Assembly (NCBI RefSeq): GCF_007754425.1
Contig: NZ_CP037452.1
Coordinates: 6,923,164-6,987,163, forward strand
Origin: Gimesia fumaroli
GTDB lineage: Bacteria > Planctomycetota > Planctomycetia > Planctomycetales > Planctomycetaceae
Length of the DNA stretch: 64,000 nucleotides
Direction: 5' to 3'
The position numbers and the translations under genes are program-made. Below are positions 1-64,000 of this stretch, piece after piece. Positions within the stretch are counted from its first letter, which is position 1. Each line of letters opens with the position of its first letter. The notes under the pieces are model-generated. The model did no database searches and was not told where the DNA came from. It was given only the letters and a program-made list of their open reading frames with translations.

Positions 1-84
1 AAAGAATGCCGCGAACTCCCGGTTCACCCGGAAGATCAACCGGCTGACCTGCTGGAGAAGATCCTGGGGTTTGAGCGCGGGTGA
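1..84 (+). CDS. 3' end of an unidentified protein-coding gene (partial)
   Basis: The first bases read as an open frame ending in TGA at 82-84. It encodes the last 27 residues of a protein that starts outside the window, ending in LLEKILGFERG. The tail is charged and probably helical, but too short to assign to a family. It runs in the same direction as mqnD, about 280 bp downstream. The frame has no stop and uses normal codons, so it is probably real coding sequence; its function is unknown. Confidence 0.6.
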   Translation, partial: KECRELPVHPEDQPADLLEKILGFERG

Positions 85-363
85 TGATTGGCAACACGCC
101 TTCTCAATCGTAGGGGTGAACCCTACAAAAAACTGCACTATTTCGATATACATACGTTTGATCTGTTTCCTCTGCCGTTTTTTCCTCATCGGTTCGTGGA
201 TCTGGCTGGGGAAGTTGTTTTTGCTGGAAGGTGGCTAAGTTGTGGGGAACTCTCTATAGTGTCTTGCAAAGAATTTTTTAACTGTATTCTGCAATTGAGA
301 CTGGTCTTTGGGCCGGTGTTCAATCGTTTGGTTTTCCCCTTCAATTTAATTAGTGTGTGATCC
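85..363. other. Intergenic region with a small GTAGGG/CCCTAC hairpin
   Basis: This 279-bp gap lies between the partial gene and mqnD. A 90-codon open frame (88-360) has no family features and no convincing ribosome binding site, so I do not call it. At 110-126 there is a perfect 6-bp inverted repeat, GTAGGG-GTGAA-CCCTAC. The same hexamers form the two ends of the longer repeat at 37623-37763, so this may be a minimal relic of that family. The gap presumably also holds the mqnD promoter, which I cannot pinpoint. Confidence 0.4.
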
Positions 364-1212
364 ATGATGACCGATGAGAAAGTATTAATTCAGGTAGGCC
401 ACAGTCCAGATCCGGACGATGCCTTTATGTTCCATGCATTGGCGAATGATAAGATCGAAACAGGTAAGTATCGATTTACTCATGAGTTACAAGATATTGA
501 GACACTCAATCAGCGTGCCTTCAATGCAGAACTGGAGCTGACGGCTGTCAGCCTGCATGGTTATGCTTATCTGACGGATACTTATGCCATCTGTTCGTGT
601 GGCGCTTCGATGGGTGATCAATACGGGCCGATGGTCGTGGCCCGCGAAGCCTGGTCAATCGATGATCTGCGAGGCAAAAAGATTGCGATTCCCGGCAAAC
701 TGACCACCGCATTTCTGGCTTTGAAATTGTTGCTGGGCGATGATTTCGAATACGAAGAGCATCCCTTCGATGAGATTCTGAATCTGGTTGAACAAGGCAA
801 GTTCGATGCCGGCCTGATCATTCACGAAGGCCAGCTGACTTATGGAAACCAGGGACTGAAACTGGTCGTCGATCTGGGCAAGTGGTGGTATGAAGACACC
901 GGTCTGCCTTTGCCATTGGGCGCGAATGCGATTCGGAAAGACATGGGCCAGGAAATGATGGAAGAAGTGACTGCGATTCTGAAACGCAGCATAGAGTACG
1001 GCCTGGAACATCGTGACGAAGCCCTCGACCATGCGTTGAAGTATGGTCGCGATTTGAATCGGGGCAGCGCTGATAAATTTGTGGGTATGTATGTGAACGA
1101 CTGGACTCTGGACTTCGGCGAAAAAGGCCGTGAAGCCGTCGCGCTCTTGCTGGACCGGGGTTACGAAGCCGGCATCATCCCTAATCCGGTCAAACTGGAA
1201 TTTATTGGTTAA
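364..1212 (+). CDS. mqnD: MqnD-like 1,4-dihydroxy-6-naphthoate synthase (futalosine menaquinone pathway)
   Basis: 282 aa, the usual length for MqnA/MqnD proteins, which have a periplasmic-binding-protein fold but act in the cytoplasm. MqnD converts cyclic dehypoxanthine futalosine to 1,4-dihydroxy-6-naphthoate. The N-terminal VGHSPDPDDAFMF motif, the IETLN segment and the later GKLTTAFLALKLLL and LPLGANAIRKDM blocks are typical of this subfamily rather than of transport binding proteins; there is no signal peptide. ATG 364 is followed directly by a second ATG at 367, so either could be the start; no strong ribosome binding site is visible. It heads a same-strand run (SDR, nadB, SDR). No other futalosine gene is visible here. 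Confidence 0.85.
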   Translation: MMTDEKVLIQVGHSPDPDDAFMFHALANDKIETGKYRFTHELQDIETLNQRAFNAELELTAVSLHGYAYLTDTYAICSCGASMGDQYGPMVVAREAWSIDDLRGKKIAIPGKLTTAFLALKLLLGDDFEYEEHPFDEILNLVEQGKFDAGLIIHEGQLTYGNQGLKLVVDLGKWWYEDTGLPLPLGANAIRKDMGQEMMEEVTAILKRSIEYGLEHRDEALDHALKYGRDLNRGSADKFVGMYVNDWTLDFGEKGREAVALLLDRGYEAGIIPNPVKLEFIG

Positions 1213-1266
1213 TCGCTCCCTCAACGACTGTGTGTTGATTTATCGAGATAGAGAAGGTGGTATGTG

Positions 1267-2064
1267 ATGAGTGAAAGTAACTCATCCGGATATTTGCAGG
1301 CCTTGTTCGGCCTGTCTGGTAAGACGGCTGTTGTGATTGGCGGAACCGGAGTTCTGGGAGGCGCGATCGCGGATGCACTGGCGCAAGCCGGCGCGCACGT
1401 GGTGATCGTTGGTCGCAATGCGGAAAATGGCGACAGTCGTGTGAAGCAGATAGAAACGCTAAAGGGGAGTGCCGAGTTTTTCGCGGCCGACTCCACCAGC
1501 CGCTCTGATCTCGAAGCGCTGGTCGCGCATCTGAAAGCCAAAGGCCAGATGGTTGACATTCTGGTGAATGGTGCGGGGATTAACGCCGCGACACCATTCC
1601 TGGAAATCAGCGATGAAGAATGGGAAAAGATTTTCCGCGTCAACCTCTTGAGCGTCAAAGTAGCCTGCCAGGTATTTGGCCAGGCGATGCTGGATGAGAA
1701 CGTGGCCGGCTCGATCATCAACATTGCTTCGATGAGTGCGATCACGCCGCTCTCCCGCGTGTTTACGTATTCCGCATCAAAAGCGGCTGTGTTGAACCTG
1801 ACGCAAAACCTGGCGCGCGAATGGGCAGAACGCGGAATTCGTGTGAATGCCCTGTCTCCCGGCTTTTTTCCAGCAGAACAGAATCGAAAAGTGCTGACAC
1901 CGGAGCGTGTCGCCAGTATTATGAATCATACACCGACGAATCGTTTTGGTGATCCGGAAGAACTGGCGGGAGCCGTGTTGCTGATGGCAGCTGGGAAAGC
2001 GGGTAGCTTTATTACCGGAACGAATATCGCCGTCGATGGTGGTTTTTCCTGTATGACAATCTGA
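1267..2064 (+). CDS. SDR family NAD(P)-dependent oxidoreductase
   Basis: Classical short-chain dehydrogenase/reductase of 265 aa. The GGTGVLGGAIADAL nucleotide-binding glycine motif is near residues 25-40, followed by the VNGAGIN strand motif, the catalytic serine in IINIASMS, and YSASK containing the Tyr and Lys. The C-terminal TGTNIAVDGGF is typical of gluconate 5-dehydrogenase or mannonate oxidoreductase-like SDRs. The substrate cannot be read from sequence. GAGAAGG at 1251-1257 favours ATG 1267; an in-frame GTG lies at 1264. It sits 60 bp upstream of nadB, with a second SDR after nadB. Confidence 0.88.
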   Translation: MSESNSSGYLQALFGLSGKTAVVIGGTGVLGGAIADALAQAGAHVVIVGRNAENGDSRVKQIETLKGSAEFFAADSTSRSDLEALVAHLKAKGQMVDILVNGAGINAATPFLEISDEEWEKIFRVNLLSVKVACQVFGQAMLDENVAGSIINIASMSAITPLSRVFTYSASKAAVLNLTQNLAREWAERGIRVNALSPGFFPAEQNRKVLTPERVASIMNHTPTNRFGDPEELAGAVLLMAAGKAGSFITGTNIAVDGGFSCMTI

Positions 2065-2124
2065 TTTCCGCGGGGCTGCCCTGTCTCGCAGCTTCAAACG
2101 AACGAGGTTAAGGAGCACGCAGAC

Positions 2125-3744
2125 TTGGATCCGATTCTCATTGAACCCGGTCAACGCTATCTTGCTCGTATCAATCCGAAACGAATTCCCCACATCTTCA
2201 CCGATGTCCTGATTATCGGTGGCGGTGTGGCTGGTTCGCGAGCCGCGCTGGAAATCGATCCCCGCCTGGAAACGATTATCGTCAACAAGGGAAAGGTGTC
2301 TCAGTCGAACAGCGCTTATGCACAGGGGGGCATCGCCGGTGTACTCGACCCACTGGATAATATTACGAACCATATTCAAGACACCCTGGCAGCCGGCAAG
2401 GATTTGTGTGATAAAGAACTGGTGGAATATGTCTGCCAGGTAGCACCACGGCACATTCAGGAATTAATCGAGATCGGCACCGATTTTGATACCGAAGACG
2501 GTAAAATCGCACTCACCAAAGAAGGGGGGCACAGCCATCGTCGTGTGGCACATGCCATGGGGGATGCGACGGGTCGCGAGCTGATGCGATCGCTGGTCTC
2601 CGCCGTACATGATCGCCCCTCCATTCAAACCTGGACGAAAACGCCGACCCTGGACTTGGTCACCGAAGACGGCAAATGCCGCGGTGCGATTATCTGGAAT
2701 CGCTATCACGGAAAAACACTGGTCTGGGCCAAACAGGTCATTCTGGCAACGGGTGGCGCAGGCTGTCTGTTTCGTGAATCAACTAATCCGCCGCTGGCAA
2801 CAGGCGACGGTCATGCCATCGCATTTCGGGCGGGAGCCTTGCTGCAGGATATGGAATTCATGCAGTTTCATCCGACCGTCTTATATATCGCGGGGGGAGC
2901 CCGCTATCTGATTTCCGAAGCGGTGCGCGGCGAAGGCGCTTATTTGCGCGACTGCAACGGCCTGCGGTTTATGTCCGAATATCATCCCGATCAGGAACTG
3001 GCACACCGTGATGTGGTCAGCCGGGCGATCACCGATCGCATGCTGAAGACGAACCATTCATGTGTTTATCTCGATCTAACCCATCTGGATCCCGCGTTGA
3101 TTAAGGAACGGTTCCCCAACATCGGAAAAGTCTGTGCCGGCTTCGGTCTGGATTTATCCAAAGATCAGATTCCCGTGCGTCCCGGCGCGCATTATATGAT
3201 CGGCGGTGTGAAGACTGACCTGCAGGCACGCACTTCGGTTCCCCATCTCTGGGCGGCCGGCGAAGTCACCTCGACCGGTCTGCATGGCAGTAACCGCCTG
3301 GCTTCAAACAGTCTTCTGGAAGGCTTGATCTTCGGCGCTGCTGCGGGACGCGGTGCTTCAGCGGCGGCACTCAGTCAGCCCGATCAGTTCACCGCTTCCC
3401 TGCTGCCTGACTGGGACAAAGAAAAGCGTTCGGATGAAGATTTAAACAGCAAAGACCTGCGCAACTCGTTAGCCAGTCTGATGTGGCGTGATGTCGGCAT
3501 TACGCGCAATGCAGAGTCACTGCAAAACGCGAAAGACAAGGTCGACTTCTGGAGTCGTTATGTTGTCGATCGCGAATTCAAAACATTGAGTGGCTGGGAG
3601 CTGCAGAACATGCTGCTCGTCGCACAGCTGATGATTACCTCTGCGATTGAACGTAAAGAGAGTCGCGGCGTCCATTATCGCAGTGATTTTCCGGAAACGG
3701 AGCCTGCGTATCAGAAACATATTTCCGTGCATTCAACCTGTTGA
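2125..3744 (+). CDS. nadB: L-aspartate oxidase NadB
   Basis: 539 aa, normal length. This FAD enzyme of the succinate dehydrogenase/fumarate reductase flavoprotein family oxidises L-aspartate to iminoaspartate, the first step of de novo NAD synthesis. Visible motifs: IIGGGVAGSRAALEI (FAD Rossmann), SAYAQGGIAGVL, the GGHSHRRVAHA region, QFHPT, SEAVRGEGAYLRD and GSNRLASNSLLEGLIFG. The start is a TTG at 2125 placed 8-10 bases after AAGGAG (2110-2115); there is no better ATG before the FAD motif. nadA and nadC are not in the window. Its position between two SDR genes and after mqnD suggests co-transcription but no obvious shared pathway. Confidence 0.95.
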   Translation: MDPILIEPGQRYLARINPKRIPHIFTDVLIIGGGVAGSRAALEIDPRLETIIVNKGKVSQSNSAYAQGGIAGVLDPLDNITNHIQDTLAAGKDLCDKELVEYVCQVAPRHIQELIEIGTDFDTEDGKIALTKEGGHSHRRVAHAMGDATGRELMRSLVSAVHDRPSIQTWTKTPTLDLVTEDGKCRGAIIWNRYHGKTLVWAKQVILATGGAGCLFRESTNPPLATGDGHAIAFRAGALLQDMEFMQFHPTVLYIAGGARYLISEAVRGEGAYLRDCNGLRFMSEYHPDQELAHRDVVSRAITDRMLKTNHSCVYLDLTHLDPALIKERFPNIGKVCAGFGLDLSKDQIPVRPGAHYMIGGVKTDLQARTSVPHLWAAGEVTSTGLHGSNRLASNSLLEGLIFGAAAGRGASAAALSQPDQFTASLLPDWDKEKRSDEDLNSKDLRNSLASLMWRDVGITRNAESLQNAKDKVDFWSRYVVDREFKTLSGWELQNMLLVAQLMITSAIERKESRGVHYRSDFPETEPAYQKHISVHSTC

Positions 3745-3771
3745 GAAACCATCTAAGAGGAAGGAACTTCC

Positions 3772-4545
3772 ATGCTGCCTGGAATCAAACTGTTCGATTT
3801 AACGGGACGTGCTGCCATCATTACGGGGGGCTCCAAAGGTCTGGGATCAGCCATGGCGGAAGGTCTGGCGTCTGCAGGCGCGAATGTATTGTTGACGAGT
3901 CGGCATCAGGATGAAGTCGAAGCGACGGCGGCACAAATTGTGAAAGACTACGGCGTAAAGGCGATCGGGGTCCAGGCAGATGTCACGAACGCGGAGCAGG
4001 TTGCTGCGATGACAGATCGGGCGATTTCGGAATTCGGAAAAATTGATATTCTAATCAATAACGCGGGAATTAATATTCGCGGCCCCATTGATGAATTGAC
4101 GCTCGAAGAATTTCAGGAAGTCCAGAATGTAAATGTGACCGGCCCCTGGTTGTGTGCCAAGTCGGTCGTGCCGCATATGAAGCAGGCGAAGTATGGTCGG
4201 ATTATCAATTTAGCCAGTACGCTGGGACTGGTGGGGATGTCCAACCGCACGCCTTACACCGCCAGTAAAGGGGCCATGGTCCAGATGACGCGGGCACTGG
4301 GCCTGGAGCTGTGTGAATACGGCATCACCTGCAATGCGATTTGCCCGGGGCCGTTTCTCACGCCGATGAATGAACCGTTTGCGGAAACCGAAGAGATCAA
4401 GAAATTCATCGTGGGCGCCGTGGCAATGAACCGCTGGGCCAAGATGGAAGAAATTCAAGGCGCCGCAATTTTCCTGGCCAGCGATGCATCGAGTTATATG
4501 ACAGGGAGTATGGTGACCGTCGACGGTGGCTGGACGGCCCGCTGA
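3772..4545 (+). CDS. SDR family oxidoreductase (gluconate 5-dehydrogenase-like)
   Basis: 257-aa classical SDR with GGSKGLGSAMAEGL (cofactor binding, about residues 19-32), NNAGIN, INLASTLG with the catalytic Ser, YTASKGA with Tyr/Lys, and the C-terminal TGSMVTVDGGWTAR. It resembles sugar-acid dehydrogenases such as gluconate 5-dehydrogenase and 2-deoxy-D-gluconate 3-dehydrogenase. A good ribosome binding site (GAGGAAGGA, 3757-3765) precedes ATG 3772, 27 bp after the nadB stop, so the two are likely co-transcribed. Substrate unknown. Confidence 0.9.
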   Translation: MLPGIKLFDLTGRAAIITGGSKGLGSAMAEGLASAGANVLLTSRHQDEVEATAAQIVKDYGVKAIGVQADVTNAEQVAAMTDRAISEFGKIDILINNAGINIRGPIDELTLEEFQEVQNVNVTGPWLCAKSVVPHMKQAKYGRIINLASTLGLVGMSNRTPYTASKGAMVQMTRALGLELCEYGITCNAICPGPFLTPMNEPFAETEEIKKFIVGAVAMNRWAKMEEIQGAAIFLASDASSYMTGSMVTVDGGWTAR

Positions 4546-4561
4546 AGAAACAGGAATCATA

Positions 4562-5470
4562 ATGAGTGGCGAGGTAGAATCGACGGTTGTTTCAAAGAAT
4601 CCCAACAACAGTCGGATTCTCCTCCATCGCAGCCTGTTTGCCGTTCTGATATTGATCATCGCCGGTAGTGTGTATGCTTTTTATGTGCTAATCGAATTCC
4701 ATCTGGCTGTTGCGACTCTCCAGCAACAGGGGGCCTTTCTGTTCTCAAAGTATCCGACCGAACAAGGCCAGCTCGTCACTGCCGAGTATGGTGATCTAAG
4801 AGAGAAATCTCTGATTCCCCTGACCGTCCGTTTGTATCAATATTCGCTCACCGGCGTCTATTTGCGTCAGCCCCCCGGTAAACCTCCGGCTGACTTTGAT
4901 CAGCAGTTAAAGTTGCTCAAACAGTTTCCCAAACTGCAGGTGCTGGGTTTAGAGGATATCACCATCGATACCGCGCGAGCCGAGGCTATCGCAGAATTGC
5001 CGGCACTCCAGAGATTGAACATCGAAGGCTGCTCGTTTGAGGAATCGTGTCTGGAAACCATTCTCAGGAGGGATGGTTTGGAAAGGGTCTCACTGGAACA
5101 ATCTCATTTTCCGGAGGCTGAACTGAAAGCACTTTGTCAGGATTCCAACCAGGAGACGCTGAGAAAATTAAATCTGTCTGGTTGCAACGTAACCGATGAG
5201 AGTACCGTGTTTCTCTCCCGATTAAAAAATCTGGAAACACTGGTATTGGACGGCACACAGATTACCGATCAGAGCTTAAAAATTCTGGCCCGGTTGCCGA
5301 AGCTCAATGTCTTGATCCTGGATCACACCAATGTGACCGATGCCGGGGTGTCGTATCTCGCTTCCACACCAAATCTGGTGGAACTCAGTCTCAGCAATAC
5401 GAGCGTTTCAGATGCAACGCTGGAGACCCTCAAGCAGGAAATCCCCGCACTGCGTGTTTCCGACGACTGA
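4562..5470 (+). CDS. Membrane-anchored leucine-rich-repeat protein
   Basis: 302 aa from ATG 4562, 16 bp after the preceding SDR stop. An earlier in-frame ATG (4526) lies inside the SDR and is less likely. One hydrophobic segment near residues 20-45 (LFAVLILIIAGSVYAFYVLI) probably anchors the protein with the rest outside the cytoplasm. From about residue 140 it carries LRR units such as LRKLNLSGCNVTD, LETLVLDGTQITD, LNVLILDHTNVTD and LVELSLSNTSVSD, the cysteine-containing/planctomycete-type LRR pattern ending in TD. LRRs usually bind proteins; the partner is unknown. Probably the last gene of the unit before the hybrid kinase. Confidence 0.8.
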   Translation: MSGEVESTVVSKNPNNSRILLHRSLFAVLILIIAGSVYAFYVLIEFHLAVATLQQQGAFLFSKYPTEQGQLVTAEYGDLREKSLIPLTVRLYQYSLTGVYLRQPPGKPPADFDQQLKLLKQFPKLQVLGLEDITIDTARAEAIAELPALQRLNIEGCSFEESCLETILRRDGLERVSLEQSHFPEAELKALCQDSNQETLRKLNLSGCNVTDESTVFLSRLKNLETLVLDGTQITDQSLKILARLPKLNVLILDHTNVTDAGVSYLASTPNLVELSLSNTSVSDATLETLKQEIPALRVSDD

Positions 5471-5710
5471 ACGAAACTCACGCACTGCAGAAAAGACCTA
5501 TCAGTTTGTGTGGTCGTTATCCCTCACTGTAAATTGCGGAAGAATTTGCTTAAGCGATGTAACCGGACCTCCCTCTTTCACATCAGCTTAAAAAAACGTT
5601 GATTTATTGATTCATTTCGTATCGGGGAATTTCTTTGTCCTAGCTTTACAGCGTGTCATCCTCGTTTTACGCCCGCAGTCAATTTCTGTGCTCAGCTGGA
5701 AAAGAAAAAC

Positions 5711-7342
5711 ATGAATAAGCAATTATCCAAAATTCTGATTGTTGATGATTCAGATGTCGTACGACGCATTCTCTGTACCGCACTGACTCAGGACGATTAT
5801 GAATTGCATACTGCCGTCGATGGCGAAGACGGACGACAGAAAGTTCATGAACTAAAGCCGGATATTGTTTTACTCGACGTGGAAATGCCGATTCTGGACG
5901 GTTTTGCCGTCTTGCATGAAATTCGCGAAAATTACAAAATCGAAGAAGTTGCCGTGATCATGGTCACTTCTCATAACGACGGAAAAGGGATTACCCGCGC
6001 ATTTGAGGAAGGGGCCTTCGATTATATTCCGAAGCCGGCAACCGATTCGGAAATCAAGGCCCGCGTCAGAAACGCCATCCGTGCGTTGCAACTGCTGCGA
6101 GAACAGAAAACATTACGCCGTGAAGCAGAAACGGCCAACCAATCCAAGAGTGCGTTTCTGGCAAACATGAGCCATGAAATCCGGACGCCGATGACGGCGA
6201 TCCTGGGATATACGGAAATTCTGGAGCTGGAAGCCAAAACACATCAGATGCCCGAGTTGTTTATGGATTCGCTGGATACGATCAAACGTAACGGCGGGCA
6301 CTTGATGGAATTGATCAACGATATTCTGGACCTGTCAAAAATCGAAGCAGGAAAACTGGATATCGAATCGATTGCCTGTTCGCCTCAGACAATTGTAGAA
6401 GAGGTGCTGGAACTGGTTCAGGTCCGGGCCGAAGCGAAAGGCTTGAAGCTGGAAGCCGGTTATCAATTCCCCTTGCCCTCAAAAATCCAATCAGACCCGA
6501 CACGCATCCGGCAGATCCTGATCAACCTGATTGGGAACGCGATCAAATTCACAGAAGTCGGCACGATACGACTGGAAACAGAACTTCTGGAAGCCCCCGG
6601 ACAAGAACCGCAAATTCAATTTACGGTGATCGACCAGGGCATCGGAATGACCGAGTCACAATTGTCGAATCTGTTCCGCCCGTTTACTCAAGCCGACTCG
6701 TCAACGACACGGAAATATGGTGGAACCGGGTTGGGACTCACGATTTGCAAACGTCTGGCAAACATGTTGGGCGGAGACATTTCGGTGACCAGTGAACTCA
6801 ATCAAGGGTCCCGTTTCAGTGCAGCAGTGTGTACCGGAAACCTGGAGGGGGTCGAACGACTACAGGAATTAACACAGCCCGTTTCTCAGGAAACACAATC
6901 CACCGCGGAAAAGAATCCGCAATACTGTGTCATTCAGGAATTCCCTTTGAAAGGGAGAAAGATTCTGTTGGCCGAGGATGGCCCTGACAATCAGAAACTG
7001 ATTGCCTTTATTCTGAAAAAAGCCGGCGCGGAAGTGACGGTAGCCGAAAACGGAGAAGTCGCACGTCAGGCAGCGTTGAAAGCGCTGGAGATCGGGCTGT
7101 TGTATGATGTGATTCTGATGGACATGCAGATGCCGGTTCTGGACGGCTATGAAGCGACGCAGAAAATTCGCGAACACGGTTATTCCGGGCCAATCATTTC
7201 TCTGACGGCCAATGCGATGGAAGGAGACCGTGAAAAATGTATCAATGCAGGCTGCAACGATCACATCACGAAACCCGTGAATCGCAAAAAGATGGTCGAA
7301 CTGATTTCAGCCATCTGCAGTGAGGAAGCAGCCGCCGTTTAA
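5711..7342 (+). CDS. Hybrid sensor histidine kinase (REC-HisKA-HATPase-REC)
   Basis: 543 aa, with no transmembrane segment and no periplasmic sensor. Domain order: receiver about residues 8-125 (phospho-acceptor Asp56 in LLDVEMPILDG, KPA motif near 110); HisKA with the H-box ANMSHEIRTP (His155); HATPase with the N box LINLIGNAIKF and the GIGM and GGTGLGLTI boxes (about 260-380); and a C-terminal receiver (Asp471 in LMDMQMPVLDG). This is a soluble relay kinase probably driven through its N-terminal receiver by another kinase. No cognate output regulator is adjacent. A 240-bp gap separates it from the LRR gene and a strong terminator follows, so it is probably a single transcription unit. Confidence 0.95.
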   Translation: MNKQLSKILIVDDSDVVRRILCTALTQDDYELHTAVDGEDGRQKVHELKPDIVLLDVEMPILDGFAVLHEIRENYKIEEVAVIMVTSHNDGKGITRAFEEGAFDYIPKPATDSEIKARVRNAIRALQLLREQKTLRREAETANQSKSAFLANMSHEIRTPMTAILGYTEILELEAKTHQMPELFMDSLDTIKRNGGHLMELINDILDLSKIEAGKLDIESIACSPQTIVEEVLELVQVRAEAKGLKLEAGYQFPLPSKIQSDPTRIRQILINLIGNAIKFTEVGTIRLETELLEAPGQEPQIQFTVIDQGIGMTESQLSNLFRPFTQADSSTTRKYGGTGLGLTICKRLANMLGGDISVTSELNQGSRFSAAVCTGNLEGVERLQELTQPVSQETQSTAEKNPQYCVIQEFPLKGRKILLAEDGPDNQKLIAFILKKAGAEVTVAENGEVARQAALKALEIGLLYDVILMDMQMPVLDGYEATQKIREHGYSGPIISLTANAMEGDREKCINAGCNDHITKPVNRKKMVELISAICSEEAAAV

Positions 7343-7420
7343 CCAGCAAACGCGTACCAGGTAATCCCATCTCGTGTTTTTTATGGTAGCACTTATTCCT
7401 ACAAGCAAAGAACCACACCA

Positions 7421-7455
7421 AAGCGGACTCTCAAATGGAGTCCGCTTTTTTCTTT
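7421..7455 (+). terminator. Rho-independent terminator after the hybrid kinase
   Basis: A perfect 10-bp stem, AAGCGGACTC (7421-7430) with GAGTCCGCTT (7438-7447), has a 7-base loop and is followed by a T-rich tract. It lies 79 bp after the kinase stop. Confidence 0.9.
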
Positions 7456-7598
7456 GCGATAATTGTGCGTGTTTACATCTCGCTCATGATAGAAAAACAT
7501 CCCGATACGTTCCGAGATTCACACCAGATCAGACGTGCATGTGCCATCGCTAGACTGGTCCGATGGTGCTGGTTTATAACGCTGCCAACCCGTGTTAC

Positions 7599-7737
7599 GG
7601 AAGAGGCGGCCCTATATGGCCGCCCGCAGGGCTTGCGCGGTATTTATGTCGACGTGCGAATGTTTTTTCTGGTTCCACTCACAACCTGAAACAATGTTGA
7701 ATCTCGCCAGGCGGGCGAGCACACAGACTCGCCCCTA
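7599..7737 (+). repeat. Dispersed hairpin repeat, copy interrupted at its 3' edge by a group II intron
   Basis: 139 bp matching the repeat at 42470-42607 and, inverted, the intact copy at 37623-37763. It has two hairpins: GCGGCC-CTATAT-GGCCGC (7606-7623) near the left end and GGGCGAG-N8-CTCGCCC ending at 7733. The left terminus is degenerate (GGAAGAGGCGGCC where the other copies have GTAGGGTGCGGCC). The shared segment ACAACCTGAAAC (7681-7692) also occurs in the 42.5-kb copy. The element ends in CCCCTA at 7737, exactly where the intron begins. Short open frames across it are not genes. Confidence 0.75.
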
Positions 7738-9670
7738 GTGCGCCTGCAAGCGCATTGAATCAGCGAAGTGAAAGTCCTTGCCGAAGTTTGACCTGAACTT
7801 CGTAACAGAAGGTAACTGCGTTCTCGTGAGAGGAGGTGGAGAGCAACCGGATGTGAACGACTAGTCCGTAGGATAACGAACTCGATTCGGCTTTTCGTTG
7901 TGGTGAGCCAGCTAGGGAATGGCGAAGCCCAAGTGACGTCGTGCGAAACTCTGCCGAGTGGGTGCGGGACCGCTGCCAGCGGTTCCGCGACGGTCAGCCC
8001 CGTGGTTCAAAACCAGGTCGGTCCCGGGGGCAACGAGGGGTGGTTGGAGACGGAATGGTCTGAAGGTTTGATGTGATGAAGCAGGGAGACCTGCCCGATC
8101 TTAAGGATGGCGTTCATGTGCCGGATTCCGGATTCTCTGGAGCCGACCGGTACGAAGAGCCAGTTGGGTAGGAGTCAGAGCATCCATATTAGCGAAGAAG
8201 CGGGGTAACGCCCGTGGAGCAAAGGGATGCAGGAAGGTAGATGTGGAATGAACCGAAACAGGGAACAAAAACCGACGCGAGTGCCGTTTGCGGCTAAACA
8301 AGTCGGAGAAGCTTCGTCCCGCTGGGACTGGGTAGAACCATGTGTCTGGACAGACCGCATGTTGACGGCCCTCGAAACGGGGGTGAAAGGAGGCCAATGG
8401 TTCAGTCTGATCGATAAAGTCGATCGTGATCGAAATTTGTATCAGGCGTTTCGTAGAGTAGCCGCCAACGGCGGTGCAGCTGGTGTGGATCACGTCAGCT
8501 GCGAACGCTTCGCCGAGCGATTGATCCCGAACCTGAGAAAGCTGTCGCAACAACTGCGGGAAGGAAACTACCAACCGCAGGCAATCCGGCGACAGTGGAT
8601 TCCCAAGCCGGGGAGCAGGGAACTGCGTCCTCTGGGGATTCCCACAGCTCGGGATCGGGTGGTGCAGACCACATTACGCCAAGTGCTGGAACCAATCTTC
8701 GAACGGGATTTCGCCGAGCAAAGCTATGGTTTCCGTCCCGGGCGCGGCTGTAAGGATGCGCTACAGCGTGTCGATACGCTGCTCGAAAGCGGTTACACAT
8801 ATGTGGTGGATGCAGATTTGAAGAGCTATTTCGACACAATTCCCCACGATAAGTTGATGAATCGGGTCCGGGAGAAAATCAGCGACGGCCAGGTGCTGAC
8901 GCTGATCGAGATGTTTCTGCGTCAACAGATTCTAGATGACCTTGCCGAATGGACTCCCGATCGTGGGAGCCCCCAGGGAGCGGTGATCAGCCCGTTGCTC
9001 AGCAACATCTATCTCGATCCCCTCGACCATTTGATGGCGGGAGCCGGAATTGAGATGGTCCGTTACGCAGACGACTTCGTGATTTTGTGTCGAACTCGGG
9101 AAGACGCCGAGCGAGCTTTGGAGATGGTGCGGCAGTGGACGGCGGAAGCCGGCCTGACGCTGCATCCGGACAAGACTCACATCGTCGACATGGCCGAGGG
9201 GAGCTTCGATTTTCTGGGTTACACTTTCCAGGGGCGTTATCGCTTCCCTCGAAAGAAAAGTCTCCAGAAATTCAAAGACTCCATTCGGCAGAAGACGAGG
9301 CGGACGAACGGGCATAGCCTTCAATGCATCATTGCACAGCTCAACCCGACGCTACGTGGCTGGTTCAATTATTTTCAACACTGCCAGCCTTCCACGTATA
9401 CCATCCTGGATCAGTGGGTTCGCATGCGTCTGCGAAGTATACTTCGGAAACGTCGTAAAGGCAAAGGTCGCGGACGAGGACACGATCATTTACGCTGGCC
9501 CAATGCTTATTTTGCCGAACAGGGACTGTTCTCCTTGAAACAATCCCATGTTCTGGCCAGTCAATCCTCGCAGAGGTAAAACTACCAACCGGAGAGCCGG
9601 ATGCGGGAGAACCGCACGTCCGGTTCGGAGGGAGGGGGGACCGGAAGCAACCGGTCCTTCCTACCCCTAT
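7738..9670 (+). mobile_element. Group II intron, copy 1 (ribozyme plus RT/maturase)
   Basis: 1933 bp. The 5' end begins GTGCG, the canonical group II start; the 3' end is CCCCTAT. Domain V is visible at 9594-9626: a GAGCCGGA/TCCGGTTC stem with an inner TGCGG/CCGCA stem, a CG bulge and the catalytic AGC at 9595-9597. Domain VI follows (GGACCGG/CCGGTCC stem), with a candidate branch A at 9663, eight bases from the end. The RT gene lies in domain IV. Boundaries are supported by loss of identity with the second copy on both sides and by the uninterrupted target at 37.6 kb, where CCCCTA is followed by C, the same base that begins both 3' exons. The protein lacks an HNH domain and the target is a hairpin, as for class C introns, but the AGC triad argues against simple class C; I leave the class open. 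Confidence 0.93.
8227..9579 (+). CDS. ltrA: Group II intron reverse transcriptase/maturase (copy 1)
   Basis: 450 aa. The RT domain covers about residues 60-330: RQWIPKPGSRELRPLGIPT, YGFRPGRGCKDAL, VVDADLKSYFDTIPH, GSPQGAVISPLLSNIYLDPLD and the active site YADD at 280-283. It is followed by the maturase/thumb region (LRGWFNYFQHCQ) and a basic tail with RWPNAYFAEQGLFSL. There is no HNH endonuclease, so retrohoming probably uses strand-invasion at single-stranded or hairpin targets. ATG 8227 is taken as the start; ATG 8248 (MNRNREQ) after AGGAAGG is equally plausible. It differs from copy 2 at base 8671 (A here, G there), giving Thr versus Ala in VVQTTLRQV. Confidence 0.95.
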   Translation: MQEGRCGMNRNREQKPTRVPFAAKQVGEASSRWDWVEPCVWTDRMLTALETGVKGGQWFSLIDKVDRDRNLYQAFRRVAANGGAAGVDHVSCERFAERLIPNLRKLSQQLREGNYQPQAIRRQWIPKPGSRELRPLGIPTARDRVVQTTLRQVLEPIFERDFAEQSYGFRPGRGCKDALQRVDTLLESGYTYVVDADLKSYFDTIPHDKLMNRVREKISDGQVLTLIEMFLRQQILDDLAEWTPDRGSPQGAVISPLLSNIYLDPLDHLMAGAGIEMVRYADDFVILCRTREDAERALEMVRQWTAEAGLTLHPDKTHIVDMAEGSFDFLGYTFQGRYRFPRKKSLQKFKDSIRQKTRRTNGHSLQCIIAQLNPTLRGWFNYFQHCQPSTYTILDQWVRMRLRSILRKRRKGKGRGRGHDHLRWPNAYFAEQGLFSLKQSHVLASQSSQR

Positions 9671-9705
9671 CCAGAAAATTGCCGTTTTCTATTTCCGCGC
9701 ATGCG

Positions 9706-9746
9706 AAAGCCGATGACTCTTTCACCCGGTAAGAATCATCGGCTTT
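9706..9746 (-). terminator. Hairpin downstream of the minus-strand lipoprotein gene
   Basis: An 11-bp perfect stem, AAAGCCGATGA (9706-9716) with TCATCGGCTTT (9736-9746). It lies 60 bp beyond the stop of the minus-strand lipoprotein gene. The T tract on the minus side is short, so termination is plausible but weak. Confidence 0.5.
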
Positions 9747-9805
9747 GCTGGTGGGTAGTTTTGGATTCTGCTGGTTGTTCAGCGAATCATGTTTTCTCTG
9801 AGTTC

Positions 9806-10390
9806 TTATTCAGACTGTGGTCCGGCACAGCGGATCAGGTGGTCGTGGTCGATGTAAACGACTTCTTTGGTCTGATCGGTGTTCGAGAAGGGAACGGGCC
9901 AGTCGGAACGGATGGTTTTGTCGTAGTACACGGTGCACTTGTAGTGACAGTGGTGCTGACGAGCAGGGCCGACCATGGGGTAGAACCGGCATTCGCCGAT
10001 GCGGTCTACAATCGGTTCGACAACCATGCGGACGTTGTTGCGAGTCGTTTCTGCCAGGAACCAGACTCCGCCACCGGTTTTATCCGGAAGTGCTCTGATG
10101 ACTTCATCAGGACTTGGAGGATCAAGACAGAACAGGGGAGCGTGTTCGCCTTCGACCGGATCCAGGATCTGGACTTTGTCGTAGCGTTCTTCTTCCCAGT
10201 ACGTGTCTTCAATCAGCTGTGACCAGTAGGCCGTCACAGGGATTAAAGGAGTGGTACGCCAGAAGACTGAGCCGGCGTAGGTCACTTCGATCGCACCTTT
10301 GAGCAGCGTACAACCGCTGGCATTCATTGTTAACAAGCAGGCACAGCCCAAAAGCAAAGCACGGCTGAATTGCTTCCCGATTTTGAACAT
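9806..10390 (-). CDS. Predicted lipoprotein of unknown function
   Basis: 194 aa from the ATG at 10390, preceded by GGAGGAAGAAGG; an upstream in-frame extension to 10525 has no such site. The N-terminus is a lipoprotein signal, with a basic start and a hydrophobic stretch ending in MNASGC (lipobox), so the mature protein starts at that Cys and is membrane-anchored. The mature part has an aromatic region (SVFWRTTPLIPVTAYWSQLIEDTYWEEERYD) and several Cys/His residues (RQHHCHYKCTVYYD). I recognise no domain. It lies about 350 bp downstream of the double-BON gene on the same strand. Confidence 0.75.
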   Translation of the reverse strand: MFKIGKQFSRALLLGCACLLTMNASGCTLLKGAIEVTYAGSVFWRTTPLIPVTAYWSQLIEDTYWEEERYDKVQILDPVEGEHAPLFCLDPPSPDEVIRALPDKTGGGVWFLAETTRNNVRMVVEPIVDRIGECRFYPMVGPARQHHCHYKCTVYYDKTIRSDWPVPFSNTDQTKEVVYIDHDHLIRCAGPQSE

Positions 10391-10673
10391 CCTTCTTCCT
10401 CCGGGTGATTTTAACGAAGTTGTTTTCAAAAGGAGAACTCCGTTTTCAGTGTTAGAGAGCATCTTGCTCTGGTAAGGAGATGTCATGTTCTGTCTCTTGG
10501 CATCCTGCCTGTTTCGCAAGAACATGATTCCATATTCTTCTTATCGGGCCGTCTGTCCGATAATCTTGTGAGAATTTGACGATTTTGACGATTTAAACGA
10601 TAAAACTTACATTAAGTTTGGCTTTACCAGGACGCGTCTCAAGTCGTCTCTTTTGCCTGTCATCTCTTGTCTG

Positions 10674-10711
10674 TAAAAAAACCTTCCGGAAGAAAAACTC
10701 ATTCCGGAAGG
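10674..10711 (-). terminator. Rho-independent terminator of the BON-domain gene
   Basis: A perfect 10-bp stem, CCTTCCGGAA (10682-10691) with TTCCGGAAGG (10702-10711). On the minus strand it is followed by a run of T (complement of the A run at 10675-10681), directly after the BON gene stop at 10740. Confidence 0.9.
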
Positions 10712-10739
10712 CTGTATTGTCTGATCCGTCTGCTGGTGA

Positions 10740-11897
<1,158 letters not shown>

Positions 11898-12441
11898 GAA
11901 CAACTCCGTTCCCAATTGAGTTTTGTGTTTTCGTCCATTACATCAAAGCTATATCAATTGTCCGGTTTACACGGTGAGTCATTCCTGCTGCGCAAACGAA
12001 ACAATTAGATTGCTATCCTGATGATCGGTTATCGGGGTCCGGTTAAATAAGTTATTCTGATTATTTCGATGGAATTGGTTAAATGTTCTTGGGTATGGTG
12101 AGGTGTGTTTTTTTGTAAGTGTATATATAATATAGAGATAAGGTTTTGTTGTGTTGTGAGTTGAATATCGGGGAGAATCGCATCATTTATGTGGGCGTAT
12201 GGTCGTATGTATATTTTTGGGTCTGGGTTTTGCCAAACAGGGGACGTCTTCAGGCAGGAAAGTCATGAGAGTGCATCTGATTCGAGCCCCTTTTCAGGCC
12301 CAAACTTCAAAAAAATGCGTTCTTCGTGCACAGAGGTGTTCTTTGTGCGTAGTCATTCCAGAAATGAAATGTTATGCTAACTGGCTCAGGGAATTCCCAT
12401 TTCAACAATTAATAGAGTTCTATTTTACCAAAGAATAAACA
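11898..12441. other. AT-rich intergenic region between divergent genes
   Basis: This 544-bp AT-rich gap separates the minus-strand BON gene from the plus-strand small acidic/basic protein. Two short open frames (from about 12189) lack ribosome binding sites and family features. A TATAAT-like hexamer at 12126-12131 lies in a very AT-rich patch without a well-spaced -35. Promoters of both neighbours should be here but I cannot fix them. Confidence 0.4.
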
Positions 12442-12906
12442 ATGGCTCGAAAGTCACCAAGTCGTCTGGAAATGCGGCGTCAGGCAGAAGCTGCCGAAGC
12501 GGAAGAAAAAGCATCTCCTAAGAAGAAAAAAGCCGCTAAAAAGAAGAAGGCTACCCGCAAGAAAAAAGCAGCCAAGGCGGAAGTCCGTCGGCGGTTATTC
12601 TGGGGTGTTTTCACTGGCAGTATGAAGGAAGAGTCTCGTTTTTCCTATGATCAGCGAAGTGCTGCTGAGGAACGCATTGAACAATTGCGTACGAAAAACG
12701 CGAAGAAGCTGTACTTTATCCAGCCAATTAAAGAGCCTCTGGATGGCGAAGTCGCGGTTACGAAAGCGCCCGTCGAAGAAGAAGAAGTCGTGAAACCTGC
12801 TGAGGAAGCAGAAATTGACGCTGACGAAACCGACGATGATGCTGATGATTTGGAAGTCGAAGATGAAGATGTCGCTGCGGTCGATGATGAAGATGATCTC
12901 GATTGA
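12442..12906 (+). CDS. Charge-polarised small protein (Lys-rich N-terminus, Asp/Glu-rich C-terminus)
   Basis: 154 aa, starting at ATG 12442; no good Shine-Dalgarno is visible. Residues about 5-50 are Ala/Lys-rich with KKKK clusters, like histone H1-type or nucleic-acid-binding tails. The central 50 residues (RRRLFWGVFTGSMKEESRFSYDQRSAAEERIEQLRTK...LYFIQPIKEP) look like a small folded domain. The last 50 residues are almost all Glu/Asp/Val/Ala. There is no signal peptide or membrane segment. A terminator follows 55 bp later, so it is monocistronic. Function unknown; nucleic-acid or ribosome association is only a guess from composition. Confidence 0.75.
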   Translation: MARKSPSRLEMRRQAEAAEAEEKASPKKKKAAKKKKATRKKKAAKAEVRRRLFWGVFTGSMKEESRFSYDQRSAAEERIEQLRTKNAKKLYFIQPIKEPLDGEVAVTKAPVEEEEVVKPAEEAEIDADETDDDADDLEVEDEDVAAVDDEDDLD

Positions 12907-12961
12907 GGGACGGATATTGAATCAATTCCGCTTTCCCGGTGACATACAAAATAGATAAAAT

Positions 12962-13000
12962 AATCCCTGCGATTCAGGTTTGCATCGTGGGGATTTTTTT
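12962..13000 (+). terminator. Rho-independent terminator after the charged small protein
   Basis: AATCCCTGCGAT (12962-12973) pairs with ATCGTGGGGATT (12984-12995) with two imperfect pairs, followed by a run of T through 13000. Confidence 0.85.
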
Positions 13001-13068
13001 ATGTCCGGGATCAAGTTTTCTTATCTTATGTCGTTCAGCCTTATTTGAGTTCGGGGAAAGTTCAGAAA

Positions 13069-14649
13069 ATGACAGTTCTCATCAACTCCAGTCGCATCAA
13101 CGCCATCCTGGGCTGTTTCATCCTGATTCTGTTGTTCTCAGGTCTTTCTGCCTGTTCTCAGAGCCCTGCGCGGGAGGGAGATGCCAAGACAACTGAAACG
13201 GACAGCAAGTCTGCCGGCGTTGTGGCTGTGAAGGATGCAGAAGTCTGGCAGGTGATTTATGTGAATAACCAGCGGATCGGCTATGCCTATTCACAAACCC
13301 GCATTGATGACCACGGGGAAAACAAGGTGGTTCACAATCAAAGCGATTCCTACCTGAAACTAAAGCGTTTTGGGCAAACGCTGAATATGGAGACACATTT
13401 AAAGACAACAGAAACACCAACTGGGGAACTGTTGTCGTATACGTTTCAAATGAAAAACCCGCCCGCCGACTCTACGGTTTCAGAGGGCAAAGTCAAAGGG
13501 GGGCAGCTCACTGTCGAAACCAAAATCGCCAACCAGGTGACGCGGTCTCAATTGAAGTGGGAACCTGCGTTTCATTCCCCCAGTTATCTCGAACAAATGT
13601 TTAAAGATGCTCCGATGCAGCCGGGAGAGCAGAAATCATTTTCGATGTTGCTGCCGGAATATAATAAAGTATCGAAGGTCAGTCTGAACGCCTTGGATTA
13701 TGAAACAGTCGAATTGCATGGCGGCGTGGAAGAGAAATGTCTGCACGTCAAGATGAAGCAGGAGTTGCTCCCTGGCATGGTCGTCGATTTGTATGTCACG
13801 AAAGAGGGAGAAATCCCCAAGACGGCGGCTGATTTTCTGGGGTCGTCCATGCTGACCTATATTGTCAGTAAAAAGGTGGCTCTGGAAGAACTGTCGGGCG
13901 GGGAATTGGATCTGGCCGTTCAGACGCTGATTAAAGTCACTCCGATTCCCGGAGCACATAATACGGAAAAGGTCGTTTATCAGCTGACGCTGGACGATGG
14001 TGACCCCGCCGAGTTCCTGGTGAGTGGAGACACCCAGCAGGTGAAAAAACGGGACGAGCGGAGTGTAGAACTAACCGTCGTAAAGGCACCGGTGCCGACG
14101 CAGTTCCCGGAAGCGAAAGTGGATGACGAGTATAAAGAGCCGACCCAGTTTATCCAGTCGGATGATCCACGTGTGATGAAATATGCCGCGGCTGCGGTCA
14201 AATCTGTGCAGAACCCCTGGAAACAGGCAATTTTGATGGAACGCTATGTTCATCAAAACCTGAAGAAGAAGAATTTCTCAACCGCCCTGGCGTCGGCAGC
14301 GGAGGTGGCCAGGAATATGGAAGGGGATTGTACGGAACATGCTGTCCTGCTGGCGGCGATGTTGCGGGCTCAAAAGTTGCCTTCCCGGGTCGCGGTGGGG
14401 TTGGTCTATATTCCCAGTCGGTCCAGTTTTGGCGGCCATATGTGGACCGAAGTGTTTCTGGATAACCGCTGGATTCCACTCGATGCCACCTTGGGAAAAG
14501 GGGGGATTGGCGCAGGACATATCAAGCTGGCAGATTCCAGTCTGTCAGACAATGCCCCGGCTCCACTGGCAATCTTTCTTCCCATCCTGCAGGCAGTCGG
14601 CAAACTCTCGATCGAGGTCATCGATTCCAGTGCAAAAACGGCGCGCTGA
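13069..14649 (+). CDS. Transglutaminase-like lipoprotein
   Basis: 526 aa from ATG 13069 (an in-frame TTG at 13045 is possible but would put charged residues before the signal). The signal ends in LSAC, a lipobox, so it is a predicted lipoprotein. The N-terminal 300 residues are beta-rich with no family I recognise. The C-terminal third is a transglutaminase-like (papain-fold) domain: Cys421 in NMEGDCTEHA, His457 in FGGHMWTEVFL and Asp472 in IPLDATLG form the expected triad. In bacteria such domains act as cysteine proteases, amidases or cross-linkers; the substrate is not known. A candidate non-coding RNA lies downstream. Confidence 0.88.
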   Translation: MTVLINSSRINAILGCFILILLFSGLSACSQSPAREGDAKTTETDSKSAGVVAVKDAEVWQVIYVNNQRIGYAYSQTRIDDHGENKVVHNQSDSYLKLKRFGQTLNMETHLKTTETPTGELLSYTFQMKNPPADSTVSEGKVKGGQLTVETKIANQVTRSQLKWEPAFHSPSYLEQMFKDAPMQPGEQKSFSMLLPEYNKVSKVSLNALDYETVELHGGVEEKCLHVKMKQELLPGMVVDLYVTKEGEIPKTAADFLGSSMLTYIVSKKVALEELSGGELDLAVQTLIKVTPIPGAHNTEKVVYQLTLDDGDPAEFLVSGDTQQVKKRDERSVELTVVKAPVPTQFPEAKVDDEYKEPTQFIQSDDPRVMKYAAAAVKSVQNPWKQAILMERYVHQNLKKKNFSTALASAAEVARNMEGDCTEHAVLLAAMLRAQKLPSRVAVGLVYIPSRSSFGGHMWTEVFLDNRWIPLDATLGKGGIGAGHIKLADSSLSDNAPAPLAIFLPILQAVGKLSIEVIDSSAKTAR

Positions 14650-14726
14650 ATCAATAACCGGCCCTCCAGTCGGTATGACAGGGTTGTAAGTCTTACATTT
14701 CACGGCTCAAACTCCGGGTTTTCGCT

Positions 14727-14741
14727 TTGCAAGAATTGCAA
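14727..14741. promoter_or_regulatory. Candidate enhancer-type dyad upstream of the sigma-54 promoter
   Basis: TTGCAAGAATTGCAA is two self-complementary TTGCAA hexamers spaced by three bases. Its centre is about 140 bp upstream of the start predicted from the -24/-12 promoter at 14848, the usual distance for binding sites of sigma-54 activators. It is further flanked by TTCGC (14721-14725) and GCGAA (14753-14757). No binding evidence exists; this is inference from position and symmetry. Confidence 0.35.
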
Positions 14742-14847
14742 TTTGACTTAATGCGAAACAGCACGTCAGAAAAACAAAAAATGAATTTCCCTTGTTTTCA
14801 GGCGTTATAGAACGATTGGCGAAAAAAGAGGAAATGCTCCGAGTCGA

Positions 14848-14864
14848 TTGGCACGGTTACTGCA
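14848..14864 (+). promoter_or_regulatory. Sigma-54 (RpoN) -24/-12 promoter
   Basis: TTGGCACGGTTACTGCA matches the RpoN consensus (YTGGCACG-N4-TTGCA) at all but one position (C for T at the first base of the -12 block). GG (14850-14851) and GC (14862-14863) are separated by exactly 10 bases, as required. It is intergenic, and no coding gene starts for over 1 kb downstream on this strand, so it appears to drive a non-coding transcript starting near 14875. Confidence 0.7.
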
Positions 14865-14874
14865 TTATGTCTGC

Positions 14875-15052
14875 TCTGGGTAAAGAGAGAGACCCATCGA
14901 ATTTTAAAGAGTTGAGAGACTTTAAAATTCAAGAGAAGAGAGAGACAATCCTTCCGACCCGTGGAGGCGGGTCAGCCCATCCTGGGCCACTCCAAAACAT
15001 CATCCCCATCTTAGAGCCGAGAGAATTCCCGTATTCTCTCGGCCCTTTCTCA
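14875..15052 (+). ncRNA. Putative sigma-54-dependent structured small RNA
   Basis: A roughly 175-nt intergenic stretch directly downstream of the -24/-12 promoter folds by eye into five consecutive hairpins: TGGGT/ACCCA (14877-14896), GAATTTTAAAG/CTTTAAAATTC (14899-14930), GACCCG/CGGGTC with loop TGGAGG (14956-14973), GCCCA/TGGGC (14975-14987) and an 11-bp GCCGAGAGAAT/ATTCTCTCGGC hairpin (15016-15043) followed by CCTTTCTCATT, a moderate terminator on the plus strand. Between them are purine-rich AGAGAG tracts and C-rich patches such as CTCC that could pair with Shine-Dalgarno sequences. A frame across the region (14792-15160) starts upstream of the promoter and has no coding character. Promoter, structure and terminator in one block support a regulatory RNA; expression is unproven. 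Confidence 0.55.
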
Positions 15053-15094
15053 TTAATAGAGGGCGATGAGAATATCGGTTCTTTCAAGGCGATC

Positions 15095-15844
15095 TCAGGA
15101 ATGATCCGGGAGTGCCGGCAGTTCCCATTCTTCGTCGCTTTCGTCTTCATTCATGCGTAAGGCATTGAAGGCGGCACGTTGCTCTGCTTCTTTTTTGGTG
15201 GAACCCCAGGCCGGTTCATATTGATGATCGCCGATGATAGCAGTGACCTTGAAAAACTTGGAATGGTCGGGGCCTTTTTCATCCAGCAGTTCGTAAACGG
15301 GAGTCTGTGCGAATCGCTTTTGTGAATATTGCTGCAGCAGGCTTTTGTAATTGAACCCGTGGACAGAGCGGGATGCTTTGGCGTTCTCGCGTTCAATCAG
15401 CGGATCGAGAAAGCCGTGTACCGGCTCCATGCCGCCATCCAGGTAGATGCCGGCAATGATCGCCTCAAACATGCCTGCTAATAATGATTCGGGAAGAGTT
15501 TCAGTCATCGCCAGCCCCTTGCCGACGAAAATGAAACGATCCAATCCTTTTTCCCGTGCCAGTCTGGTGCAGGTATTTCGGCTGACGACGGCTGATTTGA
15601 TCCGCGTCAGTTCACCTTCGGGGGCATTCGGAAATTGGTGAAACAGTTGTTCGCAGACGACCGATCCCAGAATAGCGTCGCCAAGAAATTCCAATCGTTC
15701 ATTCGAATCAATGCGTGTTTTGGCGGCAGAGGTATGTGTCAGACAGCACTTTAACAATTCGCCATCCGAAAAGCGATAACCCAGATTTTGTTGACACTCG
15801 TCAAGGAGTTGATCGATCTCTGCGGGGCTGAGATCGTAAAGCAT
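15095..15844 (-). CDS. rnc: Ribonuclease III
   Basis: 249 aa from ATG 15844, which has AAGAGGTG seven bases upstream; an in-frame GTG at 15853 overlaps that site and is less likely. The N-terminal endonuclease domain contains the family signature NERLEFLGDA (about 48-57) and, later, ESLLAGMFEAIIAGIYLDGG with the second acidic cluster. The C-terminal double-stranded RNA-binding domain covers NYKSLLQQYSQKRF to GSTKKEAEQRAAFNAL. The enzyme cleaves double-stranded RNA in rRNA precursor and regulatory RNA processing. A short acidic tail follows. Its 3' end faces the putative small RNA, about 45 bp away. Confidence 0.95.
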   Translation of the reverse strand: MLYDLSPAEIDQLLDECQQNLGYRFSDGELLKCCLTHTSAAKTRIDSNERLEFLGDAILGSVVCEQLFHQFPNAPEGELTRIKSAVVSRNTCTRLAREKGLDRFIFVGKGLAMTETLPESLLAGMFEAIIAGIYLDGGMEPVHGFLDPLIERENAKASRSVHGFNYKSLLQQYSQKRFAQTPVYELLDEKGPDHSKFFKVTAIIGDHQYEPAWGSTKKEAEQRAAFNALRMNEDESDEEWELPALPDHS

Positions 15845-16352
15845 GTACGTCACCTCTTATTTAATGCCGTTAGGGAACATCAAAATGGTCAATCGATTCA
15901 TTGCATAAGTAAGGCCCGCACAGGAGATAAACAACCTCCCTAAGTATCTAGAAATATTAACATTAGCATCGATTTGAAGAAAACAAAAAAGCAGAGATTC
16001 AGGGAATTGGTTGAAAAATATTCAGGTTTTCAGGGCAAGTTCAGATTCTGTAGCGAGTTGACAGGCACAAAATCCCATCTTTTTTTCCAAGCGGCCCCAA
16101 CAGATCTCCCGACTTAGCTCGTAGTATTAATCAGTCCAGCCGCTTGATGAATTAACAAAGTTCAAAAATGTGCACGCAGCAAGGTCATATTTCCAACGAT
16201 GAGGCAGATATGAGCTTCACAATTTTTGTAACAGCGTAATTTTTGAAAGGTAAATTTGGGATTTGAGTCGCGTGTCTTTTTTAGTATTAATTCCATAAAA
16301 GTGATGGCCTCAGGTAGAGCTTTAAGCCATTAAAAGTAGGAGGGTAATTTTA
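15845..16352. other. AT-rich intergenic region between divergent rnc and the DegP-like gene
   Basis: This 508-bp AT-rich gap must hold both promoters. I see no gene and no confident sigma-70, heat-shock or extracytoplasmic-stress promoter. AGGAGG just before 16353 is the ribosome binding site of the protease gene. Confidence 0.4.
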
Positions 16353-17873
16353 ATGAAAGCGTTAACAGGAAATCGAAACTGGATGTTCGCTATCATAGGT
16401 AGCGCCTGTCTGGTTGGCGCAGCGGTTGGGATGGCTCAAAAAGATACGAGCCCGGATGTCCCTGCGGCGGCGACCGTACAAGAATTGTCGAATGTATTTC
16501 GTGATATCAGCCGCAGGGCAATGCCGGCGATTGTGTCGATTGAAACAGTCAGTAAAACATCTCAAATCGCTGATTCCAAAGCGATGCCCTTTGGTGATAA
16601 TTCACCGTTTCAAGACCTGTTTGAAAATGATCCCCGTTTCAAGGACATGTTCAAGCAATTCCAGAACCAGCAAAATCAGCCTCGGCGACGGGCACCTCGA
16701 AAAATGGGGACCGGTTCCGGATTTATTATCAATAAGTCGGGTCTGGTGATGACTAACTCACACGTGGTCAATGGCGCCGACGTGGTCAAAGTGACCTTGA
16801 ATGATGGTCGTGTCTTTACTGCAAGCGACATTCGGATGGATCCCCGTTCTGATGTGGCTGTGATCAAAATTGATGCACCAGACCTGAAGGCACTGCCTAT
16901 GGGCGACAGCTCTCAAATGGAAATTGGTGACTGGGTACTGGCGATTGGAAATCCCTTCGGGATCGGAATGAGTGTGACGAACGGTATCATCAGTGCCAAA
17001 GGTCGTGGGCCAGGCATCAATGACCGCGAAGACTACCTGCAGACCGATGCCGCCATTAACCCTGGTAACAGTGGTGGTCCGCTGTTGAACTTGCGTGGTG
17101 AAGTCATTGGGATCAACACTGCCATTTCCAGCCGCAGCGGTGGATACGATGGTGTTGGATTCGCGATTCCTGTGAACATGGCTCGCTGGGTTTCCGGTCA
17201 GTTAATTGATCACGGAGTAGTAAAACGTTCCTTCCTGGGTGTTGGCATTCAGCCAATCAGCAATGAACTGGCGCAATCCTTTGACATTAAAGTCGGCCAG
17301 GGAGCTATCATCACACAGGTGATGGAAGGTTCTCCTGCGGAAGCAGCCGGTTTGCAAACAGGTGACATTATTCTGAACTTTGCGAATAAGGATGTCTCCG
17401 GACCTCGTAACCTTCAGGGAATTGTGGAACAGCTGGTTGTTGGTAAATCCTACATGATGGAGGTTTTACGAGATGGCAAACGCATCAATAAAAATCTCAC
17501 CATGAAGGAAATGCCGAAGAGCTTCTCGGTCGCGAAAGATGAAAAGCCTCTGGAAGGTAAAAAGCAAGAGAAGCAGAAAACGAGTGTGAATGAACTGAAG
17601 ATTGAAGTTCAACCTTTAACTGAAGAACTGGCGAATCAGTTAGGCTACTCGGATCATGTCAAGGGAGTGGTGATCACTTCTGTCGAGCCTGGTAGTGCTG
17701 CTGAAGAAGTCGGTTTAATGAAAGGCATGATTATTGAAAAAATTGGGACAACTGAAGTCTCTTCGATGGATCAATTCAATCAAGGATTGAAAGAAGCAAA
17801 AGGGAAGGACAGTGTGTTGCTGCTGGTCAGAAACCACAGCGGTGCCCGATTTGTTGTGGTTCCTACGAAGTAA
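16353..17873 (+). CDS. degP: DegP/HtrA-like periplasmic serine protease (Do family)
   Basis: 506 aa with an N-terminal signal or anchor (WMFAIIGSACLVGAAVGMA). A trypsin-like protease domain follows with catalytic His137 (TNSHVVNG), Asp167 (DPRSDVAVIK) and Ser240 (NPGNSGGPL). Two PDZ domains follow: KRSFLGVGIQPI...GLQTGDIILNFANKDV (about 290-385) and a second near 410-500 (VKGVVITSVEPGSAAEEVGLMKGMIIEKIG). Do-family proteases degrade misfolded envelope proteins as oligomeric cages. The Gln/Asn-rich loop at about residues 85-115 is the LA-loop region. A strong AGGAGGG site precedes ATG 16353 and a terminator follows. Family assignment is certain; the DegP versus DegQ distinction is not. Confidence 0.95.
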   Translation: MKALTGNRNWMFAIIGSACLVGAAVGMAQKDTSPDVPAAATVQELSNVFRDISRRAMPAIVSIETVSKTSQIADSKAMPFGDNSPFQDLFENDPRFKDMFKQFQNQQNQPRRRAPRKMGTGSGFIINKSGLVMTNSHVVNGADVVKVTLNDGRVFTASDIRMDPRSDVAVIKIDAPDLKALPMGDSSQMEIGDWVLAIGNPFGIGMSVTNGIISAKGRGPGINDREDYLQTDAAINPGNSGGPLLNLRGEVIGINTAISSRSGGYDGVGFAIPVNMARWVSGQLIDHGVVKRSFLGVGIQPISNELAQSFDIKVGQGAIITQVMEGSPAEAAGLQTGDIILNFANKDVSGPRNLQGIVEQLVVGKSYMMEVLRDGKRINKNLTMKEMPKSFSVAKDEKPLEGKKQEKQKTSVNELKIEVQPLTEELANQLGYSDHVKGVVITSVEPGSAAEEVGLMKGMIIEKIGTTEVSSMDQFNQGLKEAKGKDSVLLLVRNHSGARFVVVPTK

Positions 17874-18004
17874 TTTCAGGAATGTACTCTCCTGAAAGTG
17901 ACTGGTGCAAGTCTCCGTCACAGGAGGCTTGTGCCAGACACCAGTAGCGGAAAGAGCCGTCCTCATTGATAATTCCTCACCGCATCGTATGCGGTTCCGC
18001 GTGA

Positions 18005-18047
18005 CGTCTCGGTGGTATCCTTGGATTACCGCCGAGGCGTTTTTTTT
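18005..18047 (+). terminator. Rho-independent terminator after the DegP-like gene
   Basis: CGTCTCGGTGGTA (18005-18017) pairs with TACCGCCGAGGCG (18027-18039) with minor mismatches, followed by eight T. A second imperfect hairpin (CTGGTGCAAG... with ...CTTGTGCCAG) lies upstream at about 17902-17938. Confidence 0.9.
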
Positions 18048-18094
18048 ATTAATCCGCGGCACTGACCCCTTGTGCAAGTGAGACGCAATCCCGG

Positions 18095-19585
18095 TCAGCT
18101 GGTTGGCAGCGATTCTTCTTTCGATTCAGCAGGAGACTCAGGTTCGATCTGATCGCTGTTGAATACGACCTCGATCAATGTGGTCACCCCGCGATGTGAT
18201 TTGGGGTGATAGCCTTTGCGCAACTGGAGTCGCCAGACCAGTTCCCCTTTTAGATCATCGATGCCTGCTTCGTTGGTGGCGACATACGTTTCGATACTCT
18301 CGCCAGGCGCCAGGTTTTGCGGTTTTGCTTCCTGATTAATATTCTGGCCCTTCAGATTCCATTCCCAGGAAGGGGGCATATCGTAAGTCAGAACGCGTTT
18401 TCCGCTGGTCCGCTTCTGGTCAACGCGACTGACGAAGTTATTTGCCCGCATCTGCGACTCCGGAGTTTTGCCAGAGACGCGTGTCAAAAGCAGCTTCTGG
18501 TCGAGGGGCTCGAAGGTCTGATCTGAGGAGACGTTTTCAAATTTCAAGTAGAGTTTTAATACCTCTTCTGAAGGCGCGCGGGTTTTCGATGTGTCGCCGG
18601 TGTAGTGTTCGAATTCGAGTGGTCCCCGCGTAACGCGGAGCGGCGTCACCAGGACATTGCCGAAACGCCGTCCGGGTTCCCCCAGTTTCAAAGTATGCCC
18701 GGGAGGTAACTCTGCATTTTCGGGAACCAGTTGCAACGCAATTTCGTCATTTTTGACCGGTGGTTTCAGATCGGGCAGGCTTTCCAGTTGATGTGGATCG
18801 CCGAGATATTTCTTGTATAACAACATCGCGATCATAATCGTGGCGGCGATGGCGTAAGTCAGAGTCAGCGTGAATAACCGTTTGGAAACCACTTTCGGTT
18901 GCCGGTAATCTGATGGCGCTGGCTGGCTTTCCGGTTCTGAACTGGTTTCTTCTGCTGCAGTGGCTTCTGCCGATGATTCTTCTGTCGCTGTTTCTGACTC
19001 TATCGTGGGCTCGTCTTCCGAAGTGGATTCTGCGACTTCTGTTGAGTCTTCTGCCGGGACGTCCTCTTCTGTCGTTTCGGTCTGTGCTGCGGAGTCCGTC
19101 GTTTCTTCTGTGGTGTCTACCGGCTCCGATTCCGTTTCTCCAGAATCGCCGCTGGCAGCAGGCAGAAAAGAAAATGGCGATGCCGATTCCGGTTCGGGGT
19201 CAGTCTTTGTCAGATCAAAATCGTCTGTATGATCTCCCTGCGGGTGCGCGAAGGCATGCACTGATTCCAGGCCAGCATTTTCTTCCGCTGTGATCGTCGC
19301 GTCGGTTTCTGTGGCTTCTTCCGTAGCTTCGTCTCCATTCTCGCTTTCATCGGCAACCTCCCCTCCTTCTTGGGCCGCGTTCTCACTTTCCGATTCCGAA
19401 TCTGTGACAGACGATTCTGACTCTGCGACTTCTGTTCCATCTGACTCCTCTGAGACCAGTACCGGCTCATTGGTTTCAGGGTCGATTTGCAAATGCTTTT
19501 CACAGAGCGGACAGGCAACGACTTCCGCGACTTCTTCGATTTGGATGGAACCCCCACAGGCGGGGCAGGTAACATCAATACTCAT
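18095..19585 (-). CDS. Zinc-ribbon membrane protein with a long acidic low-complexity linker
   Basis: 496 aa. The N-terminus has a CPAC...CPLC zinc ribbon (residues 8-30). Residues about 45-230 are almost entirely Ser, Glu, Thr, Ala and Asp, a disordered acidic stretch. One transmembrane helix near 240-258 (LTLTYAIAATIMIAMLLY) is followed by a beta-rich C-terminal domain (about 290-480) that is probably outside the cytoplasm and contains RVTRGPLEFEHYTG. Topology would place the zinc ribbon inside and the C-terminal domain outside. I recognise no named family; similar zinc-ribbon/single-TM proteins are common in planctomycetes. It is convergent with the DegP-like gene. Confidence 0.8.
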   Translation of the reverse strand: MSIDVTCPACGGSIQIEEVAEVVACPLCEKHLQIDPETNEPVLVSEESDGTEVAESESSVTDSESESENAAQEGGEVADESENGDEATEEATETDATITAEENAGLESVHAFAHPQGDHTDDFDLTKTDPEPESASPFSFLPAASGDSGETESEPVDTTEETTDSAAQTETTEEDVPAEDSTEVAESTSEDEPTIESETATEESSAEATAAEETSSEPESQPAPSDYRQPKVVSKRLFTLTLTYAIAATIMIAMLLYKKYLGDPHQLESLPDLKPPVKNDEIALQLVPENAELPPGHTLKLGEPGRRFGNVLVTPLRVTRGPLEFEHYTGDTSKTRAPSEEVLKLYLKFENVSSDQTFEPLDQKLLLTRVSGKTPESQMRANNFVSRVDQKRTSGKRVLTYDMPPSWEWNLKGQNINQEAKPQNLAPGESIETYVATNEAGIDDLKGELVWRLQLRKGYHPKSHRGVTTLIEVVFNSDQIEPESPAESKEESLPTS

Positions 19586-19710
19586 CCATTTCTCCGGTTG
19601 AATTCTTTTACGTAATAGGAAAGCGATTGTGACAGCGGCCGATTCGGCAGACCTGTTCTCTGTTGGTATCTAATTTCAGGCGGCCCTGATCTGGTGCAGA
19701 CATTGACAAA

Positions 19711-20436
19711 TCAGGAGTGATCCCTCGCAAGCTGTCTCCAGTCTATTCTGTCTTGAGTCTGATGGTGAAGCAAGTTCGACTGCCAGTCAAAGGGGACAAA
19801 AGACAAAACGGGCACGGTTGTCCATTGTTGTATCTGTGCCGCATTCGAGTTGCGCGATTCATCACTGAGTTCGGGATCGACATCATTCAGTATTAAGCCG
19901 GCAATCGAAAAGCCGCGCTGCTGCAGGACTTCAATGGTGAGCAGACTATGATTGATTGTTCCCAGGCCAGCGCGTGCCACGATCAGAATCGGGAAGTTCA
20001 ATGCGGCTGCAAAATCAACAACCAGCAGATGATCCGACAGGGGGCAGAGAACGCCGCCAACACCTTCAACAAGCAGGAAATCGACCTGGTCCTGCCACCA
20101 GAGAACTCCCTGACTTAACAGCCCTTCATCAACCTGTTTTCCCTCCTTTTCCGCTGCCACCGGTGGTGCCAGTGGGGCGTGAAAGGTCTGAGGACAGATG
20201 CGTTCTGCAGGAAATGTACCGCCAATCGATTCTGCTAAGAGGGCCACATCTTCCCAGTAATGACGACCGGACTGTTTCTCTGTCAGACTACCGCTGCACG
20301 CTGGTTTATAAGCGCCGGTGCGGATTCCCTCAGACGTTAACTGTCTGGCGATGGCGGTCGAGACAAACGTCTTGCCGACGTCCGTATCGGTGCCTAGAAT
20401 CATCAATCCGGGAATGTTTAATGAAATAATGTCCAC
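19711..20436 (-). CDS. bioD: ATP-dependent dethiobiotin synthetase BioD
   Basis: 241 aa, normal length. BioD carboxylates 7,8-diaminopelargonic acid to form the ureido ring of dethiobiotin in biotin synthesis. The P-loop GTDTDVGKTFVS is at 15-26, the substrate Lys region is in GAYKPACSG, the second-site LVEGVGGVLCPL motif is at about 120-131, and LILNDVDPE is near 180. The start at 20436 gives a short N-terminus before the P-loop, as usual. No other bio genes are adjacent. Confidence 0.93.
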   Translation of the reverse strand: MDIISLNIPGLMILGTDTDVGKTFVSTAIARQLTSEGIRTGAYKPACSGSLTEKQSGRHYWEDVALLAESIGGTFPAERICPQTFHAPLAPPVAAEKEGKQVDEGLLSQGVLWWQDQVDFLLVEGVGGVLCPLSDHLLVVDFAAALNFPILIVARAGLGTINHSLLTIEVLQQRGFSIAGLILNDVDPELSDESRNSNAAQIQQWTTVPVLSFVPFDWQSNLLHHQTQDRIDWRQLARDHS

Positions 20437-20652
20437 TTTGGTTTCCTGGTCTATGCAGCCATCTTGCTCGTTTTATGGAACAACCACCGGTCCCTGCTTG
20501 CGATCTGGCCTGTTTCGCTTTTATGATTCTATTATACAGAAGTAAGCGTGATCTGCATGGGGTGTGGCATCGGTTTTCCACTCATCAGCCGGCGCATCGA
20601 GCAAGTAAACGAGCATGGACCTGAATTTCTTTTAGAGAATCTAGATCGACAA

Positions 20653-21762
20653 ATGAAACGTAAAAGAGGATCCTCCGGCGGTGCCAGTCTCGATTCACTG
20701 CTGGATACGATGACCAATGTGGTTGGCATTCTGGTAATTCTGTTGACGGTGACCCAGTTGGGGGTTGGCGAGGCAGTTGATCGTATCAAAGAAGCGTTGC
20801 CGGAAATCACCGACGAAGATATGGAACGCTCTAAAAAACAGGTAGAAGAGCTGGATTCTCTGCTGGAGCTGGAGCAAGAGCAACTGCAGACCGTAAAAGA
20901 ACTGACACAGCAGAAAAAGGTCGTCAATATTGACGAACAAAAGAAGCTGGCGGAAAAGCTGAAGAAAGAGCTGGAGAAATTAAAAGAGATTCAGATCAAT
21001 ATTGAGGAACTGAAGAAGCAGATCGCGGAACGGGACAAAAAAGTGAAAACGATCGAGGAAACGATCGTCACAAAAGAAACCGAACTGGCTGATATCAAAG
21101 CGAAACTCGCCAAGACACCCGATCCGGGGCCCACACCCAATGCCAAGATTGTGAATCTGCCCAATCCCCGCGATGCACCCAAAGAAGCCAAGCCTGTTGA
21201 ATATGTTTGCTACGATGGTCGAGTCTTACGAGTGGATATCCCGCTGCTACAGGCATTAGCGCTGAAAGCGATTGCCCAGAGTCGACTGGTGACAGCTCAG
21301 GAGCAGGCGGTCGATTGCGACAAACTGGTCAAACTGTTTGAAAACAAGAATGTCGGGAACCGTGACTGGCGGATTAAACTTAAGCCGGCGGGCGGTGTGC
21401 CTTACCTGATTTTAGAGCCACGTGAGGGGCGCGGAGATACATCAGAACGGCTCCGAAAGCCGTCAGCCCTGTTTCGGCAAGATCTGAGGCGAATCAATCC
21501 GCGGTTGTTTTATCTGAATTTTCGCGTCTGGTCAGACAGCTACGATGCTTATCTGGTCGCGCGGGAATATGCTGATCAGCGCGGTGTACTGGCGGGATGG
21601 ACTGCCTTGGACAGCAACTCCGAATTCCGGGTTTCGCTGGGAGGCAATATCAAGCTGACTTGCGAAGGGTATGTTCCGCCGAAAACAACCCCCAAGCCAC
21701 CCGAACCGAATCTGCTGCCCCCGCCGACGGAACGGAAACTGCCTGGCAATAAAATTGACTGA
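20653..21762 (+). CDS. ExbD-like N-terminal membrane segment with coiled coil; function unknown
   Basis: 369 aa if it starts at ATG 20653; the frame extends upstream to GTG 20548 with 35 residues that do not look like a conserved N-terminus. After a basic start (MKRKRGSSGGASLD) comes SLLDTMTNVVGILVILLTVTQLGV, an inner-membrane helix with an Asp at its start like the ExbD/TolR/MotB helix that senses proton flow. Residues about 55-165 form a long Lys/Glu coiled coil, followed by a proline-rich linker and a globular domain (about 180-345) rich in DGRVLRVD and WSDSYDAYLVAREYADQRG. No ExbB/TolQ/MotA partner is adjacent. Energy-coupled envelope function is inference. Confidence 0.7.
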   Translation: MKRKRGSSGGASLDSLLDTMTNVVGILVILLTVTQLGVGEAVDRIKEALPEITDEDMERSKKQVEELDSLLELEQEQLQTVKELTQQKKVVNIDEQKKLAEKLKKELEKLKEIQINIEELKKQIAERDKKVKTIEETIVTKETELADIKAKLAKTPDPGPTPNAKIVNLPNPRDAPKEAKPVEYVCYDGRVLRVDIPLLQALALKAIAQSRLVTAQEQAVDCDKLVKLFENKNVGNRDWRIKLKPAGGVPYLILEPREGRGDTSERLRKPSALFRQDLRRINPRLFYLNFRVWSDSYDAYLVAREYADQRGVLAGWTALDSNSEFRVSLGGNIKLTCEGYVPPKTTPKPPEPNLLPPPTERKLPGNKID

Positions 21763-22205
21763 GGCCATTACGAAGCTGCCCGTTTTTCAATGGGAGAACG
21801 CCTTAACCGAGCGCAGCTTTCTCTGCACACCTTAGCCAAATTCTCAATGAACAGATTCTTATATCTGGTCAAACATTCGTCCCAGGTCCTTCATCTAAGT
21901 CAATCAGAATCCGGCTGAGGTGTTTCCTTTGTTAACAAGGATCTATAAAGCCTTTGACGGGGAAAGTCTTTTTCTTTTTCCTATTTTGAATCAAATTGAC
22001 CAGGTCTGTGCTTTACTAAATTGACTAACCGTCACAGAATTTGGTTTGGTTGATGCTCTAAACCATCAATGATTTTTGATCAAAAAGTAACTCGAACGTT
22101 TTCTCATGCTGCCCTCAACAGACGGTCGATTCAGTCCTATGTGGCATTGAAAAAGAGCCCTGAGGAATCACAAAGTTCCCGTCTCAACACGAGGTTGAAA
22201 AGTCT
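21763..22205. other. Intergenic region with a 14-bp palindrome
   Basis: 443 bp without a credible gene. TTTTTGATCAAAAA at 22073-22086 is a perfect 14-bp palindrome about 120 bp upstream of the FHA gene and could be an operator. No well-spaced promoter is evident. Confidence 0.35.
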
Positions 22206-23045
22206 GTGGTTGTAGAATCTTCCCACCAGTATTCTCTGGAAATCACTAAGGGAAAAACAAAATTTCCCGTGCGTCCTCTTCAAGAGGACCGACTGACGAT
22301 AGGAGCAGGCTCCAGCTGTGGTCTCCAGTTAGCCGGTGATGAGATGCCGATCCTGCATACAGTAGTGCATCTGAAATCAGGGGAAGTTACTATCGAAGCC
22401 ATCGCTCCTCAACCAAAATTATTACTGAATGGGATCCCGGTACAATCATCAGTCGTATCCGATGGTGATGTGATTACAATTGGGGCAATCGAATTTGTAT
22501 TTCGTCTATCCAGCCCACAAACAGCAACGAGCGTTACCACCGCTCCCTTATCTGGCTCGCCGCTTGAGACGAGCGCCCCTTTCACCCCAGATAAAAAAAG
22601 AGATCACTCAATGACGAATGAAACTACTCTGAAGGGCCTGTCAGCGTCTGAACTTATCGACCTGATTGAGCAGGATTTTCAATTGATTGAACAATACGAA
22701 ACACGAAGGGAACAGGGGGCTGCTGCATTATTGTCACAGATTAAACACCAGAAAGAGGAGCAGGAAGAATCACTTGCCGATCACGAGCAGCTTTCCGACG
22801 AAGAACAGAAAGGCCTGCTGGCTGATCTGGAAGCGATGATGGAAGAACTGACAAAGTTCTCCGAAGAGCTTCAACAACGAGCCGACCAGCTCACCAACCG
22901 CGAACAGAGCTATGAAGTTGCCGCCGCTTCCTTACTGGAAACACAGGAAAAACTGGCCTCACAACTGGATCGTACTCTGGACCATGTCGGTACCATCAAA
23001 GGCGACCAGAAAGAAGATGAAGGCCCCAAACGCGCGATTGCCTGA
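22206..23045 (+). CDS. FHA-domain protein with C-terminal coiled coil
   Basis: 279 aa from GTG 22206, with GAGG about 11 bases upstream. Residues about 10-100 form a forkhead-associated domain (LTIGAGSSCGLQLAG, then LHTVVHLKSG, then LLNGIPVQSSVVSDGDVITIGAIEFVF), a phosphothreonine-peptide-binding module. The canonical SSxH is changed to MPILHTVV, so phosphopeptide binding may be altered. A Thr/Pro linker leads to about 130 residues of Glu/Gln-rich coiled coil. Cytoplasmic, with no membrane segment. It probably works with Ser/Thr kinases, which are abundant in planctomycetes but absent from this window. Confidence 0.83.
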   Translation: MVVESSHQYSLEITKGKTKFPVRPLQEDRLTIGAGSSCGLQLAGDEMPILHTVVHLKSGEVTIEAIAPQPKLLLNGIPVQSSVVSDGDVITIGAIEFVFRLSSPQTATSVTTAPLSGSPLETSAPFTPDKKRDHSMTNETTLKGLSASELIDLIEQDFQLIEQYETRREQGAAALLSQIKHQKEEQEESLADHEQLSDEEQKGLLADLEAMMEELTKFSEELQQRADQLTNREQSYEVAAASLLETQEKLASQLDRTLDHVGTIKGDQKEDEGPKRAIA

Positions 23046-23065
23046 TACATTCTTATTTACAATCC

Positions 23066-23110
23066 AATCCTGTGTGAGTTCAGTAAGTTGAATTCACACA
23101 GGATTTTTTT
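23066..23110 (+). terminator. Rho-independent terminator after the FHA gene
   Basis: AATCCTGTGTGA (23066-23077) pairs perfectly with TCACACAGGATT (23094-23105) and is followed by T. Confidence 0.9.
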
Positions 23111-23212
23111 ATGGATGCTCAGGCAGAAACGGCCGTAGAGAGAGGAGCGGGCTCGGCTCTCAAAGCGTGCAGGGAAAGTGGTCTGCTGCAATCAAAGGCC
23201 CGTCGATCAGAT

Positions 23213-24148
23213 TCAGGATGCTTCGCGAAATCGCAGTGATGGCTTTTCGATGGTGACAATCGTATTGGGTAGCACGCTCTTCATCAGCGAGACACTCGCA
23301 CCAATTACGGCGTCCTGACCAATCACCGTGTCGCCTCCCAGAATCGTCGCGTTGGCATAAATGACAACGCCTTTTTCGATCGTGGGATGTCGTTTCTGCT
23401 CGCGAATGATGCGGCCTTCAGAGTCTTTGGGGAAGCTCAAGGCGCCCAGGGTGACCCCTTGATAGACCTTCACATTCTCGGCAATTTCGCAGGTTTCTCC
23501 AATCACCACCCCCGTACCGTGGTCAATAAAGAACGAGTTACCGATGGTAGCACCGGGGTGAATGTCGATCCCGGTCTGCGAGTGTGCCCATTCCGATAAC
23601 ATGCGTGGAATGATGGGCACATCCATTTTGTATAACTCATGCGCAATACGATAGATGGTGATTGCTTCCAGGCCTGGATAGCAGAAGATGATTTCATCAA
23701 AGCAGGTCGCCGCCGGATCGCCGTCAAGTGCGGCCTGAACGTCGGTCGCCAGGGCGCGTCGGATATCTGGAATGGTTTCCAGGAACTGGATGGTCTTTTT
23801 CTGGCCTTCCGCTTCAAAATCGATCTTGGAGAGTTCTTCGCAGTCGGCACCGTGGTTCTGCACATACTGGTGCCGCATCGCGCGGCCGATCTGGACCGTC
23901 AGAATGTCATGCAGCGAATCGATGATATTTCCGACGTGATATGTCACATTACCCAGATGCAGATTCTGTCGACGGCTGTAGCCTGGAAAGATCACGTCTT
24001 TCAATTCCTGAGCCGCTTCAATCACGGCATCCTGGCTTGGCAGCGGACAATGACCTAAATGATGGACCGTCCCAATTTCGTGATAGGTCTCAACAATACG
24101 GTCAGTGATTTCGGGGAGTCGCTCTTTTTGCCGGAAATCCGTAGCCAT
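23213..24148 (-). CDS. cysE: Serine O-acetyltransferase (CysE/EpsC type)
   Basis: 311 aa with the left-handed beta-helix acetyltransferase domain at about 190-300: [41 protein letters not shown], then [24 protein letters not shown]. It transfers acetyl from acetyl-CoA to L-serine, the first step of cysteine synthesis. The [15 protein letters not shown] motif is diagnostic. The N-terminal helical half (about 180 residues) is longer than in E. coli CysE and matches the EpsC-type enzymes. It is monocistronic, convergent with the FHA gene. Confidence 0.93.
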
Positions 24149-24669
24149 TAGAATTTTCCTGCCTGTCGGTTAGGATCGAATTGGGTTCTGAAGACTGATG
24201 TCAGTCCTATTAATTCAGGACACTGTGAAATCAGTAAAAGTTCTTTAAATTGCCTTAAGTTCCAAGCTTCTTCTCTGAATTCTATGCTTGTTGGCGAAAT
24301 CACCACAAGTAGACAGGAGAAAAAAGCCCCTCTAGTCTCAAATCGGCGTCCCTGTGACTGGAAATTGAGAAATTCTCATAATCGGTATGATTGACGCAGG
24401 TATTATCGTAGGAGTCCGGAATTCTGCTACTGCGCGTTTCTACGAAGATCGCTGTGTCAGGGTGAATATGTTCACCAGGCACTGCGTTGTAAGTAATGTA
24501 ATAGCAATATGATAAGCGCCGCTTTTTGCAGACGACCCAATCCGAAAAAAATCCAAACGGTTCAATCCCAATCCACAAAAACGCCGATAAGACACTCTGA
24601 TAGAGGTTTCTGAATCCTTCGTATCGCAACGATTAATACGATGAGTCCGCTTCCGACGGGAAAGAGATT
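24149..24669. other. Intergenic region with a 16-bp dyad upstream of the HD-GYP gene
   Basis: 521 bp between divergent cysE and the HD-GYP gene. A perfect dyad, GGTGAATATGTTCACC (24461-24476), lies about 195 bp before the HD-GYP start and is a candidate operator. Minus-strand frames crossing this gap and the 5' part of the HD-GYP gene have no family features. Confidence 0.4.
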
Positions 24670-25935
24670 GTGAATCATCCCACCAGACTGCTCCGCTGGC
24701 TTGCTCCACCCGTTCGTCAGGAACGAGATGACTGGACCGCGTTGCGTGCGCAGGCCGCTGAACCATTGGAAGCCAATAATCCGGAGTATACAGCGCTCCG
24801 AAAAGAGTATCAGGAACTGAACGAAGAGAATCAGGATCTGAAAATTGCCGGTCAACAACGGACTCTGATTCAGTTACATATCCGGGTGCAGGTAATCTTA
24901 CAGCGATGCCGACTCTATCTGGATACTCATCCCACGCATTCCGTTTCACAGCAGCAATTGCCAATTCTGGAGCGAATCCTGGATTATGTGCGGCAGGAGC
25001 AGCAGTACATTCGGCAGCAATTGCTCTTGGGTCAGACCTCATTGCACTATCTGAAGCAATTGAAAGAAGCGACACAGGAGATCTGGACGAAGCCCTTCTG
25101 CAATCCGAACTATCTGCTCAATCTGTTACGCAAAATCAAAAATGACGATGTGCATCTGAGCGATCCGGGACAGATCTTGTTTTTATCTTTTAGTGATTTT
25201 CTGGATGTCGCCCGTCAGAGTATGTCGGGTGAGGACTTGCCGGTTTTCGCGCGCGGTCTCGAAACGGCCCGCCTGATCAATGCCGTAAGCCGACGGGTGC
25301 GGGATTGGCAGGGCAATTCGGAGTTGTTGATGATGGCCGGTCTGTTGCATGACTTCGGCTGGTTGATGCTGCAGCAAAACAAGTCCGATCTGTCTGATGA
25401 TCAACAGAGAATCGTAGACGATGAGCGAGGAGAACATCCCGTTCTGGGAGCCGCTTTGCTGGGAGGCGTACGCGGTTTTCCGGGAGATTCATACCTGTGT
25501 GAAATTGTCTCACAGCATCACGAGCGTCTGGACGGCACTGGTTATCCACGTCGGTTGCATACGACGGCGCTCGGTGAACACGCGCGGCGAATGGCGGTGG
25601 TCTGCCGTTATCTGGAATTGAAAAATAACCGGCGCGAATTGACGGCTGACGGAATTCGAAGCTTTGACAGCGAAGAAGCAGCTTTTGCTGCAGCGCTGCA
25701 GTTGTATCGGGAAACGATTCGCGGCGAATGGGATCAGACCGCCGTCGGTCAGTTAATGGCAGCCCTGGATCCAAATTTGCCCGAAGAACTGAGTCAGGCC
25801 GATCAACATAACGACCCTTTTTCACTCAGGCGATTCCAGAACTATCGTCGAGATGTGTCTGAGTCGCTGATACCGCCGCCCCACTTCCATGCCGGCACTG
25901 ATTTAACCAAAACAAAACCGACAGTAGACAGTTAA
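24670..25935 (+). CDS. HD-GYP domain protein
   Basis: 421 aa from GTG 24670. The first 150 residues are helical with a coiled coil (YTALRKEYQELNEENQDL) and no membrane segment. The HD-GYP domain covers about 200-345: the HD pair in MAGLLHDFGWLML, then HPVLGAALL, QHHERLDGTGYP (the HHE and GYP signature) and LGEHARRMAVVCRYLEL. HD-GYP proteins are usually cyclic-di-GMP phosphodiesterases; the metal-binding His/Asp residues appear intact here. No receiver domain is fused, so the input is unknown. Confidence 0.85.
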   Translation: MNHPTRLLRWLAPPVRQERDDWTALRAQAAEPLEANNPEYTALRKEYQELNEENQDLKIAGQQRTLIQLHIRVQVILQRCRLYLDTHPTHSVSQQQLPILERILDYVRQEQQYIRQQLLLGQTSLHYLKQLKEATQEIWTKPFCNPNYLLNLLRKIKNDDVHLSDPGQILFLSFSDFLDVARQSMSGEDLPVFARGLETARLINAVSRRVRDWQGNSELLMMAGLLHDFGWLMLQQNKSDLSDDQQRIVDDERGEHPVLGAALLGGVRGFPGDSYLCEIVSQHHERLDGTGYPRRLHTTALGEHARRMAVVCRYLELKNNRRELTADGIRSFDSEEAAFAAALQLYRETIRGEWDQTAVGQLMAALDPNLPEELSQADQHNDPFSLRRFQNYRRDVSESLIPPPHFHAGTDLTKTKPTVDS

Positions 25936-26027
25936 GAAAAAAAATGCGTGGCGGGCCGGGCGACGCTGATGGGATCAACGGAACGTCAAAACGCGACAAC
26001 AATCCCGAATCCGGGCATACGTAAGTT

Positions 26028-26792
26028 ATGACACAGAAGAACAACTCTCAAAGCGAGATTACTTTCGCTGCCGACGGTTATTGGGCAGAAGCACGGCAAC
26101 CACTGGTCTGCCTGGTGTTTCTGGCGCCGTTATTGTTGATCTATGAGTTGGGCGTGCTTTCCATGGGGGGCAGTCAGCCGGAGTTGATTCGCAATGGTGC
26201 CGACTACTGGATGCGGAGCTGGTTATCGCAACTGGGGCTCACGCAAACATTTCTTCTGCCGGCGTTGATTGTCGGCACCCTGCTGATGTGGCATATCGTG
26301 TTGAAGCATCCCTGGAAATTTTCCGGCGAGACACTGCTGGGAATGTTTGCCGAGAGTCTGTTATTTGCGTTCTGTCTGATCATCTTAGGGCAGGTACAGG
26401 ATCTGGCATTTCAGCAATTACCGCAGCCGGTGACGATGTTCATCGAACGGGAGTCGGCTTCGCGCGTCGTCAGTTTTGTCGGGGCCGGCGTCTACGAAGA
26501 AGTCATGTTTCGCCTGTTACTGCTGCCTCTGTGCTATCTGCTGTTTCGGGGGATGATGCTTGAAGTCCGTCCCTCAGCTGTGCTGGCGATTATTACGACA
26601 AGCCTGATCTTCTCACTCGCACATTATGTCGGTGCATCCGGTGATCAGTTTTCGGTCTTCAGTTTCACCTTTCGGACGGTGGCAGGACTTTTCTTTGCCG
26701 GCCTGTTTTTCCTGCGAGGGTTCGGGATCACTGTCGGCGCGCATGCGACCTATGATGTCATCGTGGGAGTGATGCTGGTTTCGGGGCCTTAG
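26028..26792 (+). CDS. CPBP family intramembrane metalloprotease
   Basis: 254 aa with about six to seven transmembrane helices. The conserved EExxxR motif is AGVYEEVMFR (Glu147, Glu148, Arg152), followed by IFSLAHYVG (about 195-203) and a last motif near GAHATYDVIVG. These are the Abi/CAAX-like protease motifs. In bacteria such proteins are implicated in processing or immunity to peptides, but most have unknown substrates. The start ATG 26028 has no strong ribosome binding site. It is convergent with the Tyr-rich secreted protein, leaving only 21 bp. Confidence 0.88.
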   Translation: MTQKNNSQSEITFAADGYWAEARQPLVCLVFLAPLLLIYELGVLSMGGSQPELIRNGADYWMRSWLSQLGLTQTFLLPALIVGTLLMWHIVLKHPWKFSGETLLGMFAESLLFAFCLIILGQVQDLAFQQLPQPVTMFIERESASRVVSFVGAGVYEEVMFRLLLLPLCYLLFRGMMLEVRPSAVLAIITTSLIFSLAHYVGASGDQFSVFSFTFRTVAGLFFAGLFFLRGFGITVGAHATYDVIVGVMLVSGP

Positions 26793-26813
26793 CTGCGCGA
26801 TGCGGTTCTGGAA

Positions 26814-27524
26814 TTACCAGAAGCGATAATAGCTGCGACCGTAGTAGCCCATGTTATAGCCGGACTGAAACAACAGACTGCCATACAGGGTCGGTCGATA
26901 AGGCCAGACCCCGCAACCTAGACCGTAGTAGCTACCATAATAACCAGGGTAGTACGACCAGGGAGAACCGTAGTAGGCACCCCAGTTCGGAGAATACGTA
27001 CCCCAATAAGGAGTATAGCTTCCCCACAACGGTGCATAGCTGCCGCCGAATACGCTGTAACTGCCGGCATAAGGATAGTAAGCACTTTGAAATCCTGAAT
27101 AAGGCGAACAGTAGCAGGAAGAATAGGTGTTCCAGGCACCACAGAACCGGCGCGGGTAGAGTCTGTTGTATCCGTAATACGAATAGCCAACGGCTGGATA
27201 GTCGTAAAAACTGTAGTAGCTCGGGCGGTAATAGCGATAGCTGGCGGCGGCCGCGTAGGGGCGATACCGGTAATTATACCGCCGGGCACCATAGCCGTAG
27301 TACGTTGAACGGGGAACACTATAGTTTCGATAATAGCTGGATCGGGGAGAGTAGCGATAGCGGTACGCAGAGTGGTTGCGATAGCGGGCACTCACCGACG
27401 AAGAGTAGTACGGGCTGCGATAGCGCGATGCCGCTTCCGATGGGGAAGCAAGCATTCCCAGTGTGCACCAGCAGAGACACAACAGCATTAAAGATCTTAA
27501 AGACAACACTTGATCGCCTATCAT
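26814..27524 (-). CDS. Tyrosine-rich secreted protein
   Basis: 236 aa. The N-terminal hydrophobic signal (SLMLLCLCWCTLGMLASPSEA, cleavage near residue 32) is followed by about 200 residues dominated by Tyr, Ser, Arg, Gly and Pro in irregular repeats such as YYGSYYG, SYAPLWGSYTPYWG and RYRYSPRSSYYRNYS. No enzyme domain is seen. Such low-complexity Tyr-rich proteins are candidates for cross-linked or adhesive surface material; this is inference. A start at 27488 would also keep the signal peptide, and neither has a clear ribosome binding site. The skewed composition could produce false frames, but the signal peptide supports a real gene. Confidence 0.7.
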   Translation of the reverse strand: MIGDQVLSLRSLMLLCLCWCTLGMLASPSEAASRYRSPYYSSSVSARYRNHSAYRYRYSPRSSYYRNYSVPRSTYYGYGARRYNYRYRPYAAAASYRYYRPSYYSFYDYPAVGYSYYGYNRLYPRRFCGAWNTYSSCYCSPYSGFQSAYYPYAGSYSVFGGSYAPLWGSYTPYWGTYSPNWGAYYGSPWSYYPGYYGSYYGLGCGVWPYRPTLYGSLLFQSGYNMGYYGRSYYRFW

Positions 27525-27586
27525 GGTTTACGGTGAACCGTCTTCCCTGACGCTGATCAATGACATCCTTTTATTTTAATTCGTGT

Positions 27587-28129
27587 TTAAAACTCGAATA
27601 ACGATTGCGTTTTAACAACAGCCAGTTCATCGGGGAATGTGTGGAACGCGTGAATCAACAGGCTCGATTGATTGGCTTCGAAATCAACAATGCTCAGTGC
27701 ACCGGGAGTGAGCCGACTTTCCGAAACAAAGTGATATGCCAGATCGGAACGTTCAGCGTCCATCAAATATTCTTCATGCACATTTTTGAAAATCGTATAA
27801 TCAAGTTCTTCCAACTGGTAACTGACCTGATAATACAAGCCGGAATCCAACTGGACCGATTCTGATCGACAACCCCGTACCGGTTTTTCCAGCAAACGTT
27901 TCTGGCTCGGCAGTGGATTTTGAAACGAGGTCAGAATCTCAGACACCGATTTTTTCTGATGTTGAATACTGGCGATGTGGCCGGTTTCACAGATGCGAAT
28001 CGTGGCAGAAAAATCTTTCTGAACAACTTCCACGGCTGCGCAAGTTGTGTAAAGTTCGGGGTGGATAGAGCGACCTATCAAGCGAAAGATCAGATCATTT
28101 ACTTTCGGTCTGGCGGATCGGACACTCAT
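27587..28129 (-). CDS. Conserved protein, probably DUF2617 family
   Basis: 180 aa from ATG 28129; a TTG at 28144 is a weaker alternative. It begins MSVRSARPKVNDLIFRLIGRSIHPELY, a pattern I associate with DUF2617 proteins of planctomycetes and actinobacteria (from memory). It is a soluble mixed alpha/beta protein without signal or membrane segments. Function unknown. Its 5' end faces the blaI-like promoter region about 250 bp away, so the two are divergently transcribed. Confidence 0.65.
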   Translation of the reverse strand: MSVRSARPKVNDLIFRLIGRSIHPELYTTCAAVEVVQKDFSATIRICETGHIASIQHQKKSVSEILTSFQNPLPSQKRLLEKPVRGCRSESVQLDSGLYYQVSYQLEELDYTIFKNVHEEYLMDAERSDLAYHFVSESRLTPGALSIVDFEANQSSLLIHAFHTFPDELAVVKTQSLFEF

Positions 28130-28376
28130 TCTCAGGATTCCCAAAAAATGGAAATGGGTATTATATAACTACTTAACGATTTTCGAGTGCAAATGAAACT
28201 CGAGTGAATTTATCGGCAGGCCTCAAAATCATGACATGATTCTAAGCGATCGGAAGACCAATTCCAAACATGGTTTGCCAAGAATTTCAAAGTCCCTTCT
28301 ATTTTTAAGATCGGTGAATTAGAGATTGACTTTGGGGCTCCTTGATGGCTCTTTGCAGCGAATTTGAAATCCCAAC

Positions 28377-28404
28377 TTGACTCAATTACAAATGTAATTA
28401 TACT
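28377..28404 (+). promoter_or_regulatory. Sigma-70-type promoter of the blaI-blaR1-like pair
   Basis: TTGACT (28377-28382), a 16-bp spacer and TATACT (28399-28404) make a good promoter ending 27 bp before the blaI start. The first operator lies inside the spacer, so repressor binding would block RNA polymerase directly. Confidence 0.75.
28385..28398. promoter_or_regulatory. BlaI/MecI-type operator 1
   Basis: ATTACAAATGTAAT is a near-perfect dyad of the TACA/TGTA type bound by BlaI/MecI/CopY repressors. It sits between the -35 and -10 of the blaI promoter, consistent with autorepression. Confidence 0.7.
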
Positions 28405-28410
28405 CCGGCA

Positions 28411-28424
28411 ATTACACTTGTACT
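28411..28424. promoter_or_regulatory. BlaI/MecI-type operator 2 (weaker)
   Basis: ATTACACTTGTACT repeats the ATTACA half and the TGTA half of operator 1. It is 26 bp centre to centre from it and just upstream of the ribosome binding site. Two tandem operators are typical for bla/mec regulatory regions. Confidence 0.6.
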
Positions 28425-28431
28425 TGAAGGG

Positions 28432-28830
28432 ATGCAGATGACCGAACGACCCGCGCTATCCAAAGGGGAAATGGAAGTCGCCCGTGCCTTGTGGGGCTTG
28501 AAGCACGCCACCGTGCGTGAAGTCTTCGAGTCTTTTCCGAAATCGCGAGGCATCGATTTTACTACTGTGCAGACCTACCTCCGCCGCCTGGAGAAAAAGG
28601 GATATGTGAATGTCAAACTTGACGGCCGCACCCGCATCTATTCGCCGCGGGTCAAACCGCGCACGGTCATTCGCGAAACGGTCGATGATCTCGTCGATCG
28701 ACTCTTCGCCGGCGAGACGTTTCCATTAATGCAGCACCTGATTGAAGACCGCAATGTCAGTCGGCAGGATCTTGATGCGCTCAAAACGTTGCTTGATCAA
28801 TTGACGGAGGAACGTGATGCATCTGAATGA
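28432..28830 (+). CDS. blaI: BlaI/MecI/CopY family transcriptional repressor
   Basis: 132 aa, normal length. The N-terminal winged helix (about residues 8-75: LSKGEMEVARALWGL, REVFESFPKSRGIDFTTVQTYLRRLEKKGYV) binds DNA; the C-terminal helices dimerise. Repressors of this family are inactivated by proteolysis triggered by a BlaR1 sensor, which is encoded directly downstream with a 14-bp overlap. Two operators in its own promoter indicate autoregulation. In planctomycetes such pairs are common and are not necessarily linked to beta-lactam resistance; no beta-lactamase gene is nearby. A second ATG lies at 28438. Confidence 0.92.
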   Translation: MQMTERPALSKGEMEVARALWGLKHATVREVFESFPKSRGIDFTTVQTYLRRLEKKGYVNVKLDGRTRIYSPRVKPRTVIRETVDDLVDRLFAGETFPLMQHLIEDRNVSRQDLDALKTLLDQLTEERDASE

Positions 28831-31800
28831 GACAACGCTCGTACAGCTGGTCTGGCAGCAAGTCTGGCAATGTTCGTTGCTGGTGCTGGCCGTCTATCTG
28901 CTCTGTAAACTGTTCCGGTTCCGCCGAGCGCATTTGACGTTTCTGTTGTGGTTCCTGGTGCTGATCAAATTTATGACGCCTCCGCTTTGGAGCAGCTCCA
29001 GCGGCCTGTTTTGCTGGGTGCAGGAGTCACTGCAGCAATCCGCGCCCGCCGATCCGGCAGGAACGGAGCAGTGGGGACTCACGCTGACCGAATCGATCCG
29101 ACAATCGCTGGGAGATGATTTGAGTCAGTTGCCCGCACTCGACTCACACGCCAGGCGCACCAAGATCACAGTACATAATGGCGCTGCGCAGGCAACTGGA
29201 AATCGCGCCCCGAAAACCGCCACCGTTCTTCCCGCAATTGAAAATCAAAAACCTGAATTGCACACATCTGCCTGGACTCTCTTCAATCTTTTGTTGTGCC
29301 TCTGGTTGGGCATCGCGGCGCTGATTTTGACTGTAATGGGTGTTCGCTATGGGCGCTGCTGGATCATGTTACGGCGGACGGGAACGCAGACGCACCCAGA
29401 ACTGGAATCGCTGCTTGCGCGACTGTGCGACGAACTCCATTTAAAACGCCGTGTCCGGCTGGTGGTGACGAACAGTCGCCTCGGACCGGCGGTGATTGGT
29501 CTGTTTCGTCCGCTGATTGTCTTACCCACTGTGATCACCAACGCCCGAACGGTAGCAGAACTCGAACTGATTCTGGCCCACGAACTAATTCACATTCGCC
29601 GCGGCGACCTGTGGTTCGGGCTGTTTCAATTGTTAACCTCGGTGGTCTGGTGGTTTCATCCGCTGGTCTGGTTTACAGGCCGTCGGTTGAAGCTGGAAAT
29701 TGAACAGTGTTGCGATGAAGAAGTGCTGGCCGGATTGAACTGTGATCCGCGAGTCTATGCGGGTTGTCTGCTGGAAGTATTGGAGCTCAAGCAGACCCTC
29801 AATGCGGTGCCTGTTGTGCCGGGCGTGCGTCCGGTGGAAATTACCTCAAAACGTCTGGAGCGAATTATGAAACTGGGACAAGGATGTCAAAAACGAACAC
29901 CCTGGTGGTGCTGGATACTGTTTGTGATGCTCGCAGCAGTCGTGCTGCCGGGCGCTGCGTTTGTGGTGACGGCCGCCAATCCTGAAGTGGAAACGTCATT
30001 GCATCAAAGCGAGCAGACGCGATCTGCGATTCAGCGGACGAGTACCAAGCATGCCATCGAAACGGAGCAGCAGACTGCCGATTTTGTCCCCTTCTATGAC
30101 AAGTTCGAAATGCTGAAGTCCAATAAGGTCTTCAGGCAATTATATTCCTCGGATATTCCATATTTTTCCTCCGAAATTGACATTCAGGACTGGATTTCCC
30201 GCACGGCCAGAATTCGCGCTTATCCCATTAAAGAGTTGTTAGAAAAAGCCAGAAACACAGTGGGGACCATTCAGGCCGAGCAATTTCTGGAGAAAAAAAT
30301 CAATACAAGGGCGCGGGAACTGGGAGAGCTAGCAGAAGTTAACGGAAAACCAAAATTGCGTGACTCCACTCCGATCTATTTCGGAGAATCGCAAATCCCA
30401 TTGAAAGACGAGAGAAAGCCTTACTGGATCAGAAGAATCGGTGGAGTTCATATCAGAAATGATCAACTGTTTGTATGGGGACAAGATCCGGCATATCACG
30501 AACAGGTTGAACAGGTCCTCGCAGAACTGGCGGCGGAAGAAATTACGCCATTGGAGCTGAAAATGAAGTTCATTGCGGTTCCACGCAGCCTGTTGGAACA
30601 GATCAGTTCAAAGCGAAAGAATGTGAAAGTCTTTCAAGTGAAGCAGATTCCAGTCGTGGCGGAAGACGAGAAATCAGGTGAGCTTGTTTCCGTAGGAGCA
30701 GAAGCAATCAGTCGCCCCTCTTTGATTTGCGAAGTTTTCGATGAAAAACGCTTCAAGGAAGTTCAGCAACTGATTGCGATAATGGCGAACACCGAGACCT
30801 TGTCAGCTCCACGCGTCCGGTTCATGGATGGACAGTCCGTTCAATTTGAAACGAAACAACGCTCTGTTTATGAGACAAAATTTGCGGGTGCAGGTCAGCA
30901 TGATTCAGTGGCAAACTATACTGTCGGTCTTGCCACCGACGTCACCTATTTTGAGAGCAAGGGAATCAACCAACGGGGAATGCTGAACTATCGAATCACG
31001 TTATCGGAAAATGAAGGCCTGACGAAACAGAAGGTGCTAAATCAGAAAACCGGTCAGGAACAAGAGATCGAAGTTCCGCTAATCCGTGAAAGCCTTTTCA
31101 AAGATGTCAACCTGATGAAACCGGGACAGGTCCTGTTAGTAGGTGGCTTGGACTTACATCAGGAAACAGAAGTACCGAAAGTGTTGCTCGTCATGTTTCA
31201 GCTGGAGAAGGTTAACCCTGTTGAAGCAGGTCAAGTGCTGCATGGTGTCGGTGTCGACAGCGATGCCGGCGTGATGGGATGGACTCAACTTGATGAATCA
31301 AACTTTAAGAATGAGGAGCCGCTGCTTCTTCAGATCTATCCCGTTGCCGATCTGGTGGTTCCCGTTCCGCGTAAGTTTTTCATTCCGGGAAAGAAGCCTG
31401 GTCCTGCCCCGCCGGTGCCACAACCTCGATTTGAACCTTTAATTGAATTGATCAAACAGAATGTCACACCAGAAGCCTGGGACGAATCCCGGAAAGACTA
31501 TAGTTCGATCAGGCCTTATCCCGAAATGTTGGCACTGGTCGTGCGGCATACACGGGCAGGGCATGAGCAACTGGCTGAGTTATTGATGAAACTTAGAGCC
31601 GTTCAAGATGTGATGCTTCAGCTCAACTTGAACGTTGTTTCCGCTGATGATCTGCAGGCATGGCTCAAAGAGTGGGATCTGTCTCAATCCCCCGATGCCC
31701 GACATTTATTAAAGCAGTTGCAGACGCAGAATCTCGATGAGGGAATCGTGATTGATGCGAAGCAGGTCGAATTAATAAAGCAGATGTCGGAACAGGGAAA

Positions 31801-32218
31801 AGGGGTGAATCGTCTGCAACTGTCTAGACTTACTTTGTTCAACGGGCAGTCCGCTGAATTGAGTCTGTTTGGCGAGCCCCCGCCTCACGAAAAAACGGAA
31901 TATCAGGTCCAGGTACGCCCAGAGCTGTTGAAAGATGAGAACATACAACTGTCCTTCGCGATCAATGCCAAAGATGCTCTGGATGCGTTGTCTCATCTAA
32001 AAATTATCAAAATTCCCCAGGGAAAGTCTATGCTGGTTGACGTCACCGAGCATATCACGAAAGAAGAATCCTCATTCATGTTTTCACAATGGGCTCGTCA
32101 GACGCGGCTGGATAATCCCCAAAAAACGAAGCGCTGTTTTCTGCTGGTTACGCCGTCCGTGTTGAAGGTTTCCGAAGCCGCTGAACAACGGATGACCTTC
32201 CCACAGCCGATTCCCTGA
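28817..32218 (+). CDS. BlaR1-like M56 metalloprotease sensor with secretin-like C-terminal modules
   Basis: 1133 aa. ATG 28817 lies 6 bases after GGAGG and overlaps the blaI end. The N-terminal 320 residues are a BlaR1/MecR1 M56 domain: four hydrophobic helices and the zinc-binding HELIH (His255-His259) in LILAHELIHIRRGDLWF, which would cleave after signal reception. After the last helix (ILFVMLAAVVLPGAAFVV) the exterior is not the penicillin-binding domain of BlaR1 but about 740 residues of another kind. Two parts look like secretin-type repeats: MKFIAVPRSLLEQI...ETLSAPRVRFMDGQSVQFE...LMKPGQVLLVGGLD (about 30.56-31.2 kb) and LQLNLNVVSADDLQAWL...QLSRLTLFNGQSAELSLFG (about 31.6-32.0 kb). Ligand unknown. 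The M56 part is certain; the secretin likeness is by eye. Confidence 0.88.
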   Translation: MHLNETTLVQLVWQQVWQCSLLVLAVYLLCKLFRFRRAHLTFLLWFLVLIKFMTPPLWSSSSGLFCWVQESLQQSAPADPAGTEQWGLTLTESIRQSLGDDLSQLPALDSHARRTKITVHNGAAQATGNRAPKTATVLPAIENQKPELHTSAWTLFNLLLCLWLGIAALILTVMGVRYGRCWIMLRRTGTQTHPELESLLARLCDELHLKRRVRLVVTNSRLGPAVIGLFRPLIVLPTVITNARTVAELELILAHELIHIRRGDLWFGLFQLLTSVVWWFHPLVWFTGRRLKLEIEQCCDEEVLAGLNCDPRVYAGCLLEVLELKQTLNAVPVVPGVRPVEITSKRLERIMKLGQGCQKRTPWWCWILFVMLAAVVLPGAAFVVTAANPEVETSLHQSEQTRSAIQRTSTKHAIETEQQTADFVPFYDKFEMLKSNKVFRQLYSSDIPYFSSEIDIQDWISRTARIRAYPIKELLEKARNTVGTIQAEQFLEKKINTRARELGELAEVNGKPKLRDSTPIYFGESQIPLKDERKPYWIRRIGGVHIRNDQLFVWGQDPAYHEQVEQVLAELAAEEITPLELKMKFIAVPRSLLEQISSKRKNVKVFQVKQIPVVAEDEKSGELVSVGAEAISRPSLICEVFDEKRFKEVQQLIAIMANTETLSAPRVRFMDGQSVQFETKQRSVYETKFAGAGQHDSVANYTVGLATDVTYFESKGINQRGMLNYRITLSENEGLTKQKVLNQKTGQEQEIEVPLIRESLFKDVNLMKPGQVLLVGGLDLHQETEVPKVLLVMFQLEKVNPVEAGQVLHGVGVDSDAGVMGWTQLDESNFKNEEPLLLQIYPVADLVVPVPRKFFIPGKKPGPAPPVPQPRFEPLIELIKQNVTPEAWDESRKDYSSIRPYPEMLALVVRHTRAGHEQLAELLMKLRAVQDVMLQLNLNVVSADDLQAWLKEWDLSQSPDARHLLKQLQTQNLDEGIVIDAKQVELIKQMSEQGKGVNRLQLSRLTLFNGQSAELSLFGEPPPHEKTEYQVQVRPELLKDENIQLSFAINAKDALDALSHLKIIKIPQGKSMLVDVTEHITKEESSFMFSQWARQTRLDNPQKTKRCFLLVTPSVLKVSEAAEQRMTFPQPIP

Positions 32219-32232
32219 CAGAATGTCTGCTG

Positions 32233-33165
32233 TTAATCTTGTTTGTCGCGCATGTTGAACAGTAGATGCTGGCCGTCGGGAGTGAAGCTGACGTCGCCGT
32301 TGATGTAGCCATCGATTTTGATGTCAATCGGTTCGGGGGCTTTGTCTTCTGCGGGATTGAATTGGTGCAATTGACGCGGCTTGGAAGCCGGGCAGAAGAC
32401 AATCATCTCTCCCTGGGGATGCCAGGTAAAGTCCGCATAGGGGGCGGCTTTGTCGTTGAAGTGAACCTTATAGCCTTCCTTCATCCCGTTCACATTGATG
32501 GTCGCGACATCGTAGGTTCGATTATCCTTCCGGCGACCTTTGAAGCAGACCCAGTTGCTATCGGGCGACCAGGTCATATTCCAGTACAGGCTGGAGTAGG
32601 GGCATTCGCCTTCCGGGAACAGGTCGGTTTTTGTATCTTCAATTAAATCGTACACCCGAAGATTGGTTCCGCTACCAGTCCGAGCGCTATAGGCAATTTT
32701 TTTGCCATCCGGTGACCACTGGGCGCCCCAGCCACGTTCTTCAATCATTTGTCGGTTGGAACCGTCGGCGTTCATCATGGCTACACCATAAGGAGAAGAT
32801 TGAGAGAACGCGATCCGATTACCTCCCGGCGACCAGCTGGGCATGGCACCCGGTCCCAGAACTTTGAAGTCGGTTCCATCCGCATTGACGACCATGATTT
32901 GCGAATTGGAGAACGACTCGCCCTCCTGTGATTTCCAGCCATCAAAGGCGAGCTTCGTTCCATCTGCTGAGAACGTGGGCGACCCGGTATTGTAGTAGTC
33001 TTTCGCAAAATAAAAGACCTTGGGCTCTTTTCCATCCGGCGTTACGATGTGAAACCGGGTCCGTTTCAGTGCCGGTTTTTCATCGGCGACTGCCTGTGAG
33101 TTCGCGTGATTGAAAATTGCAAAACAGATCAGACAACACAGACTGGTATTCAAGGCCAACTTCAT
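32233..33165 (-). CDS. Secreted TolB-like beta-propeller protein (PD40 repeats)
   Basis: 310 aa with a signal peptide (MKLALNTSLCCLICFAIFNHANSQAVA). At least five WD40-like PD40 units follow, each with an SPDG or similar turn: PTFSADGTKLAFDG, PSWSPGGNRIAFSQ, AQWSPDGKKIAYSA, MTWSPDSNWVCFKG, FTWHPQGEMIVFC and VSFTPDGQHLLFN. This is a TolB-type propeller, likely periplasmic and used for protein or ligand contacts. There is no peptidase or Pal-binding partner nearby. It is convergent with the blaR1-like gene (14 bp apart). Confidence 0.85.
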   Translation of the reverse strand: MKLALNTSLCCLICFAIFNHANSQAVADEKPALKRTRFHIVTPDGKEPKVFYFAKDYYNTGSPTFSADGTKLAFDGWKSQEGESFSNSQIMVVNADGTDFKVLGPGAMPSWSPGGNRIAFSQSSPYGVAMMNADGSNRQMIEERGWGAQWSPDGKKIAYSARTGSGTNLRVYDLIEDTKTDLFPEGECPYSSLYWNMTWSPDSNWVCFKGRRKDNRTYDVATINVNGMKEGYKVHFNDKAAPYADFTWHPQGEMIVFCPASKPRQLHQFNPAEDKAPEPIDIKIDGYINGDVSFTPDGQHLLFNMRDKQD

Positions 33166-33498
33166 CGTGTTTCCTCTTATTCAGGATGTAAATAAATTCA
33201 GGCAGGTTGTGTTTAGTTGTTATAGCATCTTCGTGAGTGTGTTCAAAGAAAAAATAAGACAGGGATTCACACGATGGGAATGAGGGAAACCGAGATTGTT
33301 CGTGGCGAGAAACTCACGCGATCATTTTCTCGCAAAATCACAAGCTCAATTTGTGAACTAAGTCGAGATTTTAAATAGTTTTGGAGAAACAGGTCAGATC
33401 GGCTTGAGGTCTGTTTCTGATCAAAGTAGCCTGATATGAGTAAGGCCGTTTTGTGAATGATGTTTGCCTTGATTGTATTTTCCTTCAGGAGTCACTCG
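33166..33498. other. Intergenic region between divergent propeller and VOC genes
   Basis: 333 bp, AT-rich. An upstream in-frame extension of the VOC gene to 33457 exists but lacks a ribosome binding site. I see no RNA gene, repeat or clear promoter. Confidence 0.35.
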
Positions 33499-34071
33499 AT
33501 GAAGAATTCCAGTTTTGTCAATCGCGAGCTGATCTATACGACTTTGATTGTATTGGTCGTGAGTGGGTTAGCTGCATGGGCCGCCAACAGCAAAACTGTA
33601 CCCGAAGCAGAATTTGCGAAGTCAACCGTCGATTTTGGAATCGTGGTCAGCGATCTCGATAAGTCACTTAACTTTTACAAAAATGCATTGGGCTTAAAAG
33701 AACGTGAGCCGTTTGAAGTGACTCCGGAAATGGGAGGAGATTCGGGACTGTCTGATAACCTGGCCTTCAAGGTTTATCCGCTGGTACTGGAAAACGACAG
33801 CACCGCTACAAATGTGAAATTGATGCAGTTTAAAGATGCTCCGGGCAAGAAGGTCGATAATTCCTTTATCCACTCTTCACTGGGAGTCAGTTATCTGACG
33901 ATCTATGTCAAAGATACAACCGCCGCACTGGAACGGGCCAAGGCCTATGGTGTGAAACCGATTGCCAAAGGCCCGATTTCATTGCCGGAAGGGTTCCCGA
34001 AAGGCATTTATCTGACGCTGCTGCGTGATCCTGACGGGAACCTGATTGAACTGGTCGGTCCCAAGAAGTAG
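33499..34071 (+). CDS. Exported VOC/glyoxalase-fold protein
   Basis: 190 aa from ATG 33499, which has AGGAG six bases upstream. The N-terminus is a signal or anchor (LIYTTLIVLVVSGLAAWA, possible cleavage before ANSKT). The rest is one glyoxalase/dioxygenase module: VDFGIVVSDLDKSLNFYKNALGLKE at the start and LTLLRDPDGNLIELVGPKK at the end. Such domains bind a metal ion and small substrates; export from the cytoplasm is unusual for the family. The specific activity cannot be inferred. A terminator follows. Confidence 0.85.
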   Translation: MKNSSFVNRELIYTTLIVLVVSGLAAWAANSKTVPEAEFAKSTVDFGIVVSDLDKSLNFYKNALGLKEREPFEVTPEMGGDSGLSDNLAFKVYPLVLENDSTATNVKLMQFKDAPGKKVDNSFIHSSLGVSYLTIYVKDTTAALERAKAYGVKPIAKGPISLPEGFPKGIYLTLLRDPDGNLIELVGPKK

Positions 34072-34100
34072 ACCGATCCTGTTCAAATCAACTCTGAATC

Positions 34101-34133
34101 ATGATGGCACTATTCTGGTGCCATCATTTTTTC
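34101..34133 (+). terminator. Rho-independent terminator after the VOC gene
   Basis: ATGATGGCAC (34101-34110) pairs perfectly with GTGCCATCAT (34118-34127) and is followed by six T with the start of the next gene's stop region. It overlaps the 3' end of the minus-strand sigma-54 activator gene. Confidence 0.9.
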
Positions 34134-35623
34134 GTATTCATACCGTACTTTTTCATTTTGTTGTACAGCGTCACGCGGCTGATGCCCAGCGTTTTCGCCG
34201 TATTCGTGCGGCTGTAGTTGTTTTTGAACAGAGCCTGTTCAATTAACTCTTTTTCTGTAACCGCGACCTGATCTCCCAAACGTTCGGAATCATTTTTGGC
34301 ATGACCGAGAACGACCGAAGGATCATTCGTCGGGCCGACTTGTCCCATGAGAATATGAGACGGCAGATTCTCTTTGCGTAACACGCCTTCGCGACAGTAA
34401 ATGACGGCCCGGCGGATCACGTTTTCCAGCTCACGCACGTTACCCGGCCAGGGGTAGGAGTGCAGGGCTTCCATGAATTCTTCGTCAATCCGATCAATCA
34501 CGATTTTATGCTTCGTTGACATCTGCTGCACGAAATCATTTGCCAGCGTAATGATATCCGCTTTACGTCGTCGTAAAGGCAACACATCAAACTTCAACAT
34601 GTTCAATCGGTAATACAGGTCAGGCCGAAATTTTCCTTGCTCGACCAGGGGTTGCAGGTCCATGTTGCTGGCGACGACCAGTCGGGCCTGATTGACGTGC
34701 GTTTTGTTCGAGCCGATCGGTTCAAACTCTCCCGTTTCAATCACGCGTAAGAGTTTGACCTGCTGTTCCGGTCCTAAAACGTCGATTTCGTCAAGCAGAA
34801 CTGTCCCACGACCGGCGGCTAGAAACTTACCGTCTTTGTCGGCATGAGCACTCGTGAAGGCACCCCGCACATGGCCGAACAGTTCACTTTCAATCAGGTC
34901 ATTTGGTAAGGCACCGCAGGCGACATTCAAAAATGGTTCATTGCGACGTGGTGAGACATCGTGAATCAGCCGTGAGAGATATGTTTTGCCGGCTCCCGTT
35001 TCACCGATCAACAATACCGTGACATCATGCTGGGCGGCAATTTCCAGTTCATTCAACATGAGCTTCATCTCATGCGAGTTCGTTTCGAAGCGACGAGTGA
35101 TGGCATGCGAGTCGGCTGGTTCAGAAACGTTTCGTTCTGGCTTCGGCTCAACAGGCAGGTGAGAGGGGAGCTTATTTTCCATTGATGATCCTCCGGTACT
35201 GTTGCTGGGAGCCGAGTTCATGGCGAGTGATTTGGTAACGACAACTTCTTCATCAGGATGCAGGCAGGAATCAATTTCCAGCAGCAGTTCTGCTTCACTG
35301 GCAAAACCTTTGATGTGCAGGATGTTGCTGCAGGCGGCCCGACGTTCCAGAATTTCCGGGCACTCTTCTTCCGTCAGCATGATGAGCTCTGCATCGGGTA
35401 CGGTATTTTGAATCAGTTCCAGCAGGTGGTCTTCCTGGTGACCGCCGGAAATCAGAAACCGCAGATCGACGAGCACCGAATCAATGGTCTGTTCGCGGCA
35501 ATGCCTGTGGCAATCTTCCAGGTTATTGCACAGGATTAGATGGAATGTTTTTTTGAAATGAGCAAGGATCTGCTGCTGAAGCACGGTGTCGTGTGTGTCC
35601 AGAATCAGTGTGGGAAGTTCCAT
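34124..35623 (-). CDS. Sigma-54-dependent response regulator (REC-AAA-Fis), GAFTSA variant
   Basis: 499 aa from ATG 35623 (MELPTLIL); a longer frame to 35686 is unlikely. Residues 1-120 form a receiver-like domain with Asp9/Asp12, phospho-acceptor-type Asp53 (SVLVDLRF), Thr84 and Lys105 in IKGF, so phosphorylation is possible though the domain is divergent. The AAA+ domain covers about 175-410, with Walker A GETGAGKT (207-214), a GAFTGA loop changed to GAFTSA (254-259), Walker B VLLDEID and the arginine-finger region FRPDLYYRLN. The C-terminal Fis-type helix-turn-helix is at about 455-495 (NTAKTLGISRVTLYNKMKKY). It activates RpoN promoters by ATP-driven remodelling. No kinase is adjacent. One RpoN-type promoter occurs at 14.85 kb in this window, but no link is shown. 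Confidence 0.93.
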   Translation of the reverse strand: MELPTLILDTHDTVLQQQILAHFKKTFHLILCNNLEDCHRHCREQTIDSVLVDLRFLISGGHQEDHLLELIQNTVPDAELIMLTEEECPEILERRAACSNILHIKGFASEAELLLEIDSCLHPDEEVVVTKSLAMNSAPSNSTGGSSMENKLPSHLPVEPKPERNVSEPADSHAITRRFETNSHEMKLMLNELEIAAQHDVTVLLIGETGAGKTYLSRLIHDVSPRRNEPFLNVACGALPNDLIESELFGHVRGAFTSAHADKDGKFLAAGRGTVLLDEIDVLGPEQQVKLLRVIETGEFEPIGSNKTHVNQARLVVASNMDLQPLVEQGKFRPDLYYRLNMLKFDVLPLRRRKADIITLANDFVQQMSTKHKIVIDRIDEEFMEALHSYPWPGNVRELENVIRRAVIYCREGVLRKENLPSHILMGQVGPTNDPSVVLGHAKNDSERLGDQVAVTEKELIEQALFKNNYSRTNTAKTLGISRVTLYNKMKKYGMNTKK

Positions 35624-36054
35624 AGTGGCTTTCTCTATTTCAAAATACAAAAAGTGAATTCTCTGGATCGAAAAAACTGCAGTCACACAGGACAGAGAAG
35701 AATCTGTCTTGTGTCTCCGTTTAACGAAGTGCTTCTGTTTTTAAACAAATGGAGTGCCAACTTGTTAAGGTTTTCAGACGAGGTGTGAATAAGTTGTTGT
35801 TTTGTAAAGGCTTGTGTAAAACGAATTCTTCAGCGACTGACTGAGATTCTCGAAAGAGATGTGGCGAAAAGACATCAAACGTGGTGCGTGTTGATTTTTA
35901 TCAACAGCAGATAACACGCTGATTTCAGGCGTGGGACTTTCATACGTATCTCGTCAGAATCCGAGTGAGTCTACTATTGGATGACGAATTCCCGCCTGTT
36001 AAACTTCAGCAAAGGACAGTCTTGAGCAGTATTTTCAATGGAGAGGAAAACACA
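35624..36054. other. Intergenic region with small hairpins upstream of ispD
   Basis: 431 bp. TTGATTTTTATCAA (35891-35904) and an imperfect CACGCTGA/TCAGGCGTG hairpin (about 35915-35933) lie within 165 bp of the ispD start and could form an RNA leader. They match no riboswitch class I recognise. An in-frame upstream start at 35965 is rejected in favour of 36055. Confidence 0.35.
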
Positions 36055-36825
36055 GTGGCGAGCTTTGCAGTGATTCTGGCAGCAGCCGGCAAAAGTACGC
36101 GGTTTCGATCGAAGGGGGCTGATATTCTGGGGGCGGGGCCTCAGAAAAAACCGTTCATGGATTTGAAAGGACGTGCAGTCTGGGTACGGTCGGCGGAAAT
36201 ATTCTCGAATCGCGAAGATGTGAAGCAAATGATCATTTCAGTTGCAGAAGAAGATATCGAATGGTTCAAGCAGAAGTTCCGCCCGAATCTGGCATTTATG
36301 GAGGCCGAAATTGTAGCCGGCGGTCAGGAACGCGCCGATTCGGTTCAGAATGCCCTGGCGCGAGTGAAAGCTGACATTGATTATGTAGCTATTCACGACG
36401 CGGCCCGGCCGTTGATTACAGATAAATGGGTTGGTGAATATTTCGCGGCGGCTGAAAAACATGACGCGGTGATACCCGCCGTCCGGGTTTCCAGTACGCT
36501 GAAACGGGTCGATAAAGCGCGGCAGATTGTGGAGACGGTCGACCGTACCGATCTCTGGGCGGCTCAGACGCCTCAGGTCTTCAAACGTCAGTTGTTGTTA
36601 GACGCTTATGCACAGCGCGGCGATTTTCAAGCCACCGATGAAGCCCAGTTGATCGAAAATCTGGGGCATCCGGTGAAGATTGTCGAAGGCTCGCCTCTTA
36701 ATCAGAAGATTACGACAGCTGCCGACTTCCGCATGGCCGAAGCATTGGTCAATGCACTGCCGAAACCAAAGGGAATCCAGGCGCTGCATCCCTTTGCCGA
36801 TGAAGAGCCACGTGGGATTTTCTAA
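36055..36825 (+). CDS. ispD: 2-C-methyl-D-erythritol 4-phosphate cytidylyltransferase IspD
   Basis: 256 aa from GTG 36055, chosen because GGAGAGG ends 8 bases upstream and the protein then begins at the family motif (ASFAVILAAAGKSTRF). The enzyme attaches CMP to MEP in the non-mevalonate isoprenoid pathway. Visible motifs are the nucleotide-binding LAAAGKSTRF, VAGGQERADSVQNAL, the HDAARPL loop and QTPQVFKRQLL. An insertion (SKGADILGAGPQKKPFMDLKGRAVWVRS) after the first motif is longer than in E. coli IspD. It feeds the squalene/hopanoid branch to which the hpnE gene at 46 kb belongs. Confidence 0.93.
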   Translation: MASFAVILAAAGKSTRFRSKGADILGAGPQKKPFMDLKGRAVWVRSAEIFSNREDVKQMIISVAEEDIEWFKQKFRPNLAFMEAEIVAGGQERADSVQNALARVKADIDYVAIHDAARPLITDKWVGEYFAAAEKHDAVIPAVRVSSTLKRVDKARQIVETVDRTDLWAAQTPQVFKRQLLLDAYAQRGDFQATDEAQLIENLGHPVKIVEGSPLNQKITTAADFRMAEALVNALPKPKGIQALHPFADEEPRGIF

Positions 36826-37031
36826 GCGAATCATGAGAGCTCGGTGAAGCCTGGGGGAAATTTTCAACTTCAGTTTGAGGTAGAGCCTTGGATTGGGTAG
36901 ACTGAATTGACCTCTGCTTAGGGGGAAGCACAGCCGAACGGAGCAGTCCGGCCTGCCGCTTTATGAAAGACAGCTTCTGATATTCGTCCCGTTACCGACA
37001 CCAGACACTTCTCCCTCAAAAGGAAGCAATC

Positions 37032-37541
37032 ATGAATTCGCCCCCCGAACCAGCCGAAACTCCAGAACCAGCTCCGAAACCGAAAAAAAAAGTCAGCGCG
37101 CAACGTCGTATTGTTTCCTGGATCTTTATTGCGATTTTACTGGGAATCGTGCTGTTCGAATGGCGCGCGAAATCGTCGCAGGCGAATACGGTACAAAGTA
37201 TGGAAACGGCGATGGCCGAGGCCGGTGACCGAGCGGAGTTCCCGTTTACCGAGTTGCAAGAGTTCAAACAGGGAAATCCTTCCGAAGAGGTTGATGAATC
37301 AGGGGCGATTCTGCGGAAACATCATTATCGCTGGAACGGCATCTTCAAGACCTACGACTTGCGGGTACTCGTCGATGAACATGATATGGTGGTTTCATTC
37401 GATACACTGAAAGAAGGTGACACTGTTGGCGGCATCCGACGCATCCTGAAAAAGAATCTGCAAGCGTTGAAGGACAAGCAGATGAAGTTGATGGAACAAT
37501 CCTCCGGCAATGCAAAACCCGCGGTAACAGAAAAGAATTAA
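37032..37541 (+). CDS. Small single-pass membrane protein of unknown function
   Basis: 169 aa. A Pro/Lys-rich cytoplasmic N-terminus (NSPPEPAETPEPAPKPKKK) precedes one helix (IVSWIFIAILLGIVLFEW, about 29-46) and an alpha/beta domain outside (FPFTELQEFKQGN...HHYRWNGIFKTYDLRVLVDEHDMVVSFDT), ending in a Lys-rich helix. AGGAAGC lies about 7 bases before ATG 37032. I recognise no family; similar short anchored proteins are conserved in planctomycetes, from memory. It is followed directly by the intact dispersed repeat. Confidence 0.7.
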   Translation: MNSPPEPAETPEPAPKPKKKVSAQRRIVSWIFIAILLGIVLFEWRAKSSQANTVQSMETAMAEAGDRAEFPFTELQEFKQGNPSEEVDESGAILRKHHYRWNGIFKTYDLRVLVDEHDMVVSFDTLKEGDTVGGIRRILKKNLQALKDKQMKLMEQSSGNAKPAVTEKN

Positions 37542-37562
37542 ACCGTTCCCGTTGCCTTCGAC

Positions 37563-37585
37563 AACCCCGAATTGCATTCGGGGTT
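37563..37585. repeat. AACCCCGAAT hairpin next to the dispersed repeat
   Basis: A perfect 10-bp stem, AACCCCGAAT with ATTCGGGGTT, and a TGC loop lie 22 bp after the preceding stop. A half-match (GATTGCATTCGGG) occurs at about 44554-44566 just after intron copy 2. It could serve as a terminator despite lacking a T tract. Confidence 0.5.
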
Positions 37586-37622
37586 ACCCAGTGAGGGGAA
37601 AGCGTTCCTCACAAGCAAACTT

Positions 37623-37763
37623 GTAGGGGCGAGTCTGTGTGCTCGCCCGCCTTGTGAGGCACAAATTTGTCTGACTCGCTGGATAGGACAAGCTAAAACA
37701 TGCGCACGTTGGTCCTGCATACGACGTTGACCCTGCGGGCGGCCACATAGGGCCGCACCCTAC
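37623..37763 (-). repeat. Dispersed hairpin repeat, intact (intron-free) copy
   Basis: 141 bp with inverted ends GTAGGGG (37623-37629) and ACCCTAC (37757-37763). Each end carries a hairpin: GGGCGAG/CTCGCCC (37627-37648) and GCGGCC/GGCCGC (37739-37756). It is the same element, in inverse orientation, as the copies at 7599-7737 and 42470-42607. Here CCCCTA (read on the minus strand) is followed by CAAG with no intron, giving the empty target. The element is bracketed by near-identical direct repeats of 18 bp (37603-37620 and 37781-37798, two mismatches). Confidence 0.75.
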
Positions 37764-37818
37764 ACTAATCGGGTTAGAGGCGTTTCTCACAAGTAAACGT
37801 ATTGGTGAGACCTGGAGC

Positions 37819-37858
37819 GAAAAAAAGGCCCGGGAACAGTGGACTGTTTCCGGGCCTT
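37819..37858 (-). terminator. Rho-independent terminator of ilvD
   Basis: AAGGCCCGGGAACAG (37825-37839) pairs with CTGTTTCCGGGCCTT (37844-37858) with one mismatch. On the minus strand a run of T follows, 20 bp beyond the ilvD stop. Confidence 0.92.
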
Positions 37859-37878
37859 GGATTTGAATATTTTTTCGC

Positions 37879-39570
37879 TTACTCGTCGGTTACGCAACCT
37901 TCTGAAGCGGACTTGACGTTTTTGATGTATTTATACAGTGTGCCGCGTGTGTATTTGAACGGGGGTGCCGTCCAGGCATTGCGACGTTCTTCAAGTTCTT
38001 CGTCGCTGACTTCCATATCCATCCGATTATTCTCGGCGTCGATGGTTACTTTGTCTCCGGTTTTGACCAGAGCAATCGGCCCGCCATCCTGTGCTTCGGG
38101 CGTGACGTGACCGACGATGAAGCCGTGCGAACCGCCGGAAAAACGACCGTCAGTCAACAGAGCCACATCTTTACCGAGGCCGGCGCCCATGATAGCAGAA
38201 GTTGGAGTCAACATCTCAGGCATACCGGGTCCCCCTTTGGGACCTTCGTAACGAATGATGATCACATCCCCTTTGTTGATTTTTTTGTCTTCGAGTGCCT
38301 TGAGCATGTCTTCTTCGGAATCGAACACGTTCGCAGTCCCTTTGAAGACCAGACCTTCTTTACCGGTGATCTTGGCAACCGCACCCGTTGGTGCCAGGTT
38401 TCCTTTAAGAATCTGCAGGTGCCCCGTTGGTTTGATCGGGTTTTCTACAGTGTGGATGATGTCCTGCCCTTCTTTGAGGCCGGGAAGTTCTGCCAGATTC
38501 TCTGCCAGAGTTTTTCCGGTCACGGTCATGCAGTCACCGTTGATAAAACCTTTTTCCAGCAGATATTTGAGCACAGCAGGGGTGCCACCCTGTTCCTGCA
38601 GGTCAGCCATGACGTATTTACCGCTGGGTTTGAAGTCGGCCAGTAATGGTACACGATCGCTGACCGCCTGGAAGTCGTCGATGGTCAGTTCGATGTTGAC
38701 GGAACGGGCAATCGCCAGCATATGCAGAACCGCATTGGTTGAACCACCCAAGGCGACGATCAGGACCATTGCATTTTCAAATGCTTCACGGGTCATGATG
38801 TCACGAGGTTTAAGATCAAGTTCCAGCAGTTTTTTGATCGCGGCACCGGCGCGAATACACTCTTCCAGTTTTTCAGGATGCTCAGCAGGAATCGAAGAGC
38901 TGTAAGGCAGTGACATACCCAGAGCTTCAATAGCGGACGACATTGTGTTGGCAGTATACATGCCGCCGCAGGCACCCGCACCGGGACAGCTCTTCTGCAC
39001 GATCTGTTTACGCGTATCATCGTCAATCGAGCCGGCGAGATACTCTCCGTAAGACTGAAACGCAGAGACAATATCCAGCTTCTCATTATTCAAACAACCG
39101 GGGGCGATCGTTCCACCGTAAACCATTAACGAAGGACGGTTGAAGCGACCCATAGCGATCAGGCAGCCGGGCATGTTCTTATCACAGCCGGGGAGTGAGA
39201 TGTTGGCATCATACCACTGGGCACAGGTAACGGTTTCAATACTGTCGGCGATCAAGTCGCGGGATTGCAGGGAGTAAGACATGCCGTCGGTACCCATCGA
39301 GATTCCGTCACTCACTCCAATGGTATTGAATCGCAGGCCTACCAGACCGGCGGCCTCTACACCTTCTTTGACCTTGGCAGCCAGTTTGTTGAGATGCATG
39401 TTACAGGAATTGCCTTCGTACCAGACGCTGGAAATTCCGACCTGGGCCTTGTTCATATCCTCTTCAGTCATGCCGGTGGCATACAGCATGGCCTGCGAAG
39501 CCCCTTGTGAACGGGGCTGGGTGATGCGGGAACTATAACGGTTCAAGATAGGTTGGGAATCGGATGACAT
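37879..39570 (-). CDS. ilvD: Dihydroxy-acid dehydratase IlvD
   Basis: 563 aa, normal length. This Fe-S enzyme dehydrates 2,3-dihydroxy acids in valine, leucine and isoleucine synthesis. The three cluster cysteines are visible in EGNSCNMHL (Cys56), [10 protein letters not shown] and [16 protein letters not shown]. The [29 protein letters not shown] and [13 protein letters not shown] blocks are also typical. ATG 39570 starts a canonical N-terminus. No other ilv/leu genes are adjacent. A strong terminator follows; the gene for a small ABM-family protein lies about 105 bp upstream on the same strand. Confidence 0.96.
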
Positions 39571-39676
39571 CGACGTTTTTCCTCTGTAGTTTTTCGATAG
39601 CGATGGTTTGAGAATCGGAATGGAGTACCGGTCCTGAAGATGGTTCAGGCGTAGTATTATGATTGCAGCCTGCCGG

Positions 39677-39967
39677 TTATTCCAGCAGCAGCTTCATTCT
39701 ATAAGGGACTCGTTCGACACGAGGCAGAATTTGGGGTTGGTAAATTTCGGTATACGCTTTTGCTTCGCGATGGGTTTTCCACGCGTCTTCACTTTCCCAG
39801 TGTTCGACCAGCACAAACGTTGCCGGTTCGCCTTCAGAGTGATAGGCGTCAAATTTGAGGCAACCTGGTTCGGTGCGAGACAGTCGACAGGCTTCGGTCA
39901 GCAGTCCCTGAATTTCCCCTTCGTCAGAGGCATTTTTTAAAGTGAGAATGACGTTGAGACAAAACAT
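39677..39967 (-). CDS. Antibiotic biosynthesis monooxygenase (ABM)/YgiN-like small protein
   Basis: 96 aa, the standard size of single-domain ABM proteins. It shows the core pattern of ABM dimers: VILTLKN at the start, [23 protein letters not shown] in the middle and [25 protein letters not shown] towards the end. Relatives include YgiN quinol monooxygenase and LsrG. Cytoplasmic; substrate unknown. Possibly co-transcribed with ilvD, about 105 bp downstream. Confidence 0.85.
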
Positions 39968-40421
39968 GTTCGTGCTCTTGATTTCAGTATTAAGGGTAGC
40001 AGGGTCCAGGCAAGCGCAAAAAAGTACGACTTGCTACTCTCTTTATCCAATACATTAACACTCCGCCGTCCGAAGTGACAGTAAAGCAGGATTCTTAAAC
40101 GGCACGGAACGGTAAATCTCTTGCAGGGAGATGGCCTTGTCTGATTAGACACTGCTCTATTGAACATGTTCGGTGTGTCGATATACGGGGGTTGCAAAGA
40201 GTTTAAGGCGGCCTTTTCCTGGAAGAGTTTGCGGATTTCGTAGACTGAACAGTTCGTTTATCAAAAGGGGGCAAAAATTACCAATTGGAGTCCACACTTG
40301 GATGACGCGTTGTCTGTTATCTGTTATCATTCCGACGAGAGATTGAGGCGAATGGATGACAGAAGCCTGTGGTGAAAATCCACGATCAGGCTCTTTTGAT
40401 TCATAAATAAGGGAGTACCAG
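39968..40421. other. Intergenic region upstream of the GAF/sigma-54 activator
   Basis: 454 bp between divergent genes. It contains no credible gene, no -24/-12 promoter and no well-spaced -35/-10 pair. GGGAG at 40411-40415 is the likely ribosome binding site for GTG 40422. Confidence 0.35.
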
Positions 40422-42425
40422 GTGAGTGAAACAGAGATGATAGAGTGGTTGGAATGGAAACGGCTTCCTTTATTTTCCCGGTATGATTCTGAAGCGTCTC
40501 TGGTGCAGATGTGCGACCGGTTGCTGGAAGAAGCAACGCGGCAGAAATCGGGCAGCGATTTTATCCGCCAGTTCCTACCCCAGCTGGCGACAGAACTTTC
40601 CTGTCAGTGGTGCACTCTGATCGAGCGGACACCCGAGTGGGAAACTCTGTTTGAGTTTGGTCGAAATGCCGCCGGCAGTTTTCCCGGTGCCTTATGCGGG
40701 GAAGCATTAGATCGTGATGCCGCGGGCCTGTGTCCCGACGAGAAACGTGCGGACTGGTCTTATATGGCGTCCCCTCTGGGAGAGACATGTCCTGGAACCG
40801 TGATGCTGGTAGGAGGACGGGATTTAACCGTTGATTCGCTTAGTGATGTAGTGATTGCGGCGCGGGCACTCGGTTATGCACTGTCTGTCGTTGAGCAGCG
40901 CGAAAAGAATCTGCGACGTATTAATCGGCTGCAGACGACGTTGCATATCGCCTCCAGCTTTTCCTCCGCCCGTGAAACACAGCCCCTGTTAGAGTTGATC
41001 GCGAAAGAAGCGACACGCTTACTGGACAGTGACCGATCCAGTATTTTCATCTGGGATCAGGAACACAAGCAGGTCGTTGCCTGTCCGGCACTCGGAGTCG
41101 AAGGGAACACGCTGCGTCTGCCCGATGATGTGGGAATTGTCGGCGACGTCATTCATAGTGGCGAGACGATTCGCGTCGATGATGCTTACAACGATGAGCG
41201 GTTTGATCCCAGTGTCGATAAATCAAGTGGGTTTAAGACGCATAATCTGTTGTGTGTCCCGTTAAAAAATAATGCCGGTGAATTGATCGGCGCATTCGAG
41301 GTGATGAATAAGGAAAAAGGGAAGTCGGACTTTGACGACGACGATGCCCAAAGTCTGGCAGAGTTAGGGGTACAGGCAGCGACGGCTCTGGAGAATACGC
41401 GTGAGCTCGAACAGCTTTCCCGCAGCCGCGATCAGATGACCGAACAGGCGAAAGAGAAAGTACAGATCATCGGGAAGAGTTCTGCAATCGAGGCATTGCG
41501 TTCGACAATCGAACGGTTGGCAGGCACCGATTTGCCTGTGCTGATTCTGGGTGAAAGCGGCACGGGGAAAGAAGTCGTCAGTCAGTCGCTGCATTATCAG
41601 GGGCCGCGGGCGAATACGCCTTTTATCGCCGTGAACTGTGCGGCGTTGCCGGAAACCTTACTGGAAAGTGAACTGTTCGGCCACGAAAAAGGCTCGTTCA
41701 CCGATGCCCACGAAACGCGAGCAGGCAAGTTCGAACTGGCCGAAGGGGGGACGCTGTTTCTGGATGAGATTGGCGATATGACTCTCGGAGGACAGGCGAA
41801 GCTGTTGCGCGTGCTGGAGCAGAAAGTGATAACCCGCGTGGGAGGCTCGGAGAGTATTCCGATCAACGTCCGGGTGGTGGCAGCCACAAATGCGAAGCTG
41901 GCGGATGCGGTGCGTGATAAAAAGTTTCGCGAGGATTTGTACTATCGCTTGAGTGTGGTCACGCTGGAACTGCCGCCCTTACGGGATCGGCCGGAAGATG
42001 TGATTCTGCTGGCAGAGTTTTTTCTCGCTCAGTTTTGTGCCCAGGCCAACCGTCGTGTGTTGAAAATTTCTGCGGAAGCCAAAAAGCGATTGCAGGCGCA
42101 TCTCTGGCCTGGCAATGTGCGCGAGCTTCGCAATCTGATGGAACGCGTGGCGTTTTTATGTGCCGGCGATCGTGTGGAAGTGGAAGATCTGGCATTTATC
42201 CTGAGCCCGGCCCGTGACTCCGTTGTCGATATGTCGGCTGATCTGAGTTTGAAAGAAGCCTCCCGCCGGTTTCAGCAGGAATACATTCGCCGCACGATCA
42301 AACGCGTCGGTGGTAATATGAGTGAAACCGCCAAATGCCTGGGGCTGCATCGTTCAAACCTGTACCGCAAAATGGGGCAGTTGGGTATGCACGAAGCAAA
42401 CGAAGGTGCCGACGACGAAGACTGA
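40422..42425 (+). CDS. Sigma-54-dependent activator with GAF sensor domain (GAF-AAA-Fis), GSFTDA variant
   Basis: 667 aa from GTG 40422. The N-terminal 170 residues form a divergent GAF-like region (AGLCPDEKRADW). A clear GAF domain covers about 180-330 (LLDSDRSSIFIWDQEHKQVVACPALGVEGN...LLCVPLKNNAGELIGAFEVMNK), similar to cyclic-nucleotide-type GAFs. The AAA+ domain covers about 350-590, with Walker A GESGTGKE (377-384), a GAFTGA loop changed to GSFTDA (424-429), Walker B GTLFLDEIGDM and arginine finger FREDLYYRLS. The C-terminal Fis-type HTH is at about 620-655 (MSETAKCLGLHRSNLYRKM). Its input is a small ligand rather than phosphorylation. A repeat and a group II intron start 45 bp downstream. 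Confidence 0.94.
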   Translation: MSETEMIEWLEWKRLPLFSRYDSEASLVQMCDRLLEEATRQKSGSDFIRQFLPQLATELSCQWCTLIERTPEWETLFEFGRNAAGSFPGALCGEALDRDAAGLCPDEKRADWSYMASPLGETCPGTVMLVGGRDLTVDSLSDVVIAARALGYALSVVEQREKNLRRINRLQTTLHIASSFSSARETQPLLELIAKEATRLLDSDRSSIFIWDQEHKQVVACPALGVEGNTLRLPDDVGIVGDVIHSGETIRVDDAYNDERFDPSVDKSSGFKTHNLLCVPLKNNAGELIGAFEVMNKEKGKSDFDDDDAQSLAELGVQAATALENTRELEQLSRSRDQMTEQAKEKVQIIGKSSAIEALRSTIERLAGTDLPVLILGESGTGKEVVSQSLHYQGPRANTPFIAVNCAALPETLLESELFGHEKGSFTDAHETRAGKFELAEGGTLFLDEIGDMTLGGQAKLLRVLEQKVITRVGGSESIPINVRVVAATNAKLADAVRDKKFREDLYYRLSVVTLELPPLRDRPEDVILLAEFFLAQFCAQANRRVLKISAEAKKRLQAHLWPGNVRELRNLMERVAFLCAGDRVEVEDLAFILSPARDSVVDMSADLSLKEASRRFQQEYIRRTIKRVGGNMSETAKCLGLHRSNLYRKMGQLGMHEANEGADDED

Positions 42426-42469
42426 GTTGGCTGGTACTTTTTAGAGAATCACTTCCAACGTGTGTTGCA

Positions 42470-42607
42470 GTAGGGTGCGGCCCTGTGTGGCCACCCGCAG
42501 GGTTGAAGTGGTATTCGTGTCGACTTCGAATGGTTCTTCTGGTTCCATTCACAACCTGAAACAAAGTTGAGTCCCGCCAGGCGGGCGAGCACATAGACTC
42601 GCCCCTA
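42470..42607 (+). repeat. Dispersed hairpin repeat, second intron-interrupted copy
   Basis: 138 bp beginning GTAGGGTGCGGCC and ending GGGCGAG-N8-CTCGCCCCTA, in the same orientation as the copy at 7.6 kb. The left terminus keeps the GTAGGG motif that is degenerate there. The inner hairpin stems are slightly diverged (GTGTGG where the intact copy has ATGTGG), so the elements are older than the introns inserted in them. It starts 45 bp after the sigma-54 activator stop. Confidence 0.75.
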
Positions 42608-44540
42608 GTGCGCCTGCAAGCGCATTGAATCAGCGAAGTGAAAGTCCTTGCCGAAGTTTGACCTGAACTTCGTAACAGAAGGTAACTGCGTTCTCGTGAG
42701 AGGAGGTGGAGAGCAACCGGATGTGAACGACTAGTCCGTAGGATAACGAACTCGATTCGGCTTTTCGTTGTGGTGAGCCAGCTAGGGAATGGCGAAGCCC
42801 AAGTGACGTCGTGCGAAACTCTGCCGAGTGGGTGCGGGACCGCTGCCAGCGGTTCCGCGACGGTCAGCCCCGTGGTTCAAAACCAGGTCGGTCCCGGGGG
42901 CAACGAGGGGTGGTTGGAGACGGAATGGTCTGAAGGTTTGATGTGATGAAGCAGGGAGACCTGCCCGATCTTAAGGATGGCGTTCATGTGCCGGATTCCG
43001 GATTCTCTGGAGCCGACCGGTACGAAGAGCCAGTTGGGTAGGAGTCAGAGCATCCATATTAGCGAAGAAGCGGGGTAACGCCCGTGGAGCAAAGGGATGC
43101 AGGAAGGTAGATGTGGAATGAACCGAAACAGGGAACAAAAACCGACGCGAGTGCCGTTTGCGGCTAAACAAGTCGGAGAAGCTTCGTCCCGCTGGGACTG
43201 GGTAGAACCATGTGTCTGGACAGACCGCATGTTGACGGCCCTCGAAACGGGGGTGAAAGGAGGCCAATGGTTCAGTCTGATCGATAAAGTCGATCGTGAT
43301 CGAAATTTGTATCAGGCGTTTCGTAGAGTAGCCGCCAACGGCGGTGCAGCTGGTGTGGATCACGTCAGCTGCGAACGCTTCGCCGAGCGATTGATCCCGA
43401 ACCTGAGAAAGCTGTCGCAACAACTGCGGGAAGGAAACTACCAACCGCAGGCAATCCGGCGACAGTGGATTCCCAAGCCGGGGAGCAGGGAACTGCGTCC
43501 TCTGGGGATTCCCACAGCTCGGGATCGGGTGGTGCAGACCGCATTACGCCAAGTGCTGGAACCAATCTTCGAACGGGATTTCGCCGAGCAAAGCTATGGT
43601 TTCCGTCCCGGGCGCGGCTGTAAGGATGCGCTACAGCGTGTCGATACGCTGCTCGAAAGCGGTTACACATATGTGGTGGATGCAGATTTGAAGAGCTATT
43701 TCGACACAATTCCCCACGATAAGTTGATGAATCGGGTCCGGGAGAAAATCAGCGACGGCCAGGTGCTGACGCTGATCGAGATGTTTCTGCGTCAACAGAT
43801 TCTAGATGACCTTGCCGAATGGACTCCCGATCGTGGGAGCCCCCAGGGAGCGGTGATCAGCCCGTTGCTCAGCAACATCTATCTCGATCCCCTCGACCAT
43901 TTGATGGCGGGAGCCGGAATTGAGATGGTCCGTTACGCAGACGACTTCGTGATTTTGTGTCGAACTCGGGAAGACGCCGAGCGAGCTTTGGAGATGGTGC
44001 GGCAGTGGACGGCGGAAGCCGGCCTGACGCTGCATCCGGACAAGACTCACATCGTCGACATGGCCGAGGGGAGCTTCGATTTTCTGGGTTACACTTTCCA
44101 GGGGCGTTATCGCTTCCCTCGAAAGAAAAGTCTCCAGAAATTCAAAGACTCCATTCGGCAGAAGACGAGGCGGACGAACGGGCATAGCCTTCAATGCATC
44201 ATTGCACAGCTCAACCCGACGCTACGTGGCTGGTTCAATTATTTTCAACACTGCCAGCCTTCCACGTATACCATCCTGGATCAGTGGGTTCGCATGCGTC
44301 TGCGAAGTATACTTCGGAAACGTCGTAAAGGCAAAGGTCGCGGACGAGGACACGATCATTTACGCTGGCCCAATGCTTATTTTGCCGAACAGGGACTGTT
44401 CTCCTTGAAACAATCCCATGTTCTGGCCAGTCAATCCTCGCAGAGGTAAAACTACCAACCGGAGAGCCGGATGCGGGAGAACCGCACGTCCGGTTCGGAG
44501 GGAGGGGGGACCGGAAGCAACCGGTCCTTCCTACCCCTAT
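42608..44540 (+). mobile_element. Group II intron, copy 2
   Basis: 1933 bp, aligned to copy 1 with a constant offset of 34870 and no indels. The only difference I find is G at 43541 versus A at 8671. The 5' GTGCG, domain V (44464-44496), domain VI and the 3' CCCCTAT are the same. The left flank is again CCCCTA of the dispersed repeat; the right flank begins with C and is otherwise unrelated to that of copy 1. Identity indicates very recent mobility or gene conversion. I compared the text by eye, so a few missed differences are possible. Confidence 0.93.
43097..44449 (+). CDS. ltrA: Group II intron reverse transcriptase/maturase (copy 2)
   Basis: 450 aa, identical to copy 1 except Ala for Thr in VVQTALRQV (base 43541). 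The RT active site YADD is at residues 280-283; the thumb/maturase region and basic C-terminus are complete and no HNH domain is present. The frame is intact in both copies, so both may be functional. The alternative start at 43118 is equally possible. A long antisense frame at 42971-43444 is a shadow without protein features. Confidence 0.95.
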   Translation: MQEGRCGMNRNREQKPTRVPFAAKQVGEASSRWDWVEPCVWTDRMLTALETGVKGGQWFSLIDKVDRDRNLYQAFRRVAANGGAAGVDHVSCERFAERLIPNLRKLSQQLREGNYQPQAIRRQWIPKPGSRELRPLGIPTARDRVVQTALRQVLEPIFERDFAEQSYGFRPGRGCKDALQRVDTLLESGYTYVVDADLKSYFDTIPHDKLMNRVREKISDGQVLTLIEMFLRQQILDDLAEWTPDRGSPQGAVISPLLSNIYLDPLDHLMAGAGIEMVRYADDFVILCRTREDAERALEMVRQWTAEAGLTLHPDKTHIVDMAEGSFDFLGYTFQGRYRFPRKKSLQKFKDSIRQKTRRTNGHSLQCIIAQLNPTLRGWFNYFQHCQPSTYTILDQWVRMRLRSILRKRRKGKGRGRGHDHLRWPNAYFAEQGLFSLKQSHVLASQSSQR

Positions 44541-44590
44541 CGTTTCAATCGCCAGATTGCATTCGGGTCTGATGGGGAGAGCAGGGGGCT

Positions 44591-45649
44591 TTATGCTGGT
44601 ACTTCTTCGGATTCGTTGAATTCTTCCATGAGTTGATTAACGGCTTCCGACGAACCGAGAGCGAAGACACTGTCGCCGGCGTTGAGGATCGAAGTGCTGG
44701 GGGGCGGCATCTGTGGTGCCTGTCCGGGTCGGCAGATGCCGACGATCATGATGCCTTTGGTGCTGAAATCGGTTTCACTTAATTTTTTTCCGCAGTACGG
44801 ATTGGCCTCATGAATCTGGAGATCAGCAACCTGAAAACCGCCGATATGTTTGCTGGCGACTTCGACGAAATCTTCGACGGCAGGGTGAATCATGAACCGT
44901 GCGATCTTGACGGCGCCACTGCGAAACGGACTGACAACGCGGTTCGCGCCGGCATGTTTGATTTTTTCGCCGGCTTTATCATCACTGGCACGGGCGATGA
45001 TCTGGAATTCGGGATTCAGCATGCGTGCGGTGAGTACGACGTAAACATTATCTGCATCACTGGGTAAAGCGGCAGCGAGGGCTTTTGCGTTTTCAATACC
45101 GGCACTCTTCAAAACAAAGTCATCGGTGGCATCACCATGAATATGGAACCAGCCTTTGTCTTCACAGGCGAGCTGCAGATGCTCTTCATTACTGTCGATC
45201 ACGACGAATGGTTTTTCCCGTTCGTGAAGATATTCACAGATCGATGCCCCCATACGACCAATGCCACACACGATATAATGGTTGTCTAAGTTTGAAATTG
45301 CTTTTTGCATTCGTCGTTTCTCCAGGACTGAACTCATTTGTTGACGAACGATCCACTGACCGAGCTGGGACACACTGTAGGTGAAAATTCCCAAACCAAA
45401 CATGAGATAGAAAATGATAAATATCTTGCCGTTATGCGACAGGCTGACAGGGTCTTCATAACCGACAGTCGTTGCCGTAATCACGATCATAAAGAGACTG
45501 TCGAGCCAGGAAGCGCCTTCGATCAGGCGAATTCCGACCGTTCCAAAAATCGTAAACCCGACCAGCAGAAAGATGATGCGCAGAAAATGTGCCACCGACT
45601 GCTTTTGCTGCTTCGTTTGATTCGTGGATGAGAAGATCTGAAAATACAT
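44591..45649 (-). CDS. Potassium channel protein with RCK (TrkA-N/TrkA-C) domains
   Basis: 352 aa. Two transmembrane helices (FLRIIFLLVGFTIFGTVGI and IFIIFYLMFGLGIFTYSVSQLG) flank a pore loop with the selectivity filter TTVGYEDP (residues 60-67). The TrkA-N Rossmann domain follows (HYIVCGIGRMGASICEYL, about 120-240: VIDSNEEHLQLA, GDATDD), then a TrkA-C domain (about 260-345). The layout is that of MthK/Kch-like ligand-gated K+ channels. The filter has Glu where the consensus TVGYGD has Gly; the signature Thr-Val-Gly-Tyr is intact. It is separated from hpnE by only 10 bp on the same strand, so co-transcription is likely. Confidence 0.9.
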   Translation of the reverse strand: MYFQIFSSTNQTKQQKQSVAHFLRIIFLLVGFTIFGTVGIRLIEGASWLDSLFMIVITATTVGYEDPVSLSHNGKIFIIFYLMFGLGIFTYSVSQLGQWIVRQQMSSVLEKRRMQKAISNLDNHYIVCGIGRMGASICEYLHEREKPFVVIDSNEEHLQLACEDKGWFHIHGDATDDFVLKSAGIENAKALAAALPSDADNVYVVLTARMLNPEFQIIARASDDKAGEKIKHAGANRVVSPFRSGAVKIARFMIHPAVEDFVEVASKHIGGFQVADLQIHEANPYCGKKLSETDFSTKGIMIVGICRPGQAPQMPPPSTSILNAGDSVFALGSSEAVNQLMEEFNESEEVPA

Positions 45650-45659
45650 GCGTCAGAGT

Positions 45660-47120
45660 TTACAGTCTGAAAAGAATTTTGGATAGAATACTTGTATTTT
45701 CCCGAGTCAATAATAGCGATTCCGGCTGTCCCAGGTCACTTAACAGAAACTCAGCCGCCTGTAATCCACTCCGCACGGCGCCTTCCATCGTGGCAGGCCA
45801 GCCGGTAGAAGTCCAGTCTCCCGCGAGATATAAACCTGCCACTTCGGTCCGTTGTGAAGGACGCAGCTGTTCGACGCCGGGCGTCACGGAAAAGACGGCC
45901 TGATGCTCGGTGACCATGCGACTGTGTTTGAGCTGGGCCTGTTTGGTCTCAGGCCAGATCCGGCTCAGTTCCTCTATTACAGCGTCGATGATGTCGGCCT
46001 GTGTCCGTCCCTGTCTGGCTTGTCCGGTCAAGTCATGACTGGCGGAAATCACGATCTGATAATAATAGCCTTGCTCAGTCGACTGCCGCATGATGCGCGT
46101 GCGGTTGAACATCCACTGTGACAGGCAGTCCACGAAGACGGCATGCGGGAGTTTGGTGATCTCGCGATCAAACCAGAGATGCACGCTGGTAATGGGGGCC
46201 GCTTCGAGTTGCTCGATGCCCGCTAAGTGATCATGCCCCTCAAATGATTCAGGCAGCAATTCCAGAACCCGCTGATGGGGTACCGCGATCACAGCCCGTT
46301 CGCAGGCGATTTGTCGCCCGTCGCGCAACTGAACGCCGATGACTCGGTTGTCTTCAAGTTCGATTCGGCTCACGCCGGTTTGCAGGTAGACTATGGCATC
46401 CTGGTCCTGTAGCCGTTTGAGAATGGTTTCCCCGTACAATTGTTCGAGAGGCACCGTGGGAATCAGGACGTTCCAATTGTTGCGGGCACGCAGAAAACCA
46501 TCAACAAAGACCTTGCGGGCATGCGAGAGGCTGATGCGGTCGAGCCGTTCGCTTAACGCGCTGACGAGCACGACATTCCAGAAACGATCGATGGTATTTT
46601 GGGTCTGTTCCTGTTCGGCGAGCCAGGCGGCAATCGTCGGTTCGTTCAGTTCATCGACCGTGGTCAGAGCCAGTTGTTTCAGGCCCCGTGCGAGACCGAT
46701 TTTTTCCTGCCAGGACAAGTAAGAAAGACCACCAAACGCCGGAAGTAAATGCAAGGGCGCGGGCAGCAGGGGATTCGCGGCAAAACGGTTGACTTTAAAT
46801 GGCTGCTCGGTCGAGACCGAACCGGGGGTTTCAGGGCCGATGAAATAGAGCTGTTTTTCTCTGTGGAATGAATCGGCAATGCCGACCGTTTCACAAAAAC
46901 GATTGAACTCGTGACAGCAACCCATACTGACGTGCTGGCAGTTGTCGATCAGGTGTTGTGACTGTTTGTCTTCAAAGGAGCTGGCTCTGCCGCCCAGTCG
47001 GGGGCGCGATTCAAACAGGGTAACGGGGATCTCTCTGTCCGCGAGAGTCACCGCACAAGCCAGGCCGGCCAGTCCCCCTCCGATGATGACAACTTCTGAG
47101 TGTTGGGCTCCCAATGACAT
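45660..47120 (-). CDS. hpnE: Hydroxysqualene dehydroxylase HpnE-like FAD oxidoreductase
   Basis: 486 aa of the amine oxidase/phytoene desaturase family. The FAD-binding VVIIGGGLAGLACAVTLADREIPVTLFESRPRLGGRASSF is at about 10-48, and a C-terminal FAD motif LYLAGDWTSTGWPATMEGAVRSGLQAAEFLL is at about 430-460. The N-terminal DNCQHVSMGCCHEFNRFC segment is typical of HpnE, which reduces hydroxysqualene to squalene in the HpnCDE route. HpnC and HpnD are not in the window, so a carotenoid-type desaturase remains possible. AGGAA precedes ATG 47120. The K+ channel gene follows in the same direction. Confidence 0.85.
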   Translation of the reverse strand: MSLGAQHSEVVIIGGGLAGLACAVTLADREIPVTLFESRPRLGGRASSFEDKQSQHLIDNCQHVSMGCCHEFNRFCETVGIADSFHREKQLYFIGPETPGSVSTEQPFKVNRFAANPLLPAPLHLLPAFGGLSYLSWQEKIGLARGLKQLALTTVDELNEPTIAAWLAEQEQTQNTIDRFWNVVLVSALSERLDRISLSHARKVFVDGFLRARNNWNVLIPTVPLEQLYGETILKRLQDQDAIVYLQTGVSRIELEDNRVIGVQLRDGRQIACERAVIAVPHQRVLELLPESFEGHDHLAGIEQLEAAPITSVHLWFDREITKLPHAVFVDCLSQWMFNRTRIMRQSTEQGYYYQIVISASHDLTGQARQGRTQADIIDAVIEELSRIWPETKQAQLKHSRMVTEHQAVFSVTPGVEQLRPSQRTEVAGLYLAGDWTSTGWPATMEGAVRSGLQAAEFLLSDLGQPESLLLTRENTSILSKILFRL

Positions 47121-47255
47121 TTCCTGACAAACTCAAGTGTTTTAAAGAAAACGACCCGCGCCTGTACATTGGGTCTGTATTTCCGGAGATCTCTGACTTA
47201 GTATGTGAGGATACCGAAAATAAGCTGTGATCCTAGAGGTGACTTTAGTGAAATC

Positions 47256-48014
47256 ATGAAATATTTGGGGATTCAACCGATTCAGCGTTTGTCCACACGC
47301 TGGCTGAAAACGGGGAGAGGTTTTGTGTATCCTCCCCGTTGTTCATTGTGTGGGCTTACCAGAATTTGTTCGGGCACGAACTGTGGCGTTCAAATTGAAC
47401 AAATTGCGCCGGTTGTTGAGCAGGCGTGTGAGCGATGTGGTGTTCCCGTCGGTCCTCATCTGGACACTTCTCTGGGCTGCGCTTATTGCAAAACAGAGCG
47501 TTTTTTGTTTCATCGTGCCGTTGCGCTGGGGAAATATCAGGGGCCATTACGTGAAATCATCTTAAATTTGAAACAAAACCATGGTGCTCATCTGGGAGGG
47601 GATCTGGGGAGCCTGCTGTTCCACCGGAATCAGGAAACCTTCGAGAAACTGGCCTGCAGTCTGGTGATTCCGGTTCCCTTACACTGGACATCGCGTCTCC
47701 ACCGGACGCACAATCCGGCCAGTATCATCGCAGAGGCCCTGTCTGGCCGCTTGCAAGCAAAATACTCCGGGAATATACTCGCGAAACGAAAACGGACTCC
47801 CGCTCAGACCAGTTTGACGCCGTCAAACAGGAGAAAAAATCTGCGAGACGCGTTTGTAATACGCAGACGCAAGCGGTTGGCCGGTCAAACTGTTTTACTG
47901 GTTGATGATGTCATGACGACCGGATCAACCGCCAATGCTGCGACCCGCGTGCTGCTTGAAGCAGGTGCGTCTGAAATCAATGTTGCTGTGATTGCCAGGG
48001 CGCCTGGTTTGTAA
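47256..48014 (+). CDS. comF: ComF family phosphoribosyltransferase-like protein
   Basis: 252 aa from ATG 47256; an in-frame GTG at 47205 is possible. The N-terminus has Cys pairs of a zinc finger (CSLCG, CERCG and CAYCK). The phosphoribosyltransferase domain covers about 110-245, with LVIPVPLHWTSRLHRTHNPASIIAEAL, ILAKRKRTPAQTSLTPSNRRKNLRDAFVI and the PRPP loop VLLVDDVMTTGSTANA. ComF proteins function in DNA uptake in competent bacteria and are otherwise of uncertain enzymatic role; no other competence gene is nearby. Confidence 0.9.
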   Translation: MKYLGIQPIQRLSTRWLKTGRGFVYPPRCSLCGLTRICSGTNCGVQIEQIAPVVEQACERCGVPVGPHLDTSLGCAYCKTERFLFHRAVALGKYQGPLREIILNLKQNHGAHLGGDLGSLLFHRNQETFEKLACSLVIPVPLHWTSRLHRTHNPASIIAEALSGRLQAKYSGNILAKRKRTPAQTSLTPSNRRKNLRDAFVIRRRKRLAGQTVLLVDDVMTTGSTANAATRVLLEAGASEINVAVIARAPGL

Positions 48015-48038
48015 TTTAACCATATAGAATCTCCACAG

Positions 48039-48055
48039 AAAACGGCCGCCGTTTT
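48039..48055. terminator. Short palindromic hairpin between comF and the DUF502 gene
   Basis: AAAACGGCCGCCGTTTT forms a 7-bp stem with a tight CCG loop, directly before GTG 48057. It could terminate comF or affect translation of the downstream gene; the T tract is only the stem itself. Confidence 0.4.
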
Positions 48056-48056
48056 C

Positions 48057-49286
48057 GTGGATACAATAGACAAGGCAAGTACTTCGATGGATTCGAGTAC
48101 AATACCCTCTCCGGATGAGAACCCAGCCATTAAATCGGAGAAAAAAGCCATCGGCACAACCCACCGTTTTTTCCTGAGAGGACTGGCCATCAGCCTGCCT
48201 CCCATTCTGACACTGGTGATCGTCATCTGGGTTTTGGGGGTCATCAACGACTACATCATTGCCCCGACTACCACTACCGTACGGTATTGCATCGCTTACT
48301 TCACCGATGATTCCGAACCGCGGGATGATTTCGTGGAATTGAATAATCTGCCGCCGCTGGAATATTGTCGCGACGATTATCTGATCAGTAAAACTCATCT
48401 CACTCAGGTCGAGGCAATTGAAAAAAAGGCCGGGGTCAATGGGATCGACCGCAATCAAATCATTCCTTATGCCTGGGTTCCGTTTGGGGATCGGGCAGTG
48501 CCTTACGCGGATTATCGCGAAGTGGCCAAGCGCATTCGGGCCTCCGATATGCCCACGACGGCAATGGGCCTGTATATGGAACTGGCGACGACCCGCTGGT
48601 TCAAAAGCCTGTTTCATTTAAGTGCAGTGGCAGTCGCGTTAACGATCGTGGCGTTGTATTTTCTGGGACGTTTCGTGACGGCCCGCATCGGTTCCTGGAT
48701 GGTGCTCAAATTCGAACAAGGTGTACTGGCCCGTTTGCCGGTGGTGAGTAACGTCTATTCGTCTGTGAAACAGGTGACTGACTTTTTCTTCAGTGAGCGG
48801 ACCGTTGATTACAGTCGTGTCGTTGCGGTGGAATATCCCCGGCGGGGAATTTGGTCACTGGGCTTTGTAACCGGTGACAGTATGCTGGAGATGACCGTCA
48901 CAGCGGGCGAACCGTTGGTGGCGATCCTGATTCCGACCTCTCCCATGCCGGTCACCGGCTATACCATGAGTGTTCCCAAGAGTGAAATTGTTGACTTGAA
49001 TATCACCGTTGATCAGGCATTTCAGTTCTGCCTTTCCTGCGGTGTACTGGTGCCCCCTCAGCAGAAAGTGACCGATGAACTGTTGCGAGAAGAACTGGGC
49101 AAACGCTTGTTGGGTGATCGTAAACTGGCCGGCTTCAAAGTGCAAATCGCGCCACCAGAGCCGACCACGCAAACCTCAACGATTGAAGATGAGCACGCGA
49201 CTACGGAAACCAGTCCGGAAGAATCACTGCCCGATCAACCAGATATTCCGGAAGAACCTCAGGAAAAACCACCGGAATCCAATTGA
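48057..49286 (+). CDS. DUF502 family membrane protein
   Basis: 409 aa from GTG 48057; ATG 48087 is a likely alternative. Two long hydrophobic helices: RFFLRGLAISLPPILTLVIVIWVLGVIN (about 38-65) and LSAVAVALTIVALYFLGRFV (about 190-210). Between them an 80-residue insertion separates the family's usual closely spaced helices. After helix 2 comes the DUF502 signature GVLARLPVVSNVYSSVKQVTDFFF...VVAVEYPRRGIWSLGFVTG and LIPTSPMPVTGYTMSVPKSEI. The Glu/Pro-rich tail is disordered. Function unknown; hemC follows 48 bp later. Confidence 0.87.
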   Translation: MDTIDKASTSMDSSTIPSPDENPAIKSEKKAIGTTHRFFLRGLAISLPPILTLVIVIWVLGVINDYIIAPTTTTVRYCIAYFTDDSEPRDDFVELNNLPPLEYCRDDYLISKTHLTQVEAIEKKAGVNGIDRNQIIPYAWVPFGDRAVPYADYREVAKRIRASDMPTTAMGLYMELATTRWFKSLFHLSAVAVALTIVALYFLGRFVTARIGSWMVLKFEQGVLARLPVVSNVYSSVKQVTDFFFSERTVDYSRVVAVEYPRRGIWSLGFVTGDSMLEMTVTAGEPLVAILIPTSPMPVTGYTMSVPKSEIVDLNITVDQAFQFCLSCGVLVPPQQKVTDELLREELGKRLLGDRKLAGFKVQIAPPEPTTQTSTIEDEHATTETSPEESLPDQPDIPEEPQEKPPESN

Positions 49287-49334
49287 CCTGCTGCATCAGA
49301 GCAGATTAAACAAAATGTCTTTAGAAAGTAATTG

Positions 49335-50291
49335 ATGAATCAGACGTCTGAACAACGTCCTCTGCGGATAGCGACCCGTGCCAGCCGTCTGGCGCTCTGG
49401 CAAGCCTATTATGTTGCGGACCTGTTGAAATCAAAATCGATCGAACGCCCGATTGAAATTGTGCATATTACCTCAGAGGGTGATCGAGACCTGACATCCC
49501 CGCTGTCAGAATTCGGCGGGCTAGGTGTGTTTACGCGCGAAGTTCAGAAAGCAGTCCTTGACGGCCGCGCCGATCTCGCCGTTCACAGTTTGAAGGATCT
49601 ACCAACCGAGCAGGCGCCCGGCTTACAGCTTGCAGGCATACCGGAACGAGGCCCGCTGTATGACGTCTTGATCTTTCCGCAAGGTGCGGAAGCGGTGGAG
49701 CAAATTTCTGATTTGCCTGAAGATGCCCGGATTGGAACTGGCAGCCTACGACGACGCGCCCAAATGTTGAATCAGCGTGCGGATCTGCAAATGCTGGAAG
49801 TGCGCGGCAATGTGGAAACACGCCTGAAAAAACTGGATGCGGGTGAATATGATGCGCTCTGTCTGGCGGAAGCCGGTATGGTTCGTCTGGAGTTACTGGA
49901 GCAGCGTACGTCGTTGTTACTGACTCCGCCGGAAGTTTATCCTGCCGTTGGACAGGGGGCGCTGGGAATCGAGTGCCGCGCCGATGACAGCGAAACGGCT
50001 TCTCTCTTGAATGCGATTTCGGATCCGTCGATCAAAGCCGCCACCACCGCCGAGCGAAGCCTGCTGGCGTTCCTGCGTGCTGGCTGCCATGCGCCCATTG
50101 GTGCGTTGTCCCGCATCGAAGACGATATGCTGACACTGGAAGCTGTTGTTTTAAGTGGCGACGGGCAAGAACGGATTACCGCGACCGCCAGTGGGACATT
50201 TGATGAAGCGACCGAAATTGGAATTCAAGCCGCGCAAAAACTGCTTGATGCAGGAGCAGCGCGGCTGATCTTAACAGACGACGCTTCCTGA
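49335..50291 (+). CDS. hemC: Hydroxymethylbilane synthase (porphobilinogen deaminase) HemC
   Basis: 318 aa, normal length. The enzyme polymerises four porphobilinogen units into hydroxymethylbilane for haem. Motifs: RIATRASRLALWQAYYVAD, TSEGDRD, GLGVFTREVQKAVLDGRADLAVHSLKDLPT, GTGSLRRRAQML and RGNVETRLKKLDAGEYDALCLAEAG. The dipyrromethane-binding cysteine is Cys251 in FLRAGCHAPIGAL. ATG 49335 is preferred; a TTG at 49332 lies just before it. It is 48 bp after the DUF502 gene on the same strand, so co-transcription is possible. Confidence 0.96.
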   Translation: MNQTSEQRPLRIATRASRLALWQAYYVADLLKSKSIERPIEIVHITSEGDRDLTSPLSEFGGLGVFTREVQKAVLDGRADLAVHSLKDLPTEQAPGLQLAGIPERGPLYDVLIFPQGAEAVEQISDLPEDARIGTGSLRRRAQMLNQRADLQMLEVRGNVETRLKKLDAGEYDALCLAEAGMVRLELLEQRTSLLLTPPEVYPAVGQGALGIECRADDSETASLLNAISDPSIKAATTAERSLLAFLRAGCHAPIGALSRIEDDMLTLEAVVLSGDGQERITATASGTFDEATEIGIQAAQKLLDAGAARLILTDDAS

Positions 50292-50437
50292 AGGCAGATT
50301 AGCAGGGCGCTCGGAACTCATTTCTGATTCAGTTCAAAATGAATCCGTCAAGTAAGAAACAGTACCTGTAAATTATTTCCCTAATCTTCAAGAAATCGCC
50401 CCACAGGGGATGTCGATTCTGTTTTGAATTTGGGTTA

Positions 50438-50443
50438 TAATCA
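50438..50443 (+). promoter_or_regulatory. Possible -10 element upstream of the citrate synthase-like gene
   Basis: TATAAT is a perfect -10 hexamer 56 bp before ATG 50500. The region where -35 should lie (about 50415-50420, TCGATT) is poor, so the promoter may need an activator or be incidental. Confidence 0.35.
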
Positions 50444-50499
50444 CAAGTGAATGGACTGCCTTAAATTTACCAATTCAGGAAGAGCGGAAGGTTACCGAC

Positions 50500-51621
50500 A
50501 TGGAACGTCACCCTTATCGCCCCGGCTTATCCGGGATTATTGCGACAGAGACTGAGATATCCCAGGTTCAGGATGGATTGACCTATCGAGGGTATCCTAT
50601 TGATGAGTTAGCTCGGGAAGCATTGTTTATCGAAGTGTCTTACCTGCTATTGCACGGTGAGCTTCCCAGTCATGAGCAACTGGCTGATTTTCAAACCCTG
50701 CTGGTTGAAAGTGGCTCTCTTCCCAAGCCCGTCATCGCTGCCGTCCAGGCGATTCCATCCCACATCGATATCATGGAAGTCATTCGCACGGGAGTGAGCC
50801 TGCTGGCGCACTTTGATCCGCAAATGGAATACGGCATGTTCATGTCGGAGGTCTCGAATACGCAATATCTGCTGGCGATGCTGCCTCAGTTGATTTCGTT
50901 CCGATACCATCAGGTTAATGGATCAACGCCGATTGAGCCAAATTTTCATCATTCCTATGCAGGCAGTTTCTGGTATATGCTCAAGGGAGACGAGCCTTCC
51001 CAGCTGGAAGAAGAAGCATTTAACGCTGCTTTGATTATGTACGCGGACTATGGCTTAGCACCTTCTACCTTCGCTGCACGTGTGGTAGCGTCCACGGGAA
51101 GTCCGCTCTATTCCTCAATCTGCTCGGCCATCGGATCGATCAACGGTCAATTGCATTGCAGTTCCGGAGCAGGGGTTCTAGATGCGCTGCAGGAAGCGAT
51201 GTACTCCGGCAATGCTGAAGAATGGGTTTGTCAGGAAATTACCAAAGGCAAACGCGTACTGGGCTTCGAAAGTTCTTCCCACAGAGCCCGAGATCCGCGG
51301 TCGGCTGTTTTAAAAGATTACTGTTCTCAATTAGCGAATGCATTGGGACAGTCAGAGATGGAAACGGCCGCTGATACCATTGAAGACATGATGGGGAAAA
51401 TTCAGAAAGTTCATCCGCGCGTCGAATGGCACGCCAGCCGCCTACTGCATTATCTGGGATTTGAACCAGAACTGTTCACGCCGATTTTTACTGTCTCACG
51501 CTTAGTTGGCTGGATTGCGCACATCATTGAACAGACAGAGAATAATCATCTGTATCAGCCTCTCTCACGCTACGTGGGTATGGACCAGCGAAAATACAAA
51601 CCACTGCCATTACGCAGCTGA
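50500..51621 (+). CDS. Citrate synthase-family protein with altered active-site motifs
   Basis: 373 aa, the length of short bacterial (type I) citrate synthases. Family features are clear: RPGLSGIIATETEISQVQDGLTYRGYPIDEL, LAPSTFAARVVASTGSPLYSSICSAIGSINGQLHCSSGAG and FTPIFTVSRLVGWIAHIIEQ...RYVGM. The catalytic positions differ from the usual motifs. GPLHGGA is GQLHCSSG (His219 kept), GFGHRVY is GFESSSHRAR (His261 displaced), and the catalytic Asp of NVDFYSG is Glu309 in RVEWHAS. It may be a citrate or methylcitrate synthase paralogue with changed activity. Whether a canonical gene exists elsewhere cannot be seen. ATG 50500 follows AGGAAGAGCGGAAGG. Its 3' end overlaps the convergent MMPL gene by 12 bp. 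Confidence 0.85.
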   Translation: MERHPYRPGLSGIIATETEISQVQDGLTYRGYPIDELAREALFIEVSYLLLHGELPSHEQLADFQTLLVESGSLPKPVIAAVQAIPSHIDIMEVIRTGVSLLAHFDPQMEYGMFMSEVSNTQYLLAMLPQLISFRYHQVNGSTPIEPNFHHSYAGSFWYMLKGDEPSQLEEEAFNAALIMYADYGLAPSTFAARVVASTGSPLYSSICSAIGSINGQLHCSSGAGVLDALQEAMYSGNAEEWVCQEITKGKRVLGFESSSHRARDPRSAVLKDYCSQLANALGQSEMETAADTIEDMMGKIQKVHPRVEWHASRLLHYLGFEPELFTPIFTVSRLVGWIAHIIEQTENNHLYQPLSRYVGMDQRKYKPLPLRS

Positions 51622-53937
51622 TTCCACTTTGTCGGGATAGGTCATCCGCAGTAGTATCGGCATCAGGACCAGATCGCCAAACACGCCGCCGATCATCGCG
51701 ACACTCACCAGCGCCCCGAAATAAATCAGGGGTATGAAGTGTGACAAGGTGAGTACACTGAAACCCGCGACCAGGGCACTCGTGGCATAAATAATAGCCC
51801 GGCCAACACTGTGATGCGTCGTCCTGAGAGCATCAACCGTGGTAGCACCCCGCGTGCGTTTTCTTAAGAAGCTGGAGATAAAGTGAATGCTGGAATCGGT
51901 GGTGAGCCCCATGGAAACACTGGCAATCATCGCGGTGCCGATATTCAAAGTCAGTCCGCACCAACCCATGGCGCCAATGACTACGATAATAGGAAACAGG
52001 TTGGGGACCATAGAAATCAGTCCCAGTTTCAAGCTACGGAAAGCAAGTGACATAATTAACCAGATGCTGGTGGCGGCAAGCAGAAAGCTATAGAGCTGGT
52101 CTTTCAGCAGGCTGTCGATCAGATAAGCGAGTAGAATAAAAATACCAGCTGCCTTGCCTGGTTTGTCGTGAACGGACTTCGTTTTCGAGTCAGCCTGTTT
52201 CGTTTCCGAACCGGGGAAATGTTTTTTTGCGAGGGCGTCGACTTTGTGAATCAGCGAAAGTTTCTCTTCGGCGGACTGTCGTTCAAGGGCACGTAAGACA
52301 ATCCGCATCCGCCCCTGTTTTGCATTATAAAGGCTGCTTTCAAAATCGGCCTGCAGGTCTTTGATCATGTCCAGCTTGGACTGGATTGGATCGGAGGCGA
52401 ACGGTTTTTTCGGCACAAAATCGAGCGTGTCAGTAATGGAGATCACTTTTGTCAATTGTGTTTTATTCGGAGGATTGACCTGACGCAGATCTTCGGCCAG
52501 AGCACGCACACGATCCAGATATTCTTCATTTAGACGTGGAGGTGCGGAGAAGTTGACTTCCCAGGTGGATGCGCCGCCGAGTCGGGTTTCAACGAAATCC
52601 AGTGCCTTGACGATCTCGCTGGAGTCACGAAAGTTTTTACTGAAATCGGTTTCAATTGTTAACCGAGTGAATCCTACTGAGCAAAACAGGACAAACAGAA
52701 GCGTCCCCCACAGAATCCGTTTGGGATAACGTTCATTCATCTCAAATACCTTTTTGAGAGAACGCTCCAGGCCTTTATCGGACGAATGTTGCAAAGGGGC
52801 TCTCAGGTACCCCAGGGAGATGCCGCCGGGTAACAATACAGTAGAGGCGATCAAAACCATCAGGGTACCCAGTGCCATCATGATGCCGAAACTTCGGACG
52901 GGGGCAATTTCACTGGTCAGCAACGAAAGGAATCCGGCAGCGGTGGTGGCACAAGTCCAGAAAATCGCAGGTAACAGTTCGACCATGGTCTGCCGGATGG
53001 CATCCGGGCGCGGGACATTCTGCCTCTGCAGTGCCTGGAAATGAACGGCCACATGCGCGACGGTGGCGATGCCGATGATTGTTACCAGGGAATTCAGCAT
53101 AGAGCTGACCATGCTCAGCTGTAAATTACCGATGACGAGAACGGCTTCCGTCCACCAGATCGAACAGATCACGACCAATAGCGGAAGTAAGACCCAGCGA
53201 AGTCGTCGAAACAAAATCAGCAGCACTACGGCGAGCAGGCTGAGCGACACTTTAAACAAAACGTCGCCGTCTTCTTCCACATAACGGAACATGTCATAAA
53301 CCTGCACTGGCTCACCGACGACGTAAGCGCGGGGATCATGTGCATGTGCAAGTTTACGAATGCGTTTGAATGTTTCACTGCGCGGGACGGGGGATTCATC
53401 TTCGGGAAGTAGACGCAGAACGATTGCCGTGGTTTCATTGTCATCGCCGATCAGCACCCCGCGCGAGAGTTCGATCAGCTCATCCCGCTTTCTGCGAATC
53501 AAAATCCTAAGAATCAGATTGAGTTTAGAGGATGAGAGCGCATCTGCCAGATTCTGAGTGACATCCGCATTGATGCCCGGGACTTGACTGAGTTCCTGAG
53601 AGAAGCTGCGGACTTCTTCCAGAGGATTCTGTTTTTCAGCCTCGTCTGGCTGTTTGTTGACGGCTTCTTTCGTGTCTTCCTGATTCAGCAGATTCGGCAC
53701 AGTGTAGGCAACGAAGACAAATTCATCGCCGCCAAACAATTTTTTGCTTTCCAGGTAATCGAGTAGATGCTGGTCATCTTTGGCGTAGAGTGACTCGATT
53801 GACTGCTCGAATGTGAGCTTTGAAGCGGGAAAATAAGCGAAGCCAGTCAGGACCAGAAAAGCGACCAGCAGGACCCAGCGGAGTTGATAGAGCAGGTTCA
53901 CCCATGATTCCAGCCAGCTCTGCGGTTGACGACTCAT
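51610..53937 (-). CDS. MMPL/RND superfamily transporter with sterol-sensing-like domain
   Basis: 775 aa with about 12 transmembrane helices in two blocks. Helix 1 (LRWVLLVAFLVLTGFAYFPASKLTF) is followed by a large periplasmic loop, then five helices (about 235-400: FKVSLSLLAVVLLILFRRLRWVLLPLLVVIC...IATVAHVAVHF), a second loop with helix 7 (RILWGTLLFVLFCSVGF) and a second block (YSFLLAATSIWLIMSLAFRSLKLGLISMVPNLFPIIVVIG...GLTTDSSIHFISSF). This is the layout of MMPL exporters and HpnN-like hopanoid transporters. The substrate is unknown; a lipid cargo is plausible given hpnE in the window but is not shown. No membrane-fusion protein gene is adjacent. The 3' end overlaps the citrate synthase-like gene. 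Confidence 0.88.
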   Translation of the reverse strand: MSRQPQSWLESWVNLLYQLRWVLLVAFLVLTGFAYFPASKLTFEQSIESLYAKDDQHLLDYLESKKLFGGDEFVFVAYTVPNLLNQEDTKEAVNKQPDEAEKQNPLEEVRSFSQELSQVPGINADVTQNLADALSSSKLNLILRILIRRKRDELIELSRGVLIGDDNETTAIVLRLLPEDESPVPRSETFKRIRKLAHAHDPRAYVVGEPVQVYDMFRYVEEDGDVLFKVSLSLLAVVLLILFRRLRWVLLPLLVVICSIWWTEAVLVIGNLQLSMVSSMLNSLVTIIGIATVAHVAVHFQALQRQNVPRPDAIRQTMVELLPAIFWTCATTAAGFLSLLTSEIAPVRSFGIMMALGTLMVLIASTVLLPGGISLGYLRAPLQHSSDKGLERSLKKVFEMNERYPKRILWGTLLFVLFCSVGFTRLTIETDFSKNFRDSSEIVKALDFVETRLGGASTWEVNFSAPPRLNEEYLDRVRALAEDLRQVNPPNKTQLTKVISITDTLDFVPKKPFASDPIQSKLDMIKDLQADFESSLYNAKQGRMRIVLRALERQSAEEKLSLIHKVDALAKKHFPGSETKQADSKTKSVHDKPGKAAGIFILLAYLIDSLLKDQLYSFLLAATSIWLIMSLAFRSLKLGLISMVPNLFPIIVVIGAMGWCGLTLNIGTAMIASVSMGLTTDSSIHFISSFLRKRTRGATTVDALRTTHHSVGRAIIYATSALVAGFSVLTLSHFIPLIYFGALVSVAMIGGVFGDLVLMPILLRMTYPDKVESAA

Positions 53938-54399
53938 AGGGGGAGACCATTTCCTGCTGCCTGCCAGGCAATACGATTAAAATTCGGCCCGTTGCAATGA
54001 CTCAGGAATGCTTCCGATGCTCACGCAACACATCTACTCTTGTCGAACTATAGCTCACAGAAACCATGATTTCATTATAAAGTGATTGTTTTTTGCAACG
54101 TGTTGATTTTTTCCAACCTGAATACTTCAGAACCATTAGCATCGATATTTCCAGATATCTGGATCATTCCGCGCCGCGCCCACTCTCAGCCCCTACAGCC
54201 GTCAGAAATCTCATAAAAACCCCATCTCAAGTCGGGAGTGTCCCCTTGTTTCTAACGTGCGAAACCTGCATACTTGATGCCGTCTCCTACCGGTTAACTG
54301 CCTTGTTATCAAAGCTTTGGGGGGCGAAGTACCTGCCCAAGCAAACGTAAAAATCAAGCGGGCTGACTCGGGAACCGCCATTCACGCCTCTTTGGATTG
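53938..54399. other. Intergenic region between divergent MMPL and glycosyltransferase genes
   Basis: 462 bp. An 85-codon frame at 54093-54350 has no protein features. AT-rich stretches near 54070-54110 may contain promoters, but I see no clear -35/-10 pair, repeat or RNA gene. Confidence 0.35.
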
Positions 54400-55770
54400 A
54401 TGTCTGTGACAAAACCTGGACTCTTAAGTATTGCCCTGCTGTTGCTGCTGATCCTGGCGGGCGGTCTGCGTCTGACAATGGTGGTACTGCAGAGCGATCA
54501 ACTAAGGCAAGACCGGGATGCGTACATTGCGATTGCCCGAAACCTGGTTGCGGGAAACGGGTATTCTTCCAGCAATCCTGAGCAGGAAACAGAAATTCGT
54601 CCGACTGCGTTTCGTCCTCCGCTTTACCCGTGTCTGTTAGCAGTGATTTATTTTCTGAATGCAGGTTCGGTTGGTGTTGGCATTGTGCAAATCATTCTGG
54701 GAATACTCACTGTCTGGTTTACCTGGAAAGCGGGAAAAGCACTTCAAATGGAAGGAGCGGCTCTGGTGGCTGCAGCGATTGTCGCCACTGATCCGATTCT
54801 GCTGCAATATACAACCTATGCGATGACGGAAGTGCTCGCTGCATTTCTCACGAGTCTGTTACTCTTTCTGCTGGTCACCAGTCTCTCAACAGATCCGGTG
54901 TCTTCCGAGACGCAGGTACGGATTCCGCTTACTTTCTGGACTGGCATTGTCTGGGGATTGGCGATTCTGTGCCGCCCGACTTATCTGGCGTTCTTCGGAA
55001 TCTGGCTGGTTTTCCGCTGTGCCAGCACGTTGTTACTCCATTTTCGCAGCCTTAAAACGGCTTTAATTGAACAAAGCGAACTGAAGCGACTTGCTGTCCT
55101 CGCAGCCGGTATCATGCTGGCGGTCTCTCCCTGGGTCATGCGCAATCTGCTGGTGTTTCAGTCTCCGATTCTGTCGACCACGCATGGCGGCTATACCTTG
55201 CTGCTGGGGAATAATCCGGTCTTTTACAAAGAAGTCGTCCAGCAACCGTGGGGCGCTGTCTGGTCAGGAAAAAGCCTGGATGTCTGGCAAAAAGGCCTGG
55301 AACAAGATATTGCGCAGGCAGATCCGCCGATCAAAACAGAGCAGGAGCGAGATCGCTGGATGTATCAGCGGGCAAAGCACAATATTGCGGAAAAGACCGA
55401 TTTATTCGTAAAGGCTTGCCTGCTGCGATTGAGACGTTTCTGGAATATTTCTCCTCTGACGAGTTCCACCATTACCTCTCACTCAGTAATCGGCTGGGGC
55501 ATCGCCGGTTATTACACAACGATTCTCATTGGCTGTCTGAGCGGCCTTTTTCTGGTAATCTGGAAGAGAGAGAAAAAATGGGAGCCATTAATCTGGTTGC
55601 TTTTTAGTTTCACGCTGGTGCATCTCTTCTATTGGACCAACATGCGAATGCGGGCTCCGCTTGTGCCGGCGATTGCGCTGTTGAGCGTTTATGGATGGTC
55701 TCAAACGGCTCGTTTTTTCAAATTCAGGACGGCAGCGAACGGGCCTGAAGTCGATCGTCATAAAGATTGA
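54400..55770 (+). CDS. Membrane glycosyltransferase, GT39/PMT-like (ArnT-type superfamily)
   Basis: 456 aa from ATG 54400 (an in-frame TTG is at 54397). There are about ten hydrophobic helices, starting LLSIALLLLLILAGGLRLTMVVL. The loop after helix 1 has DRDAYIAIARNLVAGNGY...RPTAFRPPLYPCLLAVIY: the Asp and the RPPLYP motif are typical of polyprenol-phosphate-sugar-dependent GT-C transferases. Helices such as LVAAAIVATDPILLQYTTYAMTEVLAAFLTSLLLFLLV and GIVWGLAILCRPTYLAFF follow. Likely transfers a sugar from a lipid carrier to an envelope target. It ends about 240 bp before the LptD-like gene and may be functionally related. Confidence 0.8.
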   Translation: MSVTKPGLLSIALLLLLILAGGLRLTMVVLQSDQLRQDRDAYIAIARNLVAGNGYSSSNPEQETEIRPTAFRPPLYPCLLAVIYFLNAGSVGVGIVQIILGILTVWFTWKAGKALQMEGAALVAAAIVATDPILLQYTTYAMTEVLAAFLTSLLLFLLVTSLSTDPVSSETQVRIPLTFWTGIVWGLAILCRPTYLAFFGIWLVFRCASTLLLHFRSLKTALIEQSELKRLAVLAAGIMLAVSPWVMRNLLVFQSPILSTTHGGYTLLLGNNPVFYKEVVQQPWGAVWSGKSLDVWQKGLEQDIAQADPPIKTEQERDRWMYQRAKHNIAEKTDLFVKACLLRLRRFWNISPLTSSTITSHSVIGWGIAGYYTTILIGCLSGLFLVIWKREKKWEPLIWLLFSFTLVHLFYWTNMRMRAPLVPAIALLSVYGWSQTARFFKFRTAANGPEVDRHKD

Positions 55771-56013
55771 CAGGGTAGTGGTTTATAACTCCTTTATGAA
55801 CCATATCTGCCGGTCAACTGTTATTGACACTCTTTCGGAAATCAGCCTATAATCCGCGCCCATTTATCCTGGTTCCGCAGACGGAGTTCGCGACTGCTGA
55901 CCACGAACCGTTATCCTGCGTTTTTTGTCGTCCCGGCAAAAGCAGGGTATTCAATCCAGACCATCCCCTTCATCAGAAGATTGACCTACTCGGTTATCAC
56001 TTCAGGAGTGCCC

Positions 56014-59000
56014 GTGTCGGGCGAGATTAATTCCGTTTACCGGTATGTTTCGCACATCCTCTGGCTAGCATTTGTTTTCATTACAATGCTCGGCGGAGCC
56101 GCCACGATTGCGCCTGCACAAACCAGCTTTTTTGGTGCTCCTAAAGCCTCTTATGAAGAATCCGAGTACGAACCCTCTGAAGAAGAATCGATTGAAATCT
56201 CAGCCGAGTACTCTCAACAGTGGGAAGAAGATTTTGTCAAAGTCTCGATACTGAAAGGCAATTGCCGTATTCAGCAGGGCGATGCCGTTTTGCGGTCACG
56301 GCAGATGGTGATCTGGCATCGTAAATCCAGAAAAACAGATCGTGTTTCGGTTTATCTCGAAGGCGAAGTGCGGGTTGATCTTCCCGGCGAGTCAAAAAAT
56401 GAAAACAGCTTGCTGGTCAATCTGGTCACTCAAAACGGGGTCAAAGCCAAGATCCGGCGTTCCGCAGCTAATATTGCCTCCGATGATGATCCCTTGTTGA
56501 AACGGGCTACCCAGCGGCGTGGCGTTCCCCATGACCATCAACTGAAGCGTGCTCAGTTTATTGTCGAGAAGCCACCTCTGGAAGGGCCGGAATTTGCGCC
56601 GATGCCGGAACCGGAACTGAATGTTGGCTTTCGCAGAATTCGATTGTTTCCCCGAAGTGCCGTTCCGTATAACGTTCAGAGCTTCCCTTCAACACACACC
56701 GTTCCTCCCGAACAGATCTGGGTGATTACGGGGGGCGTGAATTTATTGATCGATGGTGTGAATGGGCTGGGAATGGTCGACATGTCAGCCGACCGGATTA
56801 TTATCTGGACGGACGGCCGCGATACACAGAACTTTAACTCAGAGATTCGTCAGTCAAAAGAAACACCGTTCGAGATCTATCTGGAAGGTAATATCGAAAT
56901 TCGTCAGGGGACATATCATCTGAAGGCAAATCGCGCCTTTTATGATGCCCGTGAAGGACGGGGCGTCATGCTGGACGCAGAACTGAAGACGCATGTTCCC
57001 GAACTGGGGGAAAATATTCGGGTACGTGCCAGCCAGATTCGTCAGCTTTCCAAAGGCGCGTATCTGGCACAGAATGCCTGGGCTACCGGTAGCCAGTTTG
57101 GAAAGCCCGGCTACCGGATTCAATCTTCGGATATCTTTATTGAAGATCGCGAGACAATGCCCTGGATCGGTTCGGGTTCTATGGAACTGGATCCACTGAC
57201 AGGTCAACCGGTGCCCAATAAGCGTGCCTGGATTTCAAGCTCCAATAACACATTCCTGGTGGGGGATGTTCCACTGCTCTATCTGCCTTATGTAACCAGT
57301 CCGGCGGAAGACATTTACTTTCCGATTTCTGGATTACGTTTTGGCAACGACCGCATCTTTGGTTTCCAGGTCGAAACAGAATGGGATATGTATAAGCTAC
57401 TCGGTCTTGAACGCCAACCGGGAACCGAATGGAAAGGCCAGGTCGATTACTACTCGTATCGTGGAGTTGGTATCGGACAATCAGGAAACTATAACGGTTC
57501 AAATCTGCTTGGGTTCGATAATGTTTTCAACGGCGGCGGGAAAATGTTTTATATCCATGATTCCGGTACGGATAATCTGGGTCTGGACCGTCGCGCCCTG
57601 GTTCCATCAACCAAAGATCGTTATTTAATCAATTTGCAGCACAGACAAGAATCTCCGTTTGGCATGACGTTGACCGGCGAAGGTGGCTTGATTTCGGACC
57701 GAAACTTTCAGGAAGAATATTTCGAATCGGATTTCGATTCGGCGAAAGATGTCGAAACACTGCTGCACCTGAAACAGCAGCAGGAAAACTGGTCTTGGTC
57801 AGTGATTGGAAGGACCAAGTTGAATAATTTCAATGATACAACTGACTGGCTACCCAAAGCAGATCTGTATCTGCTGGGAGAGCCGTTGTTCGGGAATTTG
57901 CTAAGCTGGACCTCACACTCTTCTGTTGGATATGGAAAATTAAAACCTGCTGCGGCGCCTTACAATCCGCAGCAGGATGTCTTCACGCCTCTGCCGTTCA
58001 TTGCTGACTCTCAAGGTCTGGTGGCGATGACGCGGAACCAATTGGAAGCCCCGTTCCATCTGGGACCGTTCAAAATGGTACCCTATGTCATGGGTGAAGC
58101 CGCCTATTGGGAGCAGGGGCTGCAACAACAGACAATCGACCGGCTCTACGGCTCGGCAGGTTTGCGTGGCAGCATCCAGTTTGAACGCATTTTTGCCGAT
58201 GTATACAGTCCGTTTTTTAATCTGAATGGCCTGGCGCATAAAATGTCACTGGAAGGTGATTACTCATTCAGCGATTCCAGTGAGAACTTGAGTAATATCG
58301 CGCAGTACAACGAATTTGATGACAATGCACAGGAACGATTTCGCGAACGATTGGTGATCAATACATTTGGTGGTGTCTTACCGCCTCAGTTTGATCCTCG
58401 GTTTTATGCTGTGCGAACCGGTGCCGGTCGCGGTGTGACAGACCCTTACTATGAAATGGTTGATGATCAACAGGTATTACGCATGGCCTGGCGTCATCGT
58501 CTGCAAACAAAATCGGGGCCTCCCGATCAACAGCGCATTAAAGACTGGATGACCTTAGACCTTGAAGCGTCCTACTTCCCTGATGCCCAACGTGATAACT
58601 TTGGTGAAGACTTTGGTCTACTCGGCGGGCATTACCAATGGTTCCTTGGTGACCGGACGACCCTGGCTGCAAATGCCTACTACGATCTGTTTGACGGTGG
58701 CCAGGAGCTTTGGGACGTCTCACTGACCAGCAAGCGAACCAATCGTTTGTCGGTGAATGTGGCGATGCAGCAAATTAAAGGGGGGGGCGGTCTCGATAGT
58801 CAGATTTTATCTGCCAGTCTAAGTTATGTAATGAGTCAAAAATGGAGTGCCGGCATCAGTACCGCATATGACCTGGGCGAAAATATCAATCGCGGGCAAA
58901 CGCTCTCGATTACCAGGACAGGTGCCGACTTCCTCATGAGTCTGGGAATGACATACGACCAAAGTACCGGGAACGCTGGTATTGGTTTAACCATCATGCC

Positions 59001-59067
59001 TCGATTCGGAAATTTTGGTACAGGGCCATCTGATTTATCTTCCTTATTTAGTAGTGCAGCCCAATAA
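56014..59067 (+). CDS. lptD: LptD/OstA-like outer-membrane protein
   Basis: 1017 aa from GTG 56014, with AGGAG seven bases upstream; a TTG at 55981 is an alternative. A signal peptide (VSHILWLAFVFITMLGGAATIAPAQT) is followed by two OstA/LptA-like jellyroll stretches: VSILKGNCRIQQGDAVLRSRQMVIWH (about 70-130) and IYLEGNIEIRQGTYHLKANRAFYDAREGRGVMLDAEL (about 280-330). The C-terminal barrel region begins near 410 (PLLYLPYVTSPAEDIYFPISGLRFG...IFGFQVETEWDMY) and has many alternating beta-strands to the end. LptD inserts LPS in the outer membrane. Only one Cys is seen (KGNCRIQ), so the disulfides of E. coli LptD are absent. No LptE or other Lpt gene is in the window. Longer than the E. coli protein (784 aa). 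Confidence 0.83.
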   Translation: MSGEINSVYRYVSHILWLAFVFITMLGGAATIAPAQTSFFGAPKASYEESEYEPSEEESIEISAEYSQQWEEDFVKVSILKGNCRIQQGDAVLRSRQMVIWHRKSRKTDRVSVYLEGEVRVDLPGESKNENSLLVNLVTQNGVKAKIRRSAANIASDDDPLLKRATQRRGVPHDHQLKRAQFIVEKPPLEGPEFAPMPEPELNVGFRRIRLFPRSAVPYNVQSFPSTHTVPPEQIWVITGGVNLLIDGVNGLGMVDMSADRIIIWTDGRDTQNFNSEIRQSKETPFEIYLEGNIEIRQGTYHLKANRAFYDAREGRGVMLDAELKTHVPELGENIRVRASQIRQLSKGAYLAQNAWATGSQFGKPGYRIQSSDIFIEDRETMPWIGSGSMELDPLTGQPVPNKRAWISSSNNTFLVGDVPLLYLPYVTSPAEDIYFPISGLRFGNDRIFGFQVETEWDMYKLLGLERQPGTEWKGQVDYYSYRGVGIGQSGNYNGSNLLGFDNVFNGGGKMFYIHDSGTDNLGLDRRALVPSTKDRYLINLQHRQESPFGMTLTGEGGLISDRNFQEEYFESDFDSAKDVETLLHLKQQQENWSWSVIGRTKLNNFNDTTDWLPKADLYLLGEPLFGNLLSWTSHSSVGYGKLKPAAAPYNPQQDVFTPLPFIADSQGLVAMTRNQLEAPFHLGPFKMVPYVMGEAAYWEQGLQQQTIDRLYGSAGLRGSIQFERIFADVYSPFFNLNGLAHKMSLEGDYSFSDSSENLSNIAQYNEFDDNAQERFRERLVINTFGGVLPPQFDPRFYAVRTGAGRGVTDPYYEMVDDQQVLRMAWRHRLQTKSGPPDQQRIKDWMTLDLEASYFPDAQRDNFGEDFGLLGGHYQWFLGDRTTLAANAYYDLFDGGQELWDVSLTSKRTNRLSVNVAMQQIKGGGGLDSQILSASLSYVMSQKWSAGISTAYDLGENINRGQTLSITRTGADFLMSLGMTYDQSTGNAGIGLTIMPRFGNFGTGPSDLSSLFSSAAQ

Positions 59068-59081
59068 CAGGAATCTTGATC

Positions 59082-59516
59082 GTGATCAATTCACAAGATA
59101 CTCAGGTTAAAACATTCCGTGCCGACTCGGGACGGCGTGAAATTACAAGCAAACTACGGCCGGAATGGAGACAGCGTCTGGTCGACGCCGAACGAGGCAT
59201 TGCATTCGGAATTCGCCTGGACAGTACGTTTTTTATCCATTTTTTTACTGGTAGTGCTGTCATAGCAACCGCCATGCTGCTGGGGCTTTCGGCAACGCAC
59301 TGGGCGATTATTGTGTTATCAATGACAACTGTTCTTTGCGCTCAGATGTTTAACCAGGTTTTAAAATCGATTTGGAATCTGCTCGGCAAGCAGTTGCCTG
59401 AAGAATCTCAAAACATGTTCAAGGCAGGAACTGCCGCGGTTTGTGTCAGTATTGTGGGTTCTGTCATCACGATTGGAATCATTTTCTGTTCCGCGCTTTA
59501 CCGCCTGTTATTTTAA
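59082..59516 (+). CDS. DgkA-like small membrane protein with catalytic residues replaced
   Basis: 144 aa from GTG 59082, which has AGGA 9 bases upstream; a TTG at 59076 is too close to it. Three to four hydrophobic helices (FFIHFFTGSAVIATAMLLGL, WAIIVLSMTTVLCAQMF, AGTAAVCVSIVGSVITIGIIF) and the order of motifs match prokaryotic diacylglycerol/undecaprenol kinases: RGIAFGIRLDS, AQMFNQVLKSI, FKAGTAAV. The catalytic signature ElLNtAIE is read as AQMFNQVLKSI, so both conserved Glu (E69 and E76 in E. coli) are Gln and Lys. It is probably a pseudoenzyme or a non-kinase relative. It starts 14 bp after the LptD-like gene, so the two are likely co-transcribed. Confidence 0.65.
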   Translation: MINSQDTQVKTFRADSGRREITSKLRPEWRQRLVDAERGIAFGIRLDSTFFIHFFTGSAVIATAMLLGLSATHWAIIVLSMTTVLCAQMFNQVLKSIWNLLGKQLPEESQNMFKAGTAAVCVSIVGSVITIGIIFCSALYRLLF

Positions 59517-59623
59517 ACAGGTTTCGACTGAGCCAAATTGATCCCCGCTATTGCGAACCCTGTTTCGATATCAGATAATCATCGTTCATTCCAATTTTTC
59601 CTTGCAATGCCGATGGTGACTTT

Positions 59624-60895
59624 ATGAATCTGATTCGACGCTCCAGAATTCTGCTGTTCCTCTTCACAATCTCTCTGCTTATCTCCGGCTCACTTCACGC
59701 AGCCGACCTGATCAAACCAGATCCCCGTCTGCCTGAGGCAACGCCCTGGGATTTAAAGGCACTCAGCCAGGCACCGCAATTTGAGTGGGTCGATGAGAAA
59801 TCGCCTGTCCGATCACTGGTTTATCAGGGGTTAAACTATCGTGGGAAACCAACAAAGGTATTTGCCTATTATGCGTCTCCTGAAACACTCGGGTTGAAGG
59901 AATCTCAACCGGGACCGTACCCCGGAATCGTACTGATTCACGGCGGTGGAGGCACTGCGTTCAAAGAGTGGGCTGAACTATGGGCGAAAAAAGGTTACGC
60001 CGCCATTGCCATGGACTTGGCTGGCACTCGCCCATCAGAAGACAAAAATCCGCACAAACGAGAAAATAGAATACCCTTACCCCAAGGGGGGCCGAATCAA
60101 TCACACGTCGAAAAGTTCGAAGCCGTCAAAGACGACCAGTCGGAGCACTGGTGTTATCATGCTCCTGCAAATGCAATTTTAGCGCACTCTTTAATTCGTT
60201 CTTTCCCCGAAGTCAACAAAGATAAAACAGCTGTCACAGGTATTTCGTGGGGCGGCTACCTGACGTGTATCGTCGCCGGTCTGGATAATCGATTCAAAGC
60301 CGCTGTTCCCGTTTATGGTTGCGGTTTTCTCGATAATCATTCTGTCTTTGAGAAATCGATCACACGACTCCCTCCTGAAGATGCGAAGCGCTGGATGCAG
60401 CTTTATGATCCGGGGCACTATCTGTGCGCTGTCCAGATGCCAATTTTCTTTGTCAACGGCACCAATGATTTCGCATATTGGTTAAGCGCGTATCAGCGCA
60501 GTTATGAAGCCGTGGGAGAAACGACGCCGCGAAATATTCGCATCGAAGTCAAAATGCGTCATAGCCACCCCGCGGGATGGGCTCCTGTCGAAATTGAACG
60601 ATTCATTAATGAAAAACTGCAGAACAAGCCGCCGCTGCCTGTTGTCAAAAATCCAGAAATCAATGGGAAACAGGTGACTGCTGAATTGGCGCGACCGATC
60701 AAAATCAAAACAGCCGTTCTGCAATATACCACAGACGAAGGGCCGAATCCCGAACGAAAGTGGCACGCGATTCCATTAGAAGTGAAGGGGAGTTTGATCT
60801 CCGGCGCAGCACCACCGGAAGGAACCAAAATCTGGTTTATCAACGTCACTGACGAAACGGGCGCCATGACATCCAGCCCACTAACGTCAAATTGA
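59624..60895 (+). CDS. Secreted alpha/beta hydrolase (dienelactone hydrolase/acetyl xylan esterase-like)
   Basis: 423 aa with a signal peptide (LLFLFTISLLISGSLHAAD). The hydrolase core contains IVLIHGGGGTAFKEW (oxyanion-hole region, about 108-122), the nucleophile in TGISWGGYLTC (Gly-Ile-Ser-Trp-Gly, about 206-216), an acidic residue in FVNGTNDFAYW and the catalytic His in KMRHSHPAGWAP. The C-terminal 80 residues form a beta domain. The family includes acetyl xylan esterases and cephalosporin-C deacetylases. Substrate unknown; carbohydrate esters are plausible in a marine planctomycete. No sulfatase or glycosidase is nearby. It is convergent with the SNF2 gene. Confidence 0.85.
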   Translation: MNLIRRSRILLFLFTISLLISGSLHAADLIKPDPRLPEATPWDLKALSQAPQFEWVDEKSPVRSLVYQGLNYRGKPTKVFAYYASPETLGLKESQPGPYPGIVLIHGGGGTAFKEWAELWAKKGYAAIAMDLAGTRPSEDKNPHKRENRIPLPQGGPNQSHVEKFEAVKDDQSEHWCYHAPANAILAHSLIRSFPEVNKDKTAVTGISWGGYLTCIVAGLDNRFKAAVPVYGCGFLDNHSVFEKSITRLPPEDAKRWMQLYDPGHYLCAVQMPIFFVNGTNDFAYWLSAYQRSYEAVGETTPRNIRIEVKMRHSHPAGWAPVEIERFINEKLQNKPPLPVVKNPEINGKQVTAELARPIKIKTAVLQYTTDEGPNPERKWHAIPLEVKGSLISGAAPPEGTKIWFINVTDETGAMTSSPLTSN

Positions 60896-60906
60896 TCGTG
60901 AGTGCT

Positions 60907-62835
60907 TCAAGCTGCTGGTTTTTTTGAAACCTGGGGAGCGATCTTTTTGGTGACGTCTCCCTTTTTCTGCTTCAGGTCGAATAAGCCGAAGATTTCCGCA
61001 GCCGTCAGACTGCGCGATTCGCACGTGGTATCGCCGTCACCCAGGATGGACCGGAAGAGTTCCCGTTTCTGTTCCAAGACCATGTCGATACGTTCTTCAA
61101 TGGTATTTTTACAGATGAACTTCGTGACGATCACTTGGGTTTTCTGTCCGATCCGGTGGGCGCGGTTGATGGCCTGATCTTCAATCGCAGGATTCCACCA
61201 GCGATCAAACAGAAACACATAGCCGGCAAACTGCAGATTTAAACCAACGGCACCGGTTCCATAGCTCATCAACAACAGGTGTGAATTCGGGTCGTGTTTG
61301 AATTGATCGAGAATCGGTTCACGCTGTTTGGTGGGAATGCCGCCGTGATAAACCAGAGTTCCAAAACGCTTCAAACGTTCGGCCATAAAGTCCAGCGGTT
61401 TCGTCCATTGACTGAATAAGATGGCCTTGCCTCCACTGGCGGCAATTTCTTCCATGTCTGCTTCCAGTCGATCCAGCTTGGAGCTGTCACCTGTTACCGG
61501 GTCAAAGTTGGTAATCTGCTTCAATCGCAGCACCAGCTCGAACACATGCTGGACCGTAATCGATTCGCCCATTTCATTTAGCTGGATCACCCCATCTTTC
61601 TCAGCGGTCTCGTATGCATGTTTTTGCGCCGGATTCAGTTCGAGATAAGCCGGTCGGTCCAGGCGGGGTGGCAGGTCAGTCATCACTAGATCTTTAGTAC
61701 GTCTGAGAATAAACTCTTTGGAGAGTGCCTGCAGCTGCCGTAAATCAGGCGTGCCTCGGGGGGGAATGATTTCCATCCATTCAAATAACGATGCCATCTC
61801 TTCATGACGATTTTCGATGGGGGTGCCTGTCAGTGCCCAGCTGCGTTTGCGAGGAATCGAGCGTGCTACCCCTGCGGTACGGGAATCCCGATTTTTGATC
61901 CGCTGCGCTTCATCAAGAACCACGAGATCAAAACGGGGAATGTTTTCTTCCCCCATCGTTTCAAAGTCACGCGCCATCGATTCATAGTTGGCAATCAGGA
62001 TGGGAGTATTCGGCATTTCCCAGATCATCTTTCGACGATTCGTATCACCTTGCACAACAGTCACCGGCAGTTCTTCTGCCCAGAATTTAAATTCACGCTG
62101 CCAGTTGGGAATCAGCGGTTTGGGACAGACCAGTAAGATGCGACGGACCTGACCGCTGCGCAATAACAGCCGGACCCCTGTGATAGTCTGCATGGTTTTG
62201 CCGAGCCCCATCTCATCGGCAAGTAACGCTGATTTTTGTGAAAACAGCCAGGCAATCCCCTCATATTGATATGGGAACGGTTCAAACGGCATCAGCAGTT
62301 CCTGACCCGCGAGCCAGGATTGCAAAGGAGGTTGCAGTAAATAAAACAGGCGGTCTTCAAGCGATAATGCATTGGCGGGTGGTTTGAGCCGCGTAGGCTT
62401 TTTGTGTTCTGTATTCTCAGCGGCAGGCGCTTTCGGCCCTTTGATCTGTTTCAATTCCGTGTCTGATTCATCTTCCTCCTTGGTCGGCATGAACTCCAGA
62501 CCATCGGGGAAGGTCATGCCAAAGGTCTTCACACGCGGCCGCGTCGGCTTCCATTTCGGTTGTAAACCGGCACGGTCCAATAGCCCAACCGATGATGTTT
62601 CCAGATTGAATTTGCGCGTCAGCGCTCCATTCATACCCGAGGCAAAGACTGAGGCCGAGACCGTCAAGGGAATCGCATCACTGCCAATTTGCTGCTGGAG
62701 AAACTCTCGATCGCCTTGCGAGATCGGGACGGTATCCGGAACGACGGGCGGCGGAAGGAAATGAGGGCCGCCTGTATGCCTGGTCGCATTTCGTGTTTCA
62801 ATATTGTTGTCTGATTGGATTCCTGAATCTTCCAC
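60907..62835 (-). CDS. SNF2 family DEAD/DEAH-box helicase
   Basis: 642 aa. The helicase core begins near 185 ([31 protein letters not shown] with Walker A); then [19 protein letters not shown], the DEAQ box [11 protein letters not shown] (about 305), [14 protein letters not shown], and after it the SNF2 C-terminal lobe: [80 protein letters not shown]. The arginine-containing motif VI ([11 protein letters not shown]) is intact. The N-terminal 180 residues are unique and partly charged. SNF2 ATPases translocate on double-stranded DNA to displace proteins; bacterial RapA-like members recycle RNA polymerase, but no such domain is evident here. A small conserved gene lies 62 bp upstream in the same direction. 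Confidence 0.92.
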
Positions 62836-62897
62836 GTATCCGCCTGATTATGAACGAAGTGCCTTTGAGTTAATTCATCATGCCTGCTTGAAAAATG

Positions 62898-63425
62898 TCA
62901 ACGGGAAGATCCCATTTTGACCGCTTCATTTAAGGCTTCACGCACACGCTCAAAAGGTTCCCCCAAATCGGCGTCGGTGGGAATATTTTTGCTGGTATTT
63001 TCAATGGCTGCTTTCCCCGTTTGATGACCTGCATCGAAGCGCAGTCTGTTCCGGCCGACCTGTTCACAGATGAAGTCGGCATTCTCATCAAAAATTTGTT
63101 CGATATCCGATAGAAACGCGACGGGAATCGAAATATGATTCTGCAACTCCAGCGCCTGTTCCTGCTCAACCAGTACCAGGTTCGGTTTAACGTTCATCTT
63201 CTCGACCAGGGTCCGGCCGATCACTTCACCCAGCAGAAACGGAACCAGCGTGGGACCGTATAATACCTCTTGCGTCCGGTTCGGCTTGACTGGAGTTGTA
63301 CATTGAAATTCCAGTGGCCTGCCAAAATGATTGGTCACCAGTAAGCCCCCGATCAATGCGCCATCCGGGCATTCAATCGTCGTCAGGAACCCCAGTTTCA
63401 ACTCTTTACTACCGTCCGCAACCAT
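62898..63425 (-). CDS. Conserved protein of unknown function, upstream of the SNF2 helicase
   Basis: 175 aa, with no signal or membrane segment. The first part is beta-rich (LGFLTTIECPDGALIGGLLVTNHFGRPLEFQCTTPVKPNRTQEVLYG), followed by helices (LVPFLLGEVIGRTLVEKM) and a C-terminal helical tail (AIENTSKNIPTDADLGEPFERVREALNEAVKMG). I do not recognise the family. It precedes the SNF2 gene by 62 bp on the same strand, so the two are probably one operon. It may be a regulator or cofactor of the helicase; this is inference. Confidence 0.75.
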   Translation of the reverse strand: MVADGSKELKLGFLTTIECPDGALIGGLLVTNHFGRPLEFQCTTPVKPNRTQEVLYGPTLVPFLLGEVIGRTLVEKMNVKPNLVLVEQEQALELQNHISIPVAFLSDIEQIFDENADFICEQVGRNRLRFDAGHQTGKAAIENTSKNIPTDADLGEPFERVREALNEAVKMGSSR

Positions 63426-63755
63426 AAATTTCTCGTCTCCGGATGTCAGTTCTTATGTTGTCGTCAATGATCAGGCGATCCTGATTCTCATCTGAACCGT
63501 ATTTCTTTCGTCAATCAGGACAACCCACTGTATCGATATCATCGTCCTCGCCATTTCGTGACTTGAGTGCTTGTTGGATTGGTCATGTTAGATAGTTTCA
63601 CTTCAATAACCCTTTAACTATCAACTGGTTCCAGAAGTCGCTCAAACACAGTTCCCACAGTTATTTTCTCTGTGGGAATCCCCGTTAGGTTGGAAATTCA
63701 TTCAAGTTGCGGCAGAATAAGAGATATCTTGAAATAACCTCACTGATGTCCCAGA
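63426..63755. other. Intergenic region with a TTCCCACAG hairpin
   Basis: 330 bp between divergent genes. TTCCCACAG (63652-63660) and CTGTGGGAA (63670-63678) form a perfect 9-bp dyad with a 9-base TTATTTTCT spacer. Neither side has a T tract, so it is more likely an operator or leader structure than a terminator. It lies about 78 bp upstream of the PaaK-like start. Confidence 0.4.
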
Positions 63756-64000
63756 ATGAATCAATTAAGCAATTTTATGAATGAGTCACCAAACCGGCCG
63801 GAAAACCAGAGTCGGGAAGTAATCGAAGCACGCCAACTGCAACGTTTGCAAGAACTTGTGAAAGAGGTCTCTGCTTCCAATCCTTTCTGGCAAAACAAGT
63901 GGCAGGCAGCAGGTGTGACGGCTGAGTCAATTCAAAGCCTGTCCGACCTGCAGAAATTGCCGATCACGACGAAATCCGAACTGGTGGAAGACCATTCGTC
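63756..64000 (+). CDS. PaaK-like phenylacetate-CoA ligase/AMP-forming enzyme (5' part only)
   Basis: The frame starts at ATG 63756 (second ATG 63777) and runs off the window after 81 codons. The visible sequence RLQELVKEVSASNPFWQNKWQAAGVTAESIQSLSDLQKLPITTKSEL is the typical N-terminus of PaaK/AMP-binding ligases (ANL superfamily), which have the pattern FY..KW..AG......DL..LP.TTK..L. The active-site motifs lie outside the window, so substrate and completeness cannot be judged. Confidence 0.75.
   Translation, partial: MNQLSNFMNESPNRPENQSREVIEARQLQRLQELVKEVSASNPFWQNKWQAAGVTAESIQSLSDLQKLPITTKSELVEDHS

Follow-up and report, generated by a model that had tools for sequence, protein, structure and literature searches.

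A very probable sigma-54-type structured RNA gene in Gimesia with homologues elsewhere in the Planctomycetia

The locus and its sigma-54-type promoter

The window analysed here is a 64-kb stretch of the genome of Gimesia fumaroli, which is a single contig of 7.70 Mb. Within it, a sigma-54 (-24/-12) promoter and a series of predicted hairpins lie between a gene for a transglutaminase-core protein and the RNase III gene, rnc (Table 1). The first-pass annotation had named the flanking genes as transglutaminase and rnc, and the identification of both proteins agrees with this. It had also described more than 1 kb without a plus-strand coding gene after the promoter, and the next such gene is indeed that of a trypsin/PDZ protease. 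Two sigma-54 activator domains, likewise attributed to the window, were found near 34.6 and 41.5 kb. Elsewhere in the window, the same-strand segments 7582-9671 and 42452-44541 agree at 98.7% over ~2.1 kb, and the end of each is matched by an Rfam group II intron (9592-9670 and 44462-44540); these are apparently two group II intron copies 35 kb apart.

Table 1. Coordinates of the genes, predicted RNA elements and putative regulatory sites (positions within the window)
Feature	Position	Strand	Basis
Transglutaminase-core protein gene	upstream of RNA	+	
UAS1, palindrome TTGTAAGTCTTACAT, putative activator (EBP) site	14684-14698	n/a	conservation; motif elsewhere
UAS2, palindrome TTGCAAGAATTGCAA, putative activator (EBP) site	14727-14741	n/a	43 bp from UAS1
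Sigma-54 (-24/-12) promoter TTGGCACGGTTACTGCA	14848-14864	+	consensus match; conservation; homologues' own copies
Predicted small RNA, ~176 nt	14875-~15050	+	start inferred from -12 element, end from terminator
Hairpin H1, loop AAAGAGAGAG	14878-14895	+	Gimesia consensus fold
Hairpin H2, loop AGTTGAGAGA	14899-14930	+	consensus fold; paired changes
Purine-rich linker with GAGAGAGA	14931-14949	+	GAGAGA excess
Hairpin H3, loop GGAG	14956-14973	+	paired changes
Hairpin H4 (Gimesia copies)	14975-14987	+	consensus fold
C-rich, G-poor linker, candidate antisense region	14988-15013	+	predicted unpaired
Terminator hairpin, loop TCCCGT	15016-15043	+	paired changes; CCCG kept
RNase III gene (rnc)	downstream of RNA	-	
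Trypsin/PDZ protease gene, next plus-strand gene after RNA	starts 16353	+	

In the promoter, GG (14850-14851) and GC (14862-14863) are separated by exactly 10 bases and the RpoN consensus is matched at all but one position, where C stands for T before TGC, as had been read from the sequence at first. With the deviating place written as Y, this consensus had its sole match in the window at the promoter, even when one mismatch was allowed; the chance expectation for the pattern in the window is 0.24, and 22 of 100 shuffles contained at least one match. Across the 7.7-Mb genome, TGGCACGN5TGCW occurs at 12 sites against 3 for the reversed control. Other perfect sigma-54 promoters of this genome stand ahead of short frames at L189, L191, L194 and L199, which, judged by eye, look like those of a DUF421-type membrane protein, a CsbD-like protein, a DUF3309-like protein and a secreted protein, and this hints at a stress-type sigma-54 regulon.

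Conservation and fold of the predicted RNA

A BLAST search of 59 genomes matched 17, the window's own among them, and all 17 are of one genus; in all counts given here, Gimesia stands for this genus. None of the 42 genomes outside the genus was matched. When the relatives sharing the flanking genes were compared, the promoter, the RNA and both neighbours (transglutaminase gene upstream, rnc downstream) proved to be kept in 17/17 Gimesia genomes. Mean pairwise identity among them is 0.90 for the promoter block (14848-14868), 0.74 for 14869-14883 and 0.93 for the RNA (14884-15050), compared with 0.66 and 0.51 at the ends of the two flanking genes and 0.29 in the DNA directly after the RNA; the RNA is therefore better kept than the ends of its neighbour genes.

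Five hairpins had been proposed for the 175 nt after the promoter. All five are present in the consensus fold of the 17 Gimesia copies, but the single-sequence best folds of the window contain four only, with H1 missing and its strand paired elsewhere. The proposed T-containing, terminator-type 3' end was upheld as regards a hairpin near the 3' end, while the tract itself is only moderately T-rich (CCCTTTCT). The plus strand folds better than shuffled sequences (z = -4.2, 0/200) and the minus strand equally well (z = -4.2), and folding energy was therefore rejected as evidence for the strand. The kinds of base pair fit an RNA read from the plus strand, since the Gimesia pairs include 35 G.U cells (17 of them from one invariant U.G pair) against no A.C cells; over 55 homologues G.U cells are in modest excess (47 against 25 A.C).

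Changes on both sides of a pair were counted in three alignments: A1, a MAFFT alignment of the 17 Gimesia rows (15 distinct); A3, a MAFFT alignment of 15 sequences from several genera that was unfitted to structure and left out L053, L055 and L058 of the 18 core sequences; and A4, the 55 homologues in an alignment fitted to its own covariance model. In A1, 99.6% of the cells at 37 pairs are paired, sliding the partners destroys the pairing, and 5/37 pairs had changed on both sides against 2.1 in shuffles. As most of these pairs never vary, the covariation evidence within Gimesia comes from the terminator and H2, where 4/11 pairs had changed on both sides and three more show one-sided G.U changes. 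The letters of H1 and the pairs of H4 are invariant in the 17 copies, so that neither hairpin has covariation evidence.

Across genera, both-side changes were seen in 12 of the 20 pairs of A3 (5.6 in shuffles) and in 17 of the 20 pairs of the model-fitted A4, where they amount to 191 cells against 57.9. They involve 4/7 pairs of H3 in A3 (6/7 in A4, model-fitted) and 8/13 pairs of the terminator stem (11/13 in A4, model-fitted). While the terminator stem changes in pairs, 50 of the 55 homologues have CCCG within its loop or next to it. The RNA has a median length of 178 nt (range 140-373 nt, n = 53), the variation arising because a few loci have their promoter 200-270 nt ahead of the core.

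Homologues, promoters and upstream palindromes beyond the genus

Covariance models were built because BLAST had found nothing outside the genus. All were promoter-free: R1 represents the 17 Gimesia copies and starts after the promoter, and R2 and R3 represent the core. At E-values that are rough, R1 matched 35/170 family genomes (E ≤ 1; 18 outside Gimesia, several of them weak), R2 matched 75/397 class genomes (E ≤ 0.01) and R3 matched 79/397 (E ≤ 0.001). The R3 set comprises 61 genomes of the window's family, from 26 genera and with 15 genomes of Gimesia, and 18 genomes of other families; R3 had no match in at least 20 genomes of the family. Rfam offered no credible family for the window RNA at gathering or relaxed thresholds, the relaxed search returning chance-level matches only, and no family match at 8 homologue loci.

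A 23-base pattern for H3 matched 21 stretches from named genomes, 11 of them labelled Gimesia, Planctomycet- or similar. The 10 from other phyla were set aside as chance, as they reach at most 20.5 bits with R3 (E 0.001) against 60-97 for five Planctomycete ones. RpoN presence was likewise rejected as a marker of RNA-bearing genomes, since it was found in 42/42 genomes, although the RNA was detected in only 22 of them and not in the other 20. One genome, G169, carries two different copies of the RNA (L140 and L145), both of which have a UAS and a strong sigma-54 promoter; these are either paralogues or the product of a mixed assembly (contamination ~2%).

For hits from these promoter-blind searches, the best sigma-54 match within 320 nt upstream was scored out of 25; the scan of out-of-family hits reached 350 nt, and 1632 segments of the same loci, each 295 nt long, served as controls. 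A score of at least 22 was obtained upstream of 48/56 hits, made up of 3/8 outside the family and 45/48 within it (the 48 include one weak hit and are uneven, genus g71 supplying 15 of them), against 17/1632 control segments; at 23 or above, the counts were 42/56 and 3/1632. At least one locus with a strong promoter (≥22) is present in 24 of 26 non-Gimesia genera. The in-family loci below 22 are L152 (21), L066 (19) and L165 (16), the last of which is probably a false hit, being a weak R2 match that has no promoter and is lost with R3. Four R1 hits lie outside that set, and of these L055 (22) and L056 (24.5) pass and L057 (20.5) and L058 (18.5) fail. The first reading of the locus as a structured noncoding unit of sigma-54 type is supported by comparative evidence. 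Other genera keep the RNA with its own promoter and often with other neighbours. We consider it very probable, on these alignments and searches, that the locus is a conserved sigma-54-type structured RNA gene.

Upstream of the promoter, UAS1 and UAS2 fit the palindrome TTGYAAN3TTRCAA at 11/12 and 12/12 positions. UAS1 aligns in 17/17 Gimesia and UAS2 is visible in the same alignment, with mean pairwise identities of 0.89 for the UAS1 block (14685-14700), 0.77 for the block over UAS2 (14730-14745) and 0.58 and 0.50 for the two spacers. The exact motif occurs at two places only in the genome, UAS2 and L019 (~1501); at L019 it lies ~50 bp before a 424-aa frame, and no sigma-54 site of at least 22 is nearby. 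In other genera the motif recurs before the promoter, the best site reaching at least 10/12 in 40/50 loci against 4.7% of shuffles, and two sites of this quality (shared half-sites allowed) being present in 25/50 loci against 0.1%; these palindromes mostly lie ~120-180 bp ahead of the -24 element. The genome has 11 further perfect sigma-54 sites; setting aside 4 that fall within long frames, none of the 7 examined has a palindrome of at least 10/12.

The palindromes look like activator sites. Since the motif precedes the RNA promoters but not the seven other sigma-54 promoters, its distribution suggests that the RNA promoter is served by a dedicated sigma-54 activator of its own. The genome has 23 activator-domain matches, of which 14 are strong and the weak ones doubtful because the same search also matches in control genomes. 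A palindrome of at least 11/12 is absent from all 23 loci (~1.5 kb each side), and the two activators of the window accordingly show no tie to the RNA. Near the homologues, an activator-like gene was found at 1/58 loci, as a weak match, in neighbourhoods of mostly ~2 kb per side.

Outside the family, a promoter of at least 22 precedes 11 of 19 hits; a UAS of at least 10 accompanies it in 8 of the 11, in one case at an odd distance. The clear cases belong to family f5, namely L230, L231, L233 and L234 (four genomes of one genus) and L235 and L238 (two genomes of another); they have promoter scores of 23-25, UAS scores of 11-12 and CCCGC in the terminator loop, and the rest of the RNA differs. 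In L235 and L238 the promoter is of the same type, a pair of UAS palindromes is present and the terminator loop contains CCCGC, but the letters otherwise differ. The other 8 hits fall below the promoter threshold (L227 narrowly, at 21.5) and most of them are probably chance terminators. On the out-of-family loci that share promoter and UAS, few as they are, the sigma-54-RNA circuit seems to predate the window's family.

Mode of action and its alternatives

What is seen at these loci is a -24/-12 promoter, palindromes and a predicted hairpin-ended, structured noncoding RNA, together, beside different genes across genera. Hfq was found in 0/40 genomes; the control was positive in 5/14 genomes, and the search could overlook an Hfq that has diverged strongly. 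The linker that precedes the terminator contains 46% C and 10% G over 55 homologues, outside Gimesia it keeps its composition rather than its letters, and in the window RNA its mean unpaired probability is 0.83, that of the terminator loop being 1.0. CACCUC, which forms the core of the anti-Shine-Dalgarno sequence, is present 31 times where shuffles give 5.4, and 28/53 RNAs contain it; in the same 53 RNAs TCCC shows no excess (110 against 112.8) and CTCC is rarer than in shuffles (35 against 89.4). Because Hfq was not found, the linker is C-rich and predicted to be unpaired, and CACCUC is in excess, pairing with ribosome-binding sites without Hfq is favoured.

We therefore favour, at a probability of roughly 0.5, an RNA driven by sigma-54 and a dedicated activator that would act as an Hfq-independent antisense regulator on ribosome-binding sites. 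An activator of the sigma-54 type (EBP) that seems to serve this promoter alone would bind TTGYAAN3TTRCAA upstream and, on some signal, open the RpoN polymerase, giving the ~176-nt RNA, which would act in trans and pair without Hfq. It would do so through C-rich stretches that are predicted to be unpaired, with AUCCCC in Gimesia and both CACCUC and CCACC in many homologues, and through the exposed CCCG terminator loop; the partners would be G-rich ribosome-binding sites on at least one mRNA, and the outcome would be repression. GAG-rich loops may offer a second surface to a protein or a pyrimidine-rich RNA. A search of the window's own genome for the complement of CAUCAUCCCCAUCU with at most one mismatch gave 15 matches, one of them the RNA locus, against 15 for the reversed control, and none lay at a convincing start region. 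In Firmicutes, C-rich UCCC motifs of RsaE/RoxS and RNAIII have G-rich ribosome-binding sites as targets, those of RNAIII and RsaE pairing with the Shine-Dalgarno sequences, according to PMC9217828; here such pairing is a candidate only.

A protein sponge, in which repeated GAG/GAGAGA in loops and linker would titrate an RNA-binding protein as CsrB- or CrcZ-type RNAs do, appears unlikely. GAGAGA is in excess (77 against 13.9 in shuffles, in 28/53 RNAs), and the H3 loop has GAG in 54/55 homologues and GGA in 46/55. CsrA-type sponges, however, carry several GGA sites, whereas there is a single one in the window RNA and, over 53 RNAs, GGA is scarcer than in shuffles (163 against 214), so that by GGA counts a CsrA sponge is unlikely. 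Moreover, 24/53 RNAs are without GAGAG, Hfq as a partner was not found in the genomes searched, and we know of no bacterial GAGA-binding protein. In favour of the sponge, CsrA genes are enriched among predicted Planctomycetia sigma-54 targets, as reported in PMC12316311. It is more doubtful still that antisense pairing would run through the purine-rich GAGAGA, not the C-rich segments, and be directed at UCUC-rich mRNA stretches; the motif is in excess and, in the RNA of the window, predicted to be unpaired for the most part (0.60-0.71), yet 25/53 homologues lack it while CCCG persists at the terminator loop.

The neighbours of the RNA bear on whether it is a free transcript. In non-Gimesia loci, with mostly ~2 kb examined per side, a same-strand transglutaminase gene lies upstream in 15/58, hflX lies downstream on the same strand in 13/58 and murC is a neighbour in 2/58; the remainder have other neighbours or none of these three. 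As neighbours differ among genera, the RNA and its promoter behave as a unit of their own. That the element is instead the terminator or 3' UTR of the upstream transglutaminase gene, possibly processed, would suit the 17/17 Gimesia and those 15 other loci, but a conserved sigma-54 promoter separates gene from RNA and no transglutaminase gene was seen at 43/58 of the other loci within the ~2 kb per side covered for most, which leaves this reading improbable. A leader or attenuator of the downstream gene, as the position of hflX in several genera might suggest, is very improbable, given that the next gene in 17/17 Gimesia, rnc, is on the other strand, that murC or other genes follow elsewhere and that a conserved terminator-type hairpin ends the RNA.

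Open frames of 122 aa on the plus strand and 73 aa on the minus strand, which the first-pass annotation did not mention, run through the RNA region of the window, but across the 17 Gimesia copies 2- and 4-nt indels shift the plus-strand frame and 12/17 have an in-frame stop, so that it is not a conserved gene, and with paired changes in the stems (Gimesia, A3 and A4) the chance that it is a translated small-protein gene is negligible.

The first-pass annotation regarded the architecture as unusual; precedents exist, however, in Qrr and CrcZ. Among activator-driven small RNAs is also GlmY of enterobacteria (GlrR, sigma-54), from which the present RNA differs in having no Rfam match. RsaE/RoxS and RNAIII are not known to be sigma-54-driven. 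Qrr of Vibrio (LuxO, sigma-54) needs Hfq for its action, whereas the Gimesia RNA has no Rfam match and no activator gene beside it, and Hfq was not found. Both are genes for a small RNA that has a sigma-54 promoter to itself, preceded by one or two palindromes as activator sites (putative ones here), which lie ~134-191 bp before the inferred start here and 89-120 bp in V. fluvialis Qrr. The LuxO site, TTGCAW3TGCAA (PMC11443567 and PMC10162802), resembles TTGYAAN3TTRCAA, the palindrome here being two bases longer. CrcZ of Pseudomonas (CbrB, RpoN) is similarly a noncoding RNA with an activator-driven RpoN promoter, but it is 407 nt long and titrates Hfq through A-rich stretches (PMC4063720), and Hfq was not found here. 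In one open-licence library we found no paper on this RNA or on a studied sigma-54 small RNA in Planctomycetes, and the main text of a 2025 survey of predicted sigma-54 regulons, Planctomycetia included, contains neither 'small RNA' nor 'non-coding' as a term.

Returning to the favoured antisense regulator with its own activator, a bolder form of it, which we put forward only tentatively, would be an ancient Planctomycetia riboregulator: one activator-sigma-54-RNA circuit in several families, free of Hfq, with a terminator hairpin doubling as a near-invariant pairing element through its CCCG loop and nearly all the rest of the RNA free to change. If this bolder form is true, the RNA would be a sigma-54 small RNA conserved outside Proteobacteria and controlled by an activator of its own. 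Starting from a single locus, the analysis has arrived at a conserved family of RNAs whose regulatory region is defined, and the upstream motif makes the controlling activator, and hence the signal, testable. A long-conserved RNA with a recognisable switch would provide an entry to the way such an RNA acts without Hfq and to post-transcriptional control in Planctomycetes.
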